Source: Acidimicrobiales bacterium
GTDB taxonomy: Bacteria; Actinomycetota; Acidimicrobiia; Acidimicrobiales; Aldehydirespiratoraceae
Direction of reading: 5' to 3'
NCBI GenBank assembly: GCA_040219515.1
Contig: JAVJSI010000010.1
Coordinates: forward strand, 62,001 to 126,000
Length of the DNA stretch: 64,000 nucleotides
The translations under genes were made by a program, and so were the position numbers. Position 1 is the first letter of the stretch. Each line of letters starts with the position of its first letter. Of the stretch, positions 1 to 64,000 are shown in pieces. Under the pieces are notes generated by a model that saw only the letters and a list, made by a program, of their open reading frames with translations, was not told the DNA's origin and did no database searches.

Positions 1-532
1 TCACCCATGAATCGGGTGTCATCTCGGTGCGCACACCGTCGACCTCGATCCAACCCGAGCACACGCCGGTCTGGTGGTAGCGCACCAGGTTGGTGGCCGT
101 GCGATAGGCGCGGCGCCGAAACGACCGCTCCTCCTCGAACGGAGGCACGACCGCGTCGAACAGCCAGTCGAACGCGATGGGCTGGGTGTCGTTGGCCTCG
201 AGCCGAAACCGCACCTTCTGCAGCGGTTCGACGACCTCGTAGTGGAGGGGTCCGATGATCGTGGTGGTCGGCTGCGGTTCGAGTTGCCGGCTGGCCCGCA
301 CGGTGAACTGCTCGACGCCCCGGCTCACTGCGCCGTAGCCGTCCATGACGTTGCGGTTGGTGTACTTGCCGAGCCCGAAGCCGATCTGGAGGCTGCCGTC
401 GCGGGCCATCGCCATGGCGCAGACCTTCTCCGTCCACGACGGATCGCTCGATGCGACCTGGGCGAACGTCTCCGGGATCTGATGGGTGAACCCCTCGTCC
501 TCGGGAAGCAGCGGGCCGAGCGGGTTGGTCAT
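1..532 (-). CDS. Conserved hypothetical protein (DUF7064/7065-like), partial at left edge
   Basis: Read on the minus strand from ATG at 532, the frame stays open for 177 codons to the window edge, so the C-terminus is missing. The start overlaps the stop of the upstream phosphotransferase (ATGA), so the two are translationally coupled. The visible part has no signal peptide or membrane segment. It is rich in beta-strand-like stretches (residues 75-115, ending in a repeated pattern of polar strands). Genes of this kind, lipocalin/hydroxyneurosporene-synthase-like proteins of unknown function, commonly follow APH-type phosphotransferases in actinomycetes. I assign it on that context and general texture only; no catalytic motif is visible. 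Confidence 0.6.
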   Translation of the reverse strand, partial: MTNPLGPLLPEDEGFTHQIPETFAQVASSDPSWTEKVCAMAMARDGSLQIGFGLGKYTNRNVMDGYGAVSRGVEQFTVRASRQLEPQPTTTIIGPLHYEVVEPLQKVRFRLEANDTQPIAFDWLFDAVVPPFEEERSFRRRAYRTATNLVRYHQTGVCSGWIEVDGVRTEMTPDSWV

Positions 533-1674
533 CGGTCCCACCAGCTTCCGTCGATCATCTGCTCGAGCACATGGCGATGAGGGATCACGTCGTCGATGTC
601 GTCGGGCCACTCGCCCTCCCCGAAGTGCACCGAGCGCTCACGGACGCGAGCCATGACGATGGCATGCCGTAGCGCCGCGTAGACCTCGAACCACTCGAAG
701 TTCTGCACTCGACGGCCCGATCGGGTCTCGTAGGTGGCGATCACGTCCTCGCGCCGCAGGAAGCCGGGCATGCCGGGGATCTCGAGGGCGTTGGCGATCT
801 CCTGGAAGAAGGTGTGCAGAAACACCATCCAGGCGAGGTCCATCTCCTGGGGCGCCAGCGCGGCCATCTCCCAGTCGAACGCGGCGACCGGCGCGAATCC
901 ATCGGCCTCGTACATGACATTGCCGATGCGGCTGTCGCCCCAGCTGATCACCGTCGGACCCTCATCGGTGGGCCAGTTCTCGTCGAGCCAGGCGAAGGTG
1001 CGCTCGATGATCGGATGCCGACGATCGCCACGAATCCAGTCGTAGTAGTTCCGCTGGTACTGCACGTGGCGGGCGAGGGGCGTGCTGCCCGACGCCGGTG
1101 TGTCCAGGAACTCGACGTCGAGTCCGTCGATCGCGATGCCGTGGAGGTCGGCCAGGATGCCCACGGTGTGGTCCTGGAGTTCCCGTTGTTGCTGTGGCGA
1201 TGCCTGCAGGAGCCACCCGTCCATCAGATACGGCGGGATGTCGGCCGGTACGCGACCGCTGACCCGGTCCATGACGAAGAACGGCTTGCCGAGCGGACCC
1301 GGGTCGGCTTCGTACCAGCGGGTGTTCGGCACCGGCACGTTGCTGTTGGCGCCGACCAGGTCCATCACCCGGTACTGGAGTTCGAGGTCGTAGGTGGGGA
1401 AGACCGGCACGTCGGCATCGTCGGGCTCCACCCGGGCGACCAGCGCCTGGGTTTCCCGGGATCCCCCCTCCGTCCACGTGGCGTCGAACAGCAGCGTTTC
1501 GCTGGACATGCCGCTGCCATCGGGACTCGTGACCTCCCCGAGGGTGACGTCGGCATCGGCGCCGAGCCGGGAGGTGAGCCAGGCGGTCATGGCGCTGCGA
1601 AGCTCGTTGCGATCGCGACTGGAACGGGTGGGGATGTCGACGGTGTCGGCGTCGTCGTGTGGGGACTCGGACAT
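529..1674 (-). CDS. APH/ACAD10-type phosphotransferase family protein
   Basis: A 381-residue kinase-like phosphotransferase. The catalytic-loop Brenner motif appears at residues 245-252 as WGDSRIGN, with D247 as presumed base and N252 as metal ligand. The canonical His before GD is Trp here. The metal-binding DWE follows at 267-269. These proteins resemble aminoglycoside phosphotransferases but usually sit beside acyl-CoA dehydrogenases; the related N-terminal part of human ACAD10/11 phosphorylates 4-hydroxyacyl-CoAs. Here the divergent neighbours are two acyl-CoA dehydrogenases, which supports a role in acyl-CoA catabolism rather than drug resistance. The ATG at 1674 lies 7 nt from a TAGGTT box, suggesting a leaderless mRNA. 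The substrate is unknown. Confidence 0.85.
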   Translation of the reverse strand: MSESPHDDADTVDIPTRSSRDRNELRSAMTAWLTSRLGADADVTLGEVTSPDGSGMSSETLLFDATWTEGGSRETQALVARVEPDDADVPVFPTYDLELQYRVMDLVGANSNVPVPNTRWYEADPGPLGKPFFVMDRVSGRVPADIPPYLMDGWLLQASPQQQRELQDHTVGILADLHGIAIDGLDVEFLDTPASGSTPLARHVQYQRNYYDWIRGDRRHPIIERTFAWLDENWPTDEGPTVISWGDSRIGNVMYEADGFAPVAAFDWEMAALAPQEMDLAWMVFLHTFFQEIANALEIPGMPGFLRREDVIATYETRSGRRVQNFEWFEVYAALRHAIVMARVRERSVHFGEGEWPDDIDDVIPHRHVLEQMIDGSWWDR

Positions 1675-1681
1675 GGCGGCG

Positions 1682-1750
1682 AACCTACTCTGACGCGCTG
1701 ATGACCACGAAGTGCCCAGCTGCGTGGCGAGGGTTCGGCGCGCCTACCAT
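1682..1750. promoter_or_regulatory. Divergent leaderless promoters for phosphotransferase and acyl-CoA dehydrogenase
   Basis: On the minus strand, TAGGTT (complement of 1682-1687) is 7 nt upstream of the ATG at 1674. On the plus strand, TACCAT at 1745-1750 is 9 nt upstream of the ATG at 1760. No ribosome-binding site separates either box from its start, so both transcripts probably begin at or next to the start codon. No clear -35 box is seen. Confidence 0.5.
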
Positions 1751-1759
1751 CAGCGGCCG

Positions 1760-2953
1760 ATGGACTTGCGCTACACCGAGGAAGAGGAGCACTTCCGCGA
1801 CGAACTGCGGTCGTGGCTCTCCTCCACCCTCCCCGACGTTCCGCCGCTGCCGGCCGACCACACCGACCTGGTCGCTCGGCGCGCCTACGACACGGCGTGG
1901 CAGGCCAGATTGCACGAGGCCGGCTACGCCGGGATCCACTGGCCGGCCGAGTTCGGCGGCCGGGGGAGCACCCCCACCGAGCACCTCATCTTCCTCGAGG
2001 AGACCGAGCGGGCCGGCGCGCCGTATGTCGGTGTGAACTTCGTCGGCCAGCTCCACGCCGGGCCCACCCTCATCGCCGAGGCCACCGACGAGCAGCGGGC
2101 CACCCATCTGGCGCCGATTCTCCGGGGTGACCACGTGTGGTGCCAGGGCTTCTCCGAGCCGGGCGCAGGTTCCGACCTCGCCTCATTGGCCACTCGAGCC
2201 GTCGACGACGGCGATGACTATGTCGTCACCGGCCAGAAGATCTGGACGTCGTTCGCGCAGGTGGCCGACTACTGCGAACTGCTCGTGCGCACCGACACCG
2301 AGGTGCCGAAGCACAAGGGCATCACCTGGATCATCATGCCGATGGATCTCCCCGGCATCGAGATCCGACCGATCGAGACGGCTCTCGGTTCGGGCGAGTT
2401 CGCCGAGATGTTCCTCGACGAGGTGCGCATTCCCAAGGTGAACCGGGTCGGCGACGAGAACGACGGTTGGCGGGTCACCAACGTCACCTTCTCCTTCGAA
2501 CGCGGCACGGCTTTCATCTCCGAGGTGATCTCCTCGCAGCGACTGCTGGCCGACCTCGCCCGCGTGGCCCAGAAGGTCACGCGACGCTCGGGCACGGCCT
2601 GGGACGACATGGGCATCCGTCGCGAGCTCGGCGTGCTCGACGCCGAACTCGACGCGCTCTGGTCACTCACCAAACGCAATGTGAGCCAGGCCCAACGGAC
2701 CGGTTCCGTCGGCCCCGGCGGCTCGGTCTTCAAGCTCGCCTACGCCGATGTGCGCAAGCGCATGGCGGACCTGGCCGAACAGATCCTGGGTCGCGCCGGT
2801 CTCGCCATCGGCGACACGCTCGATCTCAGCGACATGGACCATGTCGCCGAACGCCTCTACACCCTCACGCTGACCATCGCCGCCGGTACCTCCGAGATAC
2901 AGCGCAACATCGTCGGTGAACGGCTGCTCGGCCTGCCGCGGGGAGATCGCTGA
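1760..2953 (+). CDS. Acyl-CoA dehydrogenase, large subunit-like (FadE-type)
   Basis: A 397-residue flavin-dependent acyl-CoA dehydrogenase that should oxidise an acyl-CoA to the 2-enoyl-CoA. The family signature around residues 130-142 (CQGFSEPGAGSDL) and the C-terminal FAD-binding stretch (AGTSEIQRN, ending in GERLLGLPRG) are clear. At the position of the medium-chain enzyme's catalytic Glu (normally YEGT), this protein has AAGT, so the base must lie elsewhere, as in several actinobacterial FadE proteins. An upstream in-frame start at 1712 would add 16 residues, but the start at 1760 aligns with the family and has a TACCAT box 9 nt before it. A second, shorter dehydrogenase follows after 1 nt, suggesting a two-subunit enzyme. 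Confidence 0.92.
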   Translation: MDLRYTEEEEHFRDELRSWLSSTLPDVPPLPADHTDLVARRAYDTAWQARLHEAGYAGIHWPAEFGGRGSTPTEHLIFLEETERAGAPYVGVNFVGQLHAGPTLIAEATDEQRATHLAPILRGDHVWCQGFSEPGAGSDLASLATRAVDDGDDYVVTGQKIWTSFAQVADYCELLVRTDTEVPKHKGITWIIMPMDLPGIEIRPIETALGSGEFAEMFLDEVRIPKVNRVGDENDGWRVTNVTFSFERGTAFISEVISSQRLLADLARVAQKVTRRSGTAWDDMGIRRELGVLDAELDALWSLTKRNVSQAQRTGSVGPGGSVFKLAYADVRKRMADLAEQILGRAGLAIGDTLDLSDMDHVAERLYTLTLTIAAGTSEIQRNIVGERLLGLPRGDR

Positions 2954-2954
2954 C

Positions 2955-3920
2955 ATGGATTTCGAACTGACCGAGGACCAGGAAGCTCTGGCCGAAGGGG
3001 TGGCATCGCTGTGTGCGGGACGCTTCGGCATCGAGGCCGTCCGGGCGATGGAGGAGAGCGGCCTCGATCGAGGTCGCTGGCGTGAACTCGCCGACACCGG
3101 CGTCTTCTCGCTGTGCCTCGCCGAAGCCGACGGTGGCGTCGGCCTCGGATGGGCCGAAGCCGCCGTGGTGTTCGAGCAGCTCGGTCGCCGACTGGTGCCG
3201 GGCCCGCTGGTCGCCACCACCCTGGCCGCCGGTCTGATCGAGGGCGCCGCGGACGGCAGCGTCGTGGTCGCCACGGTCGAGCGCACCTCGGGATCGGCAA
3301 ATGTCGAGCACGCAGTGTGGGCCGACGTGATCGTGATCAGCGACGACGAGGGACTCTGGTCGGTGCCCGCCGAGGAACTCGTCGGCACCGACGCCCGGCA
3401 ACCGCTCGACCCGCTCACTCCCGTGCGCCGGATCCCCGGCCTCCCGAAGGGCGTCCGGATCGCCGACGCCGACGCGGCCGACGAGTGGCGGCTGCACGGA
3501 TCATTCCTCGTCGCTGCGCTCCAACTCGGTGTCGCCATCGGGGCCACCGAACTCGCCGTCGCCTACGCGAAGGAACGGGAACAGTTCGGCCAGCCGATCG
3601 GCCGGTTCCAGGCGGTCAAGCACCGGTGTGCCGACATGATCACCCGAGTCGAGGTGCTGCGTGCCGCCGTCTACGCCGCCGGTGCCACGCTCGACGGCAA
3701 CGGTGTCGGTGCACCCGAACGAAGCGTGGGGGTGGCCAAGATCCTCGCCTCCACCGCCGCCGCGGCGTGCGGCAAGGACTGTGTCCAGGTGCACGGCGGC
3801 ATGGGCTACACCTGGGAGGTCGACGCCCATCTGTACCTCAAGCGGGCGTGGGCCCACGATCTCGCGTTCGCCGATGGCGACGAGTTGGCCGAGGACCTCG
3901 CCGCCGGGTTGGTCTCGTGA
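2955..3920 (+). CDS. Acyl-CoA dehydrogenase, small subunit-like
   Basis: A 321-residue acyl-CoA dehydrogenase homologue, clearly shorter than the usual 380-400. It keeps the C-terminal domain (EREQFGQPIGRFQAVKH near residue 210 and VQVHGGMGYTWE near 280) but has a divergent middle domain without the FSEPGAGSD signature. It also ends without the EGT motif that carries the catalytic Glu. Small partners of this type form alpha2-beta2 heterotetramers with a full-length subunit in steroid side-chain catabolism (FadE26/27, FadE28/29). The ATG at 2955 sits one base after the stop of the large subunit, as expected for a coupled pair. The substrate cannot be read from the sequence. Confidence 0.9.
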   Translation: MDFELTEDQEALAEGVASLCAGRFGIEAVRAMEESGLDRGRWRELADTGVFSLCLAEADGGVGLGWAEAAVVFEQLGRRLVPGPLVATTLAAGLIEGAADGSVVVATVERTSGSANVEHAVWADVIVISDDEGLWSVPAEELVGTDARQPLDPLTPVRRIPGLPKGVRIADADAADEWRLHGSFLVAALQLGVAIGATELAVAYAKEREQFGQPIGRFQAVKHRCADMITRVEVLRAAVYAAGATLDGNGVGAPERSVGVAKILASTAAAACGKDCVQVHGGMGYTWEVDAHLYLKRAWAHDLAFADGDELAEDLAAGLVS

Positions 3921-4525
3921 CCGACCGCCAACGAGTCATCACACTCGACATGGAGGGTGTGGTCACCCCGGAGATCTGGATCGCCGTGGCCGAGGAATCC
4001 GGCGTCGACGAGCTTCGCCGCACCACCCGCGACGAACCCGACTACCAGGTCCTCATGGACTACCGGATCGAGGTGCTCGCGCAGCATGACATCACGTTGT
4101 CGTTCATCCAGGACGTGATTCGCGGGCTCACCGTCCTCGACGGGGCTCGCGACTTCCTCGACGAACTGCGGAGCCGTCATCCGGTGGTGCTGCTGTCCGA
4201 CACCTTCGAGCAGTTCGCCGAGCCGTTCATGGAACAGCTGGGTCGACCCCATCTCCTGTGCCACCGGCTGGGCGTGGAGGACGACCGCGTCGTCTCGTTC
4301 TCACCTCGGGTCGCCGATCCCAAGCGCCGGGCCGTGGAGAGCTACCAGTCCCTCAACTACCACGTGACCGCCATGGGTGATTCGCACAACGACCTGGGCA
4401 TGTTGCTCGCGGCCGACGCCGCCAGCTTCATCCACCCGCCCGACGGCCTCCCCGAGAAATACCCGGAGATGCCGGTCGCTCGTGACTATCGCTCGGCGCT
4501 CGACTGGATCGCGTCGGTCGGCTGA
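3917..4525 (+). CDS. thrH: ThrH-like phosphoserine phosphatase / homoserine phosphotransferase (HAD family)
   Basis: A 202-residue HAD-superfamily phosphatase, the length of Pseudomonas ThrH. Motif I is LDMEGVVTPEIW, with nucleophile D11 and E13 in place of the usual second Asp, which is the ThrH hallmark. Motif II is S94-D-T and motif III K136. Motif IV is GDSHND at 154-159. ThrH hydrolyses phosphoserine and can transfer the phosphate to homoserine. The start is GTG at 3917, overlapping the dehydrogenase stop (GTGA), so the gene is the last of a three-gene operon. Why a serine/threonine enzyme is coupled to acyl-CoA dehydrogenases is unclear; a different small-molecule substrate is possible. 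Confidence 0.87.
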   Translation: MTDRQRVITLDMEGVVTPEIWIAVAEESGVDELRRTTRDEPDYQVLMDYRIEVLAQHDITLSFIQDVIRGLTVLDGARDFLDELRSRHPVVLLSDTFEQFAEPFMEQLGRPHLLCHRLGVEDDRVVSFSPRVADPKRRAVESYQSLNYHVTAMGDSHNDLGMLLAADAASFIHPPDGLPEKYPEMPVARDYRSALDWIASVG

Positions 4526-4547
4526 CCGGCCTGACGGCCGGCCAGCC
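4520..4547. terminator. Hairpin between convergent genes
   Basis: GGCTG-A-CCGGCC, loop TGAC, GGCCGG-C-CAGCC: an 11-bp GC-rich stem with one mismatch, overlapping the thrH stop codon. It lies between the convergent ends of thrH and the binding lipoprotein. It has no T-tract, so it is a weak or bidirectional terminator candidate. Confidence 0.5.
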
Positions 4548-4558
4548 GACGGTGACGA

Positions 4559-5911
4559 TCAGCCCCGCAGGGTGAATGCGGAACCGTCCCAGTCGTAGAC
4601 GAGGCCGGAGTCGTCGTTCATGTAGGCCTTGCCATCGTCGGTCGACGCGGCGCCGGCACTGGTCATCTCGAACGAGAAGCCACCGCTGGTGAGGGCAACG
4701 AAGTCCTCACGGGTGGGGTTGGGCCCGACGGCCTCGAGCGCCGCGGTGAGGAAGTCGAACGAGGCGCACGCCATGAAGGTGGAGGAGAGCGCGTTGAGCT
4801 CCTCCTCCTCCGGGAAGAAGATCACGGTCTCGTCGAGCGCTTCCTCGATCAGTGCGATGCACTCCGGCATGCCGTTGATCCCTTGCTCGGCCACCAGGCC
4901 GGGGTCGGGCACGGCCACCCCGATCATGTCGAGGTTCTCGAGCACGGCGCCGAGGCTGTTCAGCGTGCGCACGCCGATGATCGGTGTGATGAGCGTCATG
5001 GTGTCGCCGAGGCCGTTGTTGTCCAGCGCGTAGGCCGCACCGATCACGCCGTTGCCGACGCCGACCACGTGGGTCACCCCTTCGCTGTTCCAGACCTCGG
5101 CAAACCGGTCGTACTCGGTGAGGGCGGCGGTCGGGTCGTCGGAGTAGCTGACATTGGACACGGTCGTGGCGACGACATCGAGGCCGAGGGACTCGAGGTG
5201 GGCAGTGAGCTGGTCGGCGCGATCGCCGCCCCCGCCCTCTTCAGCGGCGGTCACCGCGATCTTGGCGTCGGCGAGTTCGTCGGTGAGTTGATCGATGCCA
5301 CCGATCATCGCCTGGAACGTGTCGGAGAGAACGCTGTAGAGCAGGTTGTCGGACCGGGCGATCTCGACGTCGAGGAGATCGAGGCCGTTGACCACGAGGG
5401 TGTCACCCAGCTCCGTGTAGCACGTCATCGCGCCGAAGCCGGCCGGGGTTCGGGTGACGACGGCAAACAGCTCGTTGTCCTCGGTCAGCTCGACACACGC
5501 GGCGTCGAAGCCGGTCGTGTCGAGGAGGTCCCACTCGGCGATGACCAGCTCGATCTGGCGTCCGATCACGCCGCCGTTGGCGTTGATGTCGTCGACCACG
5601 ACCTGATAGCGGGCGGCCTGGTCGCCACTGTTGTTGAAGGCGCTGACGTCGGGCATGGCGAGACCGATACGGATGGTGTCTTCGGTGATACCACGGGCGG
5701 AGGCCGTCAGCTCGACATCGCCGTCGACGGAGGTGTCCTCGGGCGTGTCGGTGTCGGACTCGTCGGTATCCGGCTCATCGGTGTCGGGCTCGTCACCCGT
5801 CTCGGTGGTCGTGGTGTCGGAATCCGAGGAATCCGACGAGTCGTCGCCACAGGACGCGGCCACGAGGGCGAACGCGACCAGGAGGCCGAGCAGGAAGATG
5901 AATTTGCGCAT
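4559..5911 (-). CDS. ABC-type substrate-binding lipoprotein (branched-chain amino acid/LivK family), orphan
   Basis: A 450-residue secreted lipoprotein. Residues 1-20 form a signal peptide ending in the lipobox VAAS-C21, so the mature protein is lipid-anchored. Residues 22-65 are a Ser/Asp/Thr-rich linker with repeated DTDEP/DTDES units. A type I periplasmic-binding fold follows, opening ITEDTIRIGLAMPD. No permease or ATPase gene is adjacent. It is a clear paralogue of the gene at 58946, sharing the VELTAS...TEDTIR core start. The minus-strand box TAGAAC (complement of 5918-5923) is 6 nt upstream of the ATG, consistent with leaderless expression. The ligand is unknown; the catabolic neighbours suggest an organic acid or amino acid. 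Confidence 0.87.
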   Translation of the reverse strand: MRKFIFLLGLLVAFALVAASCGDDSSDSSDSDTTTTETGDEPDTDEPDTDESDTDTPEDTSVDGDVELTASARGITEDTIRIGLAMPDVSAFNNSGDQAARYQVVVDDINANGGVIGRQIELVIAEWDLLDTTGFDAACVELTEDNELFAVVTRTPAGFGAMTCYTELGDTLVVNGLDLLDVEIARSDNLLYSVLSDTFQAMIGGIDQLTDELADAKIAVTAAEEGGGGDRADQLTAHLESLGLDVVATTVSNVSYSDDPTAALTEYDRFAEVWNSEGVTHVVGVGNGVIGAAYALDNNGLGDTMTLITPIIGVRTLNSLGAVLENLDMIGVAVPDPGLVAEQGINGMPECIALIEEALDETVIFFPEEEELNALSSTFMACASFDFLTAALEAVGPNPTREDFVALTSGGFSFEMTSAGAASTDDGKAYMNDDSGLVYDWDGSAFTLRG

Positions 5912-6022
5912 CGCGACGTTCTAGTCACCGCAACGTGACGAACCGACATCGGGCGAGGCAGATTCCACTATCTGTCGCGCACGCATCCCTCCGAGTGGGA
6001 CGGCCTCCGACTGGGACGCGTA

Positions 6023-7312
6023 CTACTTGCGGCCCCGCAGGGCCCGGGTCGACAACTCCCGGAAGAACTCTCGATCGGACTGGTCGGGGGCCCGACCGAC
6101 ATGGGTGACCGTGTCGACGTCGCTCGCTTCGGCCCGCAGCGCGGCCGCCGTGCACCGCTCCTCGGGCCGGACGGAGAACGGGTCGAAATCGAAGTGGGCC
6201 ATCGCGTTGCGATGGGTGATCTTGGCGATGGTCTCGTCGTCGACCGAGGCGAACTGCGCGGCCAGACTCTCGGGGGCGAGTGGCCACGAGCTGTCACTGT
6301 GGGGGAAGTCCGATTCCCACATCACGTTGTCGAGGTTGAACTGGTCGAGCAGGCCGATGCCGACCGGATCCTCGATGAAGCAGCAGAGCATGTGGGTCTT
6401 GAAGACGTCGCTGGCGCTGGTCATGCCCGCGGGAAAGGTGTGTTCCGTCCACCCGTGGTGGCGGCGCTGGACGTGGTCGGCTCGCTGGAGGAGGTAGGGG
6501 ATCCAGCCGATGTCGCCCTCGCTGAGCGCGAACTTCAGCGAGGGGAACTTGTGCCAGAGGTCCGACCACAGCAGATCGGCGAGGGTGTACATCGTGCTCA
6601 CGGGCGACAGGTTCATCGGCACCGACTGGGGCGCGTCGAGTGACGTGTTCATGCCCTTCGACGAGGAGCCGATGTGGCAGCACAACACGACGCCCTCGTC
6701 GCTGCACGCGCCGAACAGCGGGTCCCAGAAGCCGGAGTGGATCGACGGCACACCGAGCGCAGCGGGGTTCTCGGAGAACGTGATGGCCCGCACCCCTTTG
6801 GCGGCGAGGCGGCGGACCTCGGCGGCCGCGAGTTCGGCGTCCCACAGCGGCACGAGGCCGCAGGGGATGAAACGGTCCGGGTAGGCGGCGCACCACTCGT
6901 CGACGTGCCAGTCGTTGTAGGCCTGGATCATGACGAGGTTGACGTCGCGGTCGGGGCCCTCGCTCAGCACCTGGCCGGCGAAGCCCGGCCAGTTCGGGAA
7001 GTTGAGCCCGGCCAACTGCCCACCGGCCGACATGTCACGGACCCGCTCGTGCACGTCATAGCAGCCCGGGCGCATCTCGGCGTAGGTGCTCGGGTTCACG
7101 TTGTACATCTCGGGCGGCTTGCCGGCGACCGCATTGAGGCCGAGATTGCGGCCCAATGCCTCGCCGTACCACCACTGCTGGAATCCGTTGGGATCGGTGT
7201 CGACCCGTGGGGCCCGGTCCTTGTAGCGGCCCGGCACGTGGCCGGTGAACATGTCGGCCGGTTCGCAGATGTGGTCGTCGACGCTGATGAGGATGAGGTC
7301 GTCGCTGAGCAT
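6023..7312 (-). CDS. Amidohydrolase family protein (ACMSD-like, amidohydrolase_2)
   Basis: A 429-residue TIM-barrel metal-dependent hydrolase or decarboxylase. The N-terminal metal-binding motif is VDDHICEP (residues 11-18), a central His occurs in CCHIGSSSKG, and the late Asp motif is MWESDFPHSDSSW. These features and the length match the ACMSD-like amidohydrolases common in actinobacterial aromatic and steroid catabolism. The thiolase-like and DUF35 genes lie just upstream on the same strand, with 21 nt between the thiolase stop and this ATG. Together they form a minus-strand operon of DUF35, thiolase-like and amidohydrolase genes. The substrate is unknown. Confidence 0.88.
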   Translation of the reverse strand: MLSDDLILISVDDHICEPADMFTGHVPGRYKDRAPRVDTDPNGFQQWWYGEALGRNLGLNAVAGKPPEMYNVNPSTYAEMRPGCYDVHERVRDMSAGGQLAGLNFPNWPGFAGQVLSEGPDRDVNLVMIQAYNDWHVDEWCAAYPDRFIPCGLVPLWDAELAAAEVRRLAAKGVRAITFSENPAALGVPSIHSGFWDPLFGACSDEGVVLCCHIGSSSKGMNTSLDAPQSVPMNLSPVSTMYTLADLLWSDLWHKFPSLKFALSEGDIGWIPYLLQRADHVQRRHHGWTEHTFPAGMTSASDVFKTHMLCCFIEDPVGIGLLDQFNLDNVMWESDFPHSDSSWPLAPESLAAQFASVDDETIAKITHRNAMAHFDFDPFSVRPEERCTAAALRAEASDVDTVTHVGRAPDQSDREFFRELSTRALRGRK

Positions 7313-7333
7313 TCGCGTCCCTTTCAGAGGGGA

Positions 7334-8503
7334 TCAGGCCCGTCGCAGGACGGCGCCCTGGGGGTTGAAGAAGAAGCCGCCAGGGGTCACGAGGGCGGCC
7401 TGCGCCCCCTCGACCTGGCGGGGTCCGGCCGTGCCGCGGAGCTGATGTACAGCCTCGCGCACATGGCCGGTGCCGCGCGTGGCGCCCTCGGAGAGCGATC
7501 CGCCGTGGGTGTTGACGGGGATGCGGCCGTCGATCTCGATGCGCTGGGCGTCGTCGTTCCAGTGTTCGCGAAGGAACGATTCGGCGCCACCGGGCGGGCA
7601 GAATCCGCAGTTCTCGAACCAGGCCAGGGTGATGATCGTGAAGCCCTCGTAGGGATAGAAGAGGTCGATGTCGTCGATCCAGAGGTCGCTGTGTCGCCGC
7701 AGCTGTTCGACCACGACGTGCTGGCCAGTGCGGTGCAGGCCAACGAGCTGGTCCTCGTCGTTCTTGCCGACGATGCCCGAGGTCGCCGCATGGATCAGGA
7801 CGGGGTGATGAGGGAGCGCGCGAGCCCGTTCCGCAGTGGTGAGCACGAACGCGTCGGCTCCGTCGACCGGCAGGTCCATGTCGTAGATGTTGAGCGGATC
7901 GCGGATCATCCGGGCCGCGTCATAGGCCCCGAAGGAGAGCGGCGTGGCGATCGCGGCGAGCGGGTTGTGAGCCGCGTTGGTGCGCGAGTTGATCGCGATC
8001 CGGGCGAACGGGTCCTTCGACGCGCCGTACTCGTGGATGTAGCGACTCGCCCAGGCGGCGTAGGCCGCGGCCTTGCCGGCATCTTCGGGAATGGGCAGGA
8101 TCGAACTGCGGGTGCCTCGTCGCCACGGGTCGTCGGCCGCTCGTCGGGAGTTCCACGGCCCCATCACCACCGGCGTCACCACGAGGACGTGGTCGGCGGC
8201 GCCGGTGAACACCGCCCGAGCCGCGTCCAGCAGCGAGAACATGGCGACCGGCGTCGGTTTGGTGTGGTGGGTCGCCTCGGTGATGCCGAGGGCAGCAGCG
8301 ATGACCTCGGGCCCGTCGGCCCCGGGCTCGCTGGTGGCCACCACGCCATCGATGTCGGCGGCGGTGAGGCCGGCGTCGCGGATCGCCTCCGTGGCGGCGG
8401 CGAGGGCCATGGCGAGCGGTGACCGGTCTCCGTCGCGGGTGAACCCGGTCGAGCCGAGTCCGACGATGGCCACCTGATCCTTCATCGGGTTGCGGGTCGT
8501 CAT
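7334..8503 (-). CDS. Thiolase-like protein (SCP-x/Ltp2-like), active-site Cys apparently absent
   Basis: A 389-residue thiolase-fold protein. The start ATG at 8503 overlaps the DUF35 stop (ATGA). The N-terminal core IVGLGSTGFTRDGDRSPL and the C-terminal NTHGGSLSEGATRGTGHVREA are typical of the SCP-x/lipid-transfer thiolase group. The region where thiolases carry the nucleophilic Cys (before the helix SLLDAARAVFTGAADHVLVV) reads TPVAMF, without Cys. That loss, together with an adjacent DUF35 partner, is characteristic of Ltp2-type retro-aldolases that cleave steroid side chains instead of doing thiolysis. An aldolase or lyase role is therefore inferred. The neighbouring acyl-CoA ligase and dehydrogenases fit side-chain degradation. 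Confidence 0.85.
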   Translation of the reverse strand: MTTRNPMKDQVAIVGLGSTGFTRDGDRSPLAMALAAATEAIRDAGLTAADIDGVVATSEPGADGPEVIAAALGITEATHHTKPTPVAMFSLLDAARAVFTGAADHVLVVTPVVMGPWNSRRAADDPWRRGTRSSILPIPEDAGKAAAYAAWASRYIHEYGASKDPFARIAINSRTNAAHNPLAAIATPLSFGAYDAARMIRDPLNIYDMDLPVDGADAFVLTTAERARALPHHPVLIHAATSGIVGKNDEDQLVGLHRTGQHVVVEQLRRHSDLWIDDIDLFYPYEGFTIITLAWFENCGFCPPGGAESFLREHWNDDAQRIEIDGRIPVNTHGGSLSEGATRGTGHVREAVHQLRGTAGPRQVEGAQAALVTPGGFFFNPQGAVLRRA

Positions 8504-8949
8504 GCCGACCTCGTGCGGAACACCGGCATCGGCGTGCCGTCCCGGTCGATCCATTCGAGCTCCACCGGGGCACCGATCTCCAGATCGTCGTCGGGGAAGT
8601 CGGCCGTGACCGTGGAGGTGAACCGCAGGGCGGGTTGCTCCTCGAGTTCGACCGTCACCACCGGATGACCGTCGCGATAGTCGACTCCCTCGGCGGGCGG
8701 GCCCTGGTGGAGTTCCATGAGCAGATGGATGGTGCCTCGACCCGACACCTCCTCGGGTGTCATGTTCCACGACCAGCAATCCGGACACATCGGTCGGCTC
8801 GGGTGCTGCCAGCGCCCGCAGTCGCCGCAGCGTGACATGAGGAGTCGGCGCTCCAGCCGGCCCCGGAAGTGCGCCGCGTTGTCGCGGTTGATGCCGTGGC
8901 CGCCGAAGCGGTCGATCAGTTGCTGGTCGTCTTCGCGGTTCTCGGGCAC
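8500..8949 (-). CDS. Zn-ribbon/OB-fold DUF35 protein, partner of thiolase-like protein
   Basis: A 149-residue protein with an N-terminal zinc ribbon (C41, C44, C55, C58 in CGDCGRW...CPDC) and an OB-fold C-terminus. DUF35 proteins bind thiolase-fold enzymes, channel acyl-CoA and activate aldolases such as Ltp2. The frame opens further upstream (ATG at 8991), but that would overlap the divergent gene. GTG at 8949 has a TACTGT box 6 nt before it and gives the usual DUF35 N-terminus, so I chose it. The stop overlaps the start of the thiolase-like gene, implying co-translation and a complex between the two products. Confidence 0.85.
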   Translation of the reverse strand: MPENREDDQQLIDRFGGHGINRDNAAHFRGRLERRLLMSRCGDCGRWQHPSRPMCPDCWSWNMTPEEVSGRGTIHLLMELHQGPPAEGVDYRDGHPVVTVELEEQPALRFTSTVTADFPDDDLEIGAPVELEWIDRDGTPMPVFRTRSA

Positions 8950-8955
8950 CGCGTG

Positions 8956-8962
8956 ACAGTAT
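8956..8962. promoter_or_regulatory. Back-to-back overlapping -10 boxes
   Basis: ACAGTAT at 8956-8962 provides TACTGT on the minus strand (6 nt before GTG 8949) and CAGTAT on the plus strand (7 nt before ATG 8970). The two start codons are only 20 nt apart. RNA polymerase probably cannot occupy both sites at once. Confidence 0.5.
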
Positions 8963-8969
8963 TCGCCGC

Positions 8970-10100
8970 ATGCCGGACAATCCCATTCCACAAGCCGCCG
9001 CCGCCCTCGATGACCTGATCGCCGCCCTCACCGAGATCCGCGACGGCTATGTCCTCGACGCCGCCCGGTGGATCGAACCGCTCGAGCAGGTCGAGTCGAT
9101 CCGCTACGTGGGTCAGATGCTCGCAGCGATGTCGGCGCTGTACTGGGAAGCGCAGCCTGAGCATCCCCGGTTCGTGTCGATCGTGGATCCCGGGCGCAAG
9201 CTCCAGGGCGACAACCCCGACGCGATCTACCACTACGCACGCATCGACGGCAGCCGGAAGTACCGGGTGACCGGACACATCACCGACGAGTGCTACACGT
9301 CGTTCACGTTGCACGGCCGGGCCGACGACGGTGGCATGGCCGGTCCGTTGCTCGGCGACATCAACGATCGGGCCCTCACCGTCGACGCCGAGGGCCGCTA
9401 CTCCCTCACGATCAGTGCCGATCAGGCCGACGCCGACGGCGGGGATTGGATCGAGCTCGATCCCGGCACGATCGCCGTCATCGTTCGTGGCTACTTCCAG
9501 CTGCCGGTCTCCGCCCAGAATGACAGCGAGGTGCACGTCGACATCGACATCGAGTGCCTCGATGTCGACACACCGCCGCCATCGCTCACCGACGGTTTCC
9601 TGGCCGAACGGATGAACGAGGGTCTCGCCTTCCTGCGCCAGGTCACGACCAGGCAGGGTCGCTTCGGCGAGAGCGGCGTCGGGGTGCCCTTCGCCTCCAC
9701 CGAGCCCAACGTGCTCCCGAAGCCGTTCAGCTTCCGCGATTCGGGACTTCCCGTTCCCGGCGCGGCCGACATCCACTACGCGATGTGTCGGTGGGACCTC
9801 GGTCCGGACGAAGCGCTCGTGATGCGGGGCACGATCCCCCCGGGCGTGTTCGTCAACGTCATGTTGTGGAACGCGCACATGCAGACGCTCGAGTACCGCG
9901 GTCGACAGAGCTCGCTCAACGGTGTGCAGATCCAGCTGGAGGACGACGGCACCTTCGAGATCTGGGTGTCGGCCAAGGACCCCGGTCACCCCAACTGGCT
10001 CGACACCGACGCGCATCGCCGCGGCACGGTCTTCTGGCGGTTTCTGCTGCCCGACGAGGACCCGGAACAGCCGACCAGTGAGGTCGTCACCCTCGGGTGA
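8970..10100 (+). CDS. DUF1214-domain protein
   Basis: A 376-residue protein without signal peptide or membrane segments. The C-terminal third (residues about 260-370) contains the DUF1214-like pattern YAMCRWDLGPDEALVMRG...PPGVFVNVMLWN followed by a conserved TFEIWVSAKDPGHPNWLDT segment. Proteins of this kind are frequent in actinobacterial lipid-catabolism clusters, but their biochemical role is not established. The gene is followed by an acyl-CoA ligase with no gap, which links it to activation of a carboxylic acid. The ATG at 8970 is 7 nt from its putative -10 box, so it is probably leaderless. Confidence 0.8.
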   Translation: MPDNPIPQAAAALDDLIAALTEIRDGYVLDAARWIEPLEQVESIRYVGQMLAAMSALYWEAQPEHPRFVSIVDPGRKLQGDNPDAIYHYARIDGSRKYRVTGHITDECYTSFTLHGRADDGGMAGPLLGDINDRALTVDAEGRYSLTISADQADADGGDWIELDPGTIAVIVRGYFQLPVSAQNDSEVHVDIDIECLDVDTPPPSLTDGFLAERMNEGLAFLRQVTTRQGRFGESGVGVPFASTEPNVLPKPFSFRDSGLPVPGAADIHYAMCRWDLGPDEALVMRGTIPPGVFVNVMLWNAHMQTLEYRGRQSSLNGVQIQLEDDGTFEIWVSAKDPGHPNWLDTDAHRRGTVFWRFLLPDEDPEQPTSEVVTLG

Positions 10101-10126
10101 TCAGCGTGATCGAGGAGGAGAACGCA

Positions 10127-11731
10127 ATGGACAAGGCCGTAATGGACAAGGCTGCGATCGTACGGTTCCAGATGGTGGAGCAGGACCTGCCCCACCTGAT
10201 CGACCAGTGGGTCGACGCGCAACCCGACACCCCGTTGCTCGTGTGGGAACCCCGGGACGGGCACACCCGGACCTGGACGTATCGCGAGTTCCGTGACGAC
10301 ACGCTGCGCATCGCCGCCGGTCTGGTGGCCCGAGGGGTGTCGCTCGGCGACCGGGTGCTGATCCACGCCGACAACTGTCCCGAGATGGTGCTGGCCTGGT
10401 ATGCGTGCGCCCGCATCGGCGCGGTGGGGGTCACCACCAACACTCGCTCGGTGGCCAACGAGGTCGCCTACTTCGCCTCGCACACGAAGGCGGTCGGCGC
10501 GATCACCCAGCCGCAGTACGCGGCACTCGTGAAGGATGCGGCGCCGCAACTCGGCTGGCTGGTGGTGACCGACGACGACTGCGGTGAGCCGGCGAGCGCC
10601 GAGGTGCCCGACGGGTTCGACGCGTGGGAGTCGCTCTTCGGCGACGCCTCGTCGGTGCCCGAGCGGCCGGCCGACCCGATGCTGCCGGTGGGGGTGATGT
10701 TCACCTCCGGCACCACATCGCTCCCCAAGGCCGTGGTGCACACCCACGCCAACGCCATCTGGACCAGCCGCGTCGGACCCCGCAACATCGACCTCCGCCC
10801 GGGCGACACCTACCTCATCTATCTGCCGTTCTTCCACGTCAACGCCCAGACCTGGTCGTTGTGGAGCGTGCTCGGCGTCGGCGGCACGATCGTCCTGCAG
10901 CCGAAGTTCTCGGCCAGCCGGTTCTGGGAGGTCGTCGAGCGTCATTCGGTCACCCACATCTCGCTGATCCCGTTCGTGTTCAAGGCCATCGGCGGGCAGG
11001 CGGTGCCCGAGCACACGATTCGCGTCGGCGTGTTCGGACTGGTCATGCCGGCGCTCGAGAAGATGCTGAACCTGCGGATCCTGCCCGCCTACGGCATGAC
11101 CGAGACCGTGATCCACGCCATCCACGCACCCCTGCATCACCCGTTCCCCGACCGCACGATGGGCTGGCCGACGCCGGGCTACGAAGCGCTCGTGGTCGAC
11201 CCCGACAGCGGCGAGATGTGTGGTCCCGAACAGACCGGCGAACTCTGGTTGCGTGGCACCCGTGGCATCCAGCTGTTCCTCGAGTACCTCGACAACCCCG
11301 AGGCCAATGCCAAGGCATTCACCGACGACGGCTGGTTCCGCACCGGCGACATGGTGATGGTCGACGGCAACGGGCAGTTCTTCTACCAGGAGCGCGACAA
11401 GGACCTGCTAAAGGTCGGTGGCGAGAACGTGTCGGCCAAACAGGTGGAGGACACCTGTCGGGCCGTCGGTGGCATCGCCGACATCGCCGTGGTCGGGCGC
11501 AGCCACGAGATGCTCGACCAGGTGGCGGTGGCGTTCGTCATCAGGGGCCCCGATGCCCCCGAGGACGAGGCCGCGCACGGCGCGGCCATCATCGAGCACT
11601 GTGCCGCCCAGCTCGCCGACTTCAAGGTGCCGCGGGCCGTGCACTTCGTCGACGACTTCCCCCGGGCCACCCTCGACAAGGTGGCCAAGAACAAGCTGCG
11701 CGACCTGGCCGAGTCGCTCGCCCAGGACTGA
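10127..11731 (+). CDS. AMP-binding acyl-CoA ligase (fatty acid or aromatic acid)
   Basis: A 534-residue ANL-superfamily adenylating enzyme that should convert a carboxylic acid to its CoA thioester through an acyl-AMP. The phosphate-binding loop MFTSGTTSLPKAVVH is near residue 190, the YGMTE motif near 323, GWFRTGD near 403 and KVGGENVSAKQVE near 427. The C-terminal catalytic Lys lies in LDKVAKNKLRD. An in-frame GTG at 10097 overlaps the previous stop, but a strong GAGGAGGAG ribosome site at 10112-10120 sits 6 nt before ATG 10127, so I chose the latter. The acyl chain it activates cannot be told from the sequence. Confidence 0.9.
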   Translation: MDKAVMDKAAIVRFQMVEQDLPHLIDQWVDAQPDTPLLVWEPRDGHTRTWTYREFRDDTLRIAAGLVARGVSLGDRVLIHADNCPEMVLAWYACARIGAVGVTTNTRSVANEVAYFASHTKAVGAITQPQYAALVKDAAPQLGWLVVTDDDCGEPASAEVPDGFDAWESLFGDASSVPERPADPMLPVGVMFTSGTTSLPKAVVHTHANAIWTSRVGPRNIDLRPGDTYLIYLPFFHVNAQTWSLWSVLGVGGTIVLQPKFSASRFWEVVERHSVTHISLIPFVFKAIGGQAVPEHTIRVGVFGLVMPALEKMLNLRILPAYGMTETVIHAIHAPLHHPFPDRTMGWPTPGYEALVVDPDSGEMCGPEQTGELWLRGTRGIQLFLEYLDNPEANAKAFTDDGWFRTGDMVMVDGNGQFFYQERDKDLLKVGGENVSAKQVEDTCRAVGGIADIAVVGRSHEMLDQVAVAFVIRGPDAPEDEAAHGAAIIEHCAAQLADFKVPRAVHFVDDFPRATLDKVAKNKLRDLAESLAQD

Positions 11732-11735
11732 CGTC

Positions 11736-12809
11736 GTGACCCCACGTCCGAGACCCGCAGTCGACGCGCTTCCCGCGTACCGGCCCGGAAAGGCCGCGGC
11801 CGAGGCCGAGGCGGAACACGGGATCACGAACGCCATCAAGCTCGCGTCCAACGAGACCCCGTGGGCGCCGGTGCCGTCGGTCGCGGCCGCCATCGAAGCG
11901 GCGGCGAAGGGCGTCAACCGCTACGCCGACCATCGGGCGACCGAACTCCGGGTTGCGCTGGCCCGATCGCTGCGGGTGGATCCGGCCGCGGTGACCGTCG
12001 GGTGTGGTTCGGTCGGCCTCCTCCAGCAGATCTGCCTCACCTACGTCGATCCCGGCGACGAGGTGGTGTATCCGTGGCGCTCGTTCGAGGTCTATCCCGT
12101 CTACACCCAGCTCGCCGGGGGAGTGGCCGTGACCGTTCCCCTGGTGGACCACGCGTTCGACCTCGATGCGGTGGCGGCGGCCGTGAACGAGCGGACCCGG
12201 CTCGTCTTTCTCGCTTCGCCCAACAATCCGACCGGCACCGCCGTCACCACCACCCAGCTCGAGGAGTTCCTCGATGCGGTTCCGTCGTCGGTACTCGTGG
12301 TCATCGACGAGGCCTATCGCGAGTTCAACGACCCGGCGGTGGGCGACCCGGTGCACGAGGTGCTGCCGCGCCACGACAACGCCGTGGTGCTGCGGACCTT
12401 CTCGAAGGCCCACGGACTCGCGGGTCTGCGGGTCGGCTACATGATCGCCGACCCCGAGGTGGTCGTGGCCGTGGACAAGACCCTCGTCCCCTTCGCGGTG
12501 AACGCATTGGCCCAGGCCGCCGCCATCGCCGCGATCGACGCATCGGCCGAGATCGTCGAACGAGTGGCACTGGTCGAGCGCGAACGCAGCCGCGTCGTGG
12601 AAGCCCTACGAGCGGCCGGGCACGAGTTCCCCGATCCCACCGCGAACTTCGTCTGGTTGCCCTTCGGCGAGAGAACCGACGACATCCACCTCGGTCTCGA
12701 GCGTATGGGTGTGGTGACGCGCCCGTTCCCGGGCGAAGGCATCCGGGTGACGATCGGGACCACGGAGGAGAACGACCGCTTCGTCGCTGCCCTCGCCGAC
12801 GTGGTCTGA
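11736..12809 (+). CDS. hisC: Histidinol-phosphate aminotransferase-like PLP enzyme
   Basis: A 357-residue fold-type I aminotransferase with the length and motifs of HisC. SPNNPTGT, the PLP-binding VVIDEAYREF, the Schiff-base Lys K224 in RTFSKAHGLAGLRVGY and the C-terminal GEGIRVTIGT are all present. HisC transfers the amino group from glutamate to imidazole-acetol phosphate; members of this group also act on phenylalanine or tyrosine. No other his gene is in the window, so it may be a second, aromatic-specific copy. The start is GTG at 11736, 4 nt after the ligase stop, so co-transcription with the ligase is likely. Confidence 0.85.
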   Translation: MTPRPRPAVDALPAYRPGKAAAEAEAEHGITNAIKLASNETPWAPVPSVAAAIEAAAKGVNRYADHRATELRVALARSLRVDPAAVTVGCGSVGLLQQICLTYVDPGDEVVYPWRSFEVYPVYTQLAGGVAVTVPLVDHAFDLDAVAAAVNERTRLVFLASPNNPTGTAVTTTQLEEFLDAVPSSVLVVIDEAYREFNDPAVGDPVHEVLPRHDNAVVLRTFSKAHGLAGLRVGYMIADPEVVVAVDKTLVPFAVNALAQAAAIAAIDASAEIVERVALVERERSRVVEALRAAGHEFPDPTANFVWLPFGERTDDIHLGLERMGVVTRPFPGEGIRVTIGTTEENDRFVAALADVV

Positions 12810-12813
12810 GCGC

Positions 12814-13914
12814 CTAGCGCGCCACCGACCGGCCGCGCCCGGCGGCGAGGTGATCGGGAATGGTGATGCCCATCTCGGCGGCGAGCGGCGCCAAGCGCGG
12901 ATCGATGGGCGCGCCCACGGCATCGAGAACCCGGCTCACCATCGAGAAGTTGCCGGCGATCATCGCGACGCGGTCGGTGGACGCCGATCCGAGGGCCTCT
13001 TCGAGCGTCGCGCGGGCACCGTCGATCTCCTCCTCGTCGCGGAGCACGACCGCGTCGACGAACGCAGTTATGGCGGCGCCGTGATGGATCCCCGTGTCGC
13101 CCACACCCCTGACGATCGGGCCCGGTACGAGGGTTGCCTTGCCGATCGAGGCGCCGGCGCGGAGCATCGCGGTGTGCTCGAGCAGCCCGTGTGCGCAGCG
13201 ACAGAGCGCGGCGGTGCGCGCCGCGACGAGCTCCATCTGGGCACGGGTGAGGCCGTTGCGTTCGACCCGGGGTTCGGCCATTTCGTCGATCGTGAGGTAG
13301 AGCGATCGCTGGAGGTCGAACATCGCCTCGGCCTCGGCCGGCACCGCACTCAACGACGAGACGGCGTCGGTTGGTCCGACGGTCGGTGCCCAGCCCGTGG
13401 TGAGCGCCGCTCCTTCGCCTCGCTGACGGGTCGGCTCGCCGGCCTCGGGTTCGGGAAGGAGTGGCGCCTTCTGGTCGAGACCGAACGCGGTCACGTCGAG
13501 GCCGACCACGCGACTGACGATGCCGACGACCTCGACGTAGGGGAAACCGGCGAGGCCCTCGTGTTCCCACCGGGCGACGTCGATGCCGCGCACGGTTGAG
13601 GCATCGACCGCCAGTCGACGAGTGGCTTCCTCGACCGGCCCGGGCAGCACTCCCGAGAGTGGTTCACCGCCGGCGGCCCGCCGGGCGTCGGCGGCGATGG
13701 CGAGCCGCTCCCCGGCCGTCCACCAGGTGCCCGGTCGGGCGAGTCGAGTCCATTCGCGGTCGACCAGCATCTCGAACACCACCAGTGGCGGCGGTCCTTC
13801 GACTTCCAGCGGCGGATTGCGTCGCTCTTCGACGGGAGAGGCCACCGGGATCGTCCGGGGTTCGACGACGGGCTCAGCGACCGTTGCGCGCTTCCTTCGC
13901 CTGAAGAGACCCAT
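12814..13914 (-). CDS. Conserved hypothetical protein, possibly distantly AhpD-like
   Basis: A 366-residue protein whose function I do not recognise. A basic N-terminus (MGLFRRRKR) is followed by a proline-rich low-complexity stretch to residue 45. The region near residues 215-260 (GLTRAQMELVAARTAALCRCAHGLLEHTAML) resembles the helix carrying the CxxC-H motif of AhpD/carboxymuconolactone decarboxylases, but with CRCAHG in place of CxxC. There is no signal peptide or membrane segment. The frame is open further upstream to 14031, but that would overlap the upstream FAH gene; ATG at 13914 gives a natural N-terminus. Its stop is 4 nt from the convergent hisC stop. Confidence 0.7.
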   Translation of the reverse strand: MGLFRRRKRATVAEPVVEPRTIPVASPVEERRNPPLEVEGPPPLVVFEMLVDREWTRLARPGTWWTAGERLAIAADARRAAGGEPLSGVLPGPVEEATRRLAVDASTVRGIDVARWEHEGLAGFPYVEVVGIVSRVVGLDVTAFGLDQKAPLLPEPEAGEPTRQRGEGAALTTGWAPTVGPTDAVSSLSAVPAEAEAMFDLQRSLYLTIDEMAEPRVERNGLTRAQMELVAARTAALCRCAHGLLEHTAMLRAGASIGKATLVPGPIVRGVGDTGIHHGAAITAFVDAVVLRDEEEIDGARATLEEALGSASTDRVAMIAGNFSMVSRVLDAVGAPIDPRLAPLAAEMGITIPDHLAAGRGRSVAR

Positions 13915-13952
13915 TCGAACATTCTCGCAGCTGGCGACCACTTCCTCGGGTT

Positions 13953-14771
13953 TCACCCCGGTCGGCAGGTGTTGACGCATTCGCCGAGGCCGTCGATCGT
14001 CGTGCGCAGAACGGACCCGTCGCGCAGCCATTCCGGCGGGGTACGGGCCGCACCCACGCCGCCGGGGGTGCCGGTGGCGATCACGTCGCCCGGCTCGAGC
14101 GTGAGGATCGTGCTGAGGTCCGAGACGATGTCGATGGCGTTGAACACGAGTTCGCTGGTGTTGCTGGACTGCTTCACCACACCGTCGACCTCGGTGGAGA
14201 TCGCGAGCCCCGAACCGTCGCCGATCTCGTCGGTGGTGACGAGATCGGGGCCGAGGGGAGTCATGCCCTCGAAGGTCTTCCCGGCCAGGAACTGGGTGGT
14301 GCGACGCTGATAGTCGCGCACCGACACGTCGTTGAGTACCGTGAAGCCGGCGATCGCGGCCATCGCCTCGCGGGCCGATCCGTGCCGCAACTCACGGCCG
14401 ATCACGATGGTGAGTTCACCCTCCCAGTCGATGTGCGTCGACACGTCGGGGGAGGGGAGGATGATGTCGTCCCGGGCTCCGATGAGGGCCTGGCGGAACT
14501 TCGCGAAGTAGGTCGGCGCCGTCGGGACGTCGCGACCCATCTCGGCGATGTGATCGCGATAGTTGACGCCGACGCAGACGATCTTGCCCGGGTGGGTGAC
14601 GAGCGGCGCGAGCGCGAAGTCGGCCGCCGGTCGGGCCATGTCGTCGCCCGCGGCGATGCCCCCGTCGCGGAGGTACTCGCCCACGTCGCTCGCATCGAGG
14701 AGCTCCAGCTCGTCGCCCTCGACCCGGGCGGCGCGGGTGCCGGTGTCGGTTCGGACGGTCGTCAGTCGCAT
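13953..14771 (-). CDS. Fumarylacetoacetate hydrolase family protein
   Basis: A 272-residue FAH-superfamily enzyme. The catalytic domain starts near residue 60 (KIVCVGVNYRDHIAEMG). It contains the metal-binding HIDWEGELTIVIGREL (residues 121-136) and the C-terminal GDVIATGTPGGVGAARTP. The family includes acylpyruvate hydrolases, 2-hydroxymuconate pathway decarboxylases and oxaloacetate tautomerases, and members cannot be told apart from sequence alone. The short N-terminal domain fits the one-domain bacterial type. A minus-strand TAGCCT box (complement of 14778-14783) lies 6 nt upstream of the ATG. That box overlaps the tail of the upstream gene, so this gene has its own leaderless promoter. 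Confidence 0.88.
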   Translation of the reverse strand: MRLTTVRTDTGTRAARVEGDELELLDASDVGEYLRDGGIAAGDDMARPAADFALAPLVTHPGKIVCVGVNYRDHIAEMGRDVPTAPTYFAKFRQALIGARDDIILPSPDVSTHIDWEGELTIVIGRELRHGSAREAMAAIAGFTVLNDVSVRDYQRRTTQFLAGKTFEGMTPLGPDLVTTDEIGDGSGLAISTEVDGVVKQSSNTSELVFNAIDIVSDLSTILTLEPGDVIATGTPGGVGAARTPPEWLRDGSVLRTTIDGLGECVNTCRPG

Positions 14772-14780
14772 CCGGTGAGG

Positions 14781-16079
14781 CTAACCCTGCGGCTGATCGC
14801 CGAAGTCGTACGAGACCTGGGGAACGGTGCGCTCGAAACCGTCGGCGCCGAACAGCGCGAAGTTCCGCGGGTCGGCGAAGCGGGCGATGAACACCCCGGG
14901 GAACGTGCCCCGCTTGTTGCGCAACAACGTGACCGTCTCGTTGTAGAAGGCGCGGGTGCCGGCGATGCGGTTCTCCGTGTCGGCCAGCTCTTGTTGAAGT
15001 CGGTGCACCGTGGTGTCGGCGCGGAGCTCGGGATGGTCCTCGATCACCACCAGCAGTTTCTGGATGGCATCGGTCTGCTCGCGGACCTCGGCGTCGGCCC
15101 GCTCGACCGTGGCCGCGTCGGGCACATCGCCCACCACCGAGGACCGGGCAACCGCCACGGTCTCCTGGGTGTGGCGTTCGTGCGCCATCGTTTCCCGTGC
15201 CACGGTCGCCAGGGCGGGAATGAGGTCGCGGCGGCGAGCGAGCTGCACGTCGATGAGACTCCAGGCCCGCGCCGCCCGCTGGACGAACGACTGGAGCTGA
15301 TTGAACACCGTGAGCGACACGGCGGACAGGAGCAGCAGCGCGAGCGCGCCGATGGTCAACGGCAGTGCGATCGGGTCGTCGATGCCGCCGGCGCCCCAGA
15401 TGGCGAGGGCGACGCCGCCGGCGAGGAAGATCGGCACCGCGATGCCGGCCCGGCGGGTGTGCGATTCCTCCGGTCGGGTCGAGATCACGAACGGCCGTCC
15501 GTGATCGATCCGGGGCACCGCTGCGTCGCCGGGCATCGAGGCATCGCCGACCACGAACAGGGCGTCACCGATGGCGATCGCCGTCTCGGTGTGGCGGTAG
15601 CGGCCGGTGCGGTCGTCGAGGCTGACGAGGCGAGCGAGAAACCCCTTCTTCTCCCCGTCGCGGAAGGTCTCGTTGGCCAGCGTGCGGGGCGAGATCGACG
15701 CGTCGGCGAACACGACCTCGATGGCGCCGGAGTCGTCGACGACGTGCACGCTCGGGTGGGCGCCCGACTTCGTGTCGATCTCGTGCCACTCCGTGTAGGT
15801 CTCGGTGCGGGTGCTGGTGCGCCCCTCACTGTCGGTGTCGGTGACGGTGCGCGTGTGTTGCCGCTCCTCCTCGAGCCGATAGGTCCACCAGACCGACGGC
15901 GTGTTCGTGAGGTGGCTCGAGAGGGGGGTCTCGTGCCAGGCCCGACCCTTCACTTCGTTGCGGCCGGCGTAGACGGCGGCCGCTGGTGTGGTGCCGAGAT
16001 CGGCGTAGACGCGGCGGCGGCGGTCGAACGACCAGGCTGCGACGAACGCCAGGGGTGCGACGAACAGCGGCCAGATCAT
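14781..16079 (-). CDS. Membrane protein with GIDE-like and LemA domains
   Basis: A 432-residue two-part protein. Residues 1-20 form a membrane anchor. Residues 30-215 resemble the GIDE domain of MULAN-type membrane proteins, with an SVWWTYRLEEER strand pattern and a conserved second half. Residues 220-262 hold two further hydrophobic segments. Residues 262-425 match LemA: FNQLQSFVQRAARAWSLIDVQLARRRDLIPAL, a long helical region and the closing FPGVFIARF. LemA proteins have an extracytoplasmic N-terminus and a helical bundle of unknown role. The fusion suggests a membrane stress or scaffold protein; no enzymatic activity is inferred. The GIDE call is weaker than the LemA call. Confidence 0.78.
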   Translation of the reverse strand: MIWPLFVAPLAFVAAWSFDRRRRVYADLGTTPAAAVYAGRNEVKGRAWHETPLSSHLTNTPSVWWTYRLEEERQHTRTVTDTDSEGRTSTRTETYTEWHEIDTKSGAHPSVHVVDDSGAIEVVFADASISPRTLANETFRDGEKKGFLARLVSLDDRTGRYRHTETAIAIGDALFVVGDASMPGDAAVPRIDHGRPFVISTRPEESHTRRAGIAVPIFLAGGVALAIWGAGGIDDPIALPLTIGALALLLLSAVSLTVFNQLQSFVQRAARAWSLIDVQLARRRDLIPALATVARETMAHERHTQETVAVARSSVVGDVPDAATVERADAEVREQTDAIQKLLVVIEDHPELRADTTVHRLQQELADTENRIAGTRAFYNETVTLLRNKRGTFPGVFIARFADPRNFALFGADGFERTVPQVSYDFGDQPQG

Positions 16080-16100
16080 CTCGAGGCGACGTGATTTCGC

Positions 16101-17954
16101 TCAGCGTTTGAGCTGGCTGACGTCGCGCACCGCGCCGCGATCGGCCGAGGTGGTCATCGCGGCGTAGGCCTGGAGCGCCGCGGAGACGACACGGTCACGG
16201 CCGACCGGCTGCCATCCGTCGGCGCCCTTGGCATCCATGGCGAAGCGGCGGGCGGCCAGTTCGTCATCGCTGATGCGCAGGTTGATCGAGCGGTTCGGGA
16301 TGTCGATGTCGATCATGTCGCCGTCCTCGATGAGGCCGATGGCACCACCCTCGGCCGCTTCGGGCGAGGCGTGCCCGATGGCGAGCCCCGAGGTGCCGCC
16401 CGAGAAGCGGCCGTCGGTGAGGAGCGCGCATTCCTTCCCGAGACCACGGCTCTTGATGTAGGACGTGGGGTAGAGCATCTCCTGCATGCCGGGACCGCCA
16501 CGGGGACCCTCGTAGCGCACGATGACGACGTCGCCGGGCTGGAGGACCGACTCGTCGAGGATGCCCTCGCAGGCGGCGTCCTGGCTCTCGAACACGCGGG
16601 CCGGCCCGGAGAACACGTGGATCGACTCGTCGACGCCGGCCGTCTTCACGATGCAGCCCTTTTCGGCGATGTTGCCGAAGAGCACCGCGAGTCCGCCCTC
16701 GGCGCTGTAGGGCTTGGCGACGGTGCGGATGCAGCCCTCGTCGCGATCGGTGTCGAGGGTGGGCCACCGCTCGGCCTGACTGAACGCGACCTGGGTGGGG
16801 ATGCCGGCGGGTCCGGCCCGGAAGAACTCGGTCACCTCGGCGCTCGGGTCGCGCATGACGTCCCACTGGTCGAGGGCAGCAGCCAGGGACTCGCTGTGCA
16901 CGGTCGGGAGGCTGGTGTCGAGCAGCCCGCCGCGATCGAGTTCACCGAGGATGCCCATGATGCCGCCGGCCCGGTGCACGTCCTCGACGTGGTACTTCTC
17001 GGTGCTCGGGGCGACCTTGCAGATGTTGGGTGAATTGCGGCTGAGGCGATCGATGTCGGCCATCGTGAAATCGACCCCGCCCTCCTGGGCGGCGGCGAGG
17101 ATGTGGAGCACGGTGTTGGTCGAGCCACCCATGGCGATGTCGAGAACCATCGCGTTCTCGAAGGCCGCCTTCGTGCAGATCGAGCGGGGCAGGACCGTGT
17201 CGTCGTCCTTTTCGTAGTAGCGGCGGGCGATGTCGACGATGCGGCGGCCGGCTTCGAGGAACAGCTGTTCGCGATCGGCGTGGGTGGCGAGGGTGGTGCC
17301 GTTGCCCGGCAACGACAGGCCGAGCGCTTCGGTGAGACAGTTCATCGAGTTGGCGGTGAACATGCCCGAGCAGGAGCCACACGTGGGGCAGGCCGACCGT
17401 TCCATCTGGAGCAGGTCCTCGTCGCTCACCGAGCTGTCGCCGGCCGCGATCATCGGGTTGATGAGATCGAGCTTGACGCTCACGCCCGCGAGCTTGGTCT
17501 TGCCGGCCTCCATCGGGCCGCCGCTCACGAAGATCGTGGGGATGTTGAGCCGCATCGCGGCGTTGAGCATGCCGGGCGTGATCTTGTCGCAGTTGGAGAT
17601 GCAGACGAGAGCATCGGCGCAGTGCGCGTTGACCATGTACTCGACCGAATCGGCGATGAGGTCGCGGCTCGGAAGGCTGTAGAGCATGCCGCCGTGGCCC
17701 ATCGCGATGCCGTCGTCGACGGCGATGGTGTTGAATTCCTTGGCCACTCCGCCGGCCGCTTCGATCTCGCGGGCGACGAGCTGACCCAGGTCCTTCAGGT
17801 GCACGTGACCGGGCACGAACTGGGTGAACGAGTTCGAGATGGCGATGATCGGCTTGTCGAAGTCGTCGTCGCCCATGCCGGTGGCTCGCCAGAGAGCGCG
17901 GGCGCCGGCCATGTTGCGGCCGTGGGTGGTGGTGCGGGAGCGATACTCGGGCAT
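16101..17954 (-). CDS. ilvD: Dihydroxy-acid dehydratase
   Basis: A 617-residue IlvD, almost exactly the length of the E. coli enzyme. It dehydrates 2,3-dihydroxy-isovalerate and -methylvalerate to the 2-keto acids in valine, isoleucine and leucine synthesis. The iron-sulfur cluster signatures are present: NCDKITPGM near residue 123 and [18 protein letters not shown] near 190. The substrate/Mg region [21 protein letters not shown] is near 525. The minus-strand TAGGCT box (complement of 17961-17966) is 6 nt upstream of ATG 17954, so a leaderless transcript is likely. No other ilv gene is nearby. Confidence 0.96.
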
Positions 17955-18011
17955 GCATCGAGCCTACGGCTGGCGTCGGCGCTCGGCCCAGTTTTCTCGG
18001 GAGGGCTGGTC

Positions 18012-18017
18012 TATCCT
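18012..18017 (+). promoter_or_regulatory. -10 box (TATCCT) of leaderless DUF2269-like gene
   Basis: TATCCT ends 6 nt before ATG 18024, with no Shine-Dalgarno sequence between them. The divergent ilvD box TAGGCT (complement of 17961-17966) is 45 nt away, so the two genes share a short intergenic control region. Confidence 0.5.
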
Positions 18018-18023
18018 CGCCGA

Positions 18024-18488
18024 ATGCTGCTCGCTGCCTACCAAGACACGCCCTACAACATCATGCTGTTCGTGCACATCCTCACGATGTTCGCCGCGTT
18101 CGCGCCGATGTTCGTCCATCCGTTCATCGATCGCGAGACCCAGGGCAATCCGTCGGTGCGTCAGGCGATCTTCGCCGGCATCGCCACGCGTTCGATGCGG
18201 ATCCACAGCACGATGTTGATCATCGGCGGTCTCCTCGGATTCGGTCTGGCGGGGATGTCGAAGGTGGGCGACGAGCTCCTCTACTCGGTGAGCGACGGCT
18301 GGCTCTGGCCCGCCGCGGTCCTCTGGTTCGCAATGGTCGGTGTGCTCCACGCCATGGTCATCCCGGGCGAGAAGGCCATCGCGTCAGGGGACGACACCGT
18401 CGGCAGGAAAGCAGAGATCGGCGGCATGCTGATCACACTCATGTTCCTCGTCACGCTCTACCTGATGGTCTTCAAGCCCGGGGCCTGA
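18024..18488 (+). CDS. Small integral membrane protein (DUF2269-like)
   Basis: A 154-residue protein with four predicted membrane segments, at about residues 12-32, 60-80, 95-118 and 130-150. The first contains a histidine-bearing NIMLFVHILTMFAAFAPMF stretch, and further His residues lie inside hydrophobic segments (RIHSTMLII, LHAMVIPG). This pattern resembles small four-helix DUF2269 membrane proteins, some of which may bind haem; that is only a suggestion. The much longer open frame upstream is antisense to ilvD; ATG 18024 with its TATCCT box is the real start. The function is unknown. Confidence 0.8.
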   Translation: MLLAAYQDTPYNIMLFVHILTMFAAFAPMFVHPFIDRETQGNPSVRQAIFAGIATRSMRIHSTMLIIGGLLGFGLAGMSKVGDELLYSVSDGWLWPAAVLWFAMVGVLHAMVIPGEKAIASGDDTVGRKAEIGGMLITLMFLVTLYLMVFKPGA

Positions 18489-18508
18489 ACCCGTTCCCTT
18501 CGGTACCG

Positions 18509-19156
18509 CTATTCCCGATTCATGACCGGACCGGGAAAGCCGGTCGCCGACTGGGCGTAGCAGAGGAGCTTGCGGTCGCCGTCGTCCCACGCGTCCTGGG
18601 CCGGGTAGAAGTGGCCCTCGAGCGTGTCGTCGGGGACGTTGTCGAGGTTGAGAAGGGTCGGGTCGATGGCATCGAAACACGCGTCGGTGGCCGGGGTGTC
18701 GCTGAGCGCGAACGGGTCGAGGCCGGGCCACGCGGCGCCGGCGGGCAGGGACGTGACCACCAGGATCTCCACCTCGTGGAGGCCGTCGCAGGACTGGTCC
18801 TTCACGTCGCGGATGTCGTCGGTGCCGGTGGGCGCCTCGAAGCAGTCGCCGGCTTGGAGGTCGTCGGCGTTGGTCTTGCCGCGACCGGCGAACCATCCGA
18901 TGAGCAGCAGCACCACGATCACGCCACCACCGATCAGCAGCTTCTTCGGAACGCGCTGGAGCAGCGACGGCGACTCGGTCGGCGCAGGCACCGAGACGGC
19001 GCCCTCGGCACCGAGCGCGACCCGCGGCGGTGCCGGAGGGGGCGTGGCGCCCGGGGCGGGCGGCACCGGCGGTGCGGGCGGGGGCGGGGGAGCAGCGGAC
19101 TCACCTGGCAGCGGATCGCGCTCGGCGTTCGTCCTAGGCTGGCCGGGTGCAGGCAC
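18509..19156 (-). CDS. Proline-rich membrane-anchored protein with septum-formation-like domain
   Basis: A 215-residue protein. Residues 1-45 are a Pro/Ala-rich cytoplasmic tail, residues 73-92 a single membrane helix (KKLLIGGGVIVVLLLIGWF), and residues 95-215 an extracellular domain. That domain opens LQAGDCFEAP and has four cysteines (DQSCDG, DACFD, LLCYA, and GDCF), matching the small septum-formation-related domain of many actinobacterial membrane proteins. The start is uncertain: GTG at 19156 overlaps the divergent MFS gene by 10 nt and lacks a good ribosome site, but no later ATG/GTG precedes the proline-rich stretch. Its role in division or envelope function is speculative. Confidence 0.72.
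   Translation of the reverse strand: MPAPGQPRTNAERDPLPGESAAPPPPPAPPVPPAPGATPPPAPPRVALGAEGAVSVPAPTESPSLLQRVPKKLLIGGGVIVVLLLIGWFAGRGKTNADDLQAGDCFEAPTGTDDIRDVKDQSCDGLHEVEILVVTSLPAGAAWPGLDPFALSDTPATDACFDAIDPTLLNLDNVPDDTLEGHFYPAQDAWDDGDRKLLCYAQSATGFPGPVMNRE
19135..19140 (+). promoter_or_regulatory. -10 box (TAGGCT) of leaderless MFS gene
   Basis: TAGGCT ends 6 nt before the GTG start at 19147. It lies inside the CCTAGG palindrome at the 5' end of the divergent gene at 18509-19156. Confidence 0.5.
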
Positions 19157-20259
19157 CTCTCCGGCTTCTCCGTGCCGCTCGGATGGGTGCCCCGCCGGGC
19201 CTGCTGCTGGCGGCCGCCGTCTCGACAGCGGTCTTCGTGGCCACGCCGATTTCGTTGTCGTCCATCGCGGAACGGTTCGATGTCGGTTCGGGCACCGCGG
19301 GCATCTTCTCGGCCGCCCAGCTCGGCATGTTCGTGCTGGCGTCGTGGTCGGCCGGCCGGTTCATGGTGGCGAGTGCACGGGGATTCCGCCTTGCGCTGGT
19401 CGTCCTGTCGGCAGCGAACCTGGCCAGCGTCGTGACCGACACGTTCCCCGTGTTCGTCGTGGTCCGCGGCTTCTCCGGGATGGCGCTGGGTGTGCTGACC
19501 TGGCTCGCCTGGTCGCAGGTCTTCGGCGACGAGGACCGACAGGGCGACATCGCCGTGGTCGGCCCGTTGGCCGGGATCGTCGCCTCACCCCTCTTCGGCC
19601 TGCTCCTGGAAGCGGGCGACGATCGCTGGGTCTTCGGCGTCCTCGCCGTCGCCGCGCTGGTGCCGTTGGCGTTCACCCCCGACTTCGCTGATGCTGCGGC
19701 TGCGCCGGAGAAGGCGGCCCGTTCGGTTGCCGTACCGCAGGCCACTGCGCTGATCGCCTCGTTGACGCTGCTGACCCTGGGAGGGTCGGCGGTGTTCATC
19801 TACAGCGGGGTGATCCTCATCGACGAGGTGGGTATGAGCCCCGGAGTGTTGTCGTTGATCTACGCGGCCAACGCATTGGCGAGCGTGCCGTCGTCGCGCT
19901 GGCGGGGGCGGCGGCCTCGGGCCGGGCTCTGGCTGGTGGTGACCGCCGCGTGTGCGCTCGCGCTGCCGATCATCACTCAGGCCTGGATGGCGTGGCTCGT
20001 GTTGACGGTCTGGGGCTTTGCGTTCTGGGCCGGGGTGCCCGGCATCTTCACCTTGCTGGCCGAGCGCTCGGCCCATCCTGCGGAACGGGCCGGCGACGCC
20101 CAGGCGGCGATGGCGGCGGGTCGTGCCGTCGGCCCGCTGTTGGGGGGCGCACTCGTGTCGGGATGGTCCTACCTGGGACTCGGCGTGGTCGGCGGCGTGC
20201 TGATGGCCGGTGGTGGCGCGGTGAGCCTGGCGGTCGAGCGACGCCAGACCAACCGGTAG
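19147..20259 (+). CDS. Major facilitator superfamily transporter
   Basis: A 370-residue polytopic protein with about eleven to twelve hydrophobic segments, starting at residues 17-35. The first half (SLSSIAERFDVGSGTAGIFSAAQLG) and the loop between segments 2 and 3 (SWSAGRF) match the compact DHA-type MFS architecture of drug or metabolite exporters. It is slightly shorter than the typical 400 residues because the loops are short. No substrate-specific motif is apparent. The GTG start at 19147 has a TAGGCT box 6 nt upstream and the frame runs cleanly to within 10 nt of the LigD-like gene. It is transcribed alone. Confidence 0.85.
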   Translation: MQAPLRLLRAARMGAPPGLLLAAAVSTAVFVATPISLSSIAERFDVGSGTAGIFSAAQLGMFVLASWSAGRFMVASARGFRLALVVLSAANLASVVTDTFPVFVVVRGFSGMALGVLTWLAWSQVFGDEDRQGDIAVVGPLAGIVASPLFGLLLEAGDDRWVFGVLAVAALVPLAFTPDFADAAAAPEKAARSVAVPQATALIASLTLLTLGGSAVFIYSGVILIDEVGMSPGVLSLIYAANALASVPSSRWRGRRPRAGLWLVVTAACALALPIITQAWMAWLVLTVWGFAFWAGVPGIFTLLAERSAHPAERAGDAQAAMAAGRAVGPLLGGALVSGWSYLGLGVVGGVLMAGGGAVSLAVERRQTNR

Positions 20260-20262
20260 CGT
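20257..20262 (+). promoter_or_regulatory. -10 box (TAGCGT) of leaderless polymerase gene
   Basis: TAGCGT begins at the stop codon of the MFS gene (TAG at 20257) and ends 6 nt before ATG 20269. The downstream gene therefore probably has its own promoter despite the 9-nt spacing. Confidence 0.45.
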
Positions 20263-20268
20263 CTCGCC

Positions 20269-21297
20269 ATGGCCACCGATCCCGTGCTGTTCGATGTGGA
20301 CGGCGTCGAATCGCGGGTCACCAGCCCCGACAAGGTGTTCTTCTCGAAGCGGGGCGAGACCAAGCTCGATCTCGTCGAGTACTACCTCGCCGTGGCGGAG
20401 CCGTTCATGCGGGCGGTCGGCGGGCGGCCACTGCTGCTCGAGCGCTACCCCGACGGGGCGAGCGGGAAGAGCTTCTTCCAGAAGCGGGTGCCCAAGGGCG
20501 CACCGGACTGGCTGCGGACCACGTTGGTCAGCACCCCCAACGGCACCACGTCGAACGCGCTGATCGCTCACGACATGGCCCACATCGTGTGGGCCGTGAA
20601 CATGGGGTGTCTCGGCTTCCACGTGTGGCCGTATCGCGCCGACGACGCGGTCCATGCCGACGAACTCCGCATCGACCTCGACCCCCAACCCGGCACTGAC
20701 TTCGACGATGTGCGGGCCGCCGCCCTCGAGGTGAAAGCTGCCCTCGACGAGCTGGGCATCCTCGCATGGCCGAAGACCAGCGGCTCGAAGGGCATCCACA
20801 TCTACGTGCGGCTCGAGCCGAGGTGGGACAGCTACCAGGTGCGCTATGCCGCGGTCGCCCTGGCCCGTGATTTGCAGCGCCGCCGTCCCGACCTGCTCAC
20901 CTGCCAATGGTGGAAGGAGGAGCGCGGGGAACGCGTCTTCGTCGACTTCAACCAGAACGCCCCGCACAAGACCGTGTTCGGCGCGTGGTCGGCTCGGCCG
21001 CGTGTCGGCGCCCAGGTGTCGACCCCGATCACCTGGGACGAGGTGAGCGACGTCCGGCCCGAGGAGTTGACGATCGCCACGGTGCCCGCTCGGGTGGCCG
21101 AGCGTGGCGATGCGTGGGCCGGGATCGACGACGACCTCCAGTCGATCGACGCGCTGCTGGAATGGCACGAGCGCGACTGGGCGAACGGGCTGATGGACGC
21201 GCCCTGGCCGCCCGTCTACCCGAAGCAGCCCAACGAGCCGCCCCGGGTGAGTCCGAGCCGGGCCAAGAAGGACCCCGACGCCGACCAGGAGGGCTGA
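20269..21297 (+). CDS. LigD-type polymerase (archaeo-eukaryotic primase-like) for non-homologous end joining
   Basis: A 342-residue stand-alone polymerase domain of the LigD/PrimPol kind. It should add ribo- or deoxynucleotides at double-strand break ends during Ku-dependent repair. The catalytic Asp pair lies in LRIDLDPQPG (about residues 134-143). The nucleotide-binding SGSKGIHIYV and the third acidic motif in RVFVDFNQNAPHKTVFG are present. No ligase or nuclease domain is fused and no ku gene is in the window. Separately encoded Pol domains are normal in many actinomycetes. It starts at ATG 20269 behind a TAGCGT box. Confidence 0.93.
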   Translation: MATDPVLFDVDGVESRVTSPDKVFFSKRGETKLDLVEYYLAVAEPFMRAVGGRPLLLERYPDGASGKSFFQKRVPKGAPDWLRTTLVSTPNGTTSNALIAHDMAHIVWAVNMGCLGFHVWPYRADDAVHADELRIDLDPQPGTDFDDVRAAALEVKAALDELGILAWPKTSGSKGIHIYVRLEPRWDSYQVRYAAVALARDLQRRRPDLLTCQWWKEERGERVFVDFNQNAPHKTVFGAWSARPRVGAQVSTPITWDEVSDVRPEELTIATVPARVAERGDAWAGIDDDLQSIDALLEWHERDWANGLMDAPWPPVYPKQPNEPPRVSPSRAKKDPDADQEG

Positions 21298-21341
21298 CCG
21301 CTCACATCGCTCCATGGCAGGCCGATGGAGTCGATGACGAC

Positions 21342-21347
21342 TAGGTT
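21342..21347 (+). promoter_or_regulatory. -10 box (TAGGTT) of small membrane protein gene
   Basis: TAGGTT ends 9 nt before the GTG start at 21357. A TCCAT/ATGGA inverted repeat at 21311-21332 lies just upstream and may end transcription of the polymerase gene. Confidence 0.45.
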
Positions 21348-21356
21348 GGAGGCACT

Positions 21357-21776
21357 GTGGAGTTTCCCGGGATGCTCGGAATCGCGTTGTACCGGCTGCG
21401 CATGTTGATGCGGCTGCTCCCCATCGCGTCCCTCGGGCCCCTGCTCGGGATCATGGCGGCCGACATGGCGGTCGACATCATGCGGGGGAGCTATGGGTCG
21501 GTCATCATCGAGCTGGCGATCGCGCCGCCGATGGCGATGACGGTTGTCTTCACCGCGCAGCGTGATCACGCCGGACTGAGTGGTCCCCTGCTCTTCATCC
21601 TCGGCATCGTCAGTGGCTTCGGTGCCATGGTCCTGCTCACCCGGGGCTTCGCCATCGGATCGGGCGGCGTCGTGATCATGGGATTGCGACACCTGGCAGT
21701 GTGCGCCTATGCCTGGGCGGCGATCGCCACAGAACCGGCGCCGCGGAATCCCCGTCCGGCATTCGCTCACATCTGA
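21357..21776 (+). CDS. Small hypothetical membrane protein
   Basis: A 139-residue protein with three or four hydrophobic segments (about residues 22-42, 50-65, 75-95 and 104-124) and a short polar tail. I do not recognise its family. It has no charged motif that would suggest a transporter or enzyme. It ends one base before the stop of the convergent response-regulator gene. The GTG start fits the TAGGTT box at 21342-21347. Codon use looks like that of the neighbours, so it is probably a real gene, but its function is unknown. Confidence 0.65.
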   Translation: MEFPGMLGIALYRLRMLMRLLPIASLGPLLGIMAADMAVDIMRGSYGSVIIELAIAPPMAMTVVFTAQRDHAGLSGPLLFILGIVSGFGAMVLLTRGFAIGSGGVVIMGLRHLAVCAYAWAAIATEPAPRNPRPAFAHI

Positions 21777-22499
21777 CTATCGCTGCGGGCGGGGTCGAAC
21801 CCCTGCGTTGGCGGCGACCGCCACTGCCTCGATCTGGCTGTGGACTCCGAGCTTTCTGAGCACCGCACGGACGTGTGACCGGACAGTGGAGACCGCGACG
21901 GTGCGCACCTCGGCCATCTCCTGGACCGACTGTCCCGCCACGAGACCCTCCAGCGTCGATCGTTCGCTGGAGGTGAGGGACGACAAGGCGTCGACCTCGC
22001 TGTCCTCCGCTCGCCGGTGGGAGTCGAGAAGGGCGCGAAGCTCCTCGCGCTGGCGAGCGCCCATGGGGTCGCGTCCGTGCAGGAGGTCCTCGATCTGATG
22101 GGTGACGTGGTCGAACGAATCGATCTTCGTGATCACCGCGCAGGCGCCGGCATCGAGGAACTCGGCATGACGAAGTCGCTCGACGACACCGGTGATGATC
22201 GCAACGTCGATCTCGGGAGCTTCGACACGCATGCGAAGAAGGATCTGCATGCCCGCGTCTTCGTCGTCGCCGAAAACGGCGTCGAGAAGGAGCAGGTCGG
22301 GCTGGGTCTCGATCGCTCGCTCGGCCAGCCGTCGATCGGTCGCATCGATGGTCAGGGCCTCGTGACCGCGTTCGACCAGGTGACCCACCAACATTTGTGC
22401 CAGGAGCCGATGATCGTCGAGCACCATCACCTTCGCTCGGGGCGCCACGGATCGGCGGATCACGTCACGGCCGGCGGCATACGGCGAGGGCTCAGCCAT
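21777..22499 (-). CDS. LuxR/NarL-family response regulator
   Basis: A 240-residue regulator. The receiver domain (residues about 22-140) has the acidic pair D28-D29, phosphoacceptor D73 (DLLLLDAVFGDD) and a conserved Lys in AVITKIDS. A C-terminal LuxR-type helix-turn-helix follows (LTSSERSTLEGLVAGQSVQEMAEV...TVRSHVRAVLRKLGV). The ATG at 22499 lies inside the end of the histidine-kinase gene (8-nt overlap), so the pair is co-translated. The system is divergent from the Tad pilus operon and may control it, which is inference from position. A longer frame to 22631 is not used because it would run deep into the kinase gene. Confidence 0.92.
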   Translation of the reverse strand: MAEPSPYAAGRDVIRRSVAPRAKVMVLDDHRLLAQMLVGHLVERGHEALTIDATDRRLAERAIETQPDLLLLDAVFGDDEDAGMQILLRMRVEAPEIDVAIITGVVERLRHAEFLDAGACAVITKIDSFDHVTHQIEDLLHGRDPMGARQREELRALLDSHRRAEDSEVDALSSLTSSERSTLEGLVAGQSVQEMAEVRTVAVSTVRSHVRAVLRKLGVHSQIEAVAVAANAGVRPRPQR

Positions 22500-23985
22500 G
22501 CGATCGCAGCGGGATCGCCAGCGGTGTCGCGAGATGTTCCTCGTCGACAGTGGGTGGTACTTCGGGCGGATGAGTGCGCAGCGTGAGTTCAAAGGCAGCG
22601 CGCCGCACCGTGGACGCGCGAAGGCTGCCACCGATTCGTTCCGCGGCGCTGCGGGCCGCCGACAGCCCGAGACCGGAGTGGTTTCGGGGATCGGTGGTCA
22701 CGCCGCGGTCGAAGATCGACTCGTGGAGGGCCAGAGGAACACCTGGCCCTTCGTCAGCCACCACGATCATTCCCCGGTCGCCGACCCGGCACATTTCGAC
22801 CGTGATCGAACCCTCGCCGTGGGCAATCGCGTTGTCGATCAGTGTCCGGACGATCTCGACCACCTCATCGGGCGAACCCCAGACCTCGACGCCACTCGGG
22901 TCGACGACGCTCACTGCCGGACCCAGGCTCCGGATGCAGGTGATCATCGGCTCGAGTGTGGTATGGAGATCGAAGATCCGGTGCTCGGCGAGTTCGTCGG
23001 TGAGGGTGCGCTGGAGTCGCGATGCCTCGGTGGCGACGGCCGCGGCGAGGTCGCCCGAGGGATTCTGCTGGAGGCGCCGCGCCGCCGCCTCGATGGCCAG
23101 CAGGGCGCCCCGCTGGTCGTGTGCGAGTTGGGCGTGCCGCGAGGACTGGGTGTGGAGGCGAGTCAGCGCGAGGGCCTCGGATAGGCGGATGGTCTCGACC
23201 CGCGCCTCACGATAGGCGAGTGCCTCGAACACGGAGACGGTGGATGCTGCAAGTGCACAGATCGCAGCGACGATCGACACACAAGCAGCGCCCACGGTCA
23301 ATTGGACGTCGCCGCTGGACAACAGGAGCAGGCCCCCGAAACCGAACGAGAGTGCGCACATTCCCATTGCGGCCACCTCGCCCTCGGTGTTGCGCTGCCC
23401 CCGGATGAAGTCGAAGCCCCCGATGGCGACGACCGCGGTCGCCAGCGCGAGGGTCGCGGCATCGGCCTGCCAGACGTTGTCGGCGCGACCGTCGAGCTCG
23501 AGAATGACGGAGAAGATCGCGAGCCCGGCCGCAGCGTCACGAACGACCCGTGCCGGCAGCGACAGATGATAGAGGTTCAGCCCTCGGAGGAGAACGACGG
23601 CGGCGACGGCGGTGGTGCGGACAAGCGTGGCAGCCCAGGGGAGCGACGCGAACGAGCTGTCGAGAATGGGGTGACCGATCATCAGCACGACGATCGCGGC
23701 ACCGAACCAAGCCGGCCGAGCGCTTCGGCGGATTGCCGCGGCGATGGCGAGTACGAGCGCGGCCCCGAGCACGGCGGCGACGATCGCCACGAGCATCTCT
23801 CCGTGAAGGTCGCCGATGTGGGCCTTCGGATCGGGGTAGCCGAATGCGACAGGGAGGAGGACGGCGAGCACGGTCGCGCCGAGGCCATAGGTCCACCGCT
23901 GTTCCTGTTCGCGCCGCCAACGCGACCGGTGGAGATGCCTGCCGGCACCCTCCACGGGGTCAATCGCCACTTCGTCCTCCCGCAT
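22492..23985 (-). CDS. Membrane sensor histidine kinase
   Basis: A 497-residue kinase partner of the adjacent regulator. Residues 35-255 carry about eight hydrophobic segments forming a membrane sensor without a large outside loop. A helical linker leads to the phosphoacceptor H289 (AQLAHDQRGALLAIEAA), then the ATPase domain with N-box NAIAHGEG, G1 DEGPGV and G2 GLGLSAA. The frame opens further at a GTG at 24033. ATG 23985 has an AATAAT box 6 nt before it and looks more natural, but the choice is uncertain. The membrane-embedded sensor suggests it detects an envelope or lipid-soluble signal. Confidence 0.88.
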   Translation of the reverse strand: MREDEVAIDPVEGAGRHLHRSRWRREQEQRWTYGLGATVLAVLLPVAFGYPDPKAHIGDLHGEMLVAIVAAVLGAALVLAIAAAIRRSARPAWFGAAIVVLMIGHPILDSSFASLPWAATLVRTTAVAAVVLLRGLNLYHLSLPARVVRDAAAGLAIFSVILELDGRADNVWQADAATLALATAVVAIGGFDFIRGQRNTEGEVAAMGMCALSFGFGGLLLLSSGDVQLTVGAACVSIVAAICALAASTVSVFEALAYREARVETIRLSEALALTRLHTQSSRHAQLAHDQRGALLAIEAAARRLQQNPSGDLAAAVATEASRLQRTLTDELAEHRIFDLHTTLEPMITCIRSLGPAVSVVDPSGVEVWGSPDEVVEIVRTLIDNAIAHGEGSITVEMCRVGDRGMIVVADEGPGVPLALHESIFDRGVTTDPRNHSGLGLSAARSAAERIGGSLRASTVRRAAFELTLRTHPPEVPPTVDEEHLATPLAIPLRSHG

Positions 23986-24164
23986 GTCCTGATTATTCGC
24001 CCGGACTTCACGAAGTGTGGTCGAAATACTCACTCGCCGTCAACAAAACTTTCCCCTGTATTGACCACCTCAGCGCGCAGGTTCCCCAATATTGAGGATG
24101 TTCCGTCGCCGAAAGACTGGTCCTGTGAGGCCACCTGATCCACGACGTGAACGGGAGGTCCACA

Positions 24165-24365
24165 ATGATCGGGAATACGAAGATGACCATGGCACTGCGA
24201 GAGTTCGCTCGTATCGCAGCCGGCCGAATGAATGACGACCGCGGGGCCACCGCAGTCGAGTACGGAATGATCGTGGCGTTGATCGCTGCCTTCATCGTGG
24301 CCGTGGTCACGACCGTCGGCGTCGATGTGCAGGCGGCGTTCCAAACAGTGGCTGACGCGATCTAG
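24165..24365 (+). CDS. flp: Flp-type major pilin
   Basis: A 66-residue type IVb prepilin, first gene of the Tad operon. After a 30-residue leader comes the processing motif RG-ATAVEYG, where a prepilin peptidase should cut after Gly, with the conserved Glu at mature position 5. A single hydrophobic segment (GMIVALIAAFIVAVVTTVGV) follows, then a short tail, the usual Flp layout. ATG 24165 was chosen over an in-frame ATG at 24147 because a GGAGG ribosome site sits 6 nt before it. No prepilin peptidase gene is in the window. Confidence 0.92.
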   Translation: MIGNTKMTMALREFARIAAGRMNDDRGATAVEYGMIVALIAAFIVAVVTTVGVDVQAAFQTVADAI

Positions 24366-24382
24366 AGGATTGCGTCGGCTAG

Positions 24383-24435
24383 GCCGGCGAGACATCGCCG
24401 GCAAGGCACGTGGCCCGGTCCTCTGGGCCGGGCCA
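24383..24435 (+). terminator. Tandem hairpins between the two pilin genes
   Basis: Two perfect stem-loops follow the first pilin. Stem 1 is GCCGGCGA / TCGCCGGC (24383-24390 with 24395-24402, loop GACA). Stem 2 is TGGCCCGG / CCGGGCCA (24411-24418 with 24428-24435, 9-nt loop). Neither has a long T-run. They could partly terminate transcription or stabilise the pilin mRNA so that the major pilin is made in excess over the downstream genes. Confidence 0.6.
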
Positions 24436-24499
24436 CCGCCCGTTTCCGTGAACCATCTCGAACCGAGATGGAGAAGGTTCCCGATGCAGGAGATCTCGA

Positions 24500-24664
24500 A
24501 TGACGACGAACTTCCGATCACAGAGCAGCGAAACGACGACCGAGCGCGGCGCGACCGCCGTTGAGTACTCGATCCTGGTCGTGCTGATCGCGGCGCTCAT
24601 CGTGCTGACGGTGGAAGCCGTCGGCGTCGACGTGGCCGGACTCTGGGCGAGCGTGAACTGGTGA
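24500..24664 (+). CDS. Second Flp/TadE-like small pilin
   Basis: A 54-residue prepilin-like protein, short enough to be missed by length cut-offs. It has the same processing site as the first pilin (ERG-ATAVEYS, Glu at mature position 5) and one hydrophobic segment (ILVVLIAALIVLTVEAVGV). It ends at TGA 24662-24664, overlapping the TadE start. An AGGAG ribosome site lies 8 nt before ATG 24500. The sequence differs from the major pilin after the core, so it is probably a minor pilin rather than a recent duplicate. Codon use matches the neighbours. Confidence 0.88.
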   Translation: MTTNFRSQSSETTTERGATAVEYSILVVLIAALIVLTVEAVGVDVAGLWASVNW

Positions 24665-25047
24665 GCGCCATCACCTCATCCACGCACGAACGCTCGCGAG
24701 GAGCGGCGCTCGTCGAGTTCGCGCTCGTCATGCCGATCCTGATCTTGTTGCTCTTCGGCATCATCGAGTTCGGTCGTGGCTACCACGTGAAGACCACGCT
24801 GGCCCACGCCGCCCGAGAGGCTGTCCGCATCGCGGCTCTCGATTCCGGCGATCCGGCACAGACCGCTCGCGACGCGGCCCCGAATCTCGACCCCGGGAGC
24901 ATCACGGTCACCGTCATCCCGAACCCGTGCGTGCCCGGTGATCCGGTCTCCGTCACGCTCGACTACGACCACGACTACGACATCCCGCTGTTCGGCACCG
25001 GCACGTGGTCGTTCTCCGAGGACGGAGTCATGCGATGCGGAGGCTGA
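24661..25047 (+). CDS. tadE: TadE-like pseudopilin
   Basis: A 128-residue minor pilin of the TadE family. The N-terminus has the pseudopilin processing region RGAALVEFALVMPILILLLFGIIEFGRGYHVK, with conserved Glu at +5 after the cleavage Gly, followed by an extracytoplasmic domain. TadE pseudopilins are cut by the Tad prepilin peptidase and are needed for pilus assembly or initiation. The GTG start at 24661 overlaps the previous stop (GTGA), and its own stop overlaps the next gene by 13 nt, so it is tightly coupled. Two cysteines (in NPCVPG and MRCGG) may form a disulfide. Confidence 0.9.
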   Translation: MSAITSSTHERSRGAALVEFALVMPILILLLFGIIEFGRGYHVKTTLAHAAREAVRIAALDSGDPAQTARDAAPNLDPGSITVTVIPNPCVPGDPVSVTLDYDHDYDIPLFGTGTWSFSEDGVMRCGG

Positions 25048-26072
25048 ACCCGCGTTTGAGCGACGATCGTGGAGCCGTTGCGATCGTGATGGCGCTGTGT
25101 CTGGTGATCATCACCGTGATCGCGGCGTTGGTGATCGACGGCAGCAGGTTGTACCAGGAGCGCGCCGAACTACAGAACGGTGCCGACGCCGCGGCGTTGG
25201 CGATCGCCCGCGACTGTGTGGAGGGCGCCTGCGGTGCCGTGTATACGACTGCCGAGGCGTATGCCGATCCCAATGCCAACGACGGCGCCAGCCGGGTGCC
25301 CGGCGGGGGGATCACGTTTCCCGGCACGAACACTGTCCGCGTGTTGGTTTCGACCGACGACGCCGGCGCCAACATCGACGGTGATACGACCACCGTCGAC
25401 TACACGTTCGCCCGGGTGGTGGGACTCGACGGCAAGGAGGTCAGCGCCGTCGCCGTGGCCAGTTGGGGCTCGGTCGGCAGCGGCTCGAGCATCCCGCTCA
25501 CCGCCTCCCTGTGCGAGTTCAACACCGCCACCGCCAACGGGAGCAACTTTGCGTCCGGCCCGCCCTTCAGCGGTGCGCCTGTCGTCATCTCCTTCCACAG
25601 TGGCGGACCGCAGGACCCCACGTCGCCCTGCCCTGCCGGCCCCGCCGGCAAGGACATTCCCGGCGGATTCGGCTGGCTCGACATCGACAGCCCTTGCCAA
25701 GCCGTCATCGATGAGAACAACTTCGTCGGTGCCAATCCGGGCAACGGGAATCCTGGCAACGGTTCGATCGACTGCACACAGGCGGACTTCCTCGGCCCGG
25801 GGCTCTCCGGTCAGACCGTCCTGCTACCCATCTACAACGACGTCACCGGCACCGGCCAGCCGGCTTCTTACCGAATCGAAGGATTTGCCGCATTCCACAT
25901 CACCGGCATCAGATTCCCCGGCGGTCCGTCCTGGCGTATCAACATGTCCACCGCCGAATGCAAGAACAACCAGTCCTGCATCAAGGGCTACTTCACCGAG
26001 TTCATCTTTCCCGGAGAGCTCGGCCCCGGCGAAAGCGATTTCGGCGCCAAGACGATCTGGTTGGTGAGCTGA
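25035..26072 (+). CDS. TadG-like pilus assembly protein
   Basis: A 345-residue protein with an N-terminal membrane helix typical of Tad-locus TadG proteins (DDRGAVAIVMALCLVIITVIAALVIDGSRLYQERAELQNGADAAALAIA, residues about 9-57). The helix ends in the conserved N-G-A-D-A-A-A pattern. The rest is exported, Gly/Pro/Asn-rich, has several cysteine pairs and no von Willebrand A domain; in this operon that domain is instead fused to TadB. The likely role is an envelope component of the pilus machine. I chose ATG 25035 over 25005 because it gives the usual short basic N-terminus and has a GGAG site 8 nt upstream. Confidence 0.85.
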   Translation: MRRLNPRLSDDRGAVAIVMALCLVIITVIAALVIDGSRLYQERAELQNGADAAALAIARDCVEGACGAVYTTAEAYADPNANDGASRVPGGGITFPGTNTVRVLVSTDDAGANIDGDTTTVDYTFARVVGLDGKEVSAVAVASWGSVGSGSSIPLTASLCEFNTATANGSNFASGPPFSGAPVVISFHSGGPQDPTSPCPAGPAGKDIPGGFGWLDIDSPCQAVIDENNFVGANPGNGNPGNGSIDCTQADFLGPGLSGQTVLLPIYNDVTGTGQPASYRIEGFAAFHITGIRFPGGPSWRINMSTAECKNNQSCIKGYFTEFIFPGELGPGESDFGAKTIWLVS

Positions 26073-26136
26073 CCATGACCCGATTTCCGCCGTCGCCCGA
26101 GCCCATCTTCCAACTTCGAGATTGCAAGGAGTCAGC

Positions 26137-27069
26137 ATGAACAAGCGTCTGATCGGGGTAGCGGTCGCGGCATTGCTCGCCGCCCTCGGAACGGTCGTCA
26201 TCCTTCGCTACGTCAACGACGCCGACGAGCGGGCGCAAGCCGATGCCGAGCTCGTGGAGGTGTTCGTCGTCGAGGACGGTGTGTCGGCCGGTGCCGACGA
26301 GGCCGAACTTCGCAGCGCCATCGGCACGACCGAGGTGGCGGCGAGCACGGTTGTCGATGGTGTGCTCACCGACCTCCTCCAGCTCGATGGCAAGGTTGCC
26401 GCGGTCGATCTCGTGCCCGGTGAGCAGGTGTTGTTGAACCGTCTGATCGACGAAGCCTCGTACAACTCGGGTCGTTCTCGCCTCACGTCGGTGCCCGACG
26501 GTCTCCACGAGGTCACGGTGTCGCTCGAACCGCAACGACTGCTGGGCGGCCAGGTGGAGCCCGGCGACACCGTGGGTGTCCTGGCGACCTTCGACGAGGC
26601 GTCGATCAATGGCGTGTCGAGCGAGCAGATCCGCGTGCTGGAGACCAGCCCACCCGCCGAGTTCCTGGCCCAGATCGAGCTACTGAAGTCGATCGGACCT
26701 GATGTGAAGCTGGTCCCCGAAACCCACTTCCTGCTCCACAAGGTGCTGGTGACGAGGGTGCAGGTGGAACAGCTGCCGCAGGAGCAGCTCGACGCGGACG
26801 GAAACCCGATCGACACCGGGATCCTCACTCCGACGGGCAACCTGCTGGTCACGCTGGCCCTCGAGACCGAGGATGTGGAGCGGCTGGTCTTCACCGCCGA
26901 GTTCGGCACGATCTGGATGTCCTACCAGCCCGAATCGGCCGGAGGACCGGACGAAGCCCCGGGCGTGAATCGGGGCTCCGTGTTCGAGGATTCTCCGGAA
27001 CCCGGTGGCGACGCCCCGAGCACCATCACCCTCCCGGCCGACGGCGAAACCGGCGGGGAGGAATCGTGA
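26137..27069 (+). CDS. cpaB: CpaB/RcpC Flp pilus assembly protein
   Basis: A 310-residue membrane-anchored protein. A signal anchor at residues 5-24 (LIGVAVAALLAALGTVVILRYV) is followed by SAF/beta-clip-like repeats (EVAASTVVDG near 70, LVPGEQVLLNRL near 95, VTVSLEPQRLLGGQVEPGDTVGV near 130) characteristic of CpaB/RcpC. These proteins sit in the periplasm or cell wall and guide the pilus or secretin; how they act in this one-membrane organism is not known. The C-terminus is a Pro/Gly/Glu-rich tail. An AAGGAG ribosome site lies just before ATG 26137. The stop overlaps the CpaE gene (GTGA). Confidence 0.88.
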   Translation: MNKRLIGVAVAALLAALGTVVILRYVNDADERAQADAELVEVFVVEDGVSAGADEAELRSAIGTTEVAASTVVDGVLTDLLQLDGKVAAVDLVPGEQVLLNRLIDEASYNSGRSRLTSVPDGLHEVTVSLEPQRLLGGQVEPGDTVGVLATFDEASINGVSSEQIRVLETSPPAEFLAQIELLKSIGPDVKLVPETHFLLHKVLVTRVQVEQLPQEQLDADGNPIDTGILTPTGNLLVTLALETEDVERLVFTAEFGTIWMSYQPESAGGPDEAPGVNRGSVFEDSPEPGGDAPSTITLPADGETGGEES

Positions 27070-28241
27070 GCAGGATCTGTCTGGTCGGATCGACGTCCGA
27101 ATTCGCCACCTTCGTGGAGGCCGCGTTTGCCGGCGGCGCGCCGATCACGATCACCCAGCTGGAACTGAGTGGCTTCGATCCCGAGACCGTGGCGGAGATC
27201 GTTTCGATCGACCCCGATCTGGTGGTGGTCGGCCCGGCCATCTCCGAGTCCGACGCCCTGAAGATCATCGGCGAGGTCGATGTCGCCGCGCCCCATCTGA
27301 GTTCGATACTGGTGGCAAACCCGACGGTCGAACTCTGGCCCCAGAGTCTCCACGCCGGCGCTCGTGACATCGTGGCACCGCTGTCCAATGGTGCCACGAT
27401 CAGAGAGTGCTTCGAACGGGCGATCGAGGCCGGTCGCCGTCTGCGAGGAGCGGCGTCCGACGTGCCCTCCTCGCCGTCGGCGGGTCGGGTGTTTGCAGTG
27501 GTGTCCCCCAAGGGAGGTAGCGGCAAGACCACTGTCGCCGCGAACCTCGCCGCGACCGTTGCGCTCCAGCGACCCGACGATGTCGTGGTCGCCGATCTCG
27601 ATGTGCAGTTCGGCGACATCGGCTATGCGTTTCGGCTCGAGCCCGAGTACTCGTTGCTCAACGCCGTCGCCCCCGGGGTCACCCCGACCGTCCTGAAGGG
27701 CTTCCTGACGCCCCACTCCTCGAAGGTTCTGGCGCTCGCCGCCCCGGAGCATCCGGAGGAGGCCGACGACATCAGCCCCGAGGCCGCCAAAGAGGTGGTG
27801 CAGACTCTCTCGCGGCTGTTCGGCGTGGTGATCGTCGACACCCCAGCGGGGCTGGACGAACGCACGCTCACGGTGCTCGACGTGGCGACCGACATCGTCC
27901 TCGTCACGGCGACCGACGTGCCGAGCGTGCGTGCTGCAGTGAAGGAGCTGGCGATTCTTCGACGACTCGGGCTGCTCGACAAGCGGCGACACCACATGGT
28001 TCTCAACCGGGCCGACGCCCGTGTGGGCCTCTCCGTGAACGACATCGAAGAGACGATCGGGTTGAAGGCGACCATGACGCTGCCATCGACGAGATCCATC
28101 CCCAGCGCGCTCAACCTGGGTGAGCCGGCGGTGCTCGCCGACCAGAGGAGCAATGTCGCCCGGTCGTTCCAGCGGTTCGCCGAGGACCTCGGCATCATGC
28201 CGGCAAGCGACAGCAATCGATCGTGGAGGTTCGGGCGATGA
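27066..28241 (+). CDS. cpaE: CpaE/TadZ-type MinD-like ATPase
   Basis: A 391-residue protein with an N-terminal receiver-like domain (residues 1-125, without a clear phosphoacceptor pocket) and a MinD/ParA-type ATPase domain. The deviant Walker A is SPKGGSGKTTVAANLA (about residues 147-162), Walker A-prime is VVADLDVQFGDIG and Walker B VVIVDTPAG. TadZ/CpaE proteins place the Tad machine in the cell and recruit its other parts. The GTG start at 27066 overlaps the cpaB stop, and its end overlaps the cpaF start (ATGA). Confidence 0.93.
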   Translation: MSRICLVGSTSEFATFVEAAFAGGAPITITQLELSGFDPETVAEIVSIDPDLVVVGPAISESDALKIIGEVDVAAPHLSSILVANPTVELWPQSLHAGARDIVAPLSNGATIRECFERAIEAGRRLRGAASDVPSSPSAGRVFAVVSPKGGSGKTTVAANLAATVALQRPDDVVVADLDVQFGDIGYAFRLEPEYSLLNAVAPGVTPTVLKGFLTPHSSKVLALAAPEHPEEADDISPEAAKEVVQTLSRLFGVVIVDTPAGLDERTLTVLDVATDIVLVTATDVPSVRAAVKELAILRRLGLLDKRRHHMVLNRADARVGLSVNDIEETIGLKATMTLPSTRSIPSALNLGEPAVLADQRSNVARSFQRFAEDLGIMPASDSNRSWRFGR

Positions 28242-29659
28242 CATTGAAGGACCGACTCGCGGCCGCGCCGCCCACGCCCTCCCCGGCGCCACAGGGAGCG
28301 TCGCTCGCTCCGCCACCTCCGCCATCGAGCCCGGGCACCGTCGCCGACACGCCCACCCCGGTCAGCGGTCCCGATCCCTTTGCCGCCATGCGGGCCAGCG
28401 TCCAGGACCTCTTGTTCGCCCAACTCGGCAGTCGGATCTTCGACCCGACGCTCGGCGCGGAGCAGATGAAGCTCCTGGTGGTCGAGCGGCTCGAGGAGCT
28501 CCTGGGTGAGACGTCGATCCCGCTCACCCCCGAGGAACGAGCGGAGCTCGTCGGTCAACTGACCGAGGACGTGCTCGGCTACGGGCCGATCCAGCAGTTC
28601 CTCGAGGACCCGAACGTCACCGAGGTGATGGTCAACTCCACCGACGAGATCTATGTCGAACGCAACGGTGTCGTTGAAGCTACCGGACGGCGGTTCCAGA
28701 CTCACGAACACCTTCGGCGCGTAATCGATCGCATCGTGTCCGAGGTCGGACGCCGGATCGACGAATCGTCGCCGATGGTGGATGCCCGCCTACCCGATGG
28801 CTCCCGTGTGAACGCGATCGTCCCACCGCTGTCCGTCGACGGGGCGATGATGACGATCCGGAAGTTCTCGGTCGTTCCTTTCCGGACAGAGGATCTGATC
28901 GCCTTCCGCACGCTGAGTCCGCGCCTCGCTGCGTTTCTCGACTCGTGCGTACGGGGCCGGGCCAGTGTGCTGGTCAGCGGCGGTACCGGTTCGGGAAAGA
29001 CGACGCTGCTGAATGTGCTCTCGGGATTCGTGCCGACCACCGAACGGCTGATCACCATCGAGGATGCTGTCGAGCTCCGACTTCGTCAGCGTCACGTGAT
29101 CCGCCTCGAGAGCCGTCCGCCCAACATCGAGGGCAAGGGCGAGGTCACGATCCGCGACCTCGTTCGCAACGCCCTGCGTATGCGCCCGGATCGGATCATC
29201 GTCGGCGAGGTTCGCGGGCCCGAGGCCCTCGACATGCTCCAAGCCATGAACACGGGCCATGAAGGATCGCTGACCACTCTCCACGCCAATTCGCCTCGTG
29301 ATGCGCTGGCCCGGTTGGAGACGATGATCCTGATGGCCGGAATGGAGTTGCCGCTGCACGCCATCCGGGAGCAGATCGCGTCGGCGGTCGATGTCATCGT
29401 CCACGTCAGCCGCATGGCCGACGGCTCACGGCGGGTGACCGAGGTGTCCGAGGTGTCGGGGATGGAGGGCCAGGTGATTCAGCTCAACGAGCTCTTCCTT
29501 CTCGATCCGCACGGTGAGCGGGACGAGGAGGGCCGACTTCTCGAGACTGCCCAACCCACCGGCTTGCGACCTTCGTTCGAGGCGAGCTTGAAGACGACCG
29601 CAACGATCACCGATTCGTACGTCGAACCTGCCGTCAACGGCAATGGGACAATGTCGTGA
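28238..29659 (+). CDS. cpaF: CpaF/TadA secretion ATPase
   Basis: A 473-residue hexameric ATPase that powers pilus assembly. A Pro-rich N-terminal 50 residues precede the conserved TadA core. Walker A is GGTGSGKTT at 248-256 (K254). The Asp box reads [12 protein letters not shown], Walker [19 protein letters not shown], and the His box [18 protein letters not shown]. It belongs to the VirB11/PulE-like AAA family. The ATG at 28238 overlaps the cpaE stop (ATGA), and the stop overlaps the VWA-TadB start (GTGA). A single CpaF is usual for Tad systems that assemble without a retraction ATPase. Confidence 0.95.
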
Positions 29660-31596
29660 GACGGCACGTGGGTCGACTCGGCGCGACCGCTCTCGTGTTG
29701 GCGACTCTGTTCGGATCACCAGCGGGCGCGCAGAACTCTCCTGCAGATACAGAGCTCGGGAGCGGTGAGATCTCGGTGGTCGACTTCCCGACCGTGGAAG
29801 CGATCGTGTCGTTGCCCGCCGCAGCGGCCGAGGGCCTCGACCCCTCGGCCTTCACCGTCACCGAGGATGGCACCGTGGTCACCCCCAGTGTGACCTCACT
29901 TGCGGCCGGCGACCTGGACGTCGTCCTCGCCATCGACACCTCGGGAAGCATGGCCGGTGCGGCTATCGAGTCCGCTCGGCGAGCGGCTGCGGCTTTCGTC
30001 GGCGAATTGCCGGTCAACACCCGGTTCGCCGTCGTCGGCTTCGGTCCGGAACCACTCGTCGCGTCGTCGCTCACACAGGATCGCGCCGTCGTCGCTGCCG
30101 CGCTCGACGGTCTGCGGGCCGGCGGCGAGACCGCCCTCCACGACGGTGTGATCGCCGCCGCCGACCAGGTCGGTGGGAACGCCGAGGCGCGTACTGCACT
30201 CGTGGTTCTGAGCGATGGTGCCGACACCGTGAGCGCCGCTGCGCTCGACGATGCCGCCGCGCTGGCGTCGGCACGATTCGACGTCGTGCATGCCGTCTCG
30301 CTGACGACCGGCGAGCAGGACGTCGCGGCCCTCGCCCGACTCGTTTCGGGTGGCGGCGCGGTCGTCGAGGCGGAAGATCCGGTGGCGCTGGCAGCGGTGT
30401 ACTCCGACGTCGCGTCGCGCATCGTCAATCAGTACACACTTCGCTGGGACTCGACGGTCGAGGATGACGCATCGGTCGTGATCCGCTTCGACCAAGGCGA
30501 CCTCGCGCTGGTCGCCACCCGCCTGCTCGACCTGGACGACGACCTCGTTGCCTCGCTGGCCGCGCCCCCGGCCACCATCACGGCGCCCCCACCACCGGTC
30601 GTCACCGAGCCGATCGTGAGCGCTCCGGTGCCGGTGGATCCTGCAGATCCGGTCCCGTCGTGGTTCCTCTGGGTCGGAGTCGGTTCCGTTGCCGTCGCAC
30701 TCTTCGTCGCCGGCGTCGTCGCCAGCGCGCCGAGGCAGCGCCAACGCAACCTGGCCGCGGAACTCCGTCAGCGGATCCCCGATGGCCATGAGTTGACCGG
30801 GATCGGTCGCCGGATCGTCGGCGGGGTGGAGCGCTTCCTGCGTCGCGATCCCGACCGGGAGATGGGGCTCGCGTTGCGGCTCGATCGAGCGGGAACGTCG
30901 ATCAGCCCCGGTGAATTCGGTTCGATCGTGGTCATCGGTACGGCAATTCTCGCCCTTCTCGGACTTGGGCTGTTCGGCGTGTTGGGACTACTCATCGGTG
31001 GGGCTATCGGCGTTCTCGGCCCCTTGGGATGGGTCGATTCCCGAGGAACGCGTCGTAGCAAGCTGTTCACGGAGCAGCTCGACGCGACCCTGCAGCTCAT
31101 CGCCGGAAGTCTGCGATCGGGATTCGGGGTGATGCAGGCGGTCAACACTGTGGCGGTCGAGACCGAATGGCCGACCAACGAGGAATTCACCCGTGTGCTC
31201 GGTGAAGTCCGCCTGGGTCGGGGATTCGTCGAAGCGATGGAGGCCAGCGCGCGGCGCATCGACACTCCTGACTACACGTGGACGGTCCAGGCCATGGCCA
31301 TCAGCAACGAGGTCGGCGGCAACCTCGCCGAGGTGCTGGGCAATGTCAGTCAGACGATCCGCCAGCGAAACACGCTCCGGCGTCAGGTGGCGTCGCTGTC
31401 GGCGGAAGGTCGAGTTTCGGCTGTGATCCTGCTGGCCCTCCCGGTGGGGATGTTCGCCTGGATGTCGTTCTCGAATCCCGACTACGTCGGTCTCTTGACC
31501 GGTCGTCCGGGCGGGCGCATCGCCCTCGTGGCGGGGCTGGCCCTGATCGTCACCGGCGGGTTGTGGATGCGCAAGATCGTGAAGATCCAGTTCTAG
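29656..31596 (+). CDS. tadB: VWA domain-TadB fusion protein
   Basis: A 646-residue fusion. Residues 1-25 are a signal peptide (ending AGAQN). Residues about 88-265 form a von Willebrand A domain with an intact metal site, D94-T-S-G-S98 and later SDGADT. A Pro-rich linker and a membrane helix (about 333-355) follow, then a T2SSF/TadB platform domain (430-640) with ELDATLQLIAGSLRSGFGVMQAV... and C-terminal hydrophobic segments. TadB normally lacks the VWA part, which is often in TadG. Here the adhesion-type domain is outside and tethered directly to the inner-membrane platform. The GTG start overlaps the cpaF stop. Confidence 0.92.
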   Translation: MRRHVGRLGATALVLATLFGSPAGAQNSPADTELGSGEISVVDFPTVEAIVSLPAAAAEGLDPSAFTVTEDGTVVTPSVTSLAAGDLDVVLAIDTSGSMAGAAIESARRAAAAFVGELPVNTRFAVVGFGPEPLVASSLTQDRAVVAAALDGLRAGGETALHDGVIAAADQVGGNAEARTALVVLSDGADTVSAAALDDAAALASARFDVVHAVSLTTGEQDVAALARLVSGGGAVVEAEDPVALAAVYSDVASRIVNQYTLRWDSTVEDDASVVIRFDQGDLALVATRLLDLDDDLVASLAAPPATITAPPPPVVTEPIVSAPVPVDPADPVPSWFLWVGVGSVAVALFVAGVVASAPRQRQRNLAAELRQRIPDGHELTGIGRRIVGGVERFLRRDPDREMGLALRLDRAGTSISPGEFGSIVVIGTAILALLGLGLFGVLGLLIGGAIGVLGPLGWVDSRGTRRSKLFTEQLDATLQLIAGSLRSGFGVMQAVNTVAVETEWPTNEEFTRVLGEVRLGRGFVEAMEASARRIDTPDYTWTVQAMAISNEVGGNLAEVLGNVSQTIRQRNTLRRQVASLSAEGRVSAVILLALPVGMFAWMSFSNPDYVGLLTGRPGGRIALVAGLALIVTGGLWMRKIVKIQF

Positions 31597-31605
31597 GAGC
31601 CACCT

Positions 31606-32463
31606 GTGCCGATACACATCACTCTCGCAGCCATCGGAATCGCCCTGTCGATCCCCGTCCTCGGCTGGACGATGGCGTCAACCCGCTCGCAGAGCACCCT
31701 CATCCGCAGGAATCTCGGCCCGGCGCTCACCCGGCCGCTGGCTGCGGCGAGGCGTCCGAAGCTGCGCAACACGCTGCTGCCGAAGGCCTATGTCGATGAC
31801 GTCGGCCGCCGCCTCGATCGTGGCGGTTTCCAGGTCGAGGTGGAGAGCTACCTGGCGATCAAGTCGATCGCCGTGGTCGTGGCCGTCCTCGCCGGCGGCC
31901 TGTGGGGAATTGCTCTCGGTGGCTCGCTGGCGGTGATCTTCCCACTGGTCGCCGGACTCGGGGCTTGGGTCCTGCCCGATCTGCAGGTCGGCGGCAAGGC
32001 GAGCGCCCGCGAGCTCCAGCTCGATCTCCAGCTGCCCGACGTGCTCGATCAGTTGACCATCAGCGTGGAGGCGGGTCTCGGGTTCGACTCCGCCCTGAAG
32101 CGGATGACGGAGAGTTCCGACGGCCCGGTCACCGATCAGCTCGCTCGTGTGCTTCAGGACATGCGGCTCGGCCTGTCGCGCGATGGTGCCCTGAAGGCGC
32201 TCGCCGAGCGAACCGACTCACCCGATCTTCGCTCGTTCGCGAACTCGATGGCTCAGGCCGGTCGCCACGGCCTGCCGATCGCTTCGGTGCTGCGGGCGCA
32301 GGCGGCCGAGGCCCGAGAGAAGCGCAAGTTCCGAGCGGAGGAGCGAGCCCACAAGGTGCCGGTGAAGATCCTCCTTCCCCTCATCCTCTGTGTGCTGCCG
32401 TGCTTGTTCATCGTGTTGATCGGTCCCGCCGTGATCCGCTACCAGGAAGGGTTCGGTGGCTGA
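31606..32463 (+). CDS. tadC: TadC platform protein (T2SSF domain)
   Basis: A 285-residue inner-membrane platform protein. A hydrophobic segment lies at residues 5-20, two more at about 86-125, and the F-domain (LQLDLQLPDVLDQLTISVEAGLGFDSALKRM, about 135-170) ends in a C-terminal membrane segment (ILLPLILCVLPCLFIVLIGPAVI). TadB and TadC together form the rotor-like base acted on by CpaF. The GTG start is 9 nt after the VWA-TadB stop, with GGAGCC just upstream. The stop TGA overlaps the start of the next ATPase gene (TGATG). Confidence 0.92.
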   Translation: MPIHITLAAIGIALSIPVLGWTMASTRSQSTLIRRNLGPALTRPLAAARRPKLRNTLLPKAYVDDVGRRLDRGGFQVEVESYLAIKSIAVVVAVLAGGLWGIALGGSLAVIFPLVAGLGAWVLPDLQVGGKASARELQLDLQLPDVLDQLTISVEAGLGFDSALKRMTESSDGPVTDQLARVLQDMRLGLSRDGALKALAERTDSPDLRSFANSMAQAGRHGLPIASVLRAQAAEAREKRKFRAEERAHKVPVKILLPLILCVLPCLFIVLIGPAVIRYQEGFGG

Positions 32464-33467
32464 TGGCCCTGCTGGACGACATCAATGAGGTCGAGCGTCA
32501 CTTCGCAGTGGCATCGCTGCTGCGACCGGCGACGGACGGACTCACGGTGGTGCGTGACACGGCAAGGCTGCCGACCGGGTTCGATCCCCTGGACCGTGTA
32601 CTCGGCGGCGGATTCCGCCGCAACGACCTCATCCTCCTCGGGGGACGACCCGGCGTGGGCAAGACGATCGCCGGGCTGCAGTGGGCGCGAGCGGTCGCGA
32701 TGTCCGGCGCGACCGCGTTCGTGGCCAGCTACGAGCACGACGAGCAGACCCTTCTGGGTCGGCTCATCGCATTGGAGATCGGCATGTTCGACCTCGGGCC
32801 GGTCGACATGGAGACCGAGGCGCTCGTGGCCGGGATGCTGAACGGCGAGTTCGCGGCAAACTCCGACGCCGGCCGGCACCCGCTCGTGCGTGCCGCGATC
32901 TCGCGGGTCGAGATGTATGCCGACCGCCTCGTACTCCTGCCCGCGGCACGATTGAGGATGGATCTCGATCGACTCGAGAGCGCGTATGCGTCGGTTGACG
33001 CGGAGCGCAAGCTCTTGGTGATCGACTACGTCCAGAAGGTCCCCATCGCCGGGCCGGTCTCGAGTTGGGATGCGGATGGTGCGCGCATCGTGGCGGGCCG
33101 CCTGAAGGATCTCGCGATGTCGACCTCGTCTGCGGTCGTGGCGATCGCCGCGGTCGATGACGCCGGCCTGCAGTCCAGGCGAGTGCGTGTCGAGCACCTC
33201 CGATCGGCCGCGTCGCTCAGCTATGAAGCCGACATCGCCATCATGATGAACGAGAAAGCGCTGTGCACGAGCCGGGTGCACACGGCCTACGACCTCACTC
33301 GGATCGAGGCGTTCGAAAAACTGGTCGTGTTCTCCATCGAGAAGAATCGTTCGGGTCGATCGGCGCTCGACCTCGAGTTCACGAAAGACTTCGAGCGGTT
33401 CCGGTTCGTCCCGACGGGACACTTCGTGGCCGAGACCCTGATCGACGGCGTCGCCGTCGATCAGTAG
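32463..33467 (+). CDS. DnaB/KaiC-like RecA-fold ATPase at end of tad operon
   Basis: A 334-residue RecA-fold ATPase with no signal peptide or membrane segment. Walker A is GGRPGVGKT (residues 60-68) in a DnaB-C-like setting (GFDPLDRVLGGGFRRNDLILLGGRPG). Walker B is KLLVIDYVQKV, and a late region (RVEHLRSAASLSYEADIAIMMNE) matches the DnaB helicase segment containing sensor residues. There is no DnaB N-terminal primase-binding domain. The coupled TGATG overlap with tadC says it belongs to the pilus operon. A DNA-helicase role there is not obvious; a regulatory or assembly ATPase is equally possible. The longer open frame upstream is antisense/alternate-frame noise within tadC. Confidence 0.85.
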   Translation: MALLDDINEVERHFAVASLLRPATDGLTVVRDTARLPTGFDPLDRVLGGGFRRNDLILLGGRPGVGKTIAGLQWARAVAMSGATAFVASYEHDEQTLLGRLIALEIGMFDLGPVDMETEALVAGMLNGEFAANSDAGRHPLVRAAISRVEMYADRLVLLPAARLRMDLDRLESAYASVDAERKLLVIDYVQKVPIAGPVSSWDADGARIVAGRLKDLAMSTSSAVVAIAAVDDAGLQSRRVRVEHLRSAASLSYEADIAIMMNEKALCTSRVHTAYDLTRIEAFEKLVVFSIEKNRSGRSALDLEFTKDFERFRFVPTGHFVAETLIDGVAVDQ

Positions 33468-33473
33468 CTGGAC

Positions 33474-34403
33474 TCATCTCTCCGCAGCGAGCAGAGCGGC
33501 ACCGAGGGCGGCGGCGTCGGCACCGAGTTCCGCCGCGACCACGTCGGGGATCGGGCGGTGGTCGGCGCCGAGGAGCAGTTCCCCGAGCCAGTGGGTGACG
33601 CCGGCGATGAGCGGATCGCCGATGTCGACGAGACCGCCACCGATGACGATGCGCTCGGGGTCGAGGGTCAGCACGAGATCGGCGAGGCCGCGGGCGACTT
33701 CCCGACAGAAACCGTCGAAGACGATCCGGGCGTCGTCGTCGCCGGCCCGCATGAGTTCGACGACGTGCTGACCGACGAGATCGTCGAGACGGTCGACGTC
33801 GGCGACGGCGTCCGGGAAGCGACCGGCGGCGGCCGCCTCCCGACCCATACGACCGAGGGCGTTGCCCGATGCGTAGTACTCCCACGGCCCGTTCCGGCCC
33901 GTGATGTGCGTCGGGCCGTTCGGGTCGATCACGACATGGCCGACCTCGCCGGCGAACCCGTTGGCGCCGAGCGCGAGCCGACCGTTGATCACGAACCCCG
34001 CCCCGATCCCGGTACCGAGTGCGACATAGGCGAAGTCGTCGGCGCCGCGACCGGCGCCCAGCTTCGCCTCGGCCCAGGTGCCGGCGCTGGCGTCGTTGGC
34101 CGCCAGGACCGGAAGTCCGGTGGCGCTCGAGAGTCGCTCGGCCACCGGGAATTCGACGAGGTCGGCGAGGTTCGGGGAGTAGCGGACCACGCCGTCGCGG
34201 GTGACAAGGCCGGCGATGCCGAGCCCGACCGAGGTGGCTGCTTCGTCAGCCGTCAACTCGTCGACGATCGACCCCAGTGTCTCGATCAGCTCGTCGGGCG
34301 TTCCCGCGCTCGGTCGGCGTGCACGACCCCGCACGCTGCCGGTCTCGGCATCGATGGCGAGACCGAGGGCCTTGGTTCCTCCGACGTCGAGTCCGATGAT
34401 CAC
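33474..34403 (-). CDS. ROK-family sugar kinase (glucokinase-like)
   Basis: A 309-residue ROK kinase. It has the ATP-binding start IIGLDVGGTKALGLAID, the substrate motif AANDASAGTWAEAKLG, FAGEVGHVVIDP with the sugar-binding Glu/His pair, and the C-terminal IVIGGGLVDIG. The expected zinc site CxCGxxGC, seen in nearly all ROK kinases, reads HITGRNGP, so the three cysteines are gone. I chose GTG 34403 because a TACCGT box lies 7 nt before it and it gives the normal MIIGLDVGG-like start; the frame itself extends much further upstream as antisense noise. The substrate is probably glucose or another hexose. Confidence 0.88.
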   Translation of the reverse strand: MIIGLDVGGTKALGLAIDAETGSVRGRARRPSAGTPDELIETLGSIVDELTADEAATSVGLGIAGLVTRDGVVRYSPNLADLVEFPVAERLSSATGLPVLAANDASAGTWAEAKLGAGRGADDFAYVALGTGIGAGFVINGRLALGANGFAGEVGHVVIDPNGPTHITGRNGPWEYYASGNALGRMGREAAAAGRFPDAVADVDRLDDLVGQHVVELMRAGDDDARIVFDGFCREVARGLADLVLTLDPERIVIGGGLVDIGDPLIAGVTHWLGELLLGADHRPIPDVVAAELGADAAALGAALLAAER

Positions 34404-34410
34404 CCGCCGC

Positions 34411-34416
34411 ACGGTA
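34411..34416 (-). promoter_or_regulatory. -10 box (TACCGT) of ROK kinase gene
   Basis: On the minus strand TACCGT ends 7 nt before the GTG start at 34403. The divergent marR promoter begins 35 nt away. Confidence 0.45.
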
Positions 34417-34450
34417 GTCGCCGGCAGACCGGTGAGGTGGCGAATCTGTC

Positions 34451-34479
34451 TTGACAGAAAGCTTTCTGCAAAGTTACAT
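34451..34479 (+). promoter_or_regulatory. marR promoter with palindromic operator in the spacer
   Basis: A near-consensus promoter: TTGACA at 34451-34456, a 17-nt spacer, and TTACAT at 34474-34479. The expected transcription start is at the ATG itself (34486). A perfect 14-bp palindrome, CAGAAAGCTTTCTG at 34455-34468, overlaps the end of the -35 box and fills the spacer. This is the classic place for a MarR-type repressor to block polymerase, so autoregulation is likely. Confidence 0.75.
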
Positions 34480-34485
34480 GAGGTC

Positions 34486-34980
34486 ATGGCCGATCTCACG
34501 ACTGTCACCCTCCTGTTGGGGCGACTCTCGCGACTGAACGAGGCCGCGGTCACCGACGTCTGTGCGACCCATGGCACCACGCCGGCGGAGGTGCGGGTCA
34601 TGGCGCTGCTCATGCATCGTCCAGAGCGGTCGGCCAGCCCCTCCGACATCGCCGCCTTCGTCGTGCAGACGAGCGGAGGCCTCACCGCAACACTGCGCCG
34701 CCTCGAGGCCGACGGGTATGTCGAGCGGCGCAACGATCCCGCCGACGGCCGCGGCCGTCTGGTGCAGCTCACCGACCCCGGTGCCGAGTTCCACGAGCGT
34801 GTGATCGATGCCGTCACCCGGCGGGTCAGCCGGGCGTTCCTCGACCTCGATCTCGATCTCGCCGACCAGGTCATCCGCGACCTCGTCGACGGTTTCGAGC
34901 AAGCCGAAGGCTCGGCGTCGAGCTCCGGCTTCGTCGCCGGCATCACCGTTTCGTCCCACCGCTCCCCAGCCACGAGGTGA
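34486..34980 (+). CDS. MarR-family transcriptional regulator
   Basis: A 164-residue winged-helix regulator. The recognition region SASPSDIAAFVVQTSGGLTATLRRLEADGYVERRNDPADGRGRLVQLTDPG (about residues 46-98) is the standard MarR DNA-binding domain, including the wing with the DGRG turn. It is flanked by dimerisation helices. It is the first gene of an apparent operon with a TauD-like dioxygenase and a propeller protein, and it has its own operator-bearing promoter. It probably represses this operon until a small phenolic or other ligand binds. ATG 34486 is preferred over the longer frame from 34201 because of the promoter position. Confidence 0.92.
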   Translation: MADLTTVTLLLGRLSRLNEAAVTDVCATHGTTPAEVRVMALLMHRPERSASPSDIAAFVVQTSGGLTATLRRLEADGYVERRNDPADGRGRLVQLTDPGAEFHERVIDAVTRRVSRAFLDLDLDLADQVIRDLVDGFEQAEGSASSSGFVAGITVSSHRSPATR

Positions 34981-34985
34981 CCCAC

Positions 34986-35777
34986 ATGTCCACGACCGAC
35001 TCTCCTGCCCCCACTGCTCGTCTCGACGTCGAACCGCTCAGCGGGAGGCTGGCTGCGGAGGTGCTCGTCCCGCTCGACGTGGTGCTCTCCGACGAGGGTC
35101 TCCACGCCGACCTGCGCGCCGCCCTCCACACCCACGGGGTGCTGGTGCTGCGCGCCGCGTCGCCCACGCCGGAGCAGCAGATCGCGCTGGCGGGAGTGTT
35201 CGGCGAGCCCGCGCCACCCCAGCCGCAGAACCCACGTCATCCCGACTTCGATCTGGTCTGTGTCTTCGACAGCGCCGGTGGCTACAAGGCCGACAAGTGG
35301 CACGCCGACGAGACGTTCACCGACCATCCGGTGAGCGGCGCCGTGCTGTCGATGCAGGTCAAGCCCACGGTGGGCGGCGACACCATGTGGACCAACACCG
35401 AGGCGGCCTACGACGCGCTCTCCACCGGAATGAAGACGTTGCTGGAGAACCGCCGGGCCCGGCACGAGATCTCCGAGTCGGTCGCCGCAGTGCATCCGGT
35501 GATCCGCACCCACCCGGTCACCGGCCGGAAGTCGATCTATGTCAACGACATCTTCACTCGGGGCATCGTGAACCTTCCGCCCGACGAGAGCGACGCGATC
35601 CTGCCGTTCCTCAAGCGCCATGTGCACCGCCCAGAGTTCACCTATCGCCACACGTGGGCCGCGGGCGATGTGATCGTCTGGGACAACCGCCGTACGCAGC
35701 ACTACGCGCTCAACGACTTCGAGGGTCGCCGCGTCGTTCACCGGGTCGGGTTCAACGCCGAGCCGTTCGAGGACTGA
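34986..35777 (+). CDS. TauD/TfdA-family 2-oxoglutarate-dependent dioxygenase
   Basis: A 263-residue Fe(II)/2-oxoglutarate dioxygenase. The metal triad is H106-x-D108 in DKWHADETF and distal H239 in RTQHYALND; R248/R249 should bind 2-oxoglutarate. The family hydroxylates sulfonates, phenoxy acids and other small acids. The length is slightly below TauD (283) because the N-terminus is short. I chose ATG 34986 with a GAGGTG site just upstream, though a GTG at 34977 overlapping the marR stop is possible. The operon with a MarR regulator suggests substrate-induced catabolism; the substrate is unknown. Confidence 0.9.
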   Translation: MSTTDSPAPTARLDVEPLSGRLAAEVLVPLDVVLSDEGLHADLRAALHTHGVLVLRAASPTPEQQIALAGVFGEPAPPQPQNPRHPDFDLVCVFDSAGGYKADKWHADETFTDHPVSGAVLSMQVKPTVGGDTMWTNTEAAYDALSTGMKTLLENRRARHEISESVAAVHPVIRTHPVTGRKSIYVNDIFTRGIVNLPPDESDAILPFLKRHVHRPEFTYRHTWAAGDVIVWDNRRTQHYALNDFEGRRVVHRVGFNAEPFED

Positions 35778-35780
35778 CCG

Positions 35781-37343
35781 ATGCAGAGCGGACCCACCAA
35801 CCCGTATCTCGCCGCGTCGTCCTACGGCGTTGCCCACGGGCGCAGCGATCAGCAGGACAACGTGCCGTGGCGAGGCCCGGAGGGCCCCACCGAGGTGCTC
35901 GACGAGACCACCGACGTGGACTACGCGTGGCTCGGCCCCTGTCACTTCGGCGGGCTGATCTCGGGGCCGTACCCCGACGGCAAGCGCACGATCTGGAGCA
36001 ACGGCAAGCAGAACATCGTCAAGCTCGACTACGACACGCTCGAGGTGTTGGCCGACCACGAGATCGTCGGTGGTGGCGGCCGCTCGCCACAGTCCGAGCT
36101 CGAGGAGAACCTGCGAGGGCTCGACGAGAAGGACGGCTGGCCGGCGATCGAGCACGCCATCGAACTCTCGATGAAGTACATGACCGGGCTCGACGGCGTC
36201 TACGCCCTGCTCGACTGCGACCACACGCTCTTCCTCGGGCGCAAGGACCACGCGGTCGCCTATGTCGAGGTCGACCCGACCGATCGCACGTCGGCGATCG
36301 TCGAGCGCGACCGCTGGTACAAGCCCGACCACATCGCCGGCGCGTTCGTCGGGATGAACATCACCTTCGACGGTCGGCTCGTGATGTCGACCGACCGCGG
36401 CTGGGTGGTCGTACTCGCGCGTGACTTCAGCGAGTACCACGCCATCCAGGTGGCCGGCGGCGCCGAGCACGCCGAGAGCTACTGCACCGAGATGGAGGCC
36501 GCCGGTCGCGTCGGCTACGGCTGGATGCGCACCAGCATGTGCGTGGACGACGACAACGCCATCTACTGCTCGTCCAACGACCACCATCACAAGCTGCGCT
36601 GGACGGGCACCGAGCTCACCGACGCCGAATCGGCCGGCGGCTGGACCATCGCGTACCGCAACGGCGGCGGCACCGGCTCGGGCACGACACCCTCACTCAT
36701 GGGATTCGGTCCCGACGAGGACAGGTTCGTGGTGTTCGGCGACGGCGACGAGGTGGTCAACATCACCCTCGCCTGGCGCGACGACATCCCCGCCGACTGG
36801 GTGCAGCTCCCGAACGCTCCCGATCGCCGTATCGCCGGCCTCGGCCCCGCCAACATGGGCGACCCGGACCTGCCGACCATCCAGACCGAGCAGTCGATCA
36901 CGGTGTCGGGCTATGGCGCGATGACGGTCAACAACGAGCCGGCCACGATCCCCGACGGGTTTCCTGCCCAGGGGGTTCGCATGCTCTGCTTCATGCTCGG
37001 CCACAAGCCCGAGTTCACGCCCCACGGGCTGCACAAGTACGTGTGGGACCCGATCGCCCGTGAGCTCCGCGAGGCCTGGGTGAACCACGAGGTGTCGTCG
37101 CCGAACTCGGTGCCCTTCGTGGCCGAGGCGAGCGGACTCGTGTACACCTGTGGCGTTCGCGACGAGAAGTGGACCATCGAGGCGGTGCACTGGGAGACCG
37201 GCGAGGCCGCATTCCACTACGTGCTCGGCGGGTCCAAGTTCAACACCATCGGCGCCGGGGTGACGGTCGACGACGACGGTCGACTCTTGTTCGGGTCGAT
37301 GTACGGAAAGACCCGGATCCGCCGGGGGCCCGGTCCGGCCTGA
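35781..37343 (+). CDS. Unknown beta-propeller-like protein, partner of the TauD dioxygenase
   Basis: A 520-residue cytoplasmic protein (no signal peptide). It is built of repeating strands with Gly-Asp/Asn turns: DGKRTIWSNGKQNIVKLDYDTLEV, DGVYALLDCDHTLFLGRK, TFDGRLVMSTDRGWVVVL, DDDNAIYCSSNDHHHKLRW, EDRFVVFGDGDEVVNITLAW. This pattern, roughly 50-80 residues per unit, suggests a six- to eight-bladed propeller of the PQQ/NHL sort. The family is not recognised. It starts 4 nt after the dioxygenase stop, so it belongs to the marR-tauD operon. A lactonase or isomerase acting on the dioxygenase product is possible but unproven. Confidence 0.75.
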   Translation: MQSGPTNPYLAASSYGVAHGRSDQQDNVPWRGPEGPTEVLDETTDVDYAWLGPCHFGGLISGPYPDGKRTIWSNGKQNIVKLDYDTLEVLADHEIVGGGGRSPQSELEENLRGLDEKDGWPAIEHAIELSMKYMTGLDGVYALLDCDHTLFLGRKDHAVAYVEVDPTDRTSAIVERDRWYKPDHIAGAFVGMNITFDGRLVMSTDRGWVVVLARDFSEYHAIQVAGGAEHAESYCTEMEAAGRVGYGWMRTSMCVDDDNAIYCSSNDHHHKLRWTGTELTDAESAGGWTIAYRNGGGTGSGTTPSLMGFGPDEDRFVVFGDGDEVVNITLAWRDDIPADWVQLPNAPDRRIAGLGPANMGDPDLPTIQTEQSITVSGYGAMTVNNEPATIPDGFPAQGVRMLCFMLGHKPEFTPHGLHKYVWDPIARELREAWVNHEVSSPNSVPFVAEASGLVYTCGVRDEKWTIEAVHWETGEAAFHYVLGGSKFNTIGAGVTVDDDGRLLFGSMYGKTRIRRGPGPA

Positions 37344-37376
37344 TTGGAGCTGCCGCATACCGGGTAGGCCCCCCGC

Positions 37377-38471
37377 ATGGACACCACGACTTCGATCACC
37401 AACCACCCCGTCGCGCTCACCGAGGCGCTCGAGCACCACGGAGCAGGGACCGCGACCGTGTATCTGCCGTCGCCCAGCGACAACCTCGAGGCCGACGATC
37501 GGTTCTCGATTCGACGGCGCAACGTGGCGGGCCTGCTCGACAAGGCCGGCGCGTCGCCCGCGACGATCGCGACCATCGAGACGGCACTCGAGAACTGCGA
37601 ACACGGTGACGGCGAAGGTTTCGTCGTCGTCGCTCGCGATGAGGAACTCGTACTGGTGCACGAGACCCGCCGACCCATCGACGGCGATCACGTCGCGGTG
37701 GGCCCGCTGCCACAGCTCCTGCCCGCCATCGCGGCGACGCAGCACGACCTACCGCATCTCGCAGTGCTCCTCGACCGAACCGGCGCCGACCTGTTCCTGC
37801 GCTCCGGGCCGGGCGCCGTGGTTGCCATCGACGAGAGCGAGGGAGACGACACCCGGATCCAACGGAGCCACCCGGGGGGATGGTCGCAGCGTCGCTTCCA
37901 ACAGATCGCCGAGAATGCCTGGGAGAACAACGCAAAGGACGTGGTCGCCGACATCCTCTCCGCCCATCCCGATGTCGAGTTGCTGGTGGTCGGTGGCGAC
38001 GTACGAGCCGTCGGGTTCTTCGAGGAACACGTTCCCGAGAGGTTGCGCCCGGTACTCCACGCGCCCGGGTCTCGCCAGAGCGATCACGAGGCCTTCCTCG
38101 CGGCGGCTGACACGTTGATCGCCGATGTCGTGGCCCGGCAGATGACCGAGGTCTTGCAGGAGGTTCGCGGGGCGGTGAAGAGCGGCGGCGGTGTCGAGGG
38201 TGACGAAGTCCTGGATCTGTTGTCGCAGGGGCGCGTCCGGCGACTGATCGTCGGCGACGACACCCTCGAAGATGACCGTCCGACTGCGTACTTCGACCTC
38301 GCCGGCGGGTTCCGCAGCGGCCCCGAAGCGCCGGACGGGTCAAAGGGTGTGGAGGCGGTGTCGACCGACGCCGCGCTCTTCCTCGCGCTGCGTCTCGGTG
38401 TCGAGGTGATCGTCGCGCCCTCGTCGGCGATTCGTGCCGTGCCGCCGCTGGCGGCAGTGCTCCACGAGTGA
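37377..38471 (+). CDS. baeRF family protein (Vms1/Rv2629-like)
   Basis: A 364-residue protein of the bacterial archaeo-eukaryotic release-factor-like (baeRF) group, similar in layout to mycobacterial Rv2629. The central eRF1-domain-2-like segment contains HPGGWSQRRFQQIAENAWENNAKDV. The Gln of GGWSQ (residues 167-171) corresponds to the catalytic GGQ/GxxQ glutamine of release factors and Vms1. The C-terminal domain has the ADTLIADVVA... and DDRPTAYFDLAGG patterns of eRF1 domain 3. The expected role is binding stalled ribosomes or cleaving peptidyl-tRNA. A TAGGCC box lies 6 nt before ATG 37377. The gene stands alone. Confidence 0.85.
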   Translation: MDTTTSITNHPVALTEALEHHGAGTATVYLPSPSDNLEADDRFSIRRRNVAGLLDKAGASPATIATIETALENCEHGDGEGFVVVARDEELVLVHETRRPIDGDHVAVGPLPQLLPAIAATQHDLPHLAVLLDRTGADLFLRSGPGAVVAIDESEGDDTRIQRSHPGGWSQRRFQQIAENAWENNAKDVVADILSAHPDVELLVVGGDVRAVGFFEEHVPERLRPVLHAPGSRQSDHEAFLAAADTLIADVVARQMTEVLQEVRGAVKSGGGVEGDEVLDLLSQGRVRRLIVGDDTLEDDRPTAYFDLAGGFRSGPEAPDGSKGVEAVSTDAALFLALRLGVEVIVAPSSAIRAVPPLAAVLHE

Positions 38472-38504
38472 TCTACCCGTCGGGTCGCCGACGCTGAATC
38501 AACC

Positions 38505-38523
38505 CGGCACACCCGCCGTGCCG
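38505..38523. terminator. Hairpin between convergent genes
   Basis: CGGCAC / GTGCCG with a 7-nt loop lies between the baeRF stop (38471) and the threonine-aldolase stop (38529). A second small palindrome, ACCCGTCGGGT, precedes it. There is no T-tract. Confidence 0.4.
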
Positions 38524-38528
38524 CACGG

Positions 38529-39545
38529 TCAGCCGAGGATCCGGCCGAAGCGGGCGATCGCGGTCTCGACATCGGCGGCGTCGACATCGAGGTGGGTGAC
38601 GAGCCGGGCGGAGGCGCCACCATCGCCACTGGACGACGCGAGAACGCGGACGCCGGCACCGGCCAGCTGGTCGACGAGGTCCACGGGTGCGTCGCCGATC
38701 CGGAGGAACACCATGTTCGTGTTGCGGGCGACGATGGTGACCGAGCCGATCTCGGCGAGGCCCTCGGCGAGCCGGGCGGCGTTGGCGTGGTCATCGGCCA
38801 GCCGGTCGACGTGATGGTCGAGTGCATGGAGGCCGGCCGCCGCCAGCACACCGACCTGGCGGAGGCCGCCGCCCAGCATCTTGCGCCAGTGTCGGGCCTC
38901 CTCGATCAGTGCGGCCGAGCCACTCAGCACCGATCCCGCCGGGGCGCCGAGTCCCTTCGACAGGCACAGCGACACGGAGTCGAACGGGGCCGCCAGCTCG
39001 GCGCCGGTGATGCCGAGCTCGGTGACCGCGTTCCACATGCGGGCGCCGTCGAGGTGCACGGCGAGGCCGTGGGCACGAGCGACGCCCACCGCCTCGTTCA
39101 TGCGGTCGACCGACTGGGCCGCGCCGTCCTTGGTGTTCTCCAGACACAGCAGACGGGTGCGGGCGAAGTGGTCGTCCTTCGGCTTGACCGCCGCGGCGAT
39201 GGCGGCCGGGTCGGGCAGACCGTCGGCCAGCATCGGCACGGGCTGGGGCTGGATGCCGCCGAGAACGGCGCCGCCGCCGCCCTCCCAGCGATACGTGTGG
39301 GCCATGTCGCCGACGATGTACTCGTCGCCGCGCCCACAGTGGGCGAGCAGCGCACACAGATTCGACTGGGTCCCACTGGTGACGAACACGGCCGCTTCCT
39401 TGCCGAGCCGTTCGGCGACCGTGGCTTCGAGCCGGGTGACCGTGGGGTCGTCGCCGAACACGTCGTCGCCCACCTCGGCCTCGGCCATCGCGGTGCGCAT
39501 GGCCGGCGCCGGTCGGGTCACGGTGTCAGAGCGGAGATCGATCAC
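38529..39545 (-). CDS. ltaE: Low-specificity L-threonine aldolase
   Basis: A 338-residue PLP enzyme that splits threonine or allo-threonine into glycine and acetaldehyde. The N-terminus MIDLRSDTVTRP and DDVFGDDPTVTRLE are family hallmarks. The PLP Lys is K197 in SLCLSKGLGAPAGS, and HLDGARMWNA (D166, R169) contacts cofactor and substrate. The length is normal for LtaE. It uses a GTG start at 39545. The upstream neighbour on the same strand, the ABC permease, ends 28 nt away, so the aldolase may end that transcript or be expressed from its own weak CAGACT box. Confidence 0.93.
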   Translation of the reverse strand: MIDLRSDTVTRPAPAMRTAMAEAEVGDDVFGDDPTVTRLEATVAERLGKEAAVFVTSGTQSNLCALLAHCGRGDEYIVGDMAHTYRWEGGGGAVLGGIQPQPVPMLADGLPDPAAIAAAVKPKDDHFARTRLLCLENTKDGAAQSVDRMNEAVGVARAHGLAVHLDGARMWNAVTELGITGAELAAPFDSVSLCLSKGLGAPAGSVLSGSAALIEEARHWRKMLGGGLRQVGVLAAAGLHALDHHVDRLADDHANAARLAEGLAEIGSVTIVARNTNMVFLRIGDAPVDLVDQLAGAGVRVLASSSGDGGASARLVTHLDVDAADVETAIARFGRILG

Positions 39546-39573
39546 CCGCCGAGTCTGCCCGGTCTCGCCGCGC

Positions 39574-40674
39574 TCAGTCGATGTCGCGTCGAACGAACAG
39601 CCAGGTGGCGAGCGTCGCCATGACCATCGCCCAGACCAGGGCGATCAGCCCGCCGCGCAGATAGTCGTGGGCGTAGACCGTGAGCCATTCACCCCGCAGC
39701 CGCACATAGCGGGGAACATTGGCCTCGCTGATGAACGCGAGGGCGTTGGTGAAGAGCTCCCAATGCCGGAAGTTCCGGGCCAGCAATTCGATGAGGATGT
39801 TCGACACCGCGAACCAGCCGAGGATCAGACCCACCGAGGCGGTCGTGTTGCGGGCGATGACGGCGACCGACATGGCGATCACGAAGAAGAGACCACCGAC
39901 CAGGGCGGCGCGGAGGATCACCGAGATCACGTCGACCCAGAAGCGGGTGTCGACGCCCTGGGTCGTGCCGTGGAGATCGGCCAGGAGCAGGAACAGACCG
40001 GCGAGCCACGCCAGCACGACCGTGGTGACCACTGCCGATGACACGAACCCGGCGACGAACTTGGCGGTGAGTACGCGCCCTCGCCGCGGTTCCCAGAGCA
40101 GCAGGTTCTCGACCGTGCCCGACTTGTACTCGGCGCCGACGAACGACGCCCCGATGATCACGGAGAGCACCAGCGAGAACGTCGCAACTGCGGGGAGTAT
40201 GCCGACCAGCCCCTCGCTGGCGTTGCGGAAACGGTCGGCGCCGATCGTGAAGTCGTCGGCCCGATTCGAGCTGGGCCGTTGTTCGCTCCAGTCGGTGATC
40301 GAGCTGGCGGCGTAGCCCTCGGTGAGGAGCTCTGTTGCGAAGAAGCGCTGGTCCTCGCCGCGGAACCAGACCGGATCGTTGAAGCAGTAGTCCTCCCGCA
40401 GGCGACGATCGATCTCCGACTGTTCGAACCCGTCGAACTCGGGGAAGTCACGTTGGAACTGTTCGTCGGTCAGCGACTCGAAGTAGGACAGGCAGTCGTC
40501 GGTCGCAATGGCGGCCTGCTCGACGGCACCATCGTCGGTCGGGGCCTCGCTGCTGGTCTGGGTGAAGCTGATCCCGAATGCGAGCAGAATGACCGCGCCG
40601 GCGATCCCGGCCGTGATCCAGACGATGCGACGGCCACGGAAGCGGGCGAATTCGGTGCGGATGAGACGGCTCAC
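39574..40674 (-). CDS. ABC-2 type transporter permease
   Basis: A 366-residue membrane protein. The first helix (residues about 15-35, IVWITAGIAGAVILLAFGISF) is followed by a roughly 130-residue outside loop with DDCLSYF and CFNDPVWF cysteines, then five further hydrophobic segments from about 165 (VATFSLVLSVIIGASFVGAEYKSGTVENLLLWEP). The EYKSGT...EPRRGRVLTAKFV coupling region is typical of ABC-2 subunits. The GTG start overlaps the stop of the ATPase gene (GTGA), so the two form an exporter. The substrate is unknown. Confidence 0.9.
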   Translation of the reverse strand: MSRLIRTEFARFRGRRIVWITAGIAGAVILLAFGISFTQTSSEAPTDDGAVEQAAIATDDCLSYFESLTDEQFQRDFPEFDGFEQSEIDRRLREDYCFNDPVWFRGEDQRFFATELLTEGYAASSITDWSEQRPSSNRADDFTIGADRFRNASEGLVGILPAVATFSLVLSVIIGASFVGAEYKSGTVENLLLWEPRRGRVLTAKFVAGFVSSAVVTTVVLAWLAGLFLLLADLHGTTQGVDTRFWVDVISVILRAALVGGLFFVIAMSVAVIARNTTASVGLILGWFAVSNILIELLARNFRHWELFTNALAFISEANVPRYVRLRGEWLTVYAHDYLRGGLIALVWAMVMATLATWLFVRRDID

Positions 40675-41627
40675 GATGCCGCCTCGTCGTCGACGGAACT
40701 CGGCTTCTGGGAAGCCGTGAGTTCGAGGAAGGCGGACTCGAGGGAACCCTGTGGCGCATCGAGGCCCCGCAGGTACAGGCCGGCCCGGGCCAGGGTCTCG
40801 GTGATCCGGGCGCCCTCGGAAGGGGCGAGGTCGACCTCGAGGGTGTGCGGGGCGCCGCCGGCTCGGGCGGGAATGCCGGCGTCGGCCAGGACCACCAGCG
40901 CCGCGACGGCATCGTCGATCGTGACGCGCAGGCGGCCACGGCTCACGCTGTGCACGACGTCGTCGACGGACCCGCTGCGGATGACCCGGCCCTTGTTGAT
41001 GATGGTCAGCACGTCGCAGGTCTGCTGCACCTCACCGAGTTGGTGGCTGCTGACGAACACCGTCTTGCCCTCGGCGGCCAGGTTTCGGAGCAGCGTCCGG
41101 ATCTCGACGATGCCGGCGGGGTCGAGCCCGTTGGCGGGCTCGTCGAGGATCACGACGTCGGGATCACGCAGCAGCGTCGCACCCACGGCGAGGCGTTGCT
41201 TCATGCCGAGCGAGTAGGAGCCGAACGAATCGCGGGCCCGGTCGTCGAGCCCGACGACCTCGAGCACCTCGTCGATGCGGGTGTCGCCGATGCCGGCCAC
41301 GCTCGCGAGCATCCGCAGGTTCTTGCGGCCCGAGAAGGTGGGGAAGAACTTCGGTGTCTCCACCAGTGCACCCACCCGGTGGATCACGGTGTGGAGGTCG
41401 GCGACGTCGGCATCGAGCACGCGGACCGATCCCGCCGTGGGCTTGATCAAACCGAGCAGACAGCGGATCGTCGTGGTCTTTCCCGACCCGTTGGGGCCGA
41501 GGAAGCCGTGGACACCTCCGCCCTCGACCACGAGGTCGAGATCGTCCACGGCAACGGTCGCGCCACCTCGTCCGTACTCCTTGCGAAGGCCGATCGCCTC
41601 GATCACCGCCACGGGCGTCTCCTTCAC
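40671..41627 (-). CDS. ABC transporter ATP-binding protein
   Basis: A 318-residue ATPase of the DrrA/CcmA-like group. Walker A is FLGPNGSGKTTTIRCLLGLIKPTAG, the Q-loop precedes TFSGRKNL, the signature is SYSLGMKQRLAVG, Walker B DPDVVILDEPANGLDP and the switch His SSHQLGEVQ. The C-terminal 90 residues form the regulatory extension common in drug or polyketide exporters. It pairs with the permease that follows. The GTG start at 41627 lies 17 nt after a TAGCTT box. It may export a lipid or an antibiotic-like compound; the adjacent methyltransferase could modify that compound, which is speculation. Confidence 0.93.
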   Translation of the reverse strand: MKETPVAVIEAIGLRKEYGRGGATVAVDDLDLVVEGGGVHGFLGPNGSGKTTTIRCLLGLIKPTAGSVRVLDADVADLHTVIHRVGALVETPKFFPTFSGRKNLRMLASVAGIGDTRIDEVLEVVGLDDRARDSFGSYSLGMKQRLAVGATLLRDPDVVILDEPANGLDPAGIVEIRTLLRNLAAEGKTVFVSSHQLGEVQQTCDVLTIINKGRVIRSGSVDDVVHSVSRGRLRVTIDDAVAALVVLADAGIPARAGGAPHTLEVDLAPSEGARITETLARAGLYLRGLDAPQGSLESAFLELTASQKPSSVDDEAAS

Positions 41628-41674
41628 GAGCGCTTGGTCGGGTCAAGCTACGCCAGGAGTTCGCCGATCCAGCG

Positions 41675-42364
41675 TCAGAGTCGGTGTGGAATCTGGTCGC
41701 TGTGTTGGACGACGAACGAGGTGCCGGCGCGATGGAAATCGCGATAGCGCTCGAAGTGCCATTGGGGGTGATCGCGGGCGAACTCGAGCATGATCGACTG
41801 CTCGCCGGAGATACGTGTCGGCGTCCAGCAGTAGTAGTCGTCGAAGGCCAGGATCATGCCGTGCTTCAGGCGGGACTCGAGGAACTCGAAGACCGTCACG
41901 GCGCTCGAGTACATGTTGCAGTCGATCAGGCAGACGGCGATGTCGGTGGGGTCGCCGTCGGTGCCGAGCCGGGGAAGGGTGGTATCGAAGTAGCCCTCGG
42001 TCGCCGTGTAGGCCTCTCGCGGAATGCCGTGGCGGTCGCAGGCCTCGTAGAACTTCCCGACACCACCACCGCCCATCGGACCGCCGGGTCGCCACCCTGG
42101 GTGGTAGTCGCGGTCGTCCTTGGCCTCGGGGAGCGGTTCGAACGAGTCGTAGGCCCACATGTGGCGATCGGATCGACCGGTGAGCACCATGGCCTGGTAG
42201 GCCATGTTCATCGTGTTGCCGCCCCACGAGCCGAACTCGACATAGTCGCCGGAAATGCCGTTGATGTTCTGGCTGGTCCAGGCATCGTAGAAGAACACGA
42301 GGTAACCCTCGAGCGCTCGCTGCACGGCTCGCGAAATCGGGTCGACGTCGTCATCGAGGTACAT
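41675..42364 (-). CDS. TylF/macrocin-O-methyltransferase-like SAM methyltransferase
   Basis: A 229-residue class I methyltransferase. It resembles TylF/macrocin O-methyltransferases: DYVEFGSWGGNTMNMAY is the SAM-binding motif I (residues about 38-54), followed by MWAYDSFEPLPE, IAVCLIDCNMYSSAVTVFEFL and GMILAFDDYYCWTPTR, where the acidic residues bind a metal. The long frame upstream of residue 1 is antisense noise. ATG 42364 is supported by a TACTCT box 9 nt upstream. The target hydroxyl is unknown; sugars or glycolipids are typical. Confidence 0.85.
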   Translation of the reverse strand: MYLDDDVDPISRAVQRALEGYLVFFYDAWTSQNINGISGDYVEFGSWGGNTMNMAYQAMVLTGRSDRHMWAYDSFEPLPEAKDDRDYHPGWRPGGPMGGGGVGKFYEACDRHGIPREAYTATEGYFDTTLPRLGTDGDPTDIAVCLIDCNMYSSAVTVFEFLESRLKHGMILAFDDYYCWTPTRISGEQSIMLEFARDHPQWHFERYRDFHRAGTSFVVQHSDQIPHRL

Positions 42365-42373
42365 GAGGGGCCG

Positions 42374-42379
42374 AGAGTA
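42374..42379 (-). promoter_or_regulatory. -10 box (TACTCT) of TylF-like gene
   Basis: On the minus strand TACTCT ends 9 nt before ATG 42364 and lies in the gap after the downstream methyltransferase stop. Confidence 0.45.
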
Positions 42380-42393
42380 GCGTCTGGTCGGAC

Positions 42394-42954
42394 TCAGGCG
42401 CGCACCACGAGGTGGGCCTCGTGGCGGCCGTTGCCCCGCCACTCTTCGGAGTGGTGGAGGATCGTCGTGCCGTCCACCAGACCGGGGAGCTCGCCGGGTT
42501 CGAGCAGGAACGGCGCACCGGGTCGTTCGTGGCGTTCGAGGTTCGTGGTCGTGGCGATCACCACACCCAGCAGACCTCCCGGGGCGAGCCGCTGGATCAT
42601 CGCCGGGAAGAGATCGCGCTGGAGGTAGTTGGCCGCCGTGATGACCTGCCACGGCCCGTCCGGTGGCGGCTGCTCCTCGAAATCGATCTCGAGTGTGTCG
42701 AGTTCGAGTCCCTCGGTTCCCGCCAGCTCGCGGGCCTGGGCCAGTGCGATGTCGCTGATGTCGGCGACCGTGACCTGAAGGCCACGCCGGGCGAATTCGA
42801 TCGAGTCCGATCCGGCGCCGCCGGCGATCTCGAGGAGCGTGCCCGATGGCGGCAGCCACGGCGCGAGCAGCTCGGCCAGCCTCGATCCGTGCGTCGTGCC
42901 GACACCGGCCGAGGCCCACTTCCGGTTCCAGCGGTCGCGGTCACCCGCGGCCAT
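42394..42954 (-). CDS. Small class I SAM-dependent methyltransferase
   Basis: A 186-residue methyltransferase. SAM-binding motif I is TLLEIAGGAGSDSIEFARRG (residues about 39-58); the acidic end of beta-2 is VTVADISDIAL and motif II is WQVITAANYLQRDLFP. The N-terminus DRDRWNRKWASAG resembles TehB/thiopurine-type small methyltransferases. Its ATG overlaps the valS stop (TGATG), so it is translated after valS. The substrate is unknown. A detoxifying or metabolite methyltransferase is more likely than a nucleic-acid enzyme because no target-binding extension is present. Confidence 0.85.
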   Translation of the reverse strand: MAAGDRDRWNRKWASAGVGTTHGSRLAELLAPWLPPSGTLLEIAGGAGSDSIEFARRGLQVTVADISDIALAQARELAGTEGLELDTLEIDFEEQPPPDGPWQVITAANYLQRDLFPAMIQRLAPGGLLGVVIATTTNLERHERPGAPFLLEPGELPGLVDGTTILHHSEEWRGNGRHEAHLVVRA

Positions 42955-45557
42955 CAGCTCGCCTCGGCTTCGGGCTCCAGTTCGGCGATGACCTCGATCG
43001 TGGTGCGGTCGGTGACGGTGCCGGTGGTGACCGACTCGATCATGCCGGCGGCCTTGACGTCGTCGATGACCTGATCGAGGAGATCGAGTTGCGCCTTCGT
43101 GGCGGCGAAGGTGGCCGAGGTGACCGGGGTGCGGAGCTTGCGCTTCGCCTCGGACTTCTCGCGACGCACGATGCCGAGCGCCTCGGTGGCAACGTCACTC
43201 GGCCCGGGGCCGGTGCCGGCCCCGGCGGCGCGCAGATCGGTCGAGGCGGGCCACTCAGCCGTGTGGATCGAGCCGTCGTGCCACCAGTTCCAGACCTCTT
43301 CGCTGACGAACGGGAGGAATGGCGCGAACAGTCGCTGCAGGGTCGAGAGGGCAAGCCGCAGCGAGTGCTGGGCAGAGGCCGCTCGGTCGTTGCCGAATTC
43401 GCCGTAGGCACGGGCCTTCACGAGCTCGACGTGGTTGTCGGTGAACCACCAGAAGAAGGCCTCGGTGCGTTCGAGCGAACGGGCGTAGTCGAACGCGTCG
43501 AAGGCCTTCGTTGCGTCGTCGACGAGGTCGGCCAGCTTGTCGAGCATCGACCGGTCGAGCGGTTCGGTGATCGCCGCCGGGTCGATCGTCGAATCGCCGT
43601 CGCCGAAGCCGAGCACGAACTTGGTCGCGTTGAGCAGCTTGATCGACAGTCGGCGCCCGATCTTCATCTGGCCCTCGTCGAAGGCGGTGTCGGTACCCGG
43701 TCGGCCCGACGACGCCCAGTAGCGCACCGCGTCGGAGCCGTACTGCTCCAGCAGCTCGGTGGGAACGACGACGTTGCCCTTGGACTTCGACATCTTCTTG
43801 CGGTCGGGGTCGAGGATCCAGCCCGAGAGCGTGGCGTTCCTCCACGGGGCGACGCCCTCGTCGAAATGGGCCCGCACGACGGTGCTGAACAACCAGGTGC
43901 GGATGATGTCGTGGGCCTGCGGCCGGACGTCCATGGGGAACGTGGCGGCGTAGAGCTCGGGGTCGGTCTGCCACCCGCACGCGATCTGGGGCGTGAGCGA
44001 CGAAGTGGCCCACGTGTCCATGATGTCGGGCTCACCGATGAACCCCAGCGGTTCGCCGCGTTGCTCGGCGGTGTAGCCCGGGGGGACATCGGTGGACGGG
44101 TCGATCGGCAGGCTGTCGAGCTCGGGCGTGATCGCCTCGTCCCAGTCGGGTTCGCCCGATGCGTCGAGCGGATACCAGAGCGGGATGGGCACACCGAAGA
44201 AGCGCTGGCGACTGATCAGCCAGTCACCGTTGAGGCCCTCGATCCAGCTGGCGAAGCGGGACTGCATGTAGCCGGGGACCCAGTTGATCTCGTCGCCGCG
44301 AGCGACGAGCGCATCCCGAAGATCGGTGTCGCGGCCGCCGTTGCGGATATACCACTGGCGGCTGCTGACGATCTCGAGGGGCTTGTCGCCCTTCTCGAAG
44401 AACTTGACCGGGTGGGTGATGGGTCGGGGCTCGCCGTCGATGTCACCCGATTCGGCGAAGATCTTTGCGATCTCGTCCTGGGCATTCTTCGAGCGAAGAC
44501 CGGCGAGGCGCTGGTAGGCGGCTCGGCCGGTGTCAGAGGTGATCCAGTCGGGTGTCTCGTCGGCGAACTTGCCGTCGCGCTGGATGACGGTGCGGACGGG
44601 AAGGTCGAGCTCGCGCCACCAGGTGACGTCGGTGGTGTCGCCGAAGGTGCAGATCATGGCAATGCCGGTGCCCTTCTCGGGGTCGGCGAGCTCGTGGGCG
44701 AGGACCGGCACGTCGACGCCGAAGACCGGCGACGTGACCGTGGCCGTGTCGAAGTAGGGCTGGTAGCGCTCGTCGTCGGGATGGGCGACCAGCGCGACGC
44801 ACGATGGGACCAGCTCGGGCCGCGTGGTGTCGATCCAGATATCGGGGTTGCCATCGGTTCCGGCGAACTTGAGCTTGTGGTAGGCGCCGGGCATCTCCTT
44901 GTCCTCGAGCTCGGCCTGGGCGACCGCGGTCTGGAAGGTGATGTCCCACAGCGAGGGTGCCTCGACCTGATAGGCCTCGCCCCGTTCGAGATTGCCGAGG
45001 AAGCCGAGCTGGCTGATGCGCCGGGAGTGGTCGTTGATCGTCTCGTAAGTGCGGGTCCAGTCGACGGAGAGGCCGAGCCGCCGGAAGAGCGCCTCGAAGA
45101 TCTTCTCGTCCTCGACCGCCAGCTCGTGGCAGAGCTCGATGAAGTTCGGGCGACTGATCGCGACGGTCGGGCGTTTGGCGATGGCCTTGGGGTCGCCGGC
45201 GTCGTCGGGCGCGGTGAAGTCGGGGTCGTAGAGGAGCGAGGGGTCGCAGCGGACACCGAAATAGTTCTGGACGCGACGTTCGGTGGGCAGCCCGTTGTCG
45301 TCCCACCCCATCGGGTAGAAGACCTCTTTGCCCGCCATGCGCTGGTAGCGGGCGACGGTGTCGGTGTGGGTGTAGGAGAACACGTGGCCGACGTGGAGTG
45401 AGCCGGAGACCGTGGGCGGCGGTGTGTCGATGGAGAAGACTTCGTCGCGCGACTTCGACGCGTCGAAGTGGTAGATCCCGGTCTCGTCCCATACGGCATC
45501 CCACTTGTCCTCGAGGCCGGCGAGGTCGGGCTTTTCGGGAATGCGGGACGTGCTCAT
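42954..45557 (-). CDS. valS: Valyl-tRNA synthetase, archaeal/rickettsial type
   Basis: An 867-residue class Ia synthetase that charges tRNA-Val. HIGH is HVGH (about residues 56-59) and KMSKS is KMSKSKGNVVVP (near 587). The editing domain lies between them (VALVAHPDDERYQPYF...DTTDVTWWRELDLPVR). The segment after HIGH reads YPMGWDDNGLPTERRVQNYFG, the pattern of archaeal and rickettsial (type 2) ValRS, not the bacterial GTDHAGIATQ. The start ATG 45557 has a TAGTCT box 9 nt upstream. A small methyltransferase is co-translated at its end. Confidence 0.95.
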   Translation of the reverse strand: MSTSRIPEKPDLAGLEDKWDAVWDETGIYHFDASKSRDEVFSIDTPPPTVSGSLHVGHVFSYTHTDTVARYQRMAGKEVFYPMGWDDNGLPTERRVQNYFGVRCDPSLLYDPDFTAPDDAGDPKAIAKRPTVAISRPNFIELCHELAVEDEKIFEALFRRLGLSVDWTRTYETINDHSRRISQLGFLGNLERGEAYQVEAPSLWDITFQTAVAQAELEDKEMPGAYHKLKFAGTDGNPDIWIDTTRPELVPSCVALVAHPDDERYQPYFDTATVTSPVFGVDVPVLAHELADPEKGTGIAMICTFGDTTDVTWWRELDLPVRTVIQRDGKFADETPDWITSDTGRAAYQRLAGLRSKNAQDEIAKIFAESGDIDGEPRPITHPVKFFEKGDKPLEIVSSRQWYIRNGGRDTDLRDALVARGDEINWVPGYMQSRFASWIEGLNGDWLISRQRFFGVPIPLWYPLDASGEPDWDEAITPELDSLPIDPSTDVPPGYTAEQRGEPLGFIGEPDIMDTWATSSLTPQIACGWQTDPELYAATFPMDVRPQAHDIIRTWLFSTVVRAHFDEGVAPWRNATLSGWILDPDRKKMSKSKGNVVVPTELLEQYGSDAVRYWASSGRPGTDTAFDEGQMKIGRRLSIKLLNATKFVLGFGDGDSTIDPAAITEPLDRSMLDKLADLVDDATKAFDAFDYARSLERTEAFFWWFTDNHVELVKARAYGEFGNDRAASAQHSLRLALSTLQRLFAPFLPFVSEEVWNWWHDGSIHTAEWPASTDLRAAGAGTGPGPSDVATEALGIVRREKSEAKRKLRTPVTSATFAATKAQLDLLDQVIDDVKAAGMIESVTTGTVTDRTTIEVIAELEPEAEAS

Positions 45558-45566
45558 AGACCGCCG

Positions 45567-45572
45567 AGACTA
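45567..45572 (-). promoter_or_regulatory. -10 box (TAGTCT) of valS
   Basis: On the minus strand TAGTCT ends 9 nt before the valS ATG at 45557. It lies beside the repeat at 45584-45642, so that hairpin is just upstream of the promoter and may insulate it. Confidence 0.5.
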
Positions 45573-45583
45573 CCGTTGCATTC

Positions 45584-45642
45584 GGGGTCAGACCCCCGTT
45601 GCAGTTGGGGTCAGACCCTGAATGCAACGGGGGTCTGACCCC
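45584..45642. repeat. REP-like inverted repeat with nested GGGGTC(A/T)GACCCC units
   Basis: A perfect 20-nt inverted repeat pairs 45584-45603 with 45623-45642 around a 19-nt loop. The loop itself carries a third copy of the GGGGTCAGACCC core. Related TTGCA/TGCAAC ends flank the cores (for example from 45577 and 45618). The nested near-palindromes and extragenic place, between valS and azlD, are typical of REP or REPIN elements that RAYT-type transposases mobilise. It could also terminate the azlCD transcript. Confidence 0.7.
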
Positions 45643-45670
45643 AGTGCTGCACGCCCGTTGCGGTTTTGGC

Positions 45671-45982
45671 TCAGCCGAGGGCGGCGAGGGTCCAGAGGAC
45701 GGGCATGCCGATGAAGAGGCAGAGGGCGACGCTCTTCGTGCGCCAGGAGATCAGGGCGACCACGACGATGGTCAGGTGCCATTCGTCGACGCCGCGGAAC
45801 CCGTCGTCGGCGTAGAAGATGGCGTTGGCGGTGATGGCGGCCAGCACCGCCGGCGGGATCATCGACAGCACGGTGTTGATCCGGGGCGGGATCTCGCCGA
45901 TCCGGCCGGCCAGGGCCACGAAGCTCAGCCGGAGGAGATAGGTGCCGATCCCGACGATGACGATCTGGGCGACCGGGCTCAT
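45671..45982 (-). CDS. azlD: AzlD-like branched-chain amino-acid exporter small subunit
   Basis: A 103-residue membrane protein with four hydrophobic segments. Typical AzlD features are IGTYLLRLSFVAL, RINTVLSMIPPAVLAAITANAIFY and a C-terminal SVALCLFIGMPVLWTLAAL. AzlD/YgaH works with AzlC/YgaZ to export valine and other branched-chain amino acids. The ATG at 45982 overlaps the azlC stop (ATGA). The long frame upstream of this ATG is a shadow of azlC. It lies next to valS and not far from ilvD, so all three concern branched-chain amino acids, but they are separate transcripts. Confidence 0.88.
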   Translation of the reverse strand: MSPVAQIVIVGIGTYLLRLSFVALAGRIGEIPPRINTVLSMIPPAVLAAITANAIFYADDGFRGVDEWHLTIVVVALISWRTKSVALCLFIGMPVLWTLAALG

Positions 45983-46653
45983 CTCGCGGCCTCGAGTCGT
46001 TCGGAGAGGTACGCGCCCACCGCGATGCCGGCCAGCGCGCCGAGCATGATGTTGATGCCGCCCGGCGCGGCACGGGTGCCCACCGCCACCGCGGCCCCGA
46101 CGACGGCCGCCGCCAGCTTCGGGCGTGTCGTCAGCGTCGGCACCAGCAGCGCCATGAACATCAACGGCACGGTGAAGCCGATCTGCCAGCTCTCGGGGAT
46201 GTCGCCGCCGACGAGCACACCGAGGGTGGTGCCGATCCACCACGGCAACACGAACCACGCCGCAGCGCCGAGCGCGAACCAGCGCCGGTACTCGGGATCC
46301 CGTTGCGTCTCGAATTCGAGCAGCGAGATGACGGCGGTCTGGTCGGCCATCACGTAGGCGAGCCCGAACCGCCACCGCGACGAGAAGTCGCGATACGCCG
46401 GCGCGAGTGACGCGGAGTAGAGGGCGAAGCGCAGGTTGATGGTGAGCGCAGTGATGACGGCCACGAACCACGGGGCGCCGTCGTCGATGAGTTCGACGAG
46501 CGCGAGCTGGGCTGCGCCGGCGAGGATCGCGAACGAGGCGAAGATGCCGGTCGCATCGCTCAGCCCTTTGTCGACCGCGGTGGCGCCGTAGACGATGCCG
46601 AACGGCCATGCGATCAGCGACAGCGGAAAGATCCGGCGGACCCCGTTGGCCAT
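45979..46653 (-). CDS. azlC: AzlC-like branched-chain amino-acid exporter large subunit
   Basis: A 224-residue membrane protein with about six or seven hydrophobic segments. IFPLSLIAWPFGIVYGATAVDKGLS and the AQLALVELIDDGAPWFVAVITALTINLRFALYSASLAP region, with its conserved NLR, identify AzlC/YgaZ. I chose ATG 46653, which gives the family's usual N-terminus and length; a frame start at 46704 or 46773 would add 17-40 residues not typical of the family. No -10 box is obvious before it. It is the first gene of a two-gene exporter operon. Confidence 0.88.
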   Translation of the reverse strand: MANGVRRIFPLSLIAWPFGIVYGATAVDKGLSDATGIFASFAILAGAAQLALVELIDDGAPWFVAVITALTINLRFALYSASLAPAYRDFSSRWRFGLAYVMADQTAVISLLEFETQRDPEYRRWFALGAAAWFVLPWWIGTTLGVLVGGDIPESWQIGFTVPLMFMALLVPTLTTRPKLAAAVVGAAVAVGTRAAPGGINIMLGALAGIAVGAYLSERLEAAR

Positions 46654-46750
46654 GGCGGTTCGGCGACTGAACACCGAGGCAGTGTGCCAGCTCGCTCCGG
46701 ACATCCTCGGACGAATTCGCCTCCGTTCGTGCCATGGCGCACCGCAGTCA

Positions 46751-46787
46751 TGGACAAGTTGAGTAACATACAAGTAAAATACAAGTT
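46751..46787 (+). promoter_or_regulatory. TSUP promoter with repeated ACAAGT elements
   Basis: TGGACA (46751-46756), an 18-nt spacer and TAAAAT (46775-46780) lie 7 nt before the GTG start at 46788. The AT-rich stretch contains direct repeats ATACAAGT at 46768-46775 and 46779-46786, 11 nt apart, and a third ACAAGTT at 46754-46760. One-turn spacing of direct repeats suggests a regulator site over the -10 region. The low GC content here stands out from the rest of the window. Confidence 0.65.
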
Positions 46788-47510
46788 GTGTCCGAGGTCG
46801 AGCTCGCCGTGATCTTCGTCGCCGCAGTGCTCACCGCGGCGCTCACGGCGGTGGCGGGGGCAGGCGGTGGCGTCGTCCTGCTCGTGGTCATGCTCCAGTT
46901 CCTCGATCCGGCGGTGGCGATCCCCGCGCACGGTGTGGTGCAACTGGTGTCCAACGGCACCCGCACGCTCACCATGCGCCACGACGCCGACACGTCGTTG
47001 TTGCGGTGGTACCTGCCGCTCCTGATTCCGGCAACCGTGGCCGGCTACTTCATCGCCGACGGCATTCCCCGCGACAGCGGGAAGGCCGTGGTCGGTGTCT
47101 TCGCGTTGCTCGCGGTGTGGTGGCCGGCCGCCACGGCGTGGCTCGCGCCACCGGGTGGGGGAGTGCGGCGGCTCAGCCTGGTGGGCGCGGTGGCCGGTCT
47201 GCTCAACCCGACGCTCGGCGCCCCGGGTCCATTGCTGGCGCCGGCGTTTCGGACGGTGACGAGCGATCATGTGGGCTTCGTGGCGACCTTCTCGCTCGTG
47301 CAGTTCATCAACCACGCAGTGAAGGTCGTCGTGTTCGGTGTGGCCGGGTTCGTCTGGCGCGAACACCTGCCGATGATCGTGCTGGCCGGTACCGGCGTGG
47401 TGATCGGCACCCGGGTCGGCGCTCGCCACATCGGCCGCTTCGACCCGATCGTGCTGGGCCGTGTCTTCCAGGTCGCGGCCACGGTCGGCGCGCTGCGGCT
47501 GATCGTCTGA
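46788..47510 (+). CDS. TSUP/TauE-SafE family membrane transporter
   Basis: A 240-residue membrane protein of the TSUP family (sulfite/sulfonate/organic-anion exporters). The first helix has the conserved GAGGGVVLL turn (residues about 20-32) and the second half repeats the fold at GLLNPTLGAPGPLLAPAF (about 140-160), giving about seven or eight segments. The half-repeat layout and length are standard. The GTG at 46788 is preferred because of its well-placed promoter. No sulfur-metabolism gene is close, so the substrate is unknown. The direct-repeat elements suggest it is tightly regulated. Confidence 0.88.
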   Translation: MSEVELAVIFVAAVLTAALTAVAGAGGGVVLLVVMLQFLDPAVAIPAHGVVQLVSNGTRTLTMRHDADTSLLRWYLPLLIPATVAGYFIADGIPRDSGKAVVGVFALLAVWWPAATAWLAPPGGGVRRLSLVGAVAGLLNPTLGAPGPLLAPAFRTVTSDHVGFVATFSLVQFINHAVKVVVFGVAGFVWREHLPMIVLAGTGVVIGTRVGARHIGRFDPIVLGRVFQVAATVGALRLIV

Positions 47511-47527
47511 CCCGGCGCTGACCCCGG

Positions 47528-48028
47528 CTAACCGCGATCGACGAGTTCGTCGACCTTCGCGGTGAGCGTCTCCTCGGTGAGCACCCCGGTGTGGACGTCG
47601 ACGACCTCGCCGGTGGCGGTCACGAAGACGGTGGTCGGCAGCCCGATCGCCTGGAAGCGACTGAGCGCCGAGCCATCGGCATCCCAGAGCGTCGGGTAGC
47701 TGATGCCGGTGGCGGCAATGATGCGTTGTCCCGCTGCGGCGGTGGCGTCCTCGGACAGACCCACGAAGTCGACGGTGTCGCCGAGGGCCCGGTGGACGGC
47801 GTCGAACGCGGGCATCTCGGCCACGCAGGGCGCACACGACTCGGCGAAGAAGTTGATGACCAAGGGGCGGCCGTCAGTGTGGCGCAGTTCCGCGGGCTGG
47901 CTGTCGAAGTCCCGGACCGCGATGGGGGTGAAGGCATCGGCCTCCGGTTCGCTCTCCCCGCAGGCCGAGGCCAGCGTGACGATCGCAAGTGCGATGGCCA
48001 CGACTCGCCGAGCGGTGGAGGAGCGCAT
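47528..48028 (-). CDS. TlpA/ResA-like thioredoxin-fold lipoprotein
   Basis: A 166-residue secreted thiol oxidoreductase. Residues 1-22 form a signal peptide ending LASA-C23 (lipobox), so the protein is membrane-tethered outside. The redox site is C65-APC-C68 order C-A-P-C in FFAESCAPCVAEMP, and the cis-Pro lies in AIGLPTTVFV. The fold is that of TlpA/ResA proteins, which reduce disulfides in exported proteins or apocytochromes. ATG 48028 is supported by a TACCGT box 7 nt upstream; the frame beyond it is antisense noise. It is divergent from the shikimate-kinase-like gene. Confidence 0.9.
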   Translation of the reverse strand: MRSSTARRVVAIALAIVTLASACGESEPEADAFTPIAVRDFDSQPAELRHTDGRPLVINFFAESCAPCVAEMPAFDAVHRALGDTVDFVGLSEDATAAAGQRIIAATGISYPTLWDADGSALSRFQAIGLPTTVFVTATGEVVDVHTGVLTEETLTAKVDELVDRG

Positions 48029-48071
48029 GGACGTGACGGTATCCGCCCCGGCCTTCTGGCACGCTGTCGCG

Positions 48072-48578
48072 ATGGTGAACCGCCGACCGCATGTGGCGAT
48101 CGTGGGGCAGATGGGGGTGGGCAAGTCAACGCTCGGCCGCGCGCTCGCGTCGGCGCTCGATCGTCGCCATGTCGACGGTGATGATGAACTCGAGGCCGGT
48201 ACCGGACGGAACGCCACCGGGATTCTCGACGAGCTGGGGCTTGCTGCGCTGCACGAGGCCGAGGCGGAGGTGTTCCTCGCCCGACTCGCAGAATCCGAGC
48301 CACTGGTGATCAGCGCGTCGGCCTCGGTGATCGAGTCGCCGATCTGCCGATCGGCGATGGCGGAGCATGCGGTGGTCGTGTGGATCGACGGGTCGCCACT
48401 CGACGTCGCGGTCCGGTCTGCTGGAGCGGCGCACCGACGTCCGCTCGACGATGCCGAGGTGATGGCCATCGACACCCGCCGGCGGCCGCTCTACGAGGCC
48501 GCGGCCGATCTGGTGGTGGACAACGACACCGGTGTCGACGTCGTGGCCGAACGGGTGAGTCCGCTTCTGGAACAGTGA
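48072..48578 (+). CDS. Shikimate kinase-like protein with degenerate substrate site
   Basis: A 168-residue P-loop kinase with the size and order of shikimate kinase. Walker A is GQMGVGKST (residues 12-20), then VDGDDELE (D35-D38), which holds Mg and the substrate. The C-terminal RRRPLYEAAADLVVDND is conserved. But the shikimate-binding FRxxE after the Asp motif is replaced (LHEAEAEVF), and the GGG loop reads SASAS. It may therefore phosphorylate another small alcohol, such as gluconate, or have lost activity. ATG 48072 fits the family start; an in-frame ATG at 48027 overlaps the divergent lipoprotein start codon. Confidence 0.8.
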   Translation: MVNRRPHVAIVGQMGVGKSTLGRALASALDRRHVDGDDELEAGTGRNATGILDELGLAALHEAEAEVFLARLAESEPLVISASASVIESPICRSAMAEHAVVVWIDGSPLDVAVRSAGAAHRRPLDDAEVMAIDTRRRPLYEAAADLVVDNDTGVDVVAERVSPLLEQ

Positions 48579-49844
48579 TCAGCCGGGCGGCGCCGGTTTC
48601 GTCGTGTGGGCGACGACGACCCTGTTGCCGCCCTGGGTCCTTGCGTGGTCGAGGGCGCCGGCGGCGCGGTGGAGGATCTCCTCTATCGTGCCGCCGGAGG
48701 CCGATCCGATCACGCCGATCGACAACGAGAACGGGGGATCGTCACTGTTCGACTGGGCCAGTACGAGCTCCTCGCGCAGTCGTTCGAAGGCGCGGGTGGC
48801 GTCCTCAGGACTGGTGCGCGGGAGCACGAACAGGAACTCGTCGCCACCGATGCGACCGATGACGTCGCCGGGGCGCACGGCCTTGCGGGCCACCCGGGCG
48901 ATGAGCTGGAGGGCCCGGTCGCCGGCCTCGCGGCCCTCGGTCTCGTTGAGCCGGCTGAAGCGGTCGATGTCGGCGACGGCGACGGTGAAGGGCTGGCGGT
49001 CGCGCAGCATCCGCAGGACGCGTTCCTGCATGGCCGAGCGGTCGGGGAGACCGGTCAGCTTGTCGATGTCCTCCGCGGTGGCGGCGGTGGAGATCGAGGC
49101 GCGCAGGATCGCCAATCGGGCGCCGACCAGGGTGGCGACGTCCTCGAGGAACTTGACGTCGTCGCGGCCGGGCTTCTCGCACTCGGGACCGAAGCCGTAC
49201 ATGACGCCGAGGAGCCGTCCCATCACGTTGACCGGGATCGCGATCGCGGACATGGGCTGGTGCAGGCGTGAGACGAGGTGGGTACAGACGTCGAGGCGGT
49301 CGGTGGTGTCGTAGACGATCGTTGTGTTCGTCCTGGCCGCGAGCGACTCCCACGGGGAGCTGCGGGTGCCTTGCTTGGTCTGATGATCGCCGGTGGCGAC
49401 CGCGAGCTCCAGCACCGGATCGATCGGGTCGACCAGGTGGAGTTCCACCGGCTGCATGGAGAGGTGCTTCTTGAACGCCTCGCGCACGATGTCGATGGCG
49501 TCGGCTTCGGTGGGTGCCAGGTCGAGCGCGGCGTCGAGTTCGCGGAGCACAGCCCGTTCGACCTTCTCGTCGTGCAGCTCGCTCTTCACGGCCGAGAGTC
49601 GGCGATTGCTCTCGCGTTCACGGTCGCGATGGCGGCGGCTGAGAAGTGATCGACAGGCGATGGCCGTGGCGGCAGCGGCGACGATGGCCGGGGCCGCGAC
49701 CGAGAGGACACCGTCGACGAGGTCGCGCCCGCTGGTGAGGAGGAACACGACGGCCGCAGTGACGGCGACGGCGAGCGCGACGACGAACGCGACCATGGCA
49801 GTGCGGTCGCTCCAGCGTGGTTCGTCTCGTCGTCGGGATTTCAC
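48579..49844 (-). CDS. Membrane GAF-GGDEF diguanylate cyclase
   Basis: A 421-residue c-di-GMP synthase. Two membrane helices (residues about 14-35 and 40-62) and a charged coiled-coil linker lead to a GAF-like domain (about 95-245), then GGDEF. The catalytic GGDEF is intact at 333-337, and the inhibitory I-site RPGD at 324-327 is five residues upstream, so product feedback should work. Near the domain start, DKLTGLPDR is typical. The much longer upstream frame is antisense to the acyl-CoA dehydrogenase. GTG 49844 has a TAGGAG ribosome site about 7 nt before it. The stop abuts the convergent kinase-like gene. Confidence 0.9.
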   Translation of the reverse strand: MKSRRRDEPRWSDRTAMVAFVVALAVAVTAAVVFLLTSGRDLVDGVLSVAAPAIVAAAATAIACRSLLSRRHRDRERESNRRLSAVKSELHDEKVERAVLRELDAALDLAPTEADAIDIVREAFKKHLSMQPVELHLVDPIDPVLELAVATGDHQTKQGTRSSPWESLAARTNTTIVYDTTDRLDVCTHLVSRLHQPMSAIAIPVNVMGRLLGVMYGFGPECEKPGRDDVKFLEDVATLVGARLAILRASISTAATAEDIDKLTGLPDRSAMQERVLRMLRDRQPFTVAVADIDRFSRLNETEGREAGDRALQLIARVARKAVRPGDVIGRIGGDEFLFVLPRTSPEDATRAFERLREELVLAQSNSDDPPFSLSIGVIGSASGGTIEEILHRAAGALDHARTQGGNRVVVAHTTKPAPPG

Positions 49845-49986
49845 GTGGACTCCTATCGCACAAAACGGGGCGAAGATGAGGTGAAGCAGTTGGCTCGGGA
49901 CTGGAATCCGTCCGATGGCGCAGGATCTCGCCGGTGGCCGGATCGGGGGGTTGCCAGATCCCGTCCGGATCCGTACTCTCGTTGTT

Positions 49987-50002
49987 GTTACCGGTGAGTA
50001 AC
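49987..50002 (+). promoter_or_regulatory. GTTAC-N6-GTAAC operator-like inverted repeat
   Basis: GTTAC at 49987-49991 and GTAAC at 49998-50002 form a 16-nt palindrome 22 nt before the acyl-CoA dehydrogenase start. It resembles TetR-family sites upstream of lipid-catabolism genes in actinomycetes. An AGGAG ribosome site at about 50012-50016 follows, so this gene, unlike most here, has a leader. Confidence 0.5.
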
Positions 50003-50024
50003 CACCCATCTCCAGGAGACCCCC

Positions 50025-51239
50025 ATGGCCGAGTTCTCGCTCGAACTGAATGAAGACCAGCTCCAACTCCAGAAGTGGATCCACGAGTTCGCTGTCGATG
50101 TCATCCGGCCGGCGGCCGAGGAATGGGACGAGCGTGAAGAGTTCCCGTACCCGATCGTCCAACAGGCCGCCGAGATCGGCCTCTACGGCTGGGAGTTCAT
50201 GGCCGAGGGCATGATGGGCGACCCCACCGGTCTGACCATGCCGGTCGCCATCGAAGAACTGTTCTGGGGCGACGCCGGCATCGGCATGGCCATCATGGGC
50301 TCCGGACTCGCCGCCGCCGGAATCGCTGCGTCGGGCACGCCCGAGCAGGTCATGGAGTGGGTGCCGCAGTGCTACGGCACGCCCGAGAAGCTCGCCCTCG
50401 GCGCGTTCGCCGCGTCCGAGCCCGATGCCGGTTCCGACGTCGGCGGCTACCGCACCCGGGCCGTCTACGACGAGGCCAAGGACGAGTGGGTCCTCAACGG
50501 CACCAAGGCGTGGATCACCAACGGCGGCATCGCCGACATCCACGTCGTCGTCGGCGTGGTCGATCCCGAACTCGGGACGAAGGGCCACGCCAGCTTCATC
50601 GTGCCGCCCAACACCAAGGGCCTGTCCATGGGCCAGAAGTACAAGAAGCACGGCATCCGTGCGTCGCACACCGCCGAGGTCGTGCTCGACGACGTCCGTG
50701 TCCCCGGCTCGTGTCTGCTCGGTGGCAAGGAGAAGCTCGACGAGCGCCTCGCCCGAGTCCGCCGTGGCGAGAAGGGCAACTCCCAAGCTGCGATGCAGAC
50801 CTTCGAGGCGACCCGCCCCGCCGTGGGAGCCCAGGCGCTCGGCGTCGCCCGTGCCGCCTACGAGTACTCGCTCGAGTACGCCAAGGAGCGCCACGCGTTC
50901 GGCCGGGCGATCATCATGAACCAGTCGATCGCGTTCATGCTCGCCGACATGGCGACCGAGATCGACGCCAGCCGCATGCTGATCTGGCGGGCGGCCTGGA
51001 TGGGCAAGAACGGCGAGTTCAAGAACGCCGAGGGCTCCATGGCCAAGATGAAGGCCGGCCGCACCGCCACCTGGGTGACCGAACGGGCCATCCAGATCCT
51101 GGGCGGCTACGGCTACACCCGCGAGTACCCCGTCGAGCGCTGGCACCGTGACGCAAAGATCCACGACATCTTCGAAGGCACCGAACAGATCCAGCAGCTC
51201 GTGATCAGCCGGGCCATCTCCGGTCTGCGCATCGAGTAA
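50025..51239 (+). CDS. Acyl-CoA dehydrogenase (MCAD-like active site)
   Basis: A 404-residue acyl-CoA dehydrogenase with a complete family layout. The FAD/substrate signature is FAASEPDAGSDVGGY (residues about 127-141), the Trp-loop KAWITNGG follows, and the C-terminal catalytic base is E384 in IFEGTEQIQ, the medium-chain position. It therefore differs from the dehydrogenase pair at 1760-3920, which lack that Glu. The N-terminus MAEFSLELNEDQ and length fit a homotetramer. ATG 50025 has an AGGAG site upstream. It is a single-gene unit with its own operator-like palindrome; chain length is not predictable. Confidence 0.95.
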   Translation: MAEFSLELNEDQLQLQKWIHEFAVDVIRPAAEEWDEREEFPYPIVQQAAEIGLYGWEFMAEGMMGDPTGLTMPVAIEELFWGDAGIGMAIMGSGLAAAGIAASGTPEQVMEWVPQCYGTPEKLALGAFAASEPDAGSDVGGYRTRAVYDEAKDEWVLNGTKAWITNGGIADIHVVVGVVDPELGTKGHASFIVPPNTKGLSMGQKYKKHGIRASHTAEVVLDDVRVPGSCLLGGKEKLDERLARVRRGEKGNSQAAMQTFEATRPAVGAQALGVARAAYEYSLEYAKERHAFGRAIIMNQSIAFMLADMATEIDASRMLIWRAAWMGKNGEFKNAEGSMAKMKAGRTATWVTERAIQILGGYGYTREYPVERWHRDAKIHDIFEGTEQIQQLVISRAISGLRIE

Positions 51240-51247
51240 TCGGCAAA

Positions 51248-51265
51248 ACGTCCCCGCGGGGACGT
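51248..51265 (-). terminator. Rho-independent terminator of the toxin-antitoxin operon
   Basis: A perfect 18-nt palindrome (51248-51265) is followed on the minus strand by TTTT (complement of AAAA at 51245-51248). It lies 10 nt after the toxin stop at 51276. On the plus strand it could also end the dehydrogenase transcript. Confidence 0.7.
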
Positions 51266-51275
51266 CGTCGGGTGC

Positions 51276-51569
51276 TCAGCGTTCGAGGTCCAACGAGATG
51301 ACCTCGACAGTGTCATCGGGTCGGAGATCGGCGTAGACGGCGACGAAGGGCACGGTCATTCCTGCGGTGACCATGATCCGGGTGCGGGTGTCTGGCGCCG
51401 GGATCATGGTGCCTTCGTAGTCTTCGGCGAGGGTGTCGATGATCGCGGTCAGGTCGTGGAGCATGAAGTCGGCCGTGGACGGCTCGCCGCTGGCAGATCG
51501 TTCGTCGGGAAGTAGTTGATCGAGGCGATCGAAGAACTGGGGAAGTACGGTGACGCGGCGCCGCGTCAC
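51276..51569 (-). CDS. Putative RelE/ParE-like toxin
   Basis: A 97-residue protein, second gene of a tiny operon. The N-terminus TRRRVTVLPQFFDRLDQLLP and the C-terminal strand pair VPFVAVYADLRPDDTVEVISLDLER have the helix-then-beta layout of RelE/ParE toxins. The ending (charged residues in the last strand) is similar to ParE. The active residues are not certain. The GTG start at 51569 overlaps the upstream stop (GTGA), the classic antitoxin-first arrangement. It is assigned from gene order, size and fold pattern rather than a firm family match. Confidence 0.65.
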   Translation of the reverse strand: MTRRRVTVLPQFFDRLDQLLPDERSASGEPSTADFMLHDLTAIIDTLAEDYEGTMIPAPDTRTRIMVTAGMTVPFVAVYADLRPDDTVEVISLDLER

Positions 51570-51745
51570 TTCTGATCGGCGCGTTCGGCGCCGAGTCGTT
51601 TCGCGGTCTCGAAGATCCGACCCCGAAACTCCTCGGGGATCTCGGCGGGGTCAGTCACGATCCGGTCACGGAACGCCTTGGCCCGCTGATCCGGCGTCAT
51701 GGCATCAAGTTCTTCGGCGGTGAGGGTCTCGTACTTGTCGGCCAT
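51566..51745 (-). CDS. Putative antitoxin of the RelE/ParE-like module
   Basis: A 59-residue acidic/basic helical protein (MADKYETLTAEELDAMTPDQ...), too short for many gene callers. The C-terminal half contains FRDRIVTDPAEIPEEFRGRIFETAKRLG, a helical region that may wrap a toxin. It has no visible DNA-binding motif. ATG 51745 has a TACAGT box 7 nt upstream. It is translationally coupled to the gene after it. Its small size, operon position and coupling suggest an antitoxin; a direct family match is not visible. Confidence 0.65.
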   Translation of the reverse strand: MADKYETLTAEELDAMTPDQRAKAFRDRIVTDPAEIPEEFRGRIFETAKRLGAERADQK

Positions 51746-51752
51746 TGGTAAG

Positions 51753-51758
51753 ACTGTA
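51753..51758 (-). promoter_or_regulatory. -10 box (TACAGT) of toxin-antitoxin operon
   Basis: On the minus strand TACAGT ends 7 nt before ATG 51745. The gap to the divergent peptidase start at 51883 holds no other gene. Confidence 0.45.
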
Positions 51759-51869
51759 CCTCTGCCGGCTGACACGCTTCGGGGCGCCAAACTGTCGGTT
51801 CCGGGTTCCCGGCACTCGGTGTTGACCGCGACGCTTTCACGCTGCTCGCTGACCCGCGCCCGGGTGCCG

Positions 51870-51875
51870 TAGCGT
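51870..51875 (+). promoter_or_regulatory. -10 box (TAGCGT) of S9 peptidase gene
   Basis: TAGCGT ends 7 nt before the GTG start at 51883, with no Shine-Dalgarno sequence between. Confidence 0.5.
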
Positions 51876-51882
51876 CGGGTCA

Positions 51883-53931
51883 GTGCACGACGTCGACCCG
51901 CCATCCGGCCCGCCCGAACCGATCGCCCGGACGGTCCCGCACCGGTGGGGTCGCCCGAGCGGGCCGGTCGACGATCCGTACGCCTGGCTGCGCGACCGCG
52001 ACGACCCGGAGACCATCGCCTACCTGCAGGCGGAGAACGCCTACTGCGACGCCTGGTTCGCCGACCGGGCGGCACTCGTCGACGAGTTGTTCGGCGAGAT
52101 CCGGTCGCGCGTCCAGGAAGACGACGTGTCGGCACCGGTGCGCAAGGGCGAGTGGTACTACGCATCGCAGACCCACGAGGGTCAGAGCTATCCGACCCAC
52201 AGCCGTGGTCGGACGGCGGCGATGGCCACCGACGACGTCCTGCTCGATCAGAACGTCGAGGCGGACGGTCACGACTTCTTCGACCTGGCGGCATTCGAGA
52301 TCAGCCCCGATCACGGCCGCCTGGCGTGGTCGGCCGACACGGCCGGCGACGAACACTTCACCCTCCGGATCCGCGACCTCGGCCGCGGCGTCGACCTCGA
52401 TGACGAGGTGCACGACACGACATATGCCGGTGTTGCGTGGTCGGCCGACGGTCGGTTCGTGTTCTACGTGGCACCCGACGACCAGGAACGCCCGTTCCGG
52501 GTCATGCGCCACGAGGTCGGCACCGGCCAGTCCGACGACGTCGAGGTGTACCGCGACGACGACGAGCGGTTCTTCGTCGGCGTCGAGGCGACGCGCAGCG
52601 GCCAGTGGATCGTGATCGGATCGGTCAGCAAGACGTCGTCGGAGTTCGCGTTGATCCCCGCTGCGGCGCCGACATCGGCGCCGACCGTGGTCCGGCCACG
52701 GGTCGCCGACGTCGAGTACCGCGTCGACCACTGGGTCGACCGCTTCGTGATCCTCACCAACGACGACGCGGTCGACTTCCGGGTCATGGAGGCGTCGCTC
52801 GGGGACCCCGGCGAGTGGACCGAGCTCGTGCCCCACGAGCCGGGACGCCGAATCGTGACGATCGAACCGTTCGCCGGCCATCTCGCGCTGCTCGAGTGGC
52901 GCGAAGCTCAGCCGCAGGTGCGGGTGGTCACCGGCGACGGGGCCGACCGACTGCTCGACATCGACCCCGAACCCCACGACATCGAGTTCGGGCACAACGA
53001 GGAGTGGTTGACGAGCGTCGTCCGTCTCACGCACCAGTCCCTGACCTCGCCGGCGCGGGTGATCGACGTCGGGCTCGACGACGGCGACATCACCGTCGTG
53101 AAGCAGATGCCGACCCCGAACGTCGACCTCGGCGACTACACCGCGACCCGGCGATGGGCCACGGCCGCCGACGGCACCAAGGTGCCGGTCGACGTCGTCC
53201 GTCACGTCGACACCCCCGTCGACGGCACTGCACCGTGCTGCGTCTACGGCTACGGGTCCTACGAGGTCTCCCTGCCGCCGTGGTTCTCGGTCGCCCGGCT
53301 GTCGCTGCTGGACCGCGGCGTCGTGTGGGCCCTCGTGCATCCGCGCGGCGGCGGCGAACTCGGTCGGCAGTGGTACCTCGACGGCAAGCTGCTCTCGAAA
53401 CGCAACACGTTCACCGACACGCTGGCGGCGACCGACCACCTGGTCGACGTCGGCGTCGCTCATCCCGAGCGGCTGGCCATTCGCGGCGGGAGCGCGGGCG
53501 GGCTGCTGGTCGGTGCCTGCATCACGATGCGCCCCGAGCGCTACGCCGCCGCGGTGGCCGAGGTGCCGTTCGTCGACGTGACGACGACGATGAGCGACCC
53601 GACCCTTCCGCTGACGGTCACCGAGTGGGAGGAATGGGGCGACCCTCGCGACGAGCCGCACGCGTCCTACATCGCCGGGTACTCGCCCTACGACAACACG
53701 GTGGCGGCCGACTATCCGGCCGTGTACGTGACGGCCGGGCTCAACGACCCGCGGGTGAGCTTCCACGAGCCGGCGAAGTGGACCGCGAAGCTGCGCTCGG
53801 CGCGGACCAACGACGCACTCGTGCTGTTGCACACCGAGATGGGCGCCGGCCACGCCGGCCCGAGCGGGCGCTACGACGCCTGGCGTGACGAGGCCAAGGT
53901 CATCGCGTTCCTGCTGGATGCCCTCGGCTGA
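51883..53931 (+). CDS. S9 family prolyl oligopeptidase / oligopeptidase B
   Basis: A 682-residue serine peptidase. The N-terminus (HRWGRPSGPVDDPYAWLRDRDDPETIAYLQAEN) matches oligopeptidase B, the middle is a seven-bladed propeller gate, and the C-terminal alpha/beta-hydrolase holds the triad S537 (GGSAGG), D622 (GLNDPR) and H657 (GAGHAG). It cleaves short peptides, in type B after basic residues. There is no signal peptide, so it is cytoplasmic. The GTG start at 51883 was chosen because of its TAGCGT box and natural N-terminus. It is a single-gene transcription unit. Confidence 0.94.
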   Translation: MHDVDPPSGPPEPIARTVPHRWGRPSGPVDDPYAWLRDRDDPETIAYLQAENAYCDAWFADRAALVDELFGEIRSRVQEDDVSAPVRKGEWYYASQTHEGQSYPTHSRGRTAAMATDDVLLDQNVEADGHDFFDLAAFEISPDHGRLAWSADTAGDEHFTLRIRDLGRGVDLDDEVHDTTYAGVAWSADGRFVFYVAPDDQERPFRVMRHEVGTGQSDDVEVYRDDDERFFVGVEATRSGQWIVIGSVSKTSSEFALIPAAAPTSAPTVVRPRVADVEYRVDHWVDRFVILTNDDAVDFRVMEASLGDPGEWTELVPHEPGRRIVTIEPFAGHLALLEWREAQPQVRVVTGDGADRLLDIDPEPHDIEFGHNEEWLTSVVRLTHQSLTSPARVIDVGLDDGDITVVKQMPTPNVDLGDYTATRRWATAADGTKVPVDVVRHVDTPVDGTAPCCVYGYGSYEVSLPPWFSVARLSLLDRGVVWALVHPRGGGELGRQWYLDGKLLSKRNTFTDTLAATDHLVDVGVAHPERLAIRGGSAGGLLVGACITMRPERYAAAVAEVPFVDVTTTMSDPTLPLTVTEWEEWGDPRDEPHASYIAGYSPYDNTVAADYPAVYVTAGLNDPRVSFHEPAKWTAKLRSARTNDALVLLHTEMGAGHAGPSGRYDAWRDEAKVIAFLLDALG

Positions 53932-54191
53932 GCCGGCAGGTGCCGTCGCGATCTGCGGTGGGCCGGGTCGGGGGCGATGTCACGGCTCATTCGGTTGACG
54001 TGTTCGATGACGATCGCGTCGCGACCATCGATGACCCCGATGGTCACCTCGAACATCGTGACACGCACCGAGGCCACACATGACCTCGCAGACACGACGG
54101 AACGCGCTCACTTCGCCGCCAGGTGACGCGGCGTGCACCTCTCATCCCCAGGGACCAGAACGTGGATGAATGGCTGTGGATATGCCTCCAC
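53932..54191. other. Intergenic region without a supported gene
   Basis: The longest gene-free stretch in the window. It contains a short minus-strand open frame (53871-54095) overlapping the peptidase end, without start signal or recognisable product, and no clear repeat. The promoter of the selenoprotein candidate begins at its right end. Confidence 0.6.
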
Positions 54192-54197
54192 TACGGT
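54192..54197 (+). promoter_or_regulatory. -10 box (TACGGT) of selenoprotein gene
   Basis: TACGGT ends 6 nt before ATG 54204. It is the evidence for starting at 54204 rather than at the in-frame ATG at 54123. Confidence 0.5.
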
Positions 54198-54203
54198 GCC
54201 TCC

Positions 54204-55310
54204 ATGATCGTCGATGACCTCACCGTGGATCGCCGGGCCTTCGAGGCGCGCACCGGTTGGCAGCTCAAGCCGGAAGGCGCGTGCAAGGGGGAGCTCTGCA
54301 TTCCGTTGGTCGAGCCGTCGGTGGGGGACACGGTCCAGCTCGATGTGATCGCGGACCAGCTCGGCCTGGCGCTCGTCCACGATCCCGACGTCGGGCTCTG
54401 GGCCACCGGTCCCGAGACCATCGGCGCTCGGGCCCTCGCCACCGCCCAGGCCCCCAACCTCACGCTCCCCGGCCTCGACGGATCCACGTTCGAGCTGGAT
54501 TCGCTGCGGGGAAAGAAGGTCGTCCTCTACGCCTGGGCACCGTATTGAGGTTGCTCCGGTGACCTGCCCGTGTGGCAGGCATTCCGCGAGCAGGTGAAGG
54601 ACAAGGGCGTCGAGATCGTCACCGTGGGCATGGATGCCGCCGGCGCGGAGGCCTGCCGTCCGTTCATCGAGGCGGCGTCGCCCGCCCACCCGTCGCTGAT
54701 CGACACCACGCACCGCATGGCCGAGCAGTTCGGCGTGATCAACATTCCCAACGCGGTGTGGATCGACGAAGAAGGGATCATCGTGCGTCCGGCCGAGCTC
54801 GCGACGGCACCGCCGTCGATCAGCAACGACCGCAAGAATCCGATGGCGGGGATGACCGAGATCCCGGCGCGGATGATGGACATCTTCACCGAAGCGATGC
54901 AGTTCGAGGCCGACCCGGCCGCCTACGAGGCCGCGCTGCGGGACTGGATCGAGCACGGTTCGGCCAGCCGCTTCGCGCTCGGCCCCGCCGAGGTCGTCGA
55001 GCGTTCACGGCCTCGCAGCGCCGACACCTCGAAGGGGCAGGCCCACTTCGAGCTGGCCTGTCACCTCGAGCAGGCGGGTGACCACGAGGCTGCCATCGGT
55101 CACTTCCGCGAGGCGCATCGGCTGGTGCCCGACAACTTCGCCTACCGCCGCCAGGCCTGGTCGCTCGAACCGGCGCCCGAGGGCCCGATCCAGCGCTTCT
55201 GGCAGGGCCCGGTCGAGGGAGCGGAAGACGACTGGCCCTACGACAGCGAGTGGCTGAGCGACGTGCGAGCGATGGGCCCGGCCAACTACTACCCCAAGGT
55301 CGATCTCTGA
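54204..55310 (+). CDS. Candidate selenoprotein: ResA/thioredoxin-like WAxxUGC redox protein with C-terminal TPR-like region
   Basis: A single 369-codon frame interrupted by one TGA at 54546-54548, which falls at codon 115 in WAPY-(TGA)-GCSGD. In thioredoxin/AhpC-TSA proteins this is where the attacking Cys stands, so the TGA is best read as selenocysteine (U115), with C117 as the resolving thiol. Before it is a 108-residue domain ending APNLTLPGLDGSTFELDSLRGKKVVLYAWAPY, the usual ResA entry; after it the fold continues to the cis-Pro in NIPNAVW (P182). A TPR-like helical pair (residues 278-312) follows. A SECIS-like hairpin lies just after the TGA. Read as ordinary stop, both halves would be nonfunctional. 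No sel gene is in the window. Confidence 0.82.
54557..54586 (+). promoter_or_regulatory. Bacterial SECIS-like stem-loop
   Basis: CCTGCC (54563-54568) pairs perfectly with GGCAGG (54574-54579) around the loop CGTGT (54569-54573). A lower stem CGG (54557-54559) / CCG (54584-54586) is separated by a TGA/CATT internal loop. The apical loop begins 20 nt after the TGA and has G at its second position, matching the known bacterial SECIS rules (loop 16-37 nt after UGA, G in the first two loop bases). Confidence 0.75.
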
Positions 55311-57607
55311 CGAGCGGGTCCCACGTCCCGCCGCTCCGGCCGGCCGAGGTCGGGGTTCGGTGTCGGCCTCGCGAAGAAGTACCCCTGCCCGAGCCGGCAA
55401 CCCAACTGCGACAGGGTCTGTGCCTGCTCCGCGGTCTCGATTCCCTCGGCGATCACGTCGAGGTCGAGCTCCGCCGCCAGGGAGAGAATCGTGCGGACGA
55501 TGGCGATGTTGTTGCTGGCGCCACCGATCTCAGCCACGAAGCTGCGGTCGATCTTCAGGCTGTCGACCGGGAGCATTCGCAGATACGTGAGCGACGAGTA
55601 TCCAGTGCCGAAGTCATCCATCGAGAGCCGCACCCCGAGTTGGCGCAGTTCGGCCAACGCGTGGAGAGACACGTCCAGGTCGTCGATGATGGCGGTCTCG
55701 GTGATCTCGAGAACCAGCGCGTCCGGCGGTAGCGAAACCGACTCGAGGATGCGGCGCACGCGGGCCGGGAACAGTTGGTCGCTCAGCTGTCGCGGGGAGA
55801 CGTTCACGCTGATGTACAGACCTGGTTGGTCGGCGTCGGTGCTGTCGCCGCTGCGCCATTCAGCGAGCTGACGACATGCGACCTCCAGGACCCAGTCGCC
55901 GATCAGACCGATCAATCCCGCTCGCTCCGCGATCGAGATGAACTCATCGGGTCCGACGGTGCCCAGCCGCCGGTTGGTCCAGCGCACCAAGGCCTCGCAC
56001 CCGACCGGGTTCTGAGCGGGAAGCGAAACGATGGGCTGGTAGACGACGGAGAGTTCGTCGCGAGCGATCGCCCCGCGGAGCTCCACCTCGATCTCGGTGC
56101 GGCGTCTGGTGCGGATTTCGAGTTCGTCGTCGAACAGCACCGCCATCAACTCGGGACGTCGTTTGCTCTCGTAGAGCGCAACGTCGGAACGACGGAACAA
56201 CTCCGTCGCCGACACGGTGTCGTCGCCGACCGCCCACGCAACGCCGACGCTCGCCGAGAGGTGGTGCTCCAACCCGTCGATCTCGACCGGTAGTTCGAGC
56301 GCCTGCGCCACCTGGGCCGCGATTGCGGTGAGGGGTTCCCTGCTCTCGACCCGGTCGCAGAGCACGGCGAACTCATCGCCACCCATCCGGGCGATGAGGC
56401 CGTCGGAACCCACGCAGGACGCCATCCGGCGCGCGACAACCCCGAGAACACCGTCCCCCGCAGGGTGACCATGGCGGTCGTTGATCTTCTTGAAATCGTC
56501 CAGGTCGATCAGCACGATCCCGACGCCGGACCCGTCCGACTGTCGCCGCTCGAACGCCTGGCGAAGTCGATCACCGAACAACACGCGGTTGGGGAGACCG
56601 GTCAGTCCGTCGTGGGTGGCCTGCACGGTCAGAAGGGTGTTCACCTCCTCCCGGTCAGCGAGTTCGCTCATCGTCGAGGCGACCACGAAGCTGGTGACGA
56701 GGGCGATCGCGAGAAAGAACTGGATCGAGATCACGTGGGGTTCGCCGTCACCGGCTGCGAACGGTCCCCAGCCGTGCGAGGTCGCGATGTTCGCGGCGAG
56801 TGAGACGATGAAACCTGCCCCGGCCGCCGACCGCAGGCCGAATCGCATCCCGGTCCACAGGAGGACGACCAGGACGAGATAGGGCACCAGGGCCGAACCC
56901 GTCGGGCCGAGGTTCGCGAAGCTGAGAGCCACAGCGGACACCATCAGGGTGCCGAGGGCGAATCGCTCACGGCCGTTGCGGGGGGTACCCCGCCGACTCG
57001 TGTACGTCATGAGGAGCGGGACCATCACGAGTACGCCCAGGCCGTCGCCGACGACCCATTCGAGCCAGGTGCTGCTCCATGACCGGTCGTAGGCGCTCAG
57101 GGTGCCCGCCGTACCGATCGTCGCGCCGACGACCGGGGCCAACACGACTGCGCCGAGAAAGAAGATCGCCGTCATGCCGTCCTGACGGGAGTCACGGGAA
57201 TTGCCGTAGCGGCGCAGGATCGTTGCGCCCAAGGCGGGCTCGACGACGTTCGCCACTGCCCACCAGATCGCCGGAACGAGCGGCATCATGCCCAGCGCGA
57301 ACGCGAGGGCGGTCGGCGACACGATGCCGGCGATCACCCATCCCCACCGGCGCACCGGAACGACCAGCATTGCCACGACCGCCAACCCCGCCGCCGGCCA
57401 GAATCCCGCGGACGTGGTGGTGACGTCACCCCGCCAGACGACCGTCAGGCTGAGCACGATGCACAACGCCCCGACCACAGCGGAGATACGCAGGCCCGAG
57501 GTCGAGGCGATCGTGTCGCCATCGAGGGACCCGCCGCGCAGCGTACGAATCGTCCATGGCGCGGGCGACGGCGGGTACTCCGCTCCCGGGAACGATTCAC
57601 TCTTCAT
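55289..57607 (-). CDS. MASE1-GGDEF-EAL c-di-GMP enzyme
   Basis: A 772-residue membrane protein. A MASE1-like sensor with about eight to nine hydrophobic segments (residues 40-310) is followed by GGDEF (motif intact at 409-413) and EAL (538-540, with ITETAIIDD, DDFGTGYSSL, KIDRSF and AEGIET). The I-site before GGDEF is missing. With both motifs intact it could make or break c-di-GMP; the complete EAL set suggests phosphodiesterase activity is possible. Its 3' end overlaps the tail of the selenoprotein gene by 22 bp (convergent). ATG 57607 gives the natural N-terminus. The gap to the next gene holds nothing visible. Confidence 0.92.
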   Translation of the reverse strand: MKSESFPGAEYPPSPAPWTIRTLRGGSLDGDTIASTSGLRISAVVGALCIVLSLTVVWRGDVTTTSAGFWPAAGLAVVAMLVVPVRRWGWVIAGIVSPTALAFALGMMPLVPAIWWAVANVVEPALGATILRRYGNSRDSRQDGMTAIFFLGAVVLAPVVGATIGTAGTLSAYDRSWSSTWLEWVVGDGLGVLVMVPLLMTYTSRRGTPRNGRERFALGTLMVSAVALSFANLGPTGSALVPYLVLVVLLWTGMRFGLRSAAGAGFIVSLAANIATSHGWGPFAAGDGEPHVISIQFFLAIALVTSFVVASTMSELADREEVNTLLTVQATHDGLTGLPNRVLFGDRLRQAFERRQSDGSGVGIVLIDLDDFKKINDRHGHPAGDGVLGVVARRMASCVGSDGLIARMGGDEFAVLCDRVESREPLTAIAAQVAQALELPVEIDGLEHHLSASVGVAWAVGDDTVSATELFRRSDVALYESKRRPELMAVLFDDELEIRTRRRTEIEVELRGAIARDELSVVYQPIVSLPAQNPVGCEALVRWTNRRLGTVGPDEFISIAERAGLIGLIGDWVLEVACRQLAEWRSGDSTDADQPGLYISVNVSPRQLSDQLFPARVRRILESVSLPPDALVLEITETAIIDDLDVSLHALAELRQLGVRLSMDDFGTGYSSLTYLRMLPVDSLKIDRSFVAEIGGASNNIAIVRTILSLAAELDLDVIAEGIETAEQAQTLSQLGCRLGQGYFFARPTPNPDLGRPERRDVGPARQRSTLG

Positions 57608-57801
57608 TCGCCGTGGCCTTCATGTGCTCCGTCCTCGACCTGATGGTGTCCGTCTCGTCGAAGCCGACAACCAGGGGCCGTGAGCGAAGTGATCGCCGAA
57701 CTCCGACGTGCACTCCAATCGGCGTGCGGAGAGAGATCTTGAGCAGGGGCAGGTTCAGACGGCGTTTGCGCAGCGTTCCCGGCGGGAGGAACGTGCGGGC
57801 G

Positions 57802-58806
57802 CTAGCTGACCCATTCGATGCGATAGGAGAGGTCGTGTCCCGCCTTCTCCGAGTACTCGCGAATCGATTTGCGGGCGAGCTTCAGCGTCACTGCGGCGGG
57901 GAGCAATCCGCTGACCCGGCCGAAGAGCGTGCGGCGCTCACCGATCGGAGCAGCGTTCCCCGTCGCGAACGTGACGTCGACGCGAGCCTGGCGGTGGCCG
58001 GCCTGGTCCAACAGCTTCGAGAGTCGCTCGAACATCTGAACGAGAGGATCGGCCCGATGGGTCGACCAGTTGGCCGGCGGCACGAAGTCGACGAAGTGCA
58101 TCAGGTGGTAGTTGAGATTGATCCAGAGGCTCTCGGCGTCGAGCGACAGCGGCTCGTTGTCGATGACCCGGTGGCAGTGGAGGGCCTCGAGGTCGTCGAG
58201 CCGGTGGAGGTTCTCCTCCAGCTCGTCGAGAAGGTCCCCGTCGTAGAACAGCCGGAGGATCGACGGGAACGCCTCCACGTGGCGCGCCTCGAACTCGGTG
58301 AGGAGTTCCCTCAACTCGGGGATCTTGGCAGCGTCCATGGCGAAGGTGTTGGTCGCGGTGCCCAGAATCGAGTGGAGAAGGGCCACGTTGGGCGAGTGTT
58401 CCGGGTAGTGGCGGGCGGAATAGTCGTGACAGAAGACGAGGTGCTCGAGGAAGGTGCCGTCGGCGTGTTCCATGCTGAAGTCGCACTCGCGCACCATGAA
58501 GTCGATCAGGCGCTGATCGATCGGTGGTGCCGGCTGGGCGGTCTCGGCGGCGGCGTAGGCGGCCTCGACCTCGGCCGCCGCGTCGGCGTCCCAGGTCGCC
58601 TCCTTGGCGAGCTTCTCGTCCATGAACTTGCGGGCGAGACCCTCGAGGCCCCCGAAGATCGTCCGGCCCATGTCGAAATCGGCCATGCGGGTGACCCGGA
58701 CCTGTCCGGTGTGGTCGACGGCACCACCGACCGTGATCGCCGCCTTGCGCTGCAGATTCAGCGTCGCCTTCAGCTCGGCGCTCTCGGTGGTGTCGCTCCC
58801 GGTCAC
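57802..58806 (-). CDS. Conserved hypothetical protein
   Basis: A 334-residue soluble protein I do not recognise. It starts at GTG 58806 after GGAGGG, an unusually good ribosome site here. It is acidic and helical, with several His/Glu clusters (VFCHDYSARHYPEHS near 145, LEALHCHRVIDNEPL near 215, NYHLMHFVDF near 240) that could hold metal, and a C-terminal basic segment. There is no signal peptide or membrane helix. A TAGGCT box (complement of about 58837-58842) lies upstream. The convergent and divergent neighbours give no clue to function. Confidence 0.65.
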   Translation of the reverse strand: MTGSDTTESAELKATLNLQRKAAITVGGAVDHTGQVRVTRMADFDMGRTIFGGLEGLARKFMDEKLAKEATWDADAAAEVEAAYAAAETAQPAPPIDQRLIDFMVRECDFSMEHADGTFLEHLVFCHDYSARHYPEHSPNVALLHSILGTATNTFAMDAAKIPELRELLTEFEARHVEAFPSILRLFYDGDLLDELEENLHRLDDLEALHCHRVIDNEPLSLDAESLWINLNYHLMHFVDFVPPANWSTHRADPLVQMFERLSKLLDQAGHRQARVDVTFATGNAAPIGERRTLFGRVSGLLPAAVTLKLARKSIREYSEKAGHDLSYRIEWVS

Positions 58807-58945
58807 GTGCCCTCCGTCCGTCTGGACCTCGATCCTCGAGCCTAGACCCGCCTCGCCGTGACGGCCGCTCGGTACAAATTGGTCTCACATGAGAATATGT
58901 TCCAGACTGCGCGTCGCATCCGCCTGTCAGTATTCGAGGACATTC

Positions 58946-60352
58946 ATGTTTCGTCGCCAACTTCTTGCCCTACTTCTGGCCTTCGGCCTGTTCGCGAGCG
59001 CCTGCGGAGGCGATGACGCCGGCAGCGACGCGGCAGACGTCGACGACGGTGCATCGTCGACGACCGAGGCCGCTGATGCAGACGAGAGCGACGCCGTCGA
59101 CGACGATGACGCCGGCGACGAGGCAACCACGACCGAGCCGGTCGAGCTGACCGCGTCGTGGAGCGGTGTCACCGAGGACACGATCCGGCTGGGCTTCACC
59201 ACTTCGGACCTCGAGGAGCTGAAGTCGCTGGGCCTCGTCGATCTCGACCGTGGCGACCCGAACCTCATGCTCGACACATTGATCGCCGACGTGAACGCCC
59301 GCGGCGGCATCCACGGCCGCATGCTCGAAGCCCACCTCGAGCTCGTGGTCCCGCTCGACGCGACGCAGGGTGACGCGGCATGCGTTCGCCTCACCGAGGA
59401 CATCGGCGTCTTTGCGGTGCTCGCACCGTTCACCGGTCCGAACACCGATCTCAACCCGTGCTTCAACAGTCGCAACTCGACGATCGTCGTCGGCGGCCAG
59501 CCCACACCCGAGCAACTCGAGATCTCGAACGCTCCGTGGATCAGCAACACGATGTTCTCGGATCGTCGGCTCGCCGGTGTGATCCAGCTCATGGAAGACG
59601 ACGGACTGCTCGGCGACACCGTCGCCGTGATCGTCACCGGCGAAGAGGAGCCGGCTGCCCGCGACATCGTGATTCCCGCGCTCGAAGACCTCGGCAAGAA
59701 CGTCGTCGATGTCGTGTTCGAGACCAACAACGGCGACATCCTCGCCGGTGAAGCGCAGTTCGAGGTCTTCGGCGAGCTCTTCCGAACCGAGGGGGTCGAC
59801 AGCGTCATCCTCGTCGAGAACACCGCCACGTTCGGGGCCACGCAGCTCGTGCGGACGGGCCTGGACGCAAACTTCCTCGTGGTCGACTCGGCCCAGCTGC
59901 TCGGCGGCATCGGTGCGCTCGAGGGCGCCGTGCCCGAGGATCTGGCCGGCATCATCGGCTCGGGTCTCGCGTCCGAACAGGAGGCCTGGGAACTCGAGGC
60001 GACCCAGGACTGCGTGCGGGTCTTCGAAGAGGCAAACCCGGAGATCACCATCAAGCCGACGTCGGAGCTCGCCCCGGGTGAGTCGAACTGGTACGAGAAC
60101 ATACTGATCTTCTGCGCCCCGCTGCGGCTCTTCGAGCTGGCCGCGAACGCGGCCGGTCCCGAACTCACCCACGAGTCGTTCCTCGCCGGTGCCGAGAGCC
60201 TCGGTGACATCGACATCCCCGGCCAGGTCTTCGCCAGCATGGGTCCGGACAAGTACGGCGCAGCCGACGGTCTCCGGCTGACAGTGTTCGATCCCACCGT
60301 GGGCGAGAAGGGCGGCGCCGTGCCCTACGGCCCGCTCGAGCAGATCGGCTGA
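58946..60352 (+). CDS. ABC-type substrate-binding lipoprotein (LivK family), orphan, paralogue of 4559-5911
   Basis: A 468-residue lipoprotein. The signal peptide (FRRQLLALLLAFGLFASA) ends in a lipobox Cys at residue 20, followed by an Asp/Ser/Ala/Thr-rich linker to about 70 and a type I binding fold opening VTEDTIRLGFTTSD. It is clearly related to the gene at 4559. A GAGG site lies 7 nt before ATG 58946; a frame start at 58889 would add residues before the signal. The mature fold has the usual two lobes (cysteine pairs in DAACVRL/NPCFN and TQDCVRV/IFCAPL). No transporter genes are adjacent. The ligand is unknown. Confidence 0.88.
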   Translation: MFRRQLLALLLAFGLFASACGGDDAGSDAADVDDGASSTTEAADADESDAVDDDDAGDEATTTEPVELTASWSGVTEDTIRLGFTTSDLEELKSLGLVDLDRGDPNLMLDTLIADVNARGGIHGRMLEAHLELVVPLDATQGDAACVRLTEDIGVFAVLAPFTGPNTDLNPCFNSRNSTIVVGGQPTPEQLEISNAPWISNTMFSDRRLAGVIQLMEDDGLLGDTVAVIVTGEEEPAARDIVIPALEDLGKNVVDVVFETNNGDILAGEAQFEVFGELFRTEGVDSVILVENTATFGATQLVRTGLDANFLVVDSAQLLGGIGALEGAVPEDLAGIIGSGLASEQEAWELEATQDCVRVFEEANPEITIKPTSELAPGESNWYENILIFCAPLRLFELAANAAGPELTHESFLAGAESLGDIDIPGQVFASMGPDKYGAADGLRLTVFDPTVGEKGGAVPYGPLEQIG

Positions 60353-61071
60353 TGTCCGTCCCCGCCATGGGCCGCCCTCCGATCTCCGATGCCGTGCTCG
60401 TGCACGGGTCGTTCTCGTCGGCCGCGTCATGGGACCCGGTGCTTCCCGGCCTGCGGGCCGGGGGGCTCGAGCCGCACACCGTCACGCTCCCCGGCCACGG
60501 TCACCGCATCGACGAGGCCGGACCTGATATCGACCTCTACGCCCACGCGAGCGCGGTGGTCGAGCATGTGCAAGCCAACGGTCTGGACAACATCATGCTC
60601 GTCGGCCACAGCTACGGGGGTATGCCGGTCACCCAGGCATGGGACGCACTTCGTGATCGTGTACGAGCGGTGGTCTACGTCGATGCCGGCGTGGCCGAGA
60701 ACGGCGAGTCCCAGTTCGATCTGCTGGGTCCCGAGATCGCCGCAGTGACACGTGAGATCGCAGCCGCCAACGGTGGCATGTTGCCGGCGCCGAATCGCGA
60801 CACGCCGTCGTTCCCGCTCGCAGTGTCGTCGATGGAGACGCCGGTGCGGCTGGGCGTTCCGTTGCCGGCGGGCGTGCCCCGAGTGCTCGTGCTCGCCACC
60901 GACAACACCGGGAACCACCGATACCACCATCGCCAGGCGGCGGAGCTGCGGGGTCGACCGGACTGGACGATCGTGGAGATGGACTGCGGACACAACGTGC
61001 TCGGCGAGCGCACCGGCGAGCTCGTGGCCCTCCTGCTCGGACTCGCCGGGCCGTCGCTCTCGGCTGCGTGA
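60352..61071 (+). CDS. Alpha/beta-hydrolase family protein
   Basis: A 239-residue hydrolase. AVLVHGSFSSAASW is the oxyanion region, the nucleophile is in VGHSYGG (residues about 84-90), and the catalytic His in DCGHNVLGER. The acid is probably D183 (ATDNTG). It resembles esterases of the AB hydrolase 6 type; there is no signal peptide. The ATG overlaps the lipoprotein stop (TGATG), so the hydrolase is translated after the binding protein and may process the same compound. The substrate is unknown. Confidence 0.88.
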   Translation: MSVPAMGRPPISDAVLVHGSFSSAASWDPVLPGLRAGGLEPHTVTLPGHGHRIDEAGPDIDLYAHASAVVEHVQANGLDNIMLVGHSYGGMPVTQAWDALRDRVRAVVYVDAGVAENGESQFDLLGPEIAAVTREIAAANGGMLPAPNRDTPSFPLAVSSMETPVRLGVPLPAGVPRVLVLATDNTGNHRYHHRQAAELRGRPDWTIVEMDCGHNVLGERTGELVALLLGLAGPSLSAA

Positions 61072-61084
61072 GCTTCCGCGATCT

Positions 61085-61501
61085 GTGACCAGTTTGACGC
61101 CGTCAACCGATCTCCTCACCGAACGACTCGGGATGGCACCGCTCGTGGTGGCCGATGCCGATGCGATGGTGCGGGGGTCGGGTGATGCTCACCAGACGTG
61201 GCTCAACTGGATCGTTCGCACCCGCGACGACGGGGCCGAAATCGGGTACGTGCAGGCCACCGTGACCGGAGAGGTTGCCGAGGTGGCGTGGCTCATCGAA
61301 CCGGCCCATCAGGGACGGGGGCTGGCGGCGGAGGCCGCGACTGCGATGAGCGACTGGCTCGTGGCCAATGGGGTCCCGCGGATCCGGGCCCACATCCACC
61401 CCGACCATGTGGCGTCCCAGATGGTGGCCGAGCGCATCGGTCTGGTCGTCACCGACGAGGTGGATGACGAGGGTGAGGTCGTCTGGGCCTCACCGACCTG
61501 A
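61085..61501 (+). CDS. GNAT-family N-acetyltransferase
   Basis: A 138-residue GNAT acetyltransferase. The acetyl-CoA loop is in WLIEPAHQGRGLAAEAATAM, the Q/RxxGxG/A motif (about residues 77-88), and the end has the typical VASQMVAERIGL. The GTG start at 61085 follows the hydrolase by 13 nt; the frame upstream of it is a shadow. It is short but complete. The substrate could be an amino acid, a peptide end or a drug; nothing in the neighbourhood decides. Confidence 0.8.
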   Translation: MTSLTPSTDLLTERLGMAPLVVADADAMVRGSGDAHQTWLNWIVRTRDDGAEIGYVQATVTGEVAEVAWLIEPAHQGRGLAAEAATAMSDWLVANGVPRIRAHIHPDHVASQMVAERIGLVVTDEVDDEGEVVWASPT

Positions 61502-61630
61502 CCGACGTTCACCTCTCGTTCGCGCTCGCGCAACTTGCCATCGACGCGAGGAGGGGAAGGAGTTACGGTCGGTCCCATAGACAACTGCGTGTCGACCGCG
61601 GCGCCGGTGTCGCGCGACGAGGAGACGATG

Positions 61631-64000
61631 ATGAGAAAGCCATTCATGGCCGCTGTTGTGGCGCTGATGCTGGGACCGCTGCTGGCGTTCGCCCCCGGGT
61701 CGGGCGCGGTCGAACTCGAACCCCAGGCCACGAGTTTCACCGACGTCGTGCCCGGGAGCTGGTACGAGGACGCGGTTGCCTGGGCCGAGGATGCCGACGT
61801 CACCACCGGCACTTCGCCGACGACCTTCTCACCCGATGACACTCTCGATCGCAAGCAGGGACTCACCCTGCTCTGGCGTGCCCTCGGCTCGCCGACCGGG
61901 TCGCCCGACAGCGGCTTCAGCGACGTCCCCACCGGCGTCTACTGGGAGGAAGCCGTCAACTACGCCAAGGCGGCGGGCATCACCACCGGCGTCTCGGCCA
62001 CCGAGTTCGGCCCCGACCTTCCGATGACCCGCGCGATGTACGCAACCATGCTGTGGCGCGCCGCCGGCGCACCGACGGGCAATCCTGACTCAGGGTTCGG
62101 CGACGTGGCGACCGCTCGCTACTTCACCGAGGCCATTCGCTGGCTGAAGGCCGAGGGACTCACCACCGGCATTGCCCCCGGTGTGTTCGGACCCGACGAG
62201 ACCATCACCCGGGCCATGGGGGTCACCTTCCTGTGGCGTCGTGTTGGTTCGCCCGTCTTCTCCATGAACATTTTCCACATCAACGATCATCACTCGCATC
62301 TCCAGGCAGGGAGCATCGACCTGGCCGTCGGCGATGCCGGCGACGAGGTTGCGATCGAGCTCGGTGGCTTCCCCCGAGTCGTCAGCGCCATCGACCAGCT
62401 CCGCAGCGCCAACGAGGGTGAGAACAACGTCACGGTGCACGCAGGCGACGCCATCACCGGCACGCTCTTCTACACCCTGTTCGAAGGTGAGGCGGATGCC
62501 GCGCTGATGAACGAGGTCTGCTTCGACGTGTTCGCCCTCGGCAACCACGAGTTCGACGGCGGAGATGCCGGACTCGTCACGTTCCTCGACTTCCTCGCGG
62601 CCGACCCGGACTGCGAGACCGACGTCGTCGCTGCGAACGTCGTGCCGGAGATCGGCACGCCCCTCCGGCCCGACGCGGCCACCGAGTACTTCCAGCCCTA
62701 TTCGGTCCAGCAGTTCGGCGACGAGCAGGTCGCCTTCGTCGGCATCGACATCGCCCAGAAGACGCAGGTGTCGTCGCAGCCGCTCGACACGACGGTGTTC
62801 CTCGACGAGGTCGAGACCGCGCAGGCGACGATCGACGAGTTGTCGGGGATGGGCTTCGACAAGATCGGGCTCGTCACGCACTACGGGTTCACGAACGATC
62901 TCGACCTGACGACGATGGTCGACGGCGTCGACTTCATCGTGGGCGGCGATTCGCACACCCTGCTCGGCAACATGCCGGCGCTCGGCCTCGAGGGCAATCC
63001 CGACTACCCGACGATGGCAACCGACATGGGCGGGAACACGACCTGCATCGTGCAGGCGTGGGAATACGCCCAGGTCGTCGGTGAGTTCAACATCGCCTTC
63101 GATGCCGATGGCAACGTCACCTCGTGTGGCGGCACGCCGCACCTGCTGCTCGGCGCGGTGGACGACTTCGACGCCGACGAGAACACCGTCTCGCCTTCGC
63201 AGGCCCAAGTGGATGCGGCCCTCAGCGCGGCGGGTCTGTTGACCTTCTTGCCCGACGCTGCGGCGCAGGGCGTACTCGACGACTTCGCCGAGGAAGTCGA
63301 CGTGCTCGCCATGGAAGTGATCGGCTCGTCCACGGAAGACCTGTGCCTGGCCCGGTTCCCGTACCAGGACGAGGGGGTCGGCGAGTTCCAGAACAGTGGC
63401 CGAAGCACGCTGTGTACACCGGATGAGCTACCGAACGGCGGCCACATCTCCCAGCAGGTCACCGACGCGTTCCTCGACCGGGCCTTCCGGGCCGACATCG
63501 CCCTCCAGAATTCGGGCGGTGTCCGCAACGACATCCCGGCCGGCGACATCACGATCGCCGACGCCTACGAGCTCCTGCCGTTCGCGAACACCCTCTACGA
63601 GCTGGAGATGACCGGCGCCGAAGTGGTGCTGGCGCTCGAACAGGGCCTCGGCAACGTCATCGACGCCGAGGGCTCGAGCGGTGCCTATCCCTACGGCTCC
63701 GGCATTCGCTGGAATGTCGATGTCAGCGCCGACTTCGGTGAACGCTTCACCGACATCGAGGTGCGCCCGAAGGGCACCGCGACGTGGACGGCGATCGACC
63801 TCGACGCCACCTATGTCGTCGTGGCCAACAGCTTCATGGCCACCGGCGGCGACGGCTATCAGGTGATGGCCGACGTCGTGAACGACGGCCGCAGCGTCGA
63901 CACGTTCCTCGACTACGCCCAGTCCTGGATCGACTGGCTGATCGACGAGAGCCCGGTCGCGCGCCCGACCGAGTACTCCACCCAGTCCTACACGCCGATC
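61631..64000 (+). CDS. SLH-domain 5'-nucleotidase / 2',3'-cyclic phosphodiesterase family protein, partial
   Basis: At least 790 residues, running off the window. Residues 1-26 are a signal peptide. Three SLH repeats follow (about 35-80, 95-140 and 155-203, each ending in a TTG...FGPD/FSPDD pattern), which attach proteins to the cell wall. The metallophosphatase domain starts at 212 (NIFHINDHHSHL, D219/H221), with AGDAITGT and GNHEFD (304-309) and GGDSHTLL, then the 5'-nucleotidase C domain (QNSGGVRNDIPAGDI, GGDGYQVM). It should release phosphate from nucleotides outside the cell. ATG 61631 has GGAG 6 nt before it; 61628 is also possible. Confidence 0.92.
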   Translation, partial: MRKPFMAAVVALMLGPLLAFAPGSGAVELEPQATSFTDVVPGSWYEDAVAWAEDADVTTGTSPTTFSPDDTLDRKQGLTLLWRALGSPTGSPDSGFSDVPTGVYWEEAVNYAKAAGITTGVSATEFGPDLPMTRAMYATMLWRAAGAPTGNPDSGFGDVATARYFTEAIRWLKAEGLTTGIAPGVFGPDETITRAMGVTFLWRRVGSPVFSMNIFHINDHHSHLQAGSIDLAVGDAGDEVAIELGGFPRVVSAIDQLRSANEGENNVTVHAGDAITGTLFYTLFEGEADAALMNEVCFDVFALGNHEFDGGDAGLVTFLDFLAADPDCETDVVAANVVPEIGTPLRPDAATEYFQPYSVQQFGDEQVAFVGIDIAQKTQVSSQPLDTTVFLDEVETAQATIDELSGMGFDKIGLVTHYGFTNDLDLTTMVDGVDFIVGGDSHTLLGNMPALGLEGNPDYPTMATDMGGNTTCIVQAWEYAQVVGEFNIAFDADGNVTSCGGTPHLLLGAVDDFDADENTVSPSQAQVDAALSAAGLLTFLPDAAAQGVLDDFAEEVDVLAMEVIGSSTEDLCLARFPYQDEGVGEFQNSGRSTLCTPDELPNGGHISQQVTDAFLDRAFRADIALQNSGGVRNDIPAGDITIADAYELLPFANTLYELEMTGAEVVLALEQGLGNVIDAEGSSGAYPYGSGIRWNVDVSADFGERFTDIEVRPKGTATWTAIDLDATYVVVANSFMATGGDGYQVMADVVNDGRSVDTFLDYAQSWIDWLIDESPVARPTEYSTQSYTPI

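What the first reader, a model, noticed from the sequence alone, without database searches (positions are those of the whole stretch)
54204..55310. In-frame TGA at the catalytic position: a WAxxUGC selenoprotein
One continuous frame has a single TGA, at codon 115, exactly where a ResA/thioredoxin-like protein has its attacking Cys (WAPY-TGA-GC). The downstream 253 codons stay in frame and code for the rest of the fold, including the cis-Pro. An ordinary stop would leave a 114-residue stub and an unstartable tail. WAxxUGC is a known motif for selenocysteine-containing ResA-like proteins, so the family is not new. It would be easy to mis-annotate as two genes or a pseudogene, and the N-terminal extra domain and TPR-like tail are worth study.
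Basis: partly seen in the sequence, partly recalled or inferred. Interest (0 to 1): 0.9.

Follow-up and report, generated by a model that had tools for sequence, protein, structure and literature searches.

The report
Selenium-using thioredoxin-like enzyme, known family
By all the sequence evidence, this bacterial gene reads an in-frame stop codon (TGA) as the amino acid selenocysteine at the active site of a thioredoxin-like enzyme; it is a solid new example of an already catalogued selenoprotein family whose function has not been worked out.

Summary
Frame 54204-55310 is open except for one TGA at codon 115; read through, it scores 499 bits against NCBIfam NF041054 'ResA-like WAxxUGC motif-containing protein' (cut-off 300). 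The genome has selA, selB, selD and a tRNA-Sec with anticodon TCA. Of 160 family rows read at this codon (the window's included), 65 have TGA and 95 Cys codons. A bacterial SECIS hairpin follows 20 nt later: its inner five pairs are kept in 63 of 65 TGA rows and 35 of 95 Cys rows, with compensatory changes that alter the protein. selA is present in 25 of 25 TGA-type genomes tested and 2 of 14 Cys-type genomes of the order. Added here: the active site is a ResA CxxC shortened by one residue to UxC; an N-terminal CxxxxC pair is nearly universal; Sec and Cys have swapped repeatedly. Function is untested. One detail was wrong: the tail is startable (GTG 54570).

The parts
54204..55310 (+). Selenoprotein gene, NF041054 WAxxUGC_long (368 aa with U115; stop TGA 55308-55310)
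54204..54428 (+). N-terminal domain (about residues 1-75), no Pfam match; holds Cys27 (54282-54284) and Cys32 (54297-54299), a CxxxxC seen in every counted family row long enough to show it except L041, a short form without the domain
54444..54788 (+). ResA/TlpA-like thioredoxin-fold domain (residues 81-195), with Pro182 at the cis-Pro position (54747-54749)
54546..54548 (+). In-frame TGA = selenocysteine 115, aligned with the first Cys of the ResA CxxC
54552..54554 (+). Cys117, aligned with the second Cys of the ResA CxxC after a one-residue deletion; proposed resolving partner of Sec115
   Evidence: 'resolving' is inferred
54563..54579 (+). bSECIS apical hairpin: CCUGCC-CGUGU-GGCAGG, loop 54569-54573, 20 nt between UGA and loop
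55038..55136 (+). Single TPR-like motif (residues 279-311) in the helical C-terminal tail; below Pfam cut-off

Best explanation
54204-55310 is one gene for a 368-residue selenoprotein of the NF041054 (WAxxUGC) redoxin family. SHOWN by sequence: UGA 115 is followed 20 nt later by a hairpin that meets the bacterial SECIS rules; the genome encodes SelA, SelB, SelD and tRNA-Sec; codon 115 is UGA or Cys in relatives; the thioredoxin-fold domain is ResA-like, with its CxxC shortened to U-G-C. INFERRED from the known pathway: SelB carrying Sec-tRNA-Sec binds the hairpin and inserts Sec at UGA 115. INFERRED, about 0.4: the enzyme is a cytosolic thiol-disulfide (or peroxide/organic-oxidant) reductase or isomerase. 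Sec115 would be the nucleophile and Cys117 would resolve it as a strained UxC selenenylsulfide, with Cys27/Cys32 of the N-terminal domain as a possible second redox pair or relay. The confidence given is for the selenoprotein part.
For: NF041054 499.3 bits, cut-off 300, full length. selB 276 bits, over its cut-off; tRNA-Sec 64 bits, gathering score 47, ARAGORN anticodon TCA; selA 393 bits; selD 362 bits with its own in-frame TGA in HGAGUGCK. In the 14 control genomes these models pass their cut-offs in 2 (selB), 5 (tRNA-Sec), 1 (selA) and 2 (selD), so the tRNA model alone is the least specific. Codon 115: 65 TGA, 81 TGC, 14 TGT. SECIS inner five pairs 63/65 TGA rows vs 35/95 Cys rows (Fisher 2e-16, not corrected for kinship); distinct segments 31/33 vs 29/78; codon-resampling null 28.2 +/- 4.0 or 21.3 +/- 3.7 of 65. 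Compensatory changes that alter the protein: L037 (Val GTC...Asp GAC) and L180 (Leu CTC...Glu GAG). Loop bases 21-24 pair in 62/65 (C-G, G-C or A-U) vs 35/95. selA: 25/25 TGA-type genomes, 2/14 Cys-type genomes of the order. ResA entries are the eight best structural matches. One-residue gap between the two Cys in all four printed alignments. CxxxxC upstream in 63 of 65 TGA rows, the other two being a truncated contig (L027) and L041, which lacks the domain; and in 95 of 95 Cys rows (its regex missed L097, whose printed row has the pair).
Against: No protein-level evidence of Sec. The hairpin of the window alone is not exceptionally stable (z -0.80; 41 of 200 shuffles fold as well), and for the genome's second family gene the lowest-energy fold of the 45 bases from TGA is another structure, although its bases can form the hairpin; the SECIS case rests on comparison. 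The L-P-x-W-Q residues over the hairpin are also kept in many Cys rows (46 of 95); restricted to those the contrast is weaker though still clear (59/61 vs 32/46, p 1.6e-4). Nothing tests the reaction. Among the 25 largest neighbour clusters printed, none ties a real neighbour to the window's genes (only antisense ORFs of the gene itself joined). selA is also present in 8 of 12 order genomes with no family match at E <= 1e-30 and in 10 of 20 named Cys-form genomes, so it looks necessary, not specific.
Confidence: 0.93

Rival explanations
1. TGA 115 is a true stop: a 114-residue N-terminal protein and a separately started 246-aa tail (GTG 54570), i.e. a pseudogene or two genes.
For: Both parts are mechanical ORFs with usable starts.
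Against: The split falls inside a domain at the catalytic codon; 70 of 70 listed over-cut-off relatives in the order have one TGA (my count; position read in the 33 fetched); Cys homologues are continuous; the hairpin is far better kept with TGA than with Cys; the Sec machinery is present.
Confidence: 0.02
2. TGA is read as another amino acid (Trp, Cys or Gly) by a changed code or a suppressor, not as Sec.
For: Reassigned TGA is known in other bacteria (recalled).
Against: This gene's own stop is TGA; the non-TGA rows all have Cys codons there (95 of 95, though the motif search required U or C); selA/selB/selD and tRNA-Sec are present and the hairpin goes with TGA forms.
Confidence: 0.02
3. 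Sequencing or assembly error turned TGC/TGT into TGA.
For: None seen; the assembly is 19 contigs with 4.96% estimated contamination. No reads were available.
Against: A second gene of the family in the same genome has TGA at the same place, as do 64 further rows, from other assemblies.
Confidence: 0.01
4. It is a selenoprotein, but the active partner of Sec115 is not Cys117: the enzyme is a one-Sec peroxidase, with Cys27/Cys32 (or an outside thiol) as resolver.
For: CxxxxC is nearly as constant as the UxC; Redoxin/AhpC-TSA Pfam models are the best hits.
Against: The peroxiredoxin PxxxTxxC context is absent at U115 (WAPYUGC); ResA entries are the top structural matches and Cys117 aligns with their second Cys. 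The Cys27-Sec115 distance was not measured.
Confidence: 0.3

Closest known systems
NCBIfam NF041054 WAxxUGC_long, 'ResA-like WAxxUGC motif-containing protein'
   Same: Full-length match at 499 bits, cut-off 300; same motif.
   Different: Nothing that excludes membership; the model's name states no function.
'Prx-like (UGC-containing)' selenoprotein of the Global Ocean Sampling study (PMC2398784), later listed as 'UGC-containing Prx-like protein' (PMC9312934) and 'UGC-containing TlpA disulfide reductase family protein' (PMC13188914)
   Same: pfam00578 (or cd02966) domain and UGC motif, as printed in the passages seen.
   Different: Their sequences were not compared here, so identity with NF041054 is inferred.
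ResA / TlpA thiol-disulfide oxidoreductases
   Same: Thioredoxin fold; ResA entries are the top eight Foldseek hits (1su9, E 8.9e-11, TM 0.76 by target length); cis-Pro position kept.
   Different: CxxC shortened to UxC; extra N-terminal and C-terminal parts; no hydrophobic N-terminal segment by eye in the window protein.
Prx-like thiol:disulfide oxidoreductase (UxxC/UxxU selenoproteins)
   Same: Sec in an AhpC-TSA fold (table passage).
   Different: UxxC spacing instead of UxC; sequences not compared.

Membership tests
NF041054 WAxxUGC_long | Profile score over curated cut-off (300 bits) across the whole protein | tested here: met
   499.3 bits, 1-367 vs 1-353/354
NF041054 WAxxUGC_long | W-A-x-x-U-G-C motif | tested here: met
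   WAPYUGC, residues 111-117
Bacterial selenoprotein | In-frame TGA aligned with Cys of homologues | tested here: met
   65 TGA and 95 Cys rows at the codon
Bacterial selenoprotein | SelA, SelB, SelD and tRNA-Sec in the genome | tested here: met
Bacterial selenoprotein | Selenium in the purified protein | not testable with these tools
   needs 75Se labelling or mass spectrometry
bSECIS model (rules in legend of Fig. 2, PMC13188914) | Apical loop 3-9 nt, stem 4-16 bp, G in the first two loop positions, 16-37 nt from UGA, MFE <= -7.5 kcal/mol | tested here: met
   Loop CGUGU (5 nt), 6-bp stem, G at loop position 2, 20 nt spacing; -16 kcal/mol for the 43-nt stretch, the hairpin alone was not folded
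ResA/TlpA | Thioredoxin fold close to solved ResA | tested here: met
ResA/TlpA | CxxC active site | tested here: not met
   One-residue deletion gives UxC; all 160 counted family rows have U/C-x-C, but the search motif required this
ResA/TlpA | Exported or membrane-anchored, cytochrome c maturation | tested here: inconclusive
   N-terminus MIVDDLTVDRRAF shows no hydrophobic segment by eye; no predictor was run; cytochrome role not tested
Peroxiredoxin | PxxxTxxC/U catalytic motif | tested here: not met
   Sequence before U115 is LYAWAPY; the motif is from a PMC13188914 passage
Copper amine oxidase N-like domain (N-terminal part) | Profile or fold match to that domain | tested here: inconclusive
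   Resemblance recalled from sequence pattern only; Pfam 0 of 16 members, none in 8 longer relatives, no usable PDB fold match

The most novel reading that the evidence does not exclude
A natural, cytosolic, two-centre redox enzyme that works through a strained 'UxC' selenenylsulfide: the ResA CxxC has lost one residue, giving the CGC spacing that is known as a disulfide-isomerase mimic, and Sec speeds it up. The CxxxxC pair in an N-terminal domain for which no Pfam or PDB match was found here would form a second redox centre feeding it. The Sec/Cys exchange would be a repeated evolutionary tuning of the same enzyme.
Probability: 0.3. Interest if true: 0.6.

Novelty: new member of a known kind. 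Interest (0 to 1): 0.38.

Why it matters
It is a clear case where an ordinary gene caller could split or truncate a gene, and where a hairpin, its co-evolving bases and the Cys/Sec pairs settle the question. It also points to an enzyme family of untested function, frequent in this order (55 of 298 sampled genomes over cut-off) and reaching other phyla in Cys form, with an unusual UxC active site and a nearly universal N-terminal cysteine pair. No functional study of it turned up in the open-access searches made here.

Tried and rejected
Neighbourhood: clustering of 1139 ORFs around the family genes, of which the 25 largest clusters were printed, gave synteny within Nocardioides or Frankia but no neighbour shared with the window's genes. 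The flanking ORFs (51883-53931 +, by its look a prolyl oligopeptidase; 55289-57607 -, by its look a GGDEF/EAL protein) give no functional lead; these names are my reading, not a search.

N-terminal domain: Pfam, PDB sequences (best E 0.052), Foldseek (none at E <= 0.001) and VIA-align (best Z 2.6) gave nothing usable. A weak or missing match does not show a new fold.

Considered and dropped: that U115 replaces Cys while the second ResA Cys became Ser118. The residue alignment shows a one-residue gap instead, with Cys117 against the second Cys.

Single-sequence folding of the SECIS is not decisive: z -0.80 for the window, and a different lowest-energy fold for the genome's second family gene. 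I used comparison instead. Literature: one search showed no paper holding both 'selenoprotein' and 'WAxxUGC'; none of the 10 papers listed (of 49) held NF041054 or WAxxUGC; one search found no paper holding Acidimicrobiia, selenocysteine and selenoprotein together.

Rows dropped or biased: partial loci L032, L033 and L036 lack the site and were not counted; L206 (G237) gave no motif match; L042-L049 are ordinary CxxC redoxins and were used only. The motif search required U/C-x-C, so the constancy of Cys117 is partly by construction. The genome-contig scan used a CGC pattern, so it could only find Cys forms, and its 80 loci are a capped list. Loci for searches were picked by hand from the and 32 lists: 20 TGA-type places and 15 others (13 listed without an internal stop, plus L206 and L207). 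The handles were also chosen by hand, mostly for completeness of 90% or more. Of its 25 TGA-type genomes, 23 are of the order and 2 (G040, G146) only of the phylum; the TGA position was read in 20 of the 25, the other 5 (G427, G528, G500, G516, G564) rest on the '1 TGA'. Some Cys rows are the same record reached twice (e.g. L101 and L198), so distinct-segment counts are also given. The tree used 159 of 160 rows (one TGA row with under 70 downstream residues was left out).

Full report
1. The observation. The frame from ATG 54204 to TGA 55308-55310 contains one other stop, TGA at 54546-54548, codon 115, in the context WAPY-TGA-GC. Open frames are common in this GC-rich DNA on both strands, so openness alone proves little. 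The profile evidence does more: NCBIfam NF041054 'ResA-like WAxxUGC motif-containing protein' matches residues 1-367 with 499.3 bits (cut-off 300), straight through the TGA. Pfam gives AhpC-TSA/Redoxin at 81-194 and a sub-threshold TPR at 279-311. The claim of an unstartable tail is wrong: GTG 54570 opens 246 aa.

2. Machinery. The genome (4.02 Mb, 19 contigs) holds selB over cut-off at C18:156659, selA at C18:155490, a tRNA-Sec at C18:131974-132065 (ARAGORN anticodon TCA) and selD at C16:95480. Of 14 control genomes, 2, 1, 5 and 2 pass the cut-offs of selB, selA, tRNA-Sec and selD. SelD here has an in-frame TGA of its own, in HGAGUGCK. The genome has a second, more distant family gene at C3:7054-7632 (171.8 bits, under the cut-off), also with a single TGA, in FASW-TGA-GC.

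3. Relatives. In the phylum search 13 of 396 genomes are over the family cut-off; 280 of 396 (and 11 of 14 controls) have some match at E <= 0.001, mostly weaker redoxin matches that say nothing about this family. In the order search 55 of 298 are over the cut-off, and all 70 over-cut-off matches listed have exactly one TGA (my count of the table; its place was read in the 33 fetched). A scan of named genomes returned 80 loci with Cys at the site: Frankia spp. (48-50% identity over 1-366), a Verrucomicrobiaceae MAG, Patulibacter, Myxococcus, Nocardioides, planctomycete, gammaproteobacterial and Acidimicrobiia genomes. Together, 160 rows could be read at codon 115: 65 TGA, 81 TGC, 14 TGT (the window's own gene, as L025, is one of the 65). 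On a quick tree of 159 rows the label needs at least 12 changes, 5 of them forced by well-supported branches. Sec and Cys have therefore replaced each other repeatedly.

4. SECIS. Counting bases from the first after TGA, pairs 15-31, 16-30, 17-29, 18-28, 19-27 and 20-26 close a five-base loop at 21-25 (window 54563-54579, CCUGCC-CGUGU-GGCAGG). RNA folding of the window stretch gives this hairpin, but with z only -0.80. For the second family gene of this genome the lowest-energy fold of the first 45 bases is a different structure. Comparison is strong. All six pairs are kept in 62 of 65 TGA rows and 26 of 95 Cys rows; the inner five in 63 of 65 and 35 of 95. Over distinct segments it is 31 of 33 and 29 of 78. 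Random synonymous codons with the same proteins give 28.2 +/- 4.0 or 21.3 +/- 3.7 of 65, depending on the codon usage taken. Sliding the 3' arm by 1-3 bases gives 0, or 15 for -3, of 65. Two TGA forms changed the protein and kept the helix: L037 (Val GTC with Asp GAC) and L180 (Leu CTC with Glu GAG). Bases 21 and 24 of the loop also covary in TGA forms (47 C-G, 13 G-C, 2 A-U; 62 of 65 paired, against 35 of 95). The hairpin meets each rule of the bacterial SECIS model as printed in the legend of PMC13188914 Fig. 2 (passage), with the energy taken for the 43-nt stretch. Against: with only LPxWQ members the contrast falls to 59 of 61 vs 32 of 46 (p 1.6e-4). The Fisher values ignore kinship.

5. 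Machinery and codon go together. Of genomes picked by hand, mostly for high completeness, 25 of 25 with the TGA form have selA (23 of the order, 2 of the phylum; the TGA place was read in 20). In one of them, G546, selA is in two pieces below the cut-off. In the same order 2 of 14 with the Cys form, all 14 read, have it over cut-off (G582 has only a weak E 6e-4 hit). Eight of 12 order genomes without a match at E <= 1e-30, and 10 of 20 named Cys-form genomes, also have selA. selA thus looks needed by the TGA form but is not specific to it.

6. Anatomy. AlphaFold2 with 16 family members (C placed for U) gives pLDDT 90.1, pTM 0.90; Foldseek's eight best matches are ResA (1su9, E 8.9e-11). The four printed residue alignments (three ResA, one thioredoxin-family protein) place one gap between U115 and Cys117. 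The eight CxxC redoxins checked read C-x-x-C-x-x-E-[MF]-P, whereas nearly all family rows read U/C-G-C-x-x-x-L and mostly P next. The redox pair is therefore Sec115-Gly-Cys117, a CxxC shortened by one residue, in both Sec and Cys forms. [quoted passage not shown] the original was not read. The N-terminal domain (pLDDT 84 alone) holds Cys27-x4-Cys32. The pair is present in 63 of 65 TGA rows (the others: L027, cut by its contig's end, and L041, a short UTC form without the domain) and in 95 of 95 Cys rows (L097 failed the regex but has the pair in the printed row). No known fold or family was found for this domain.

7. Function. Established knowledge of ResA-type proteins and of Sec enzymes makes thiol-disulfide or peroxide chemistry by Sec115 the likely role. 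The UxC pairing, the role of Cys27/Cys32 and the substrate are inference. Three relatives (L077, a Pirellulales MAG; L079 and L083, MAGs titled only 'bacterium') have a hydrophobic, signal-like stretch near the start, while the window protein does not (by eye), so the location may differ across the family.

8. Known or new. The family is catalogued: NF041054, and a 'Prx-like (UGC-containing)' selenoprotein appears in the 2008 Global Ocean Sampling study (PMC2398784, passages) and in two reviews (PMC9312934 and PMC13188914, passages). That these are the same family as NF041054 was not tested by sequence. The paper searches made here showed no experimental work on it; the library is open-access only and the lists are capped. 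The window's order is probably Acidimicrobiales: G636 ('same order') has a contig of the same length, 4,938,963, as Aquihabitans sp. G128. Verdict: a selenoprotein by every comparative test run here, new member of a known kind.

Noticed in passing
window 47528-48475 (-): Another TlpA/ResA-like protein with an ordinary CxxC (ESCAPCVAEMP) lies about 6 kb upstream of the selenoprotein gene; the name is my reading of the sequence.
   Followed up: partly
L018 (G000:C16:95480-96403, -): SelD of the same genome is itself a selenoprotein by sequence: TGA in HGAGUGCK.
   Followed up: partly
L050 (G000:C3:7054-7632, -): A second, diverged WAxxUGC-type gene (FASW-TGA-GC) in the same genome; similar lower-scoring matches with one TGA are frequent in the order list.
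   Followed up: partly
L041 (1483-2172 +): Short form with UTC instead of UGC, no N-terminal CxxxxC domain but a family-like tail.
   Followed up: no
L032/L065 and L206 (G237:C1): Family copies that look broken: one split over frames, one with TGA plus TAG. Described only, not mended.
   Followed up: no
window 46215-46306 (-): ARAGORN calls a tRNA-Ala with anticodon CGC, 92 bases long, which is long for tRNA-Ala.
   Followed up: no
window 54569-54573 (SECIS loop, bases 21-25 after TGA): Loop bases 21 and 24 covary (C-G, G-C, A-U) in TGA rows, 62 of 65 paired against 35 of 95 Cys rows, which suggests an inner loop pair with a bulged base 25.
   Followed up: partly
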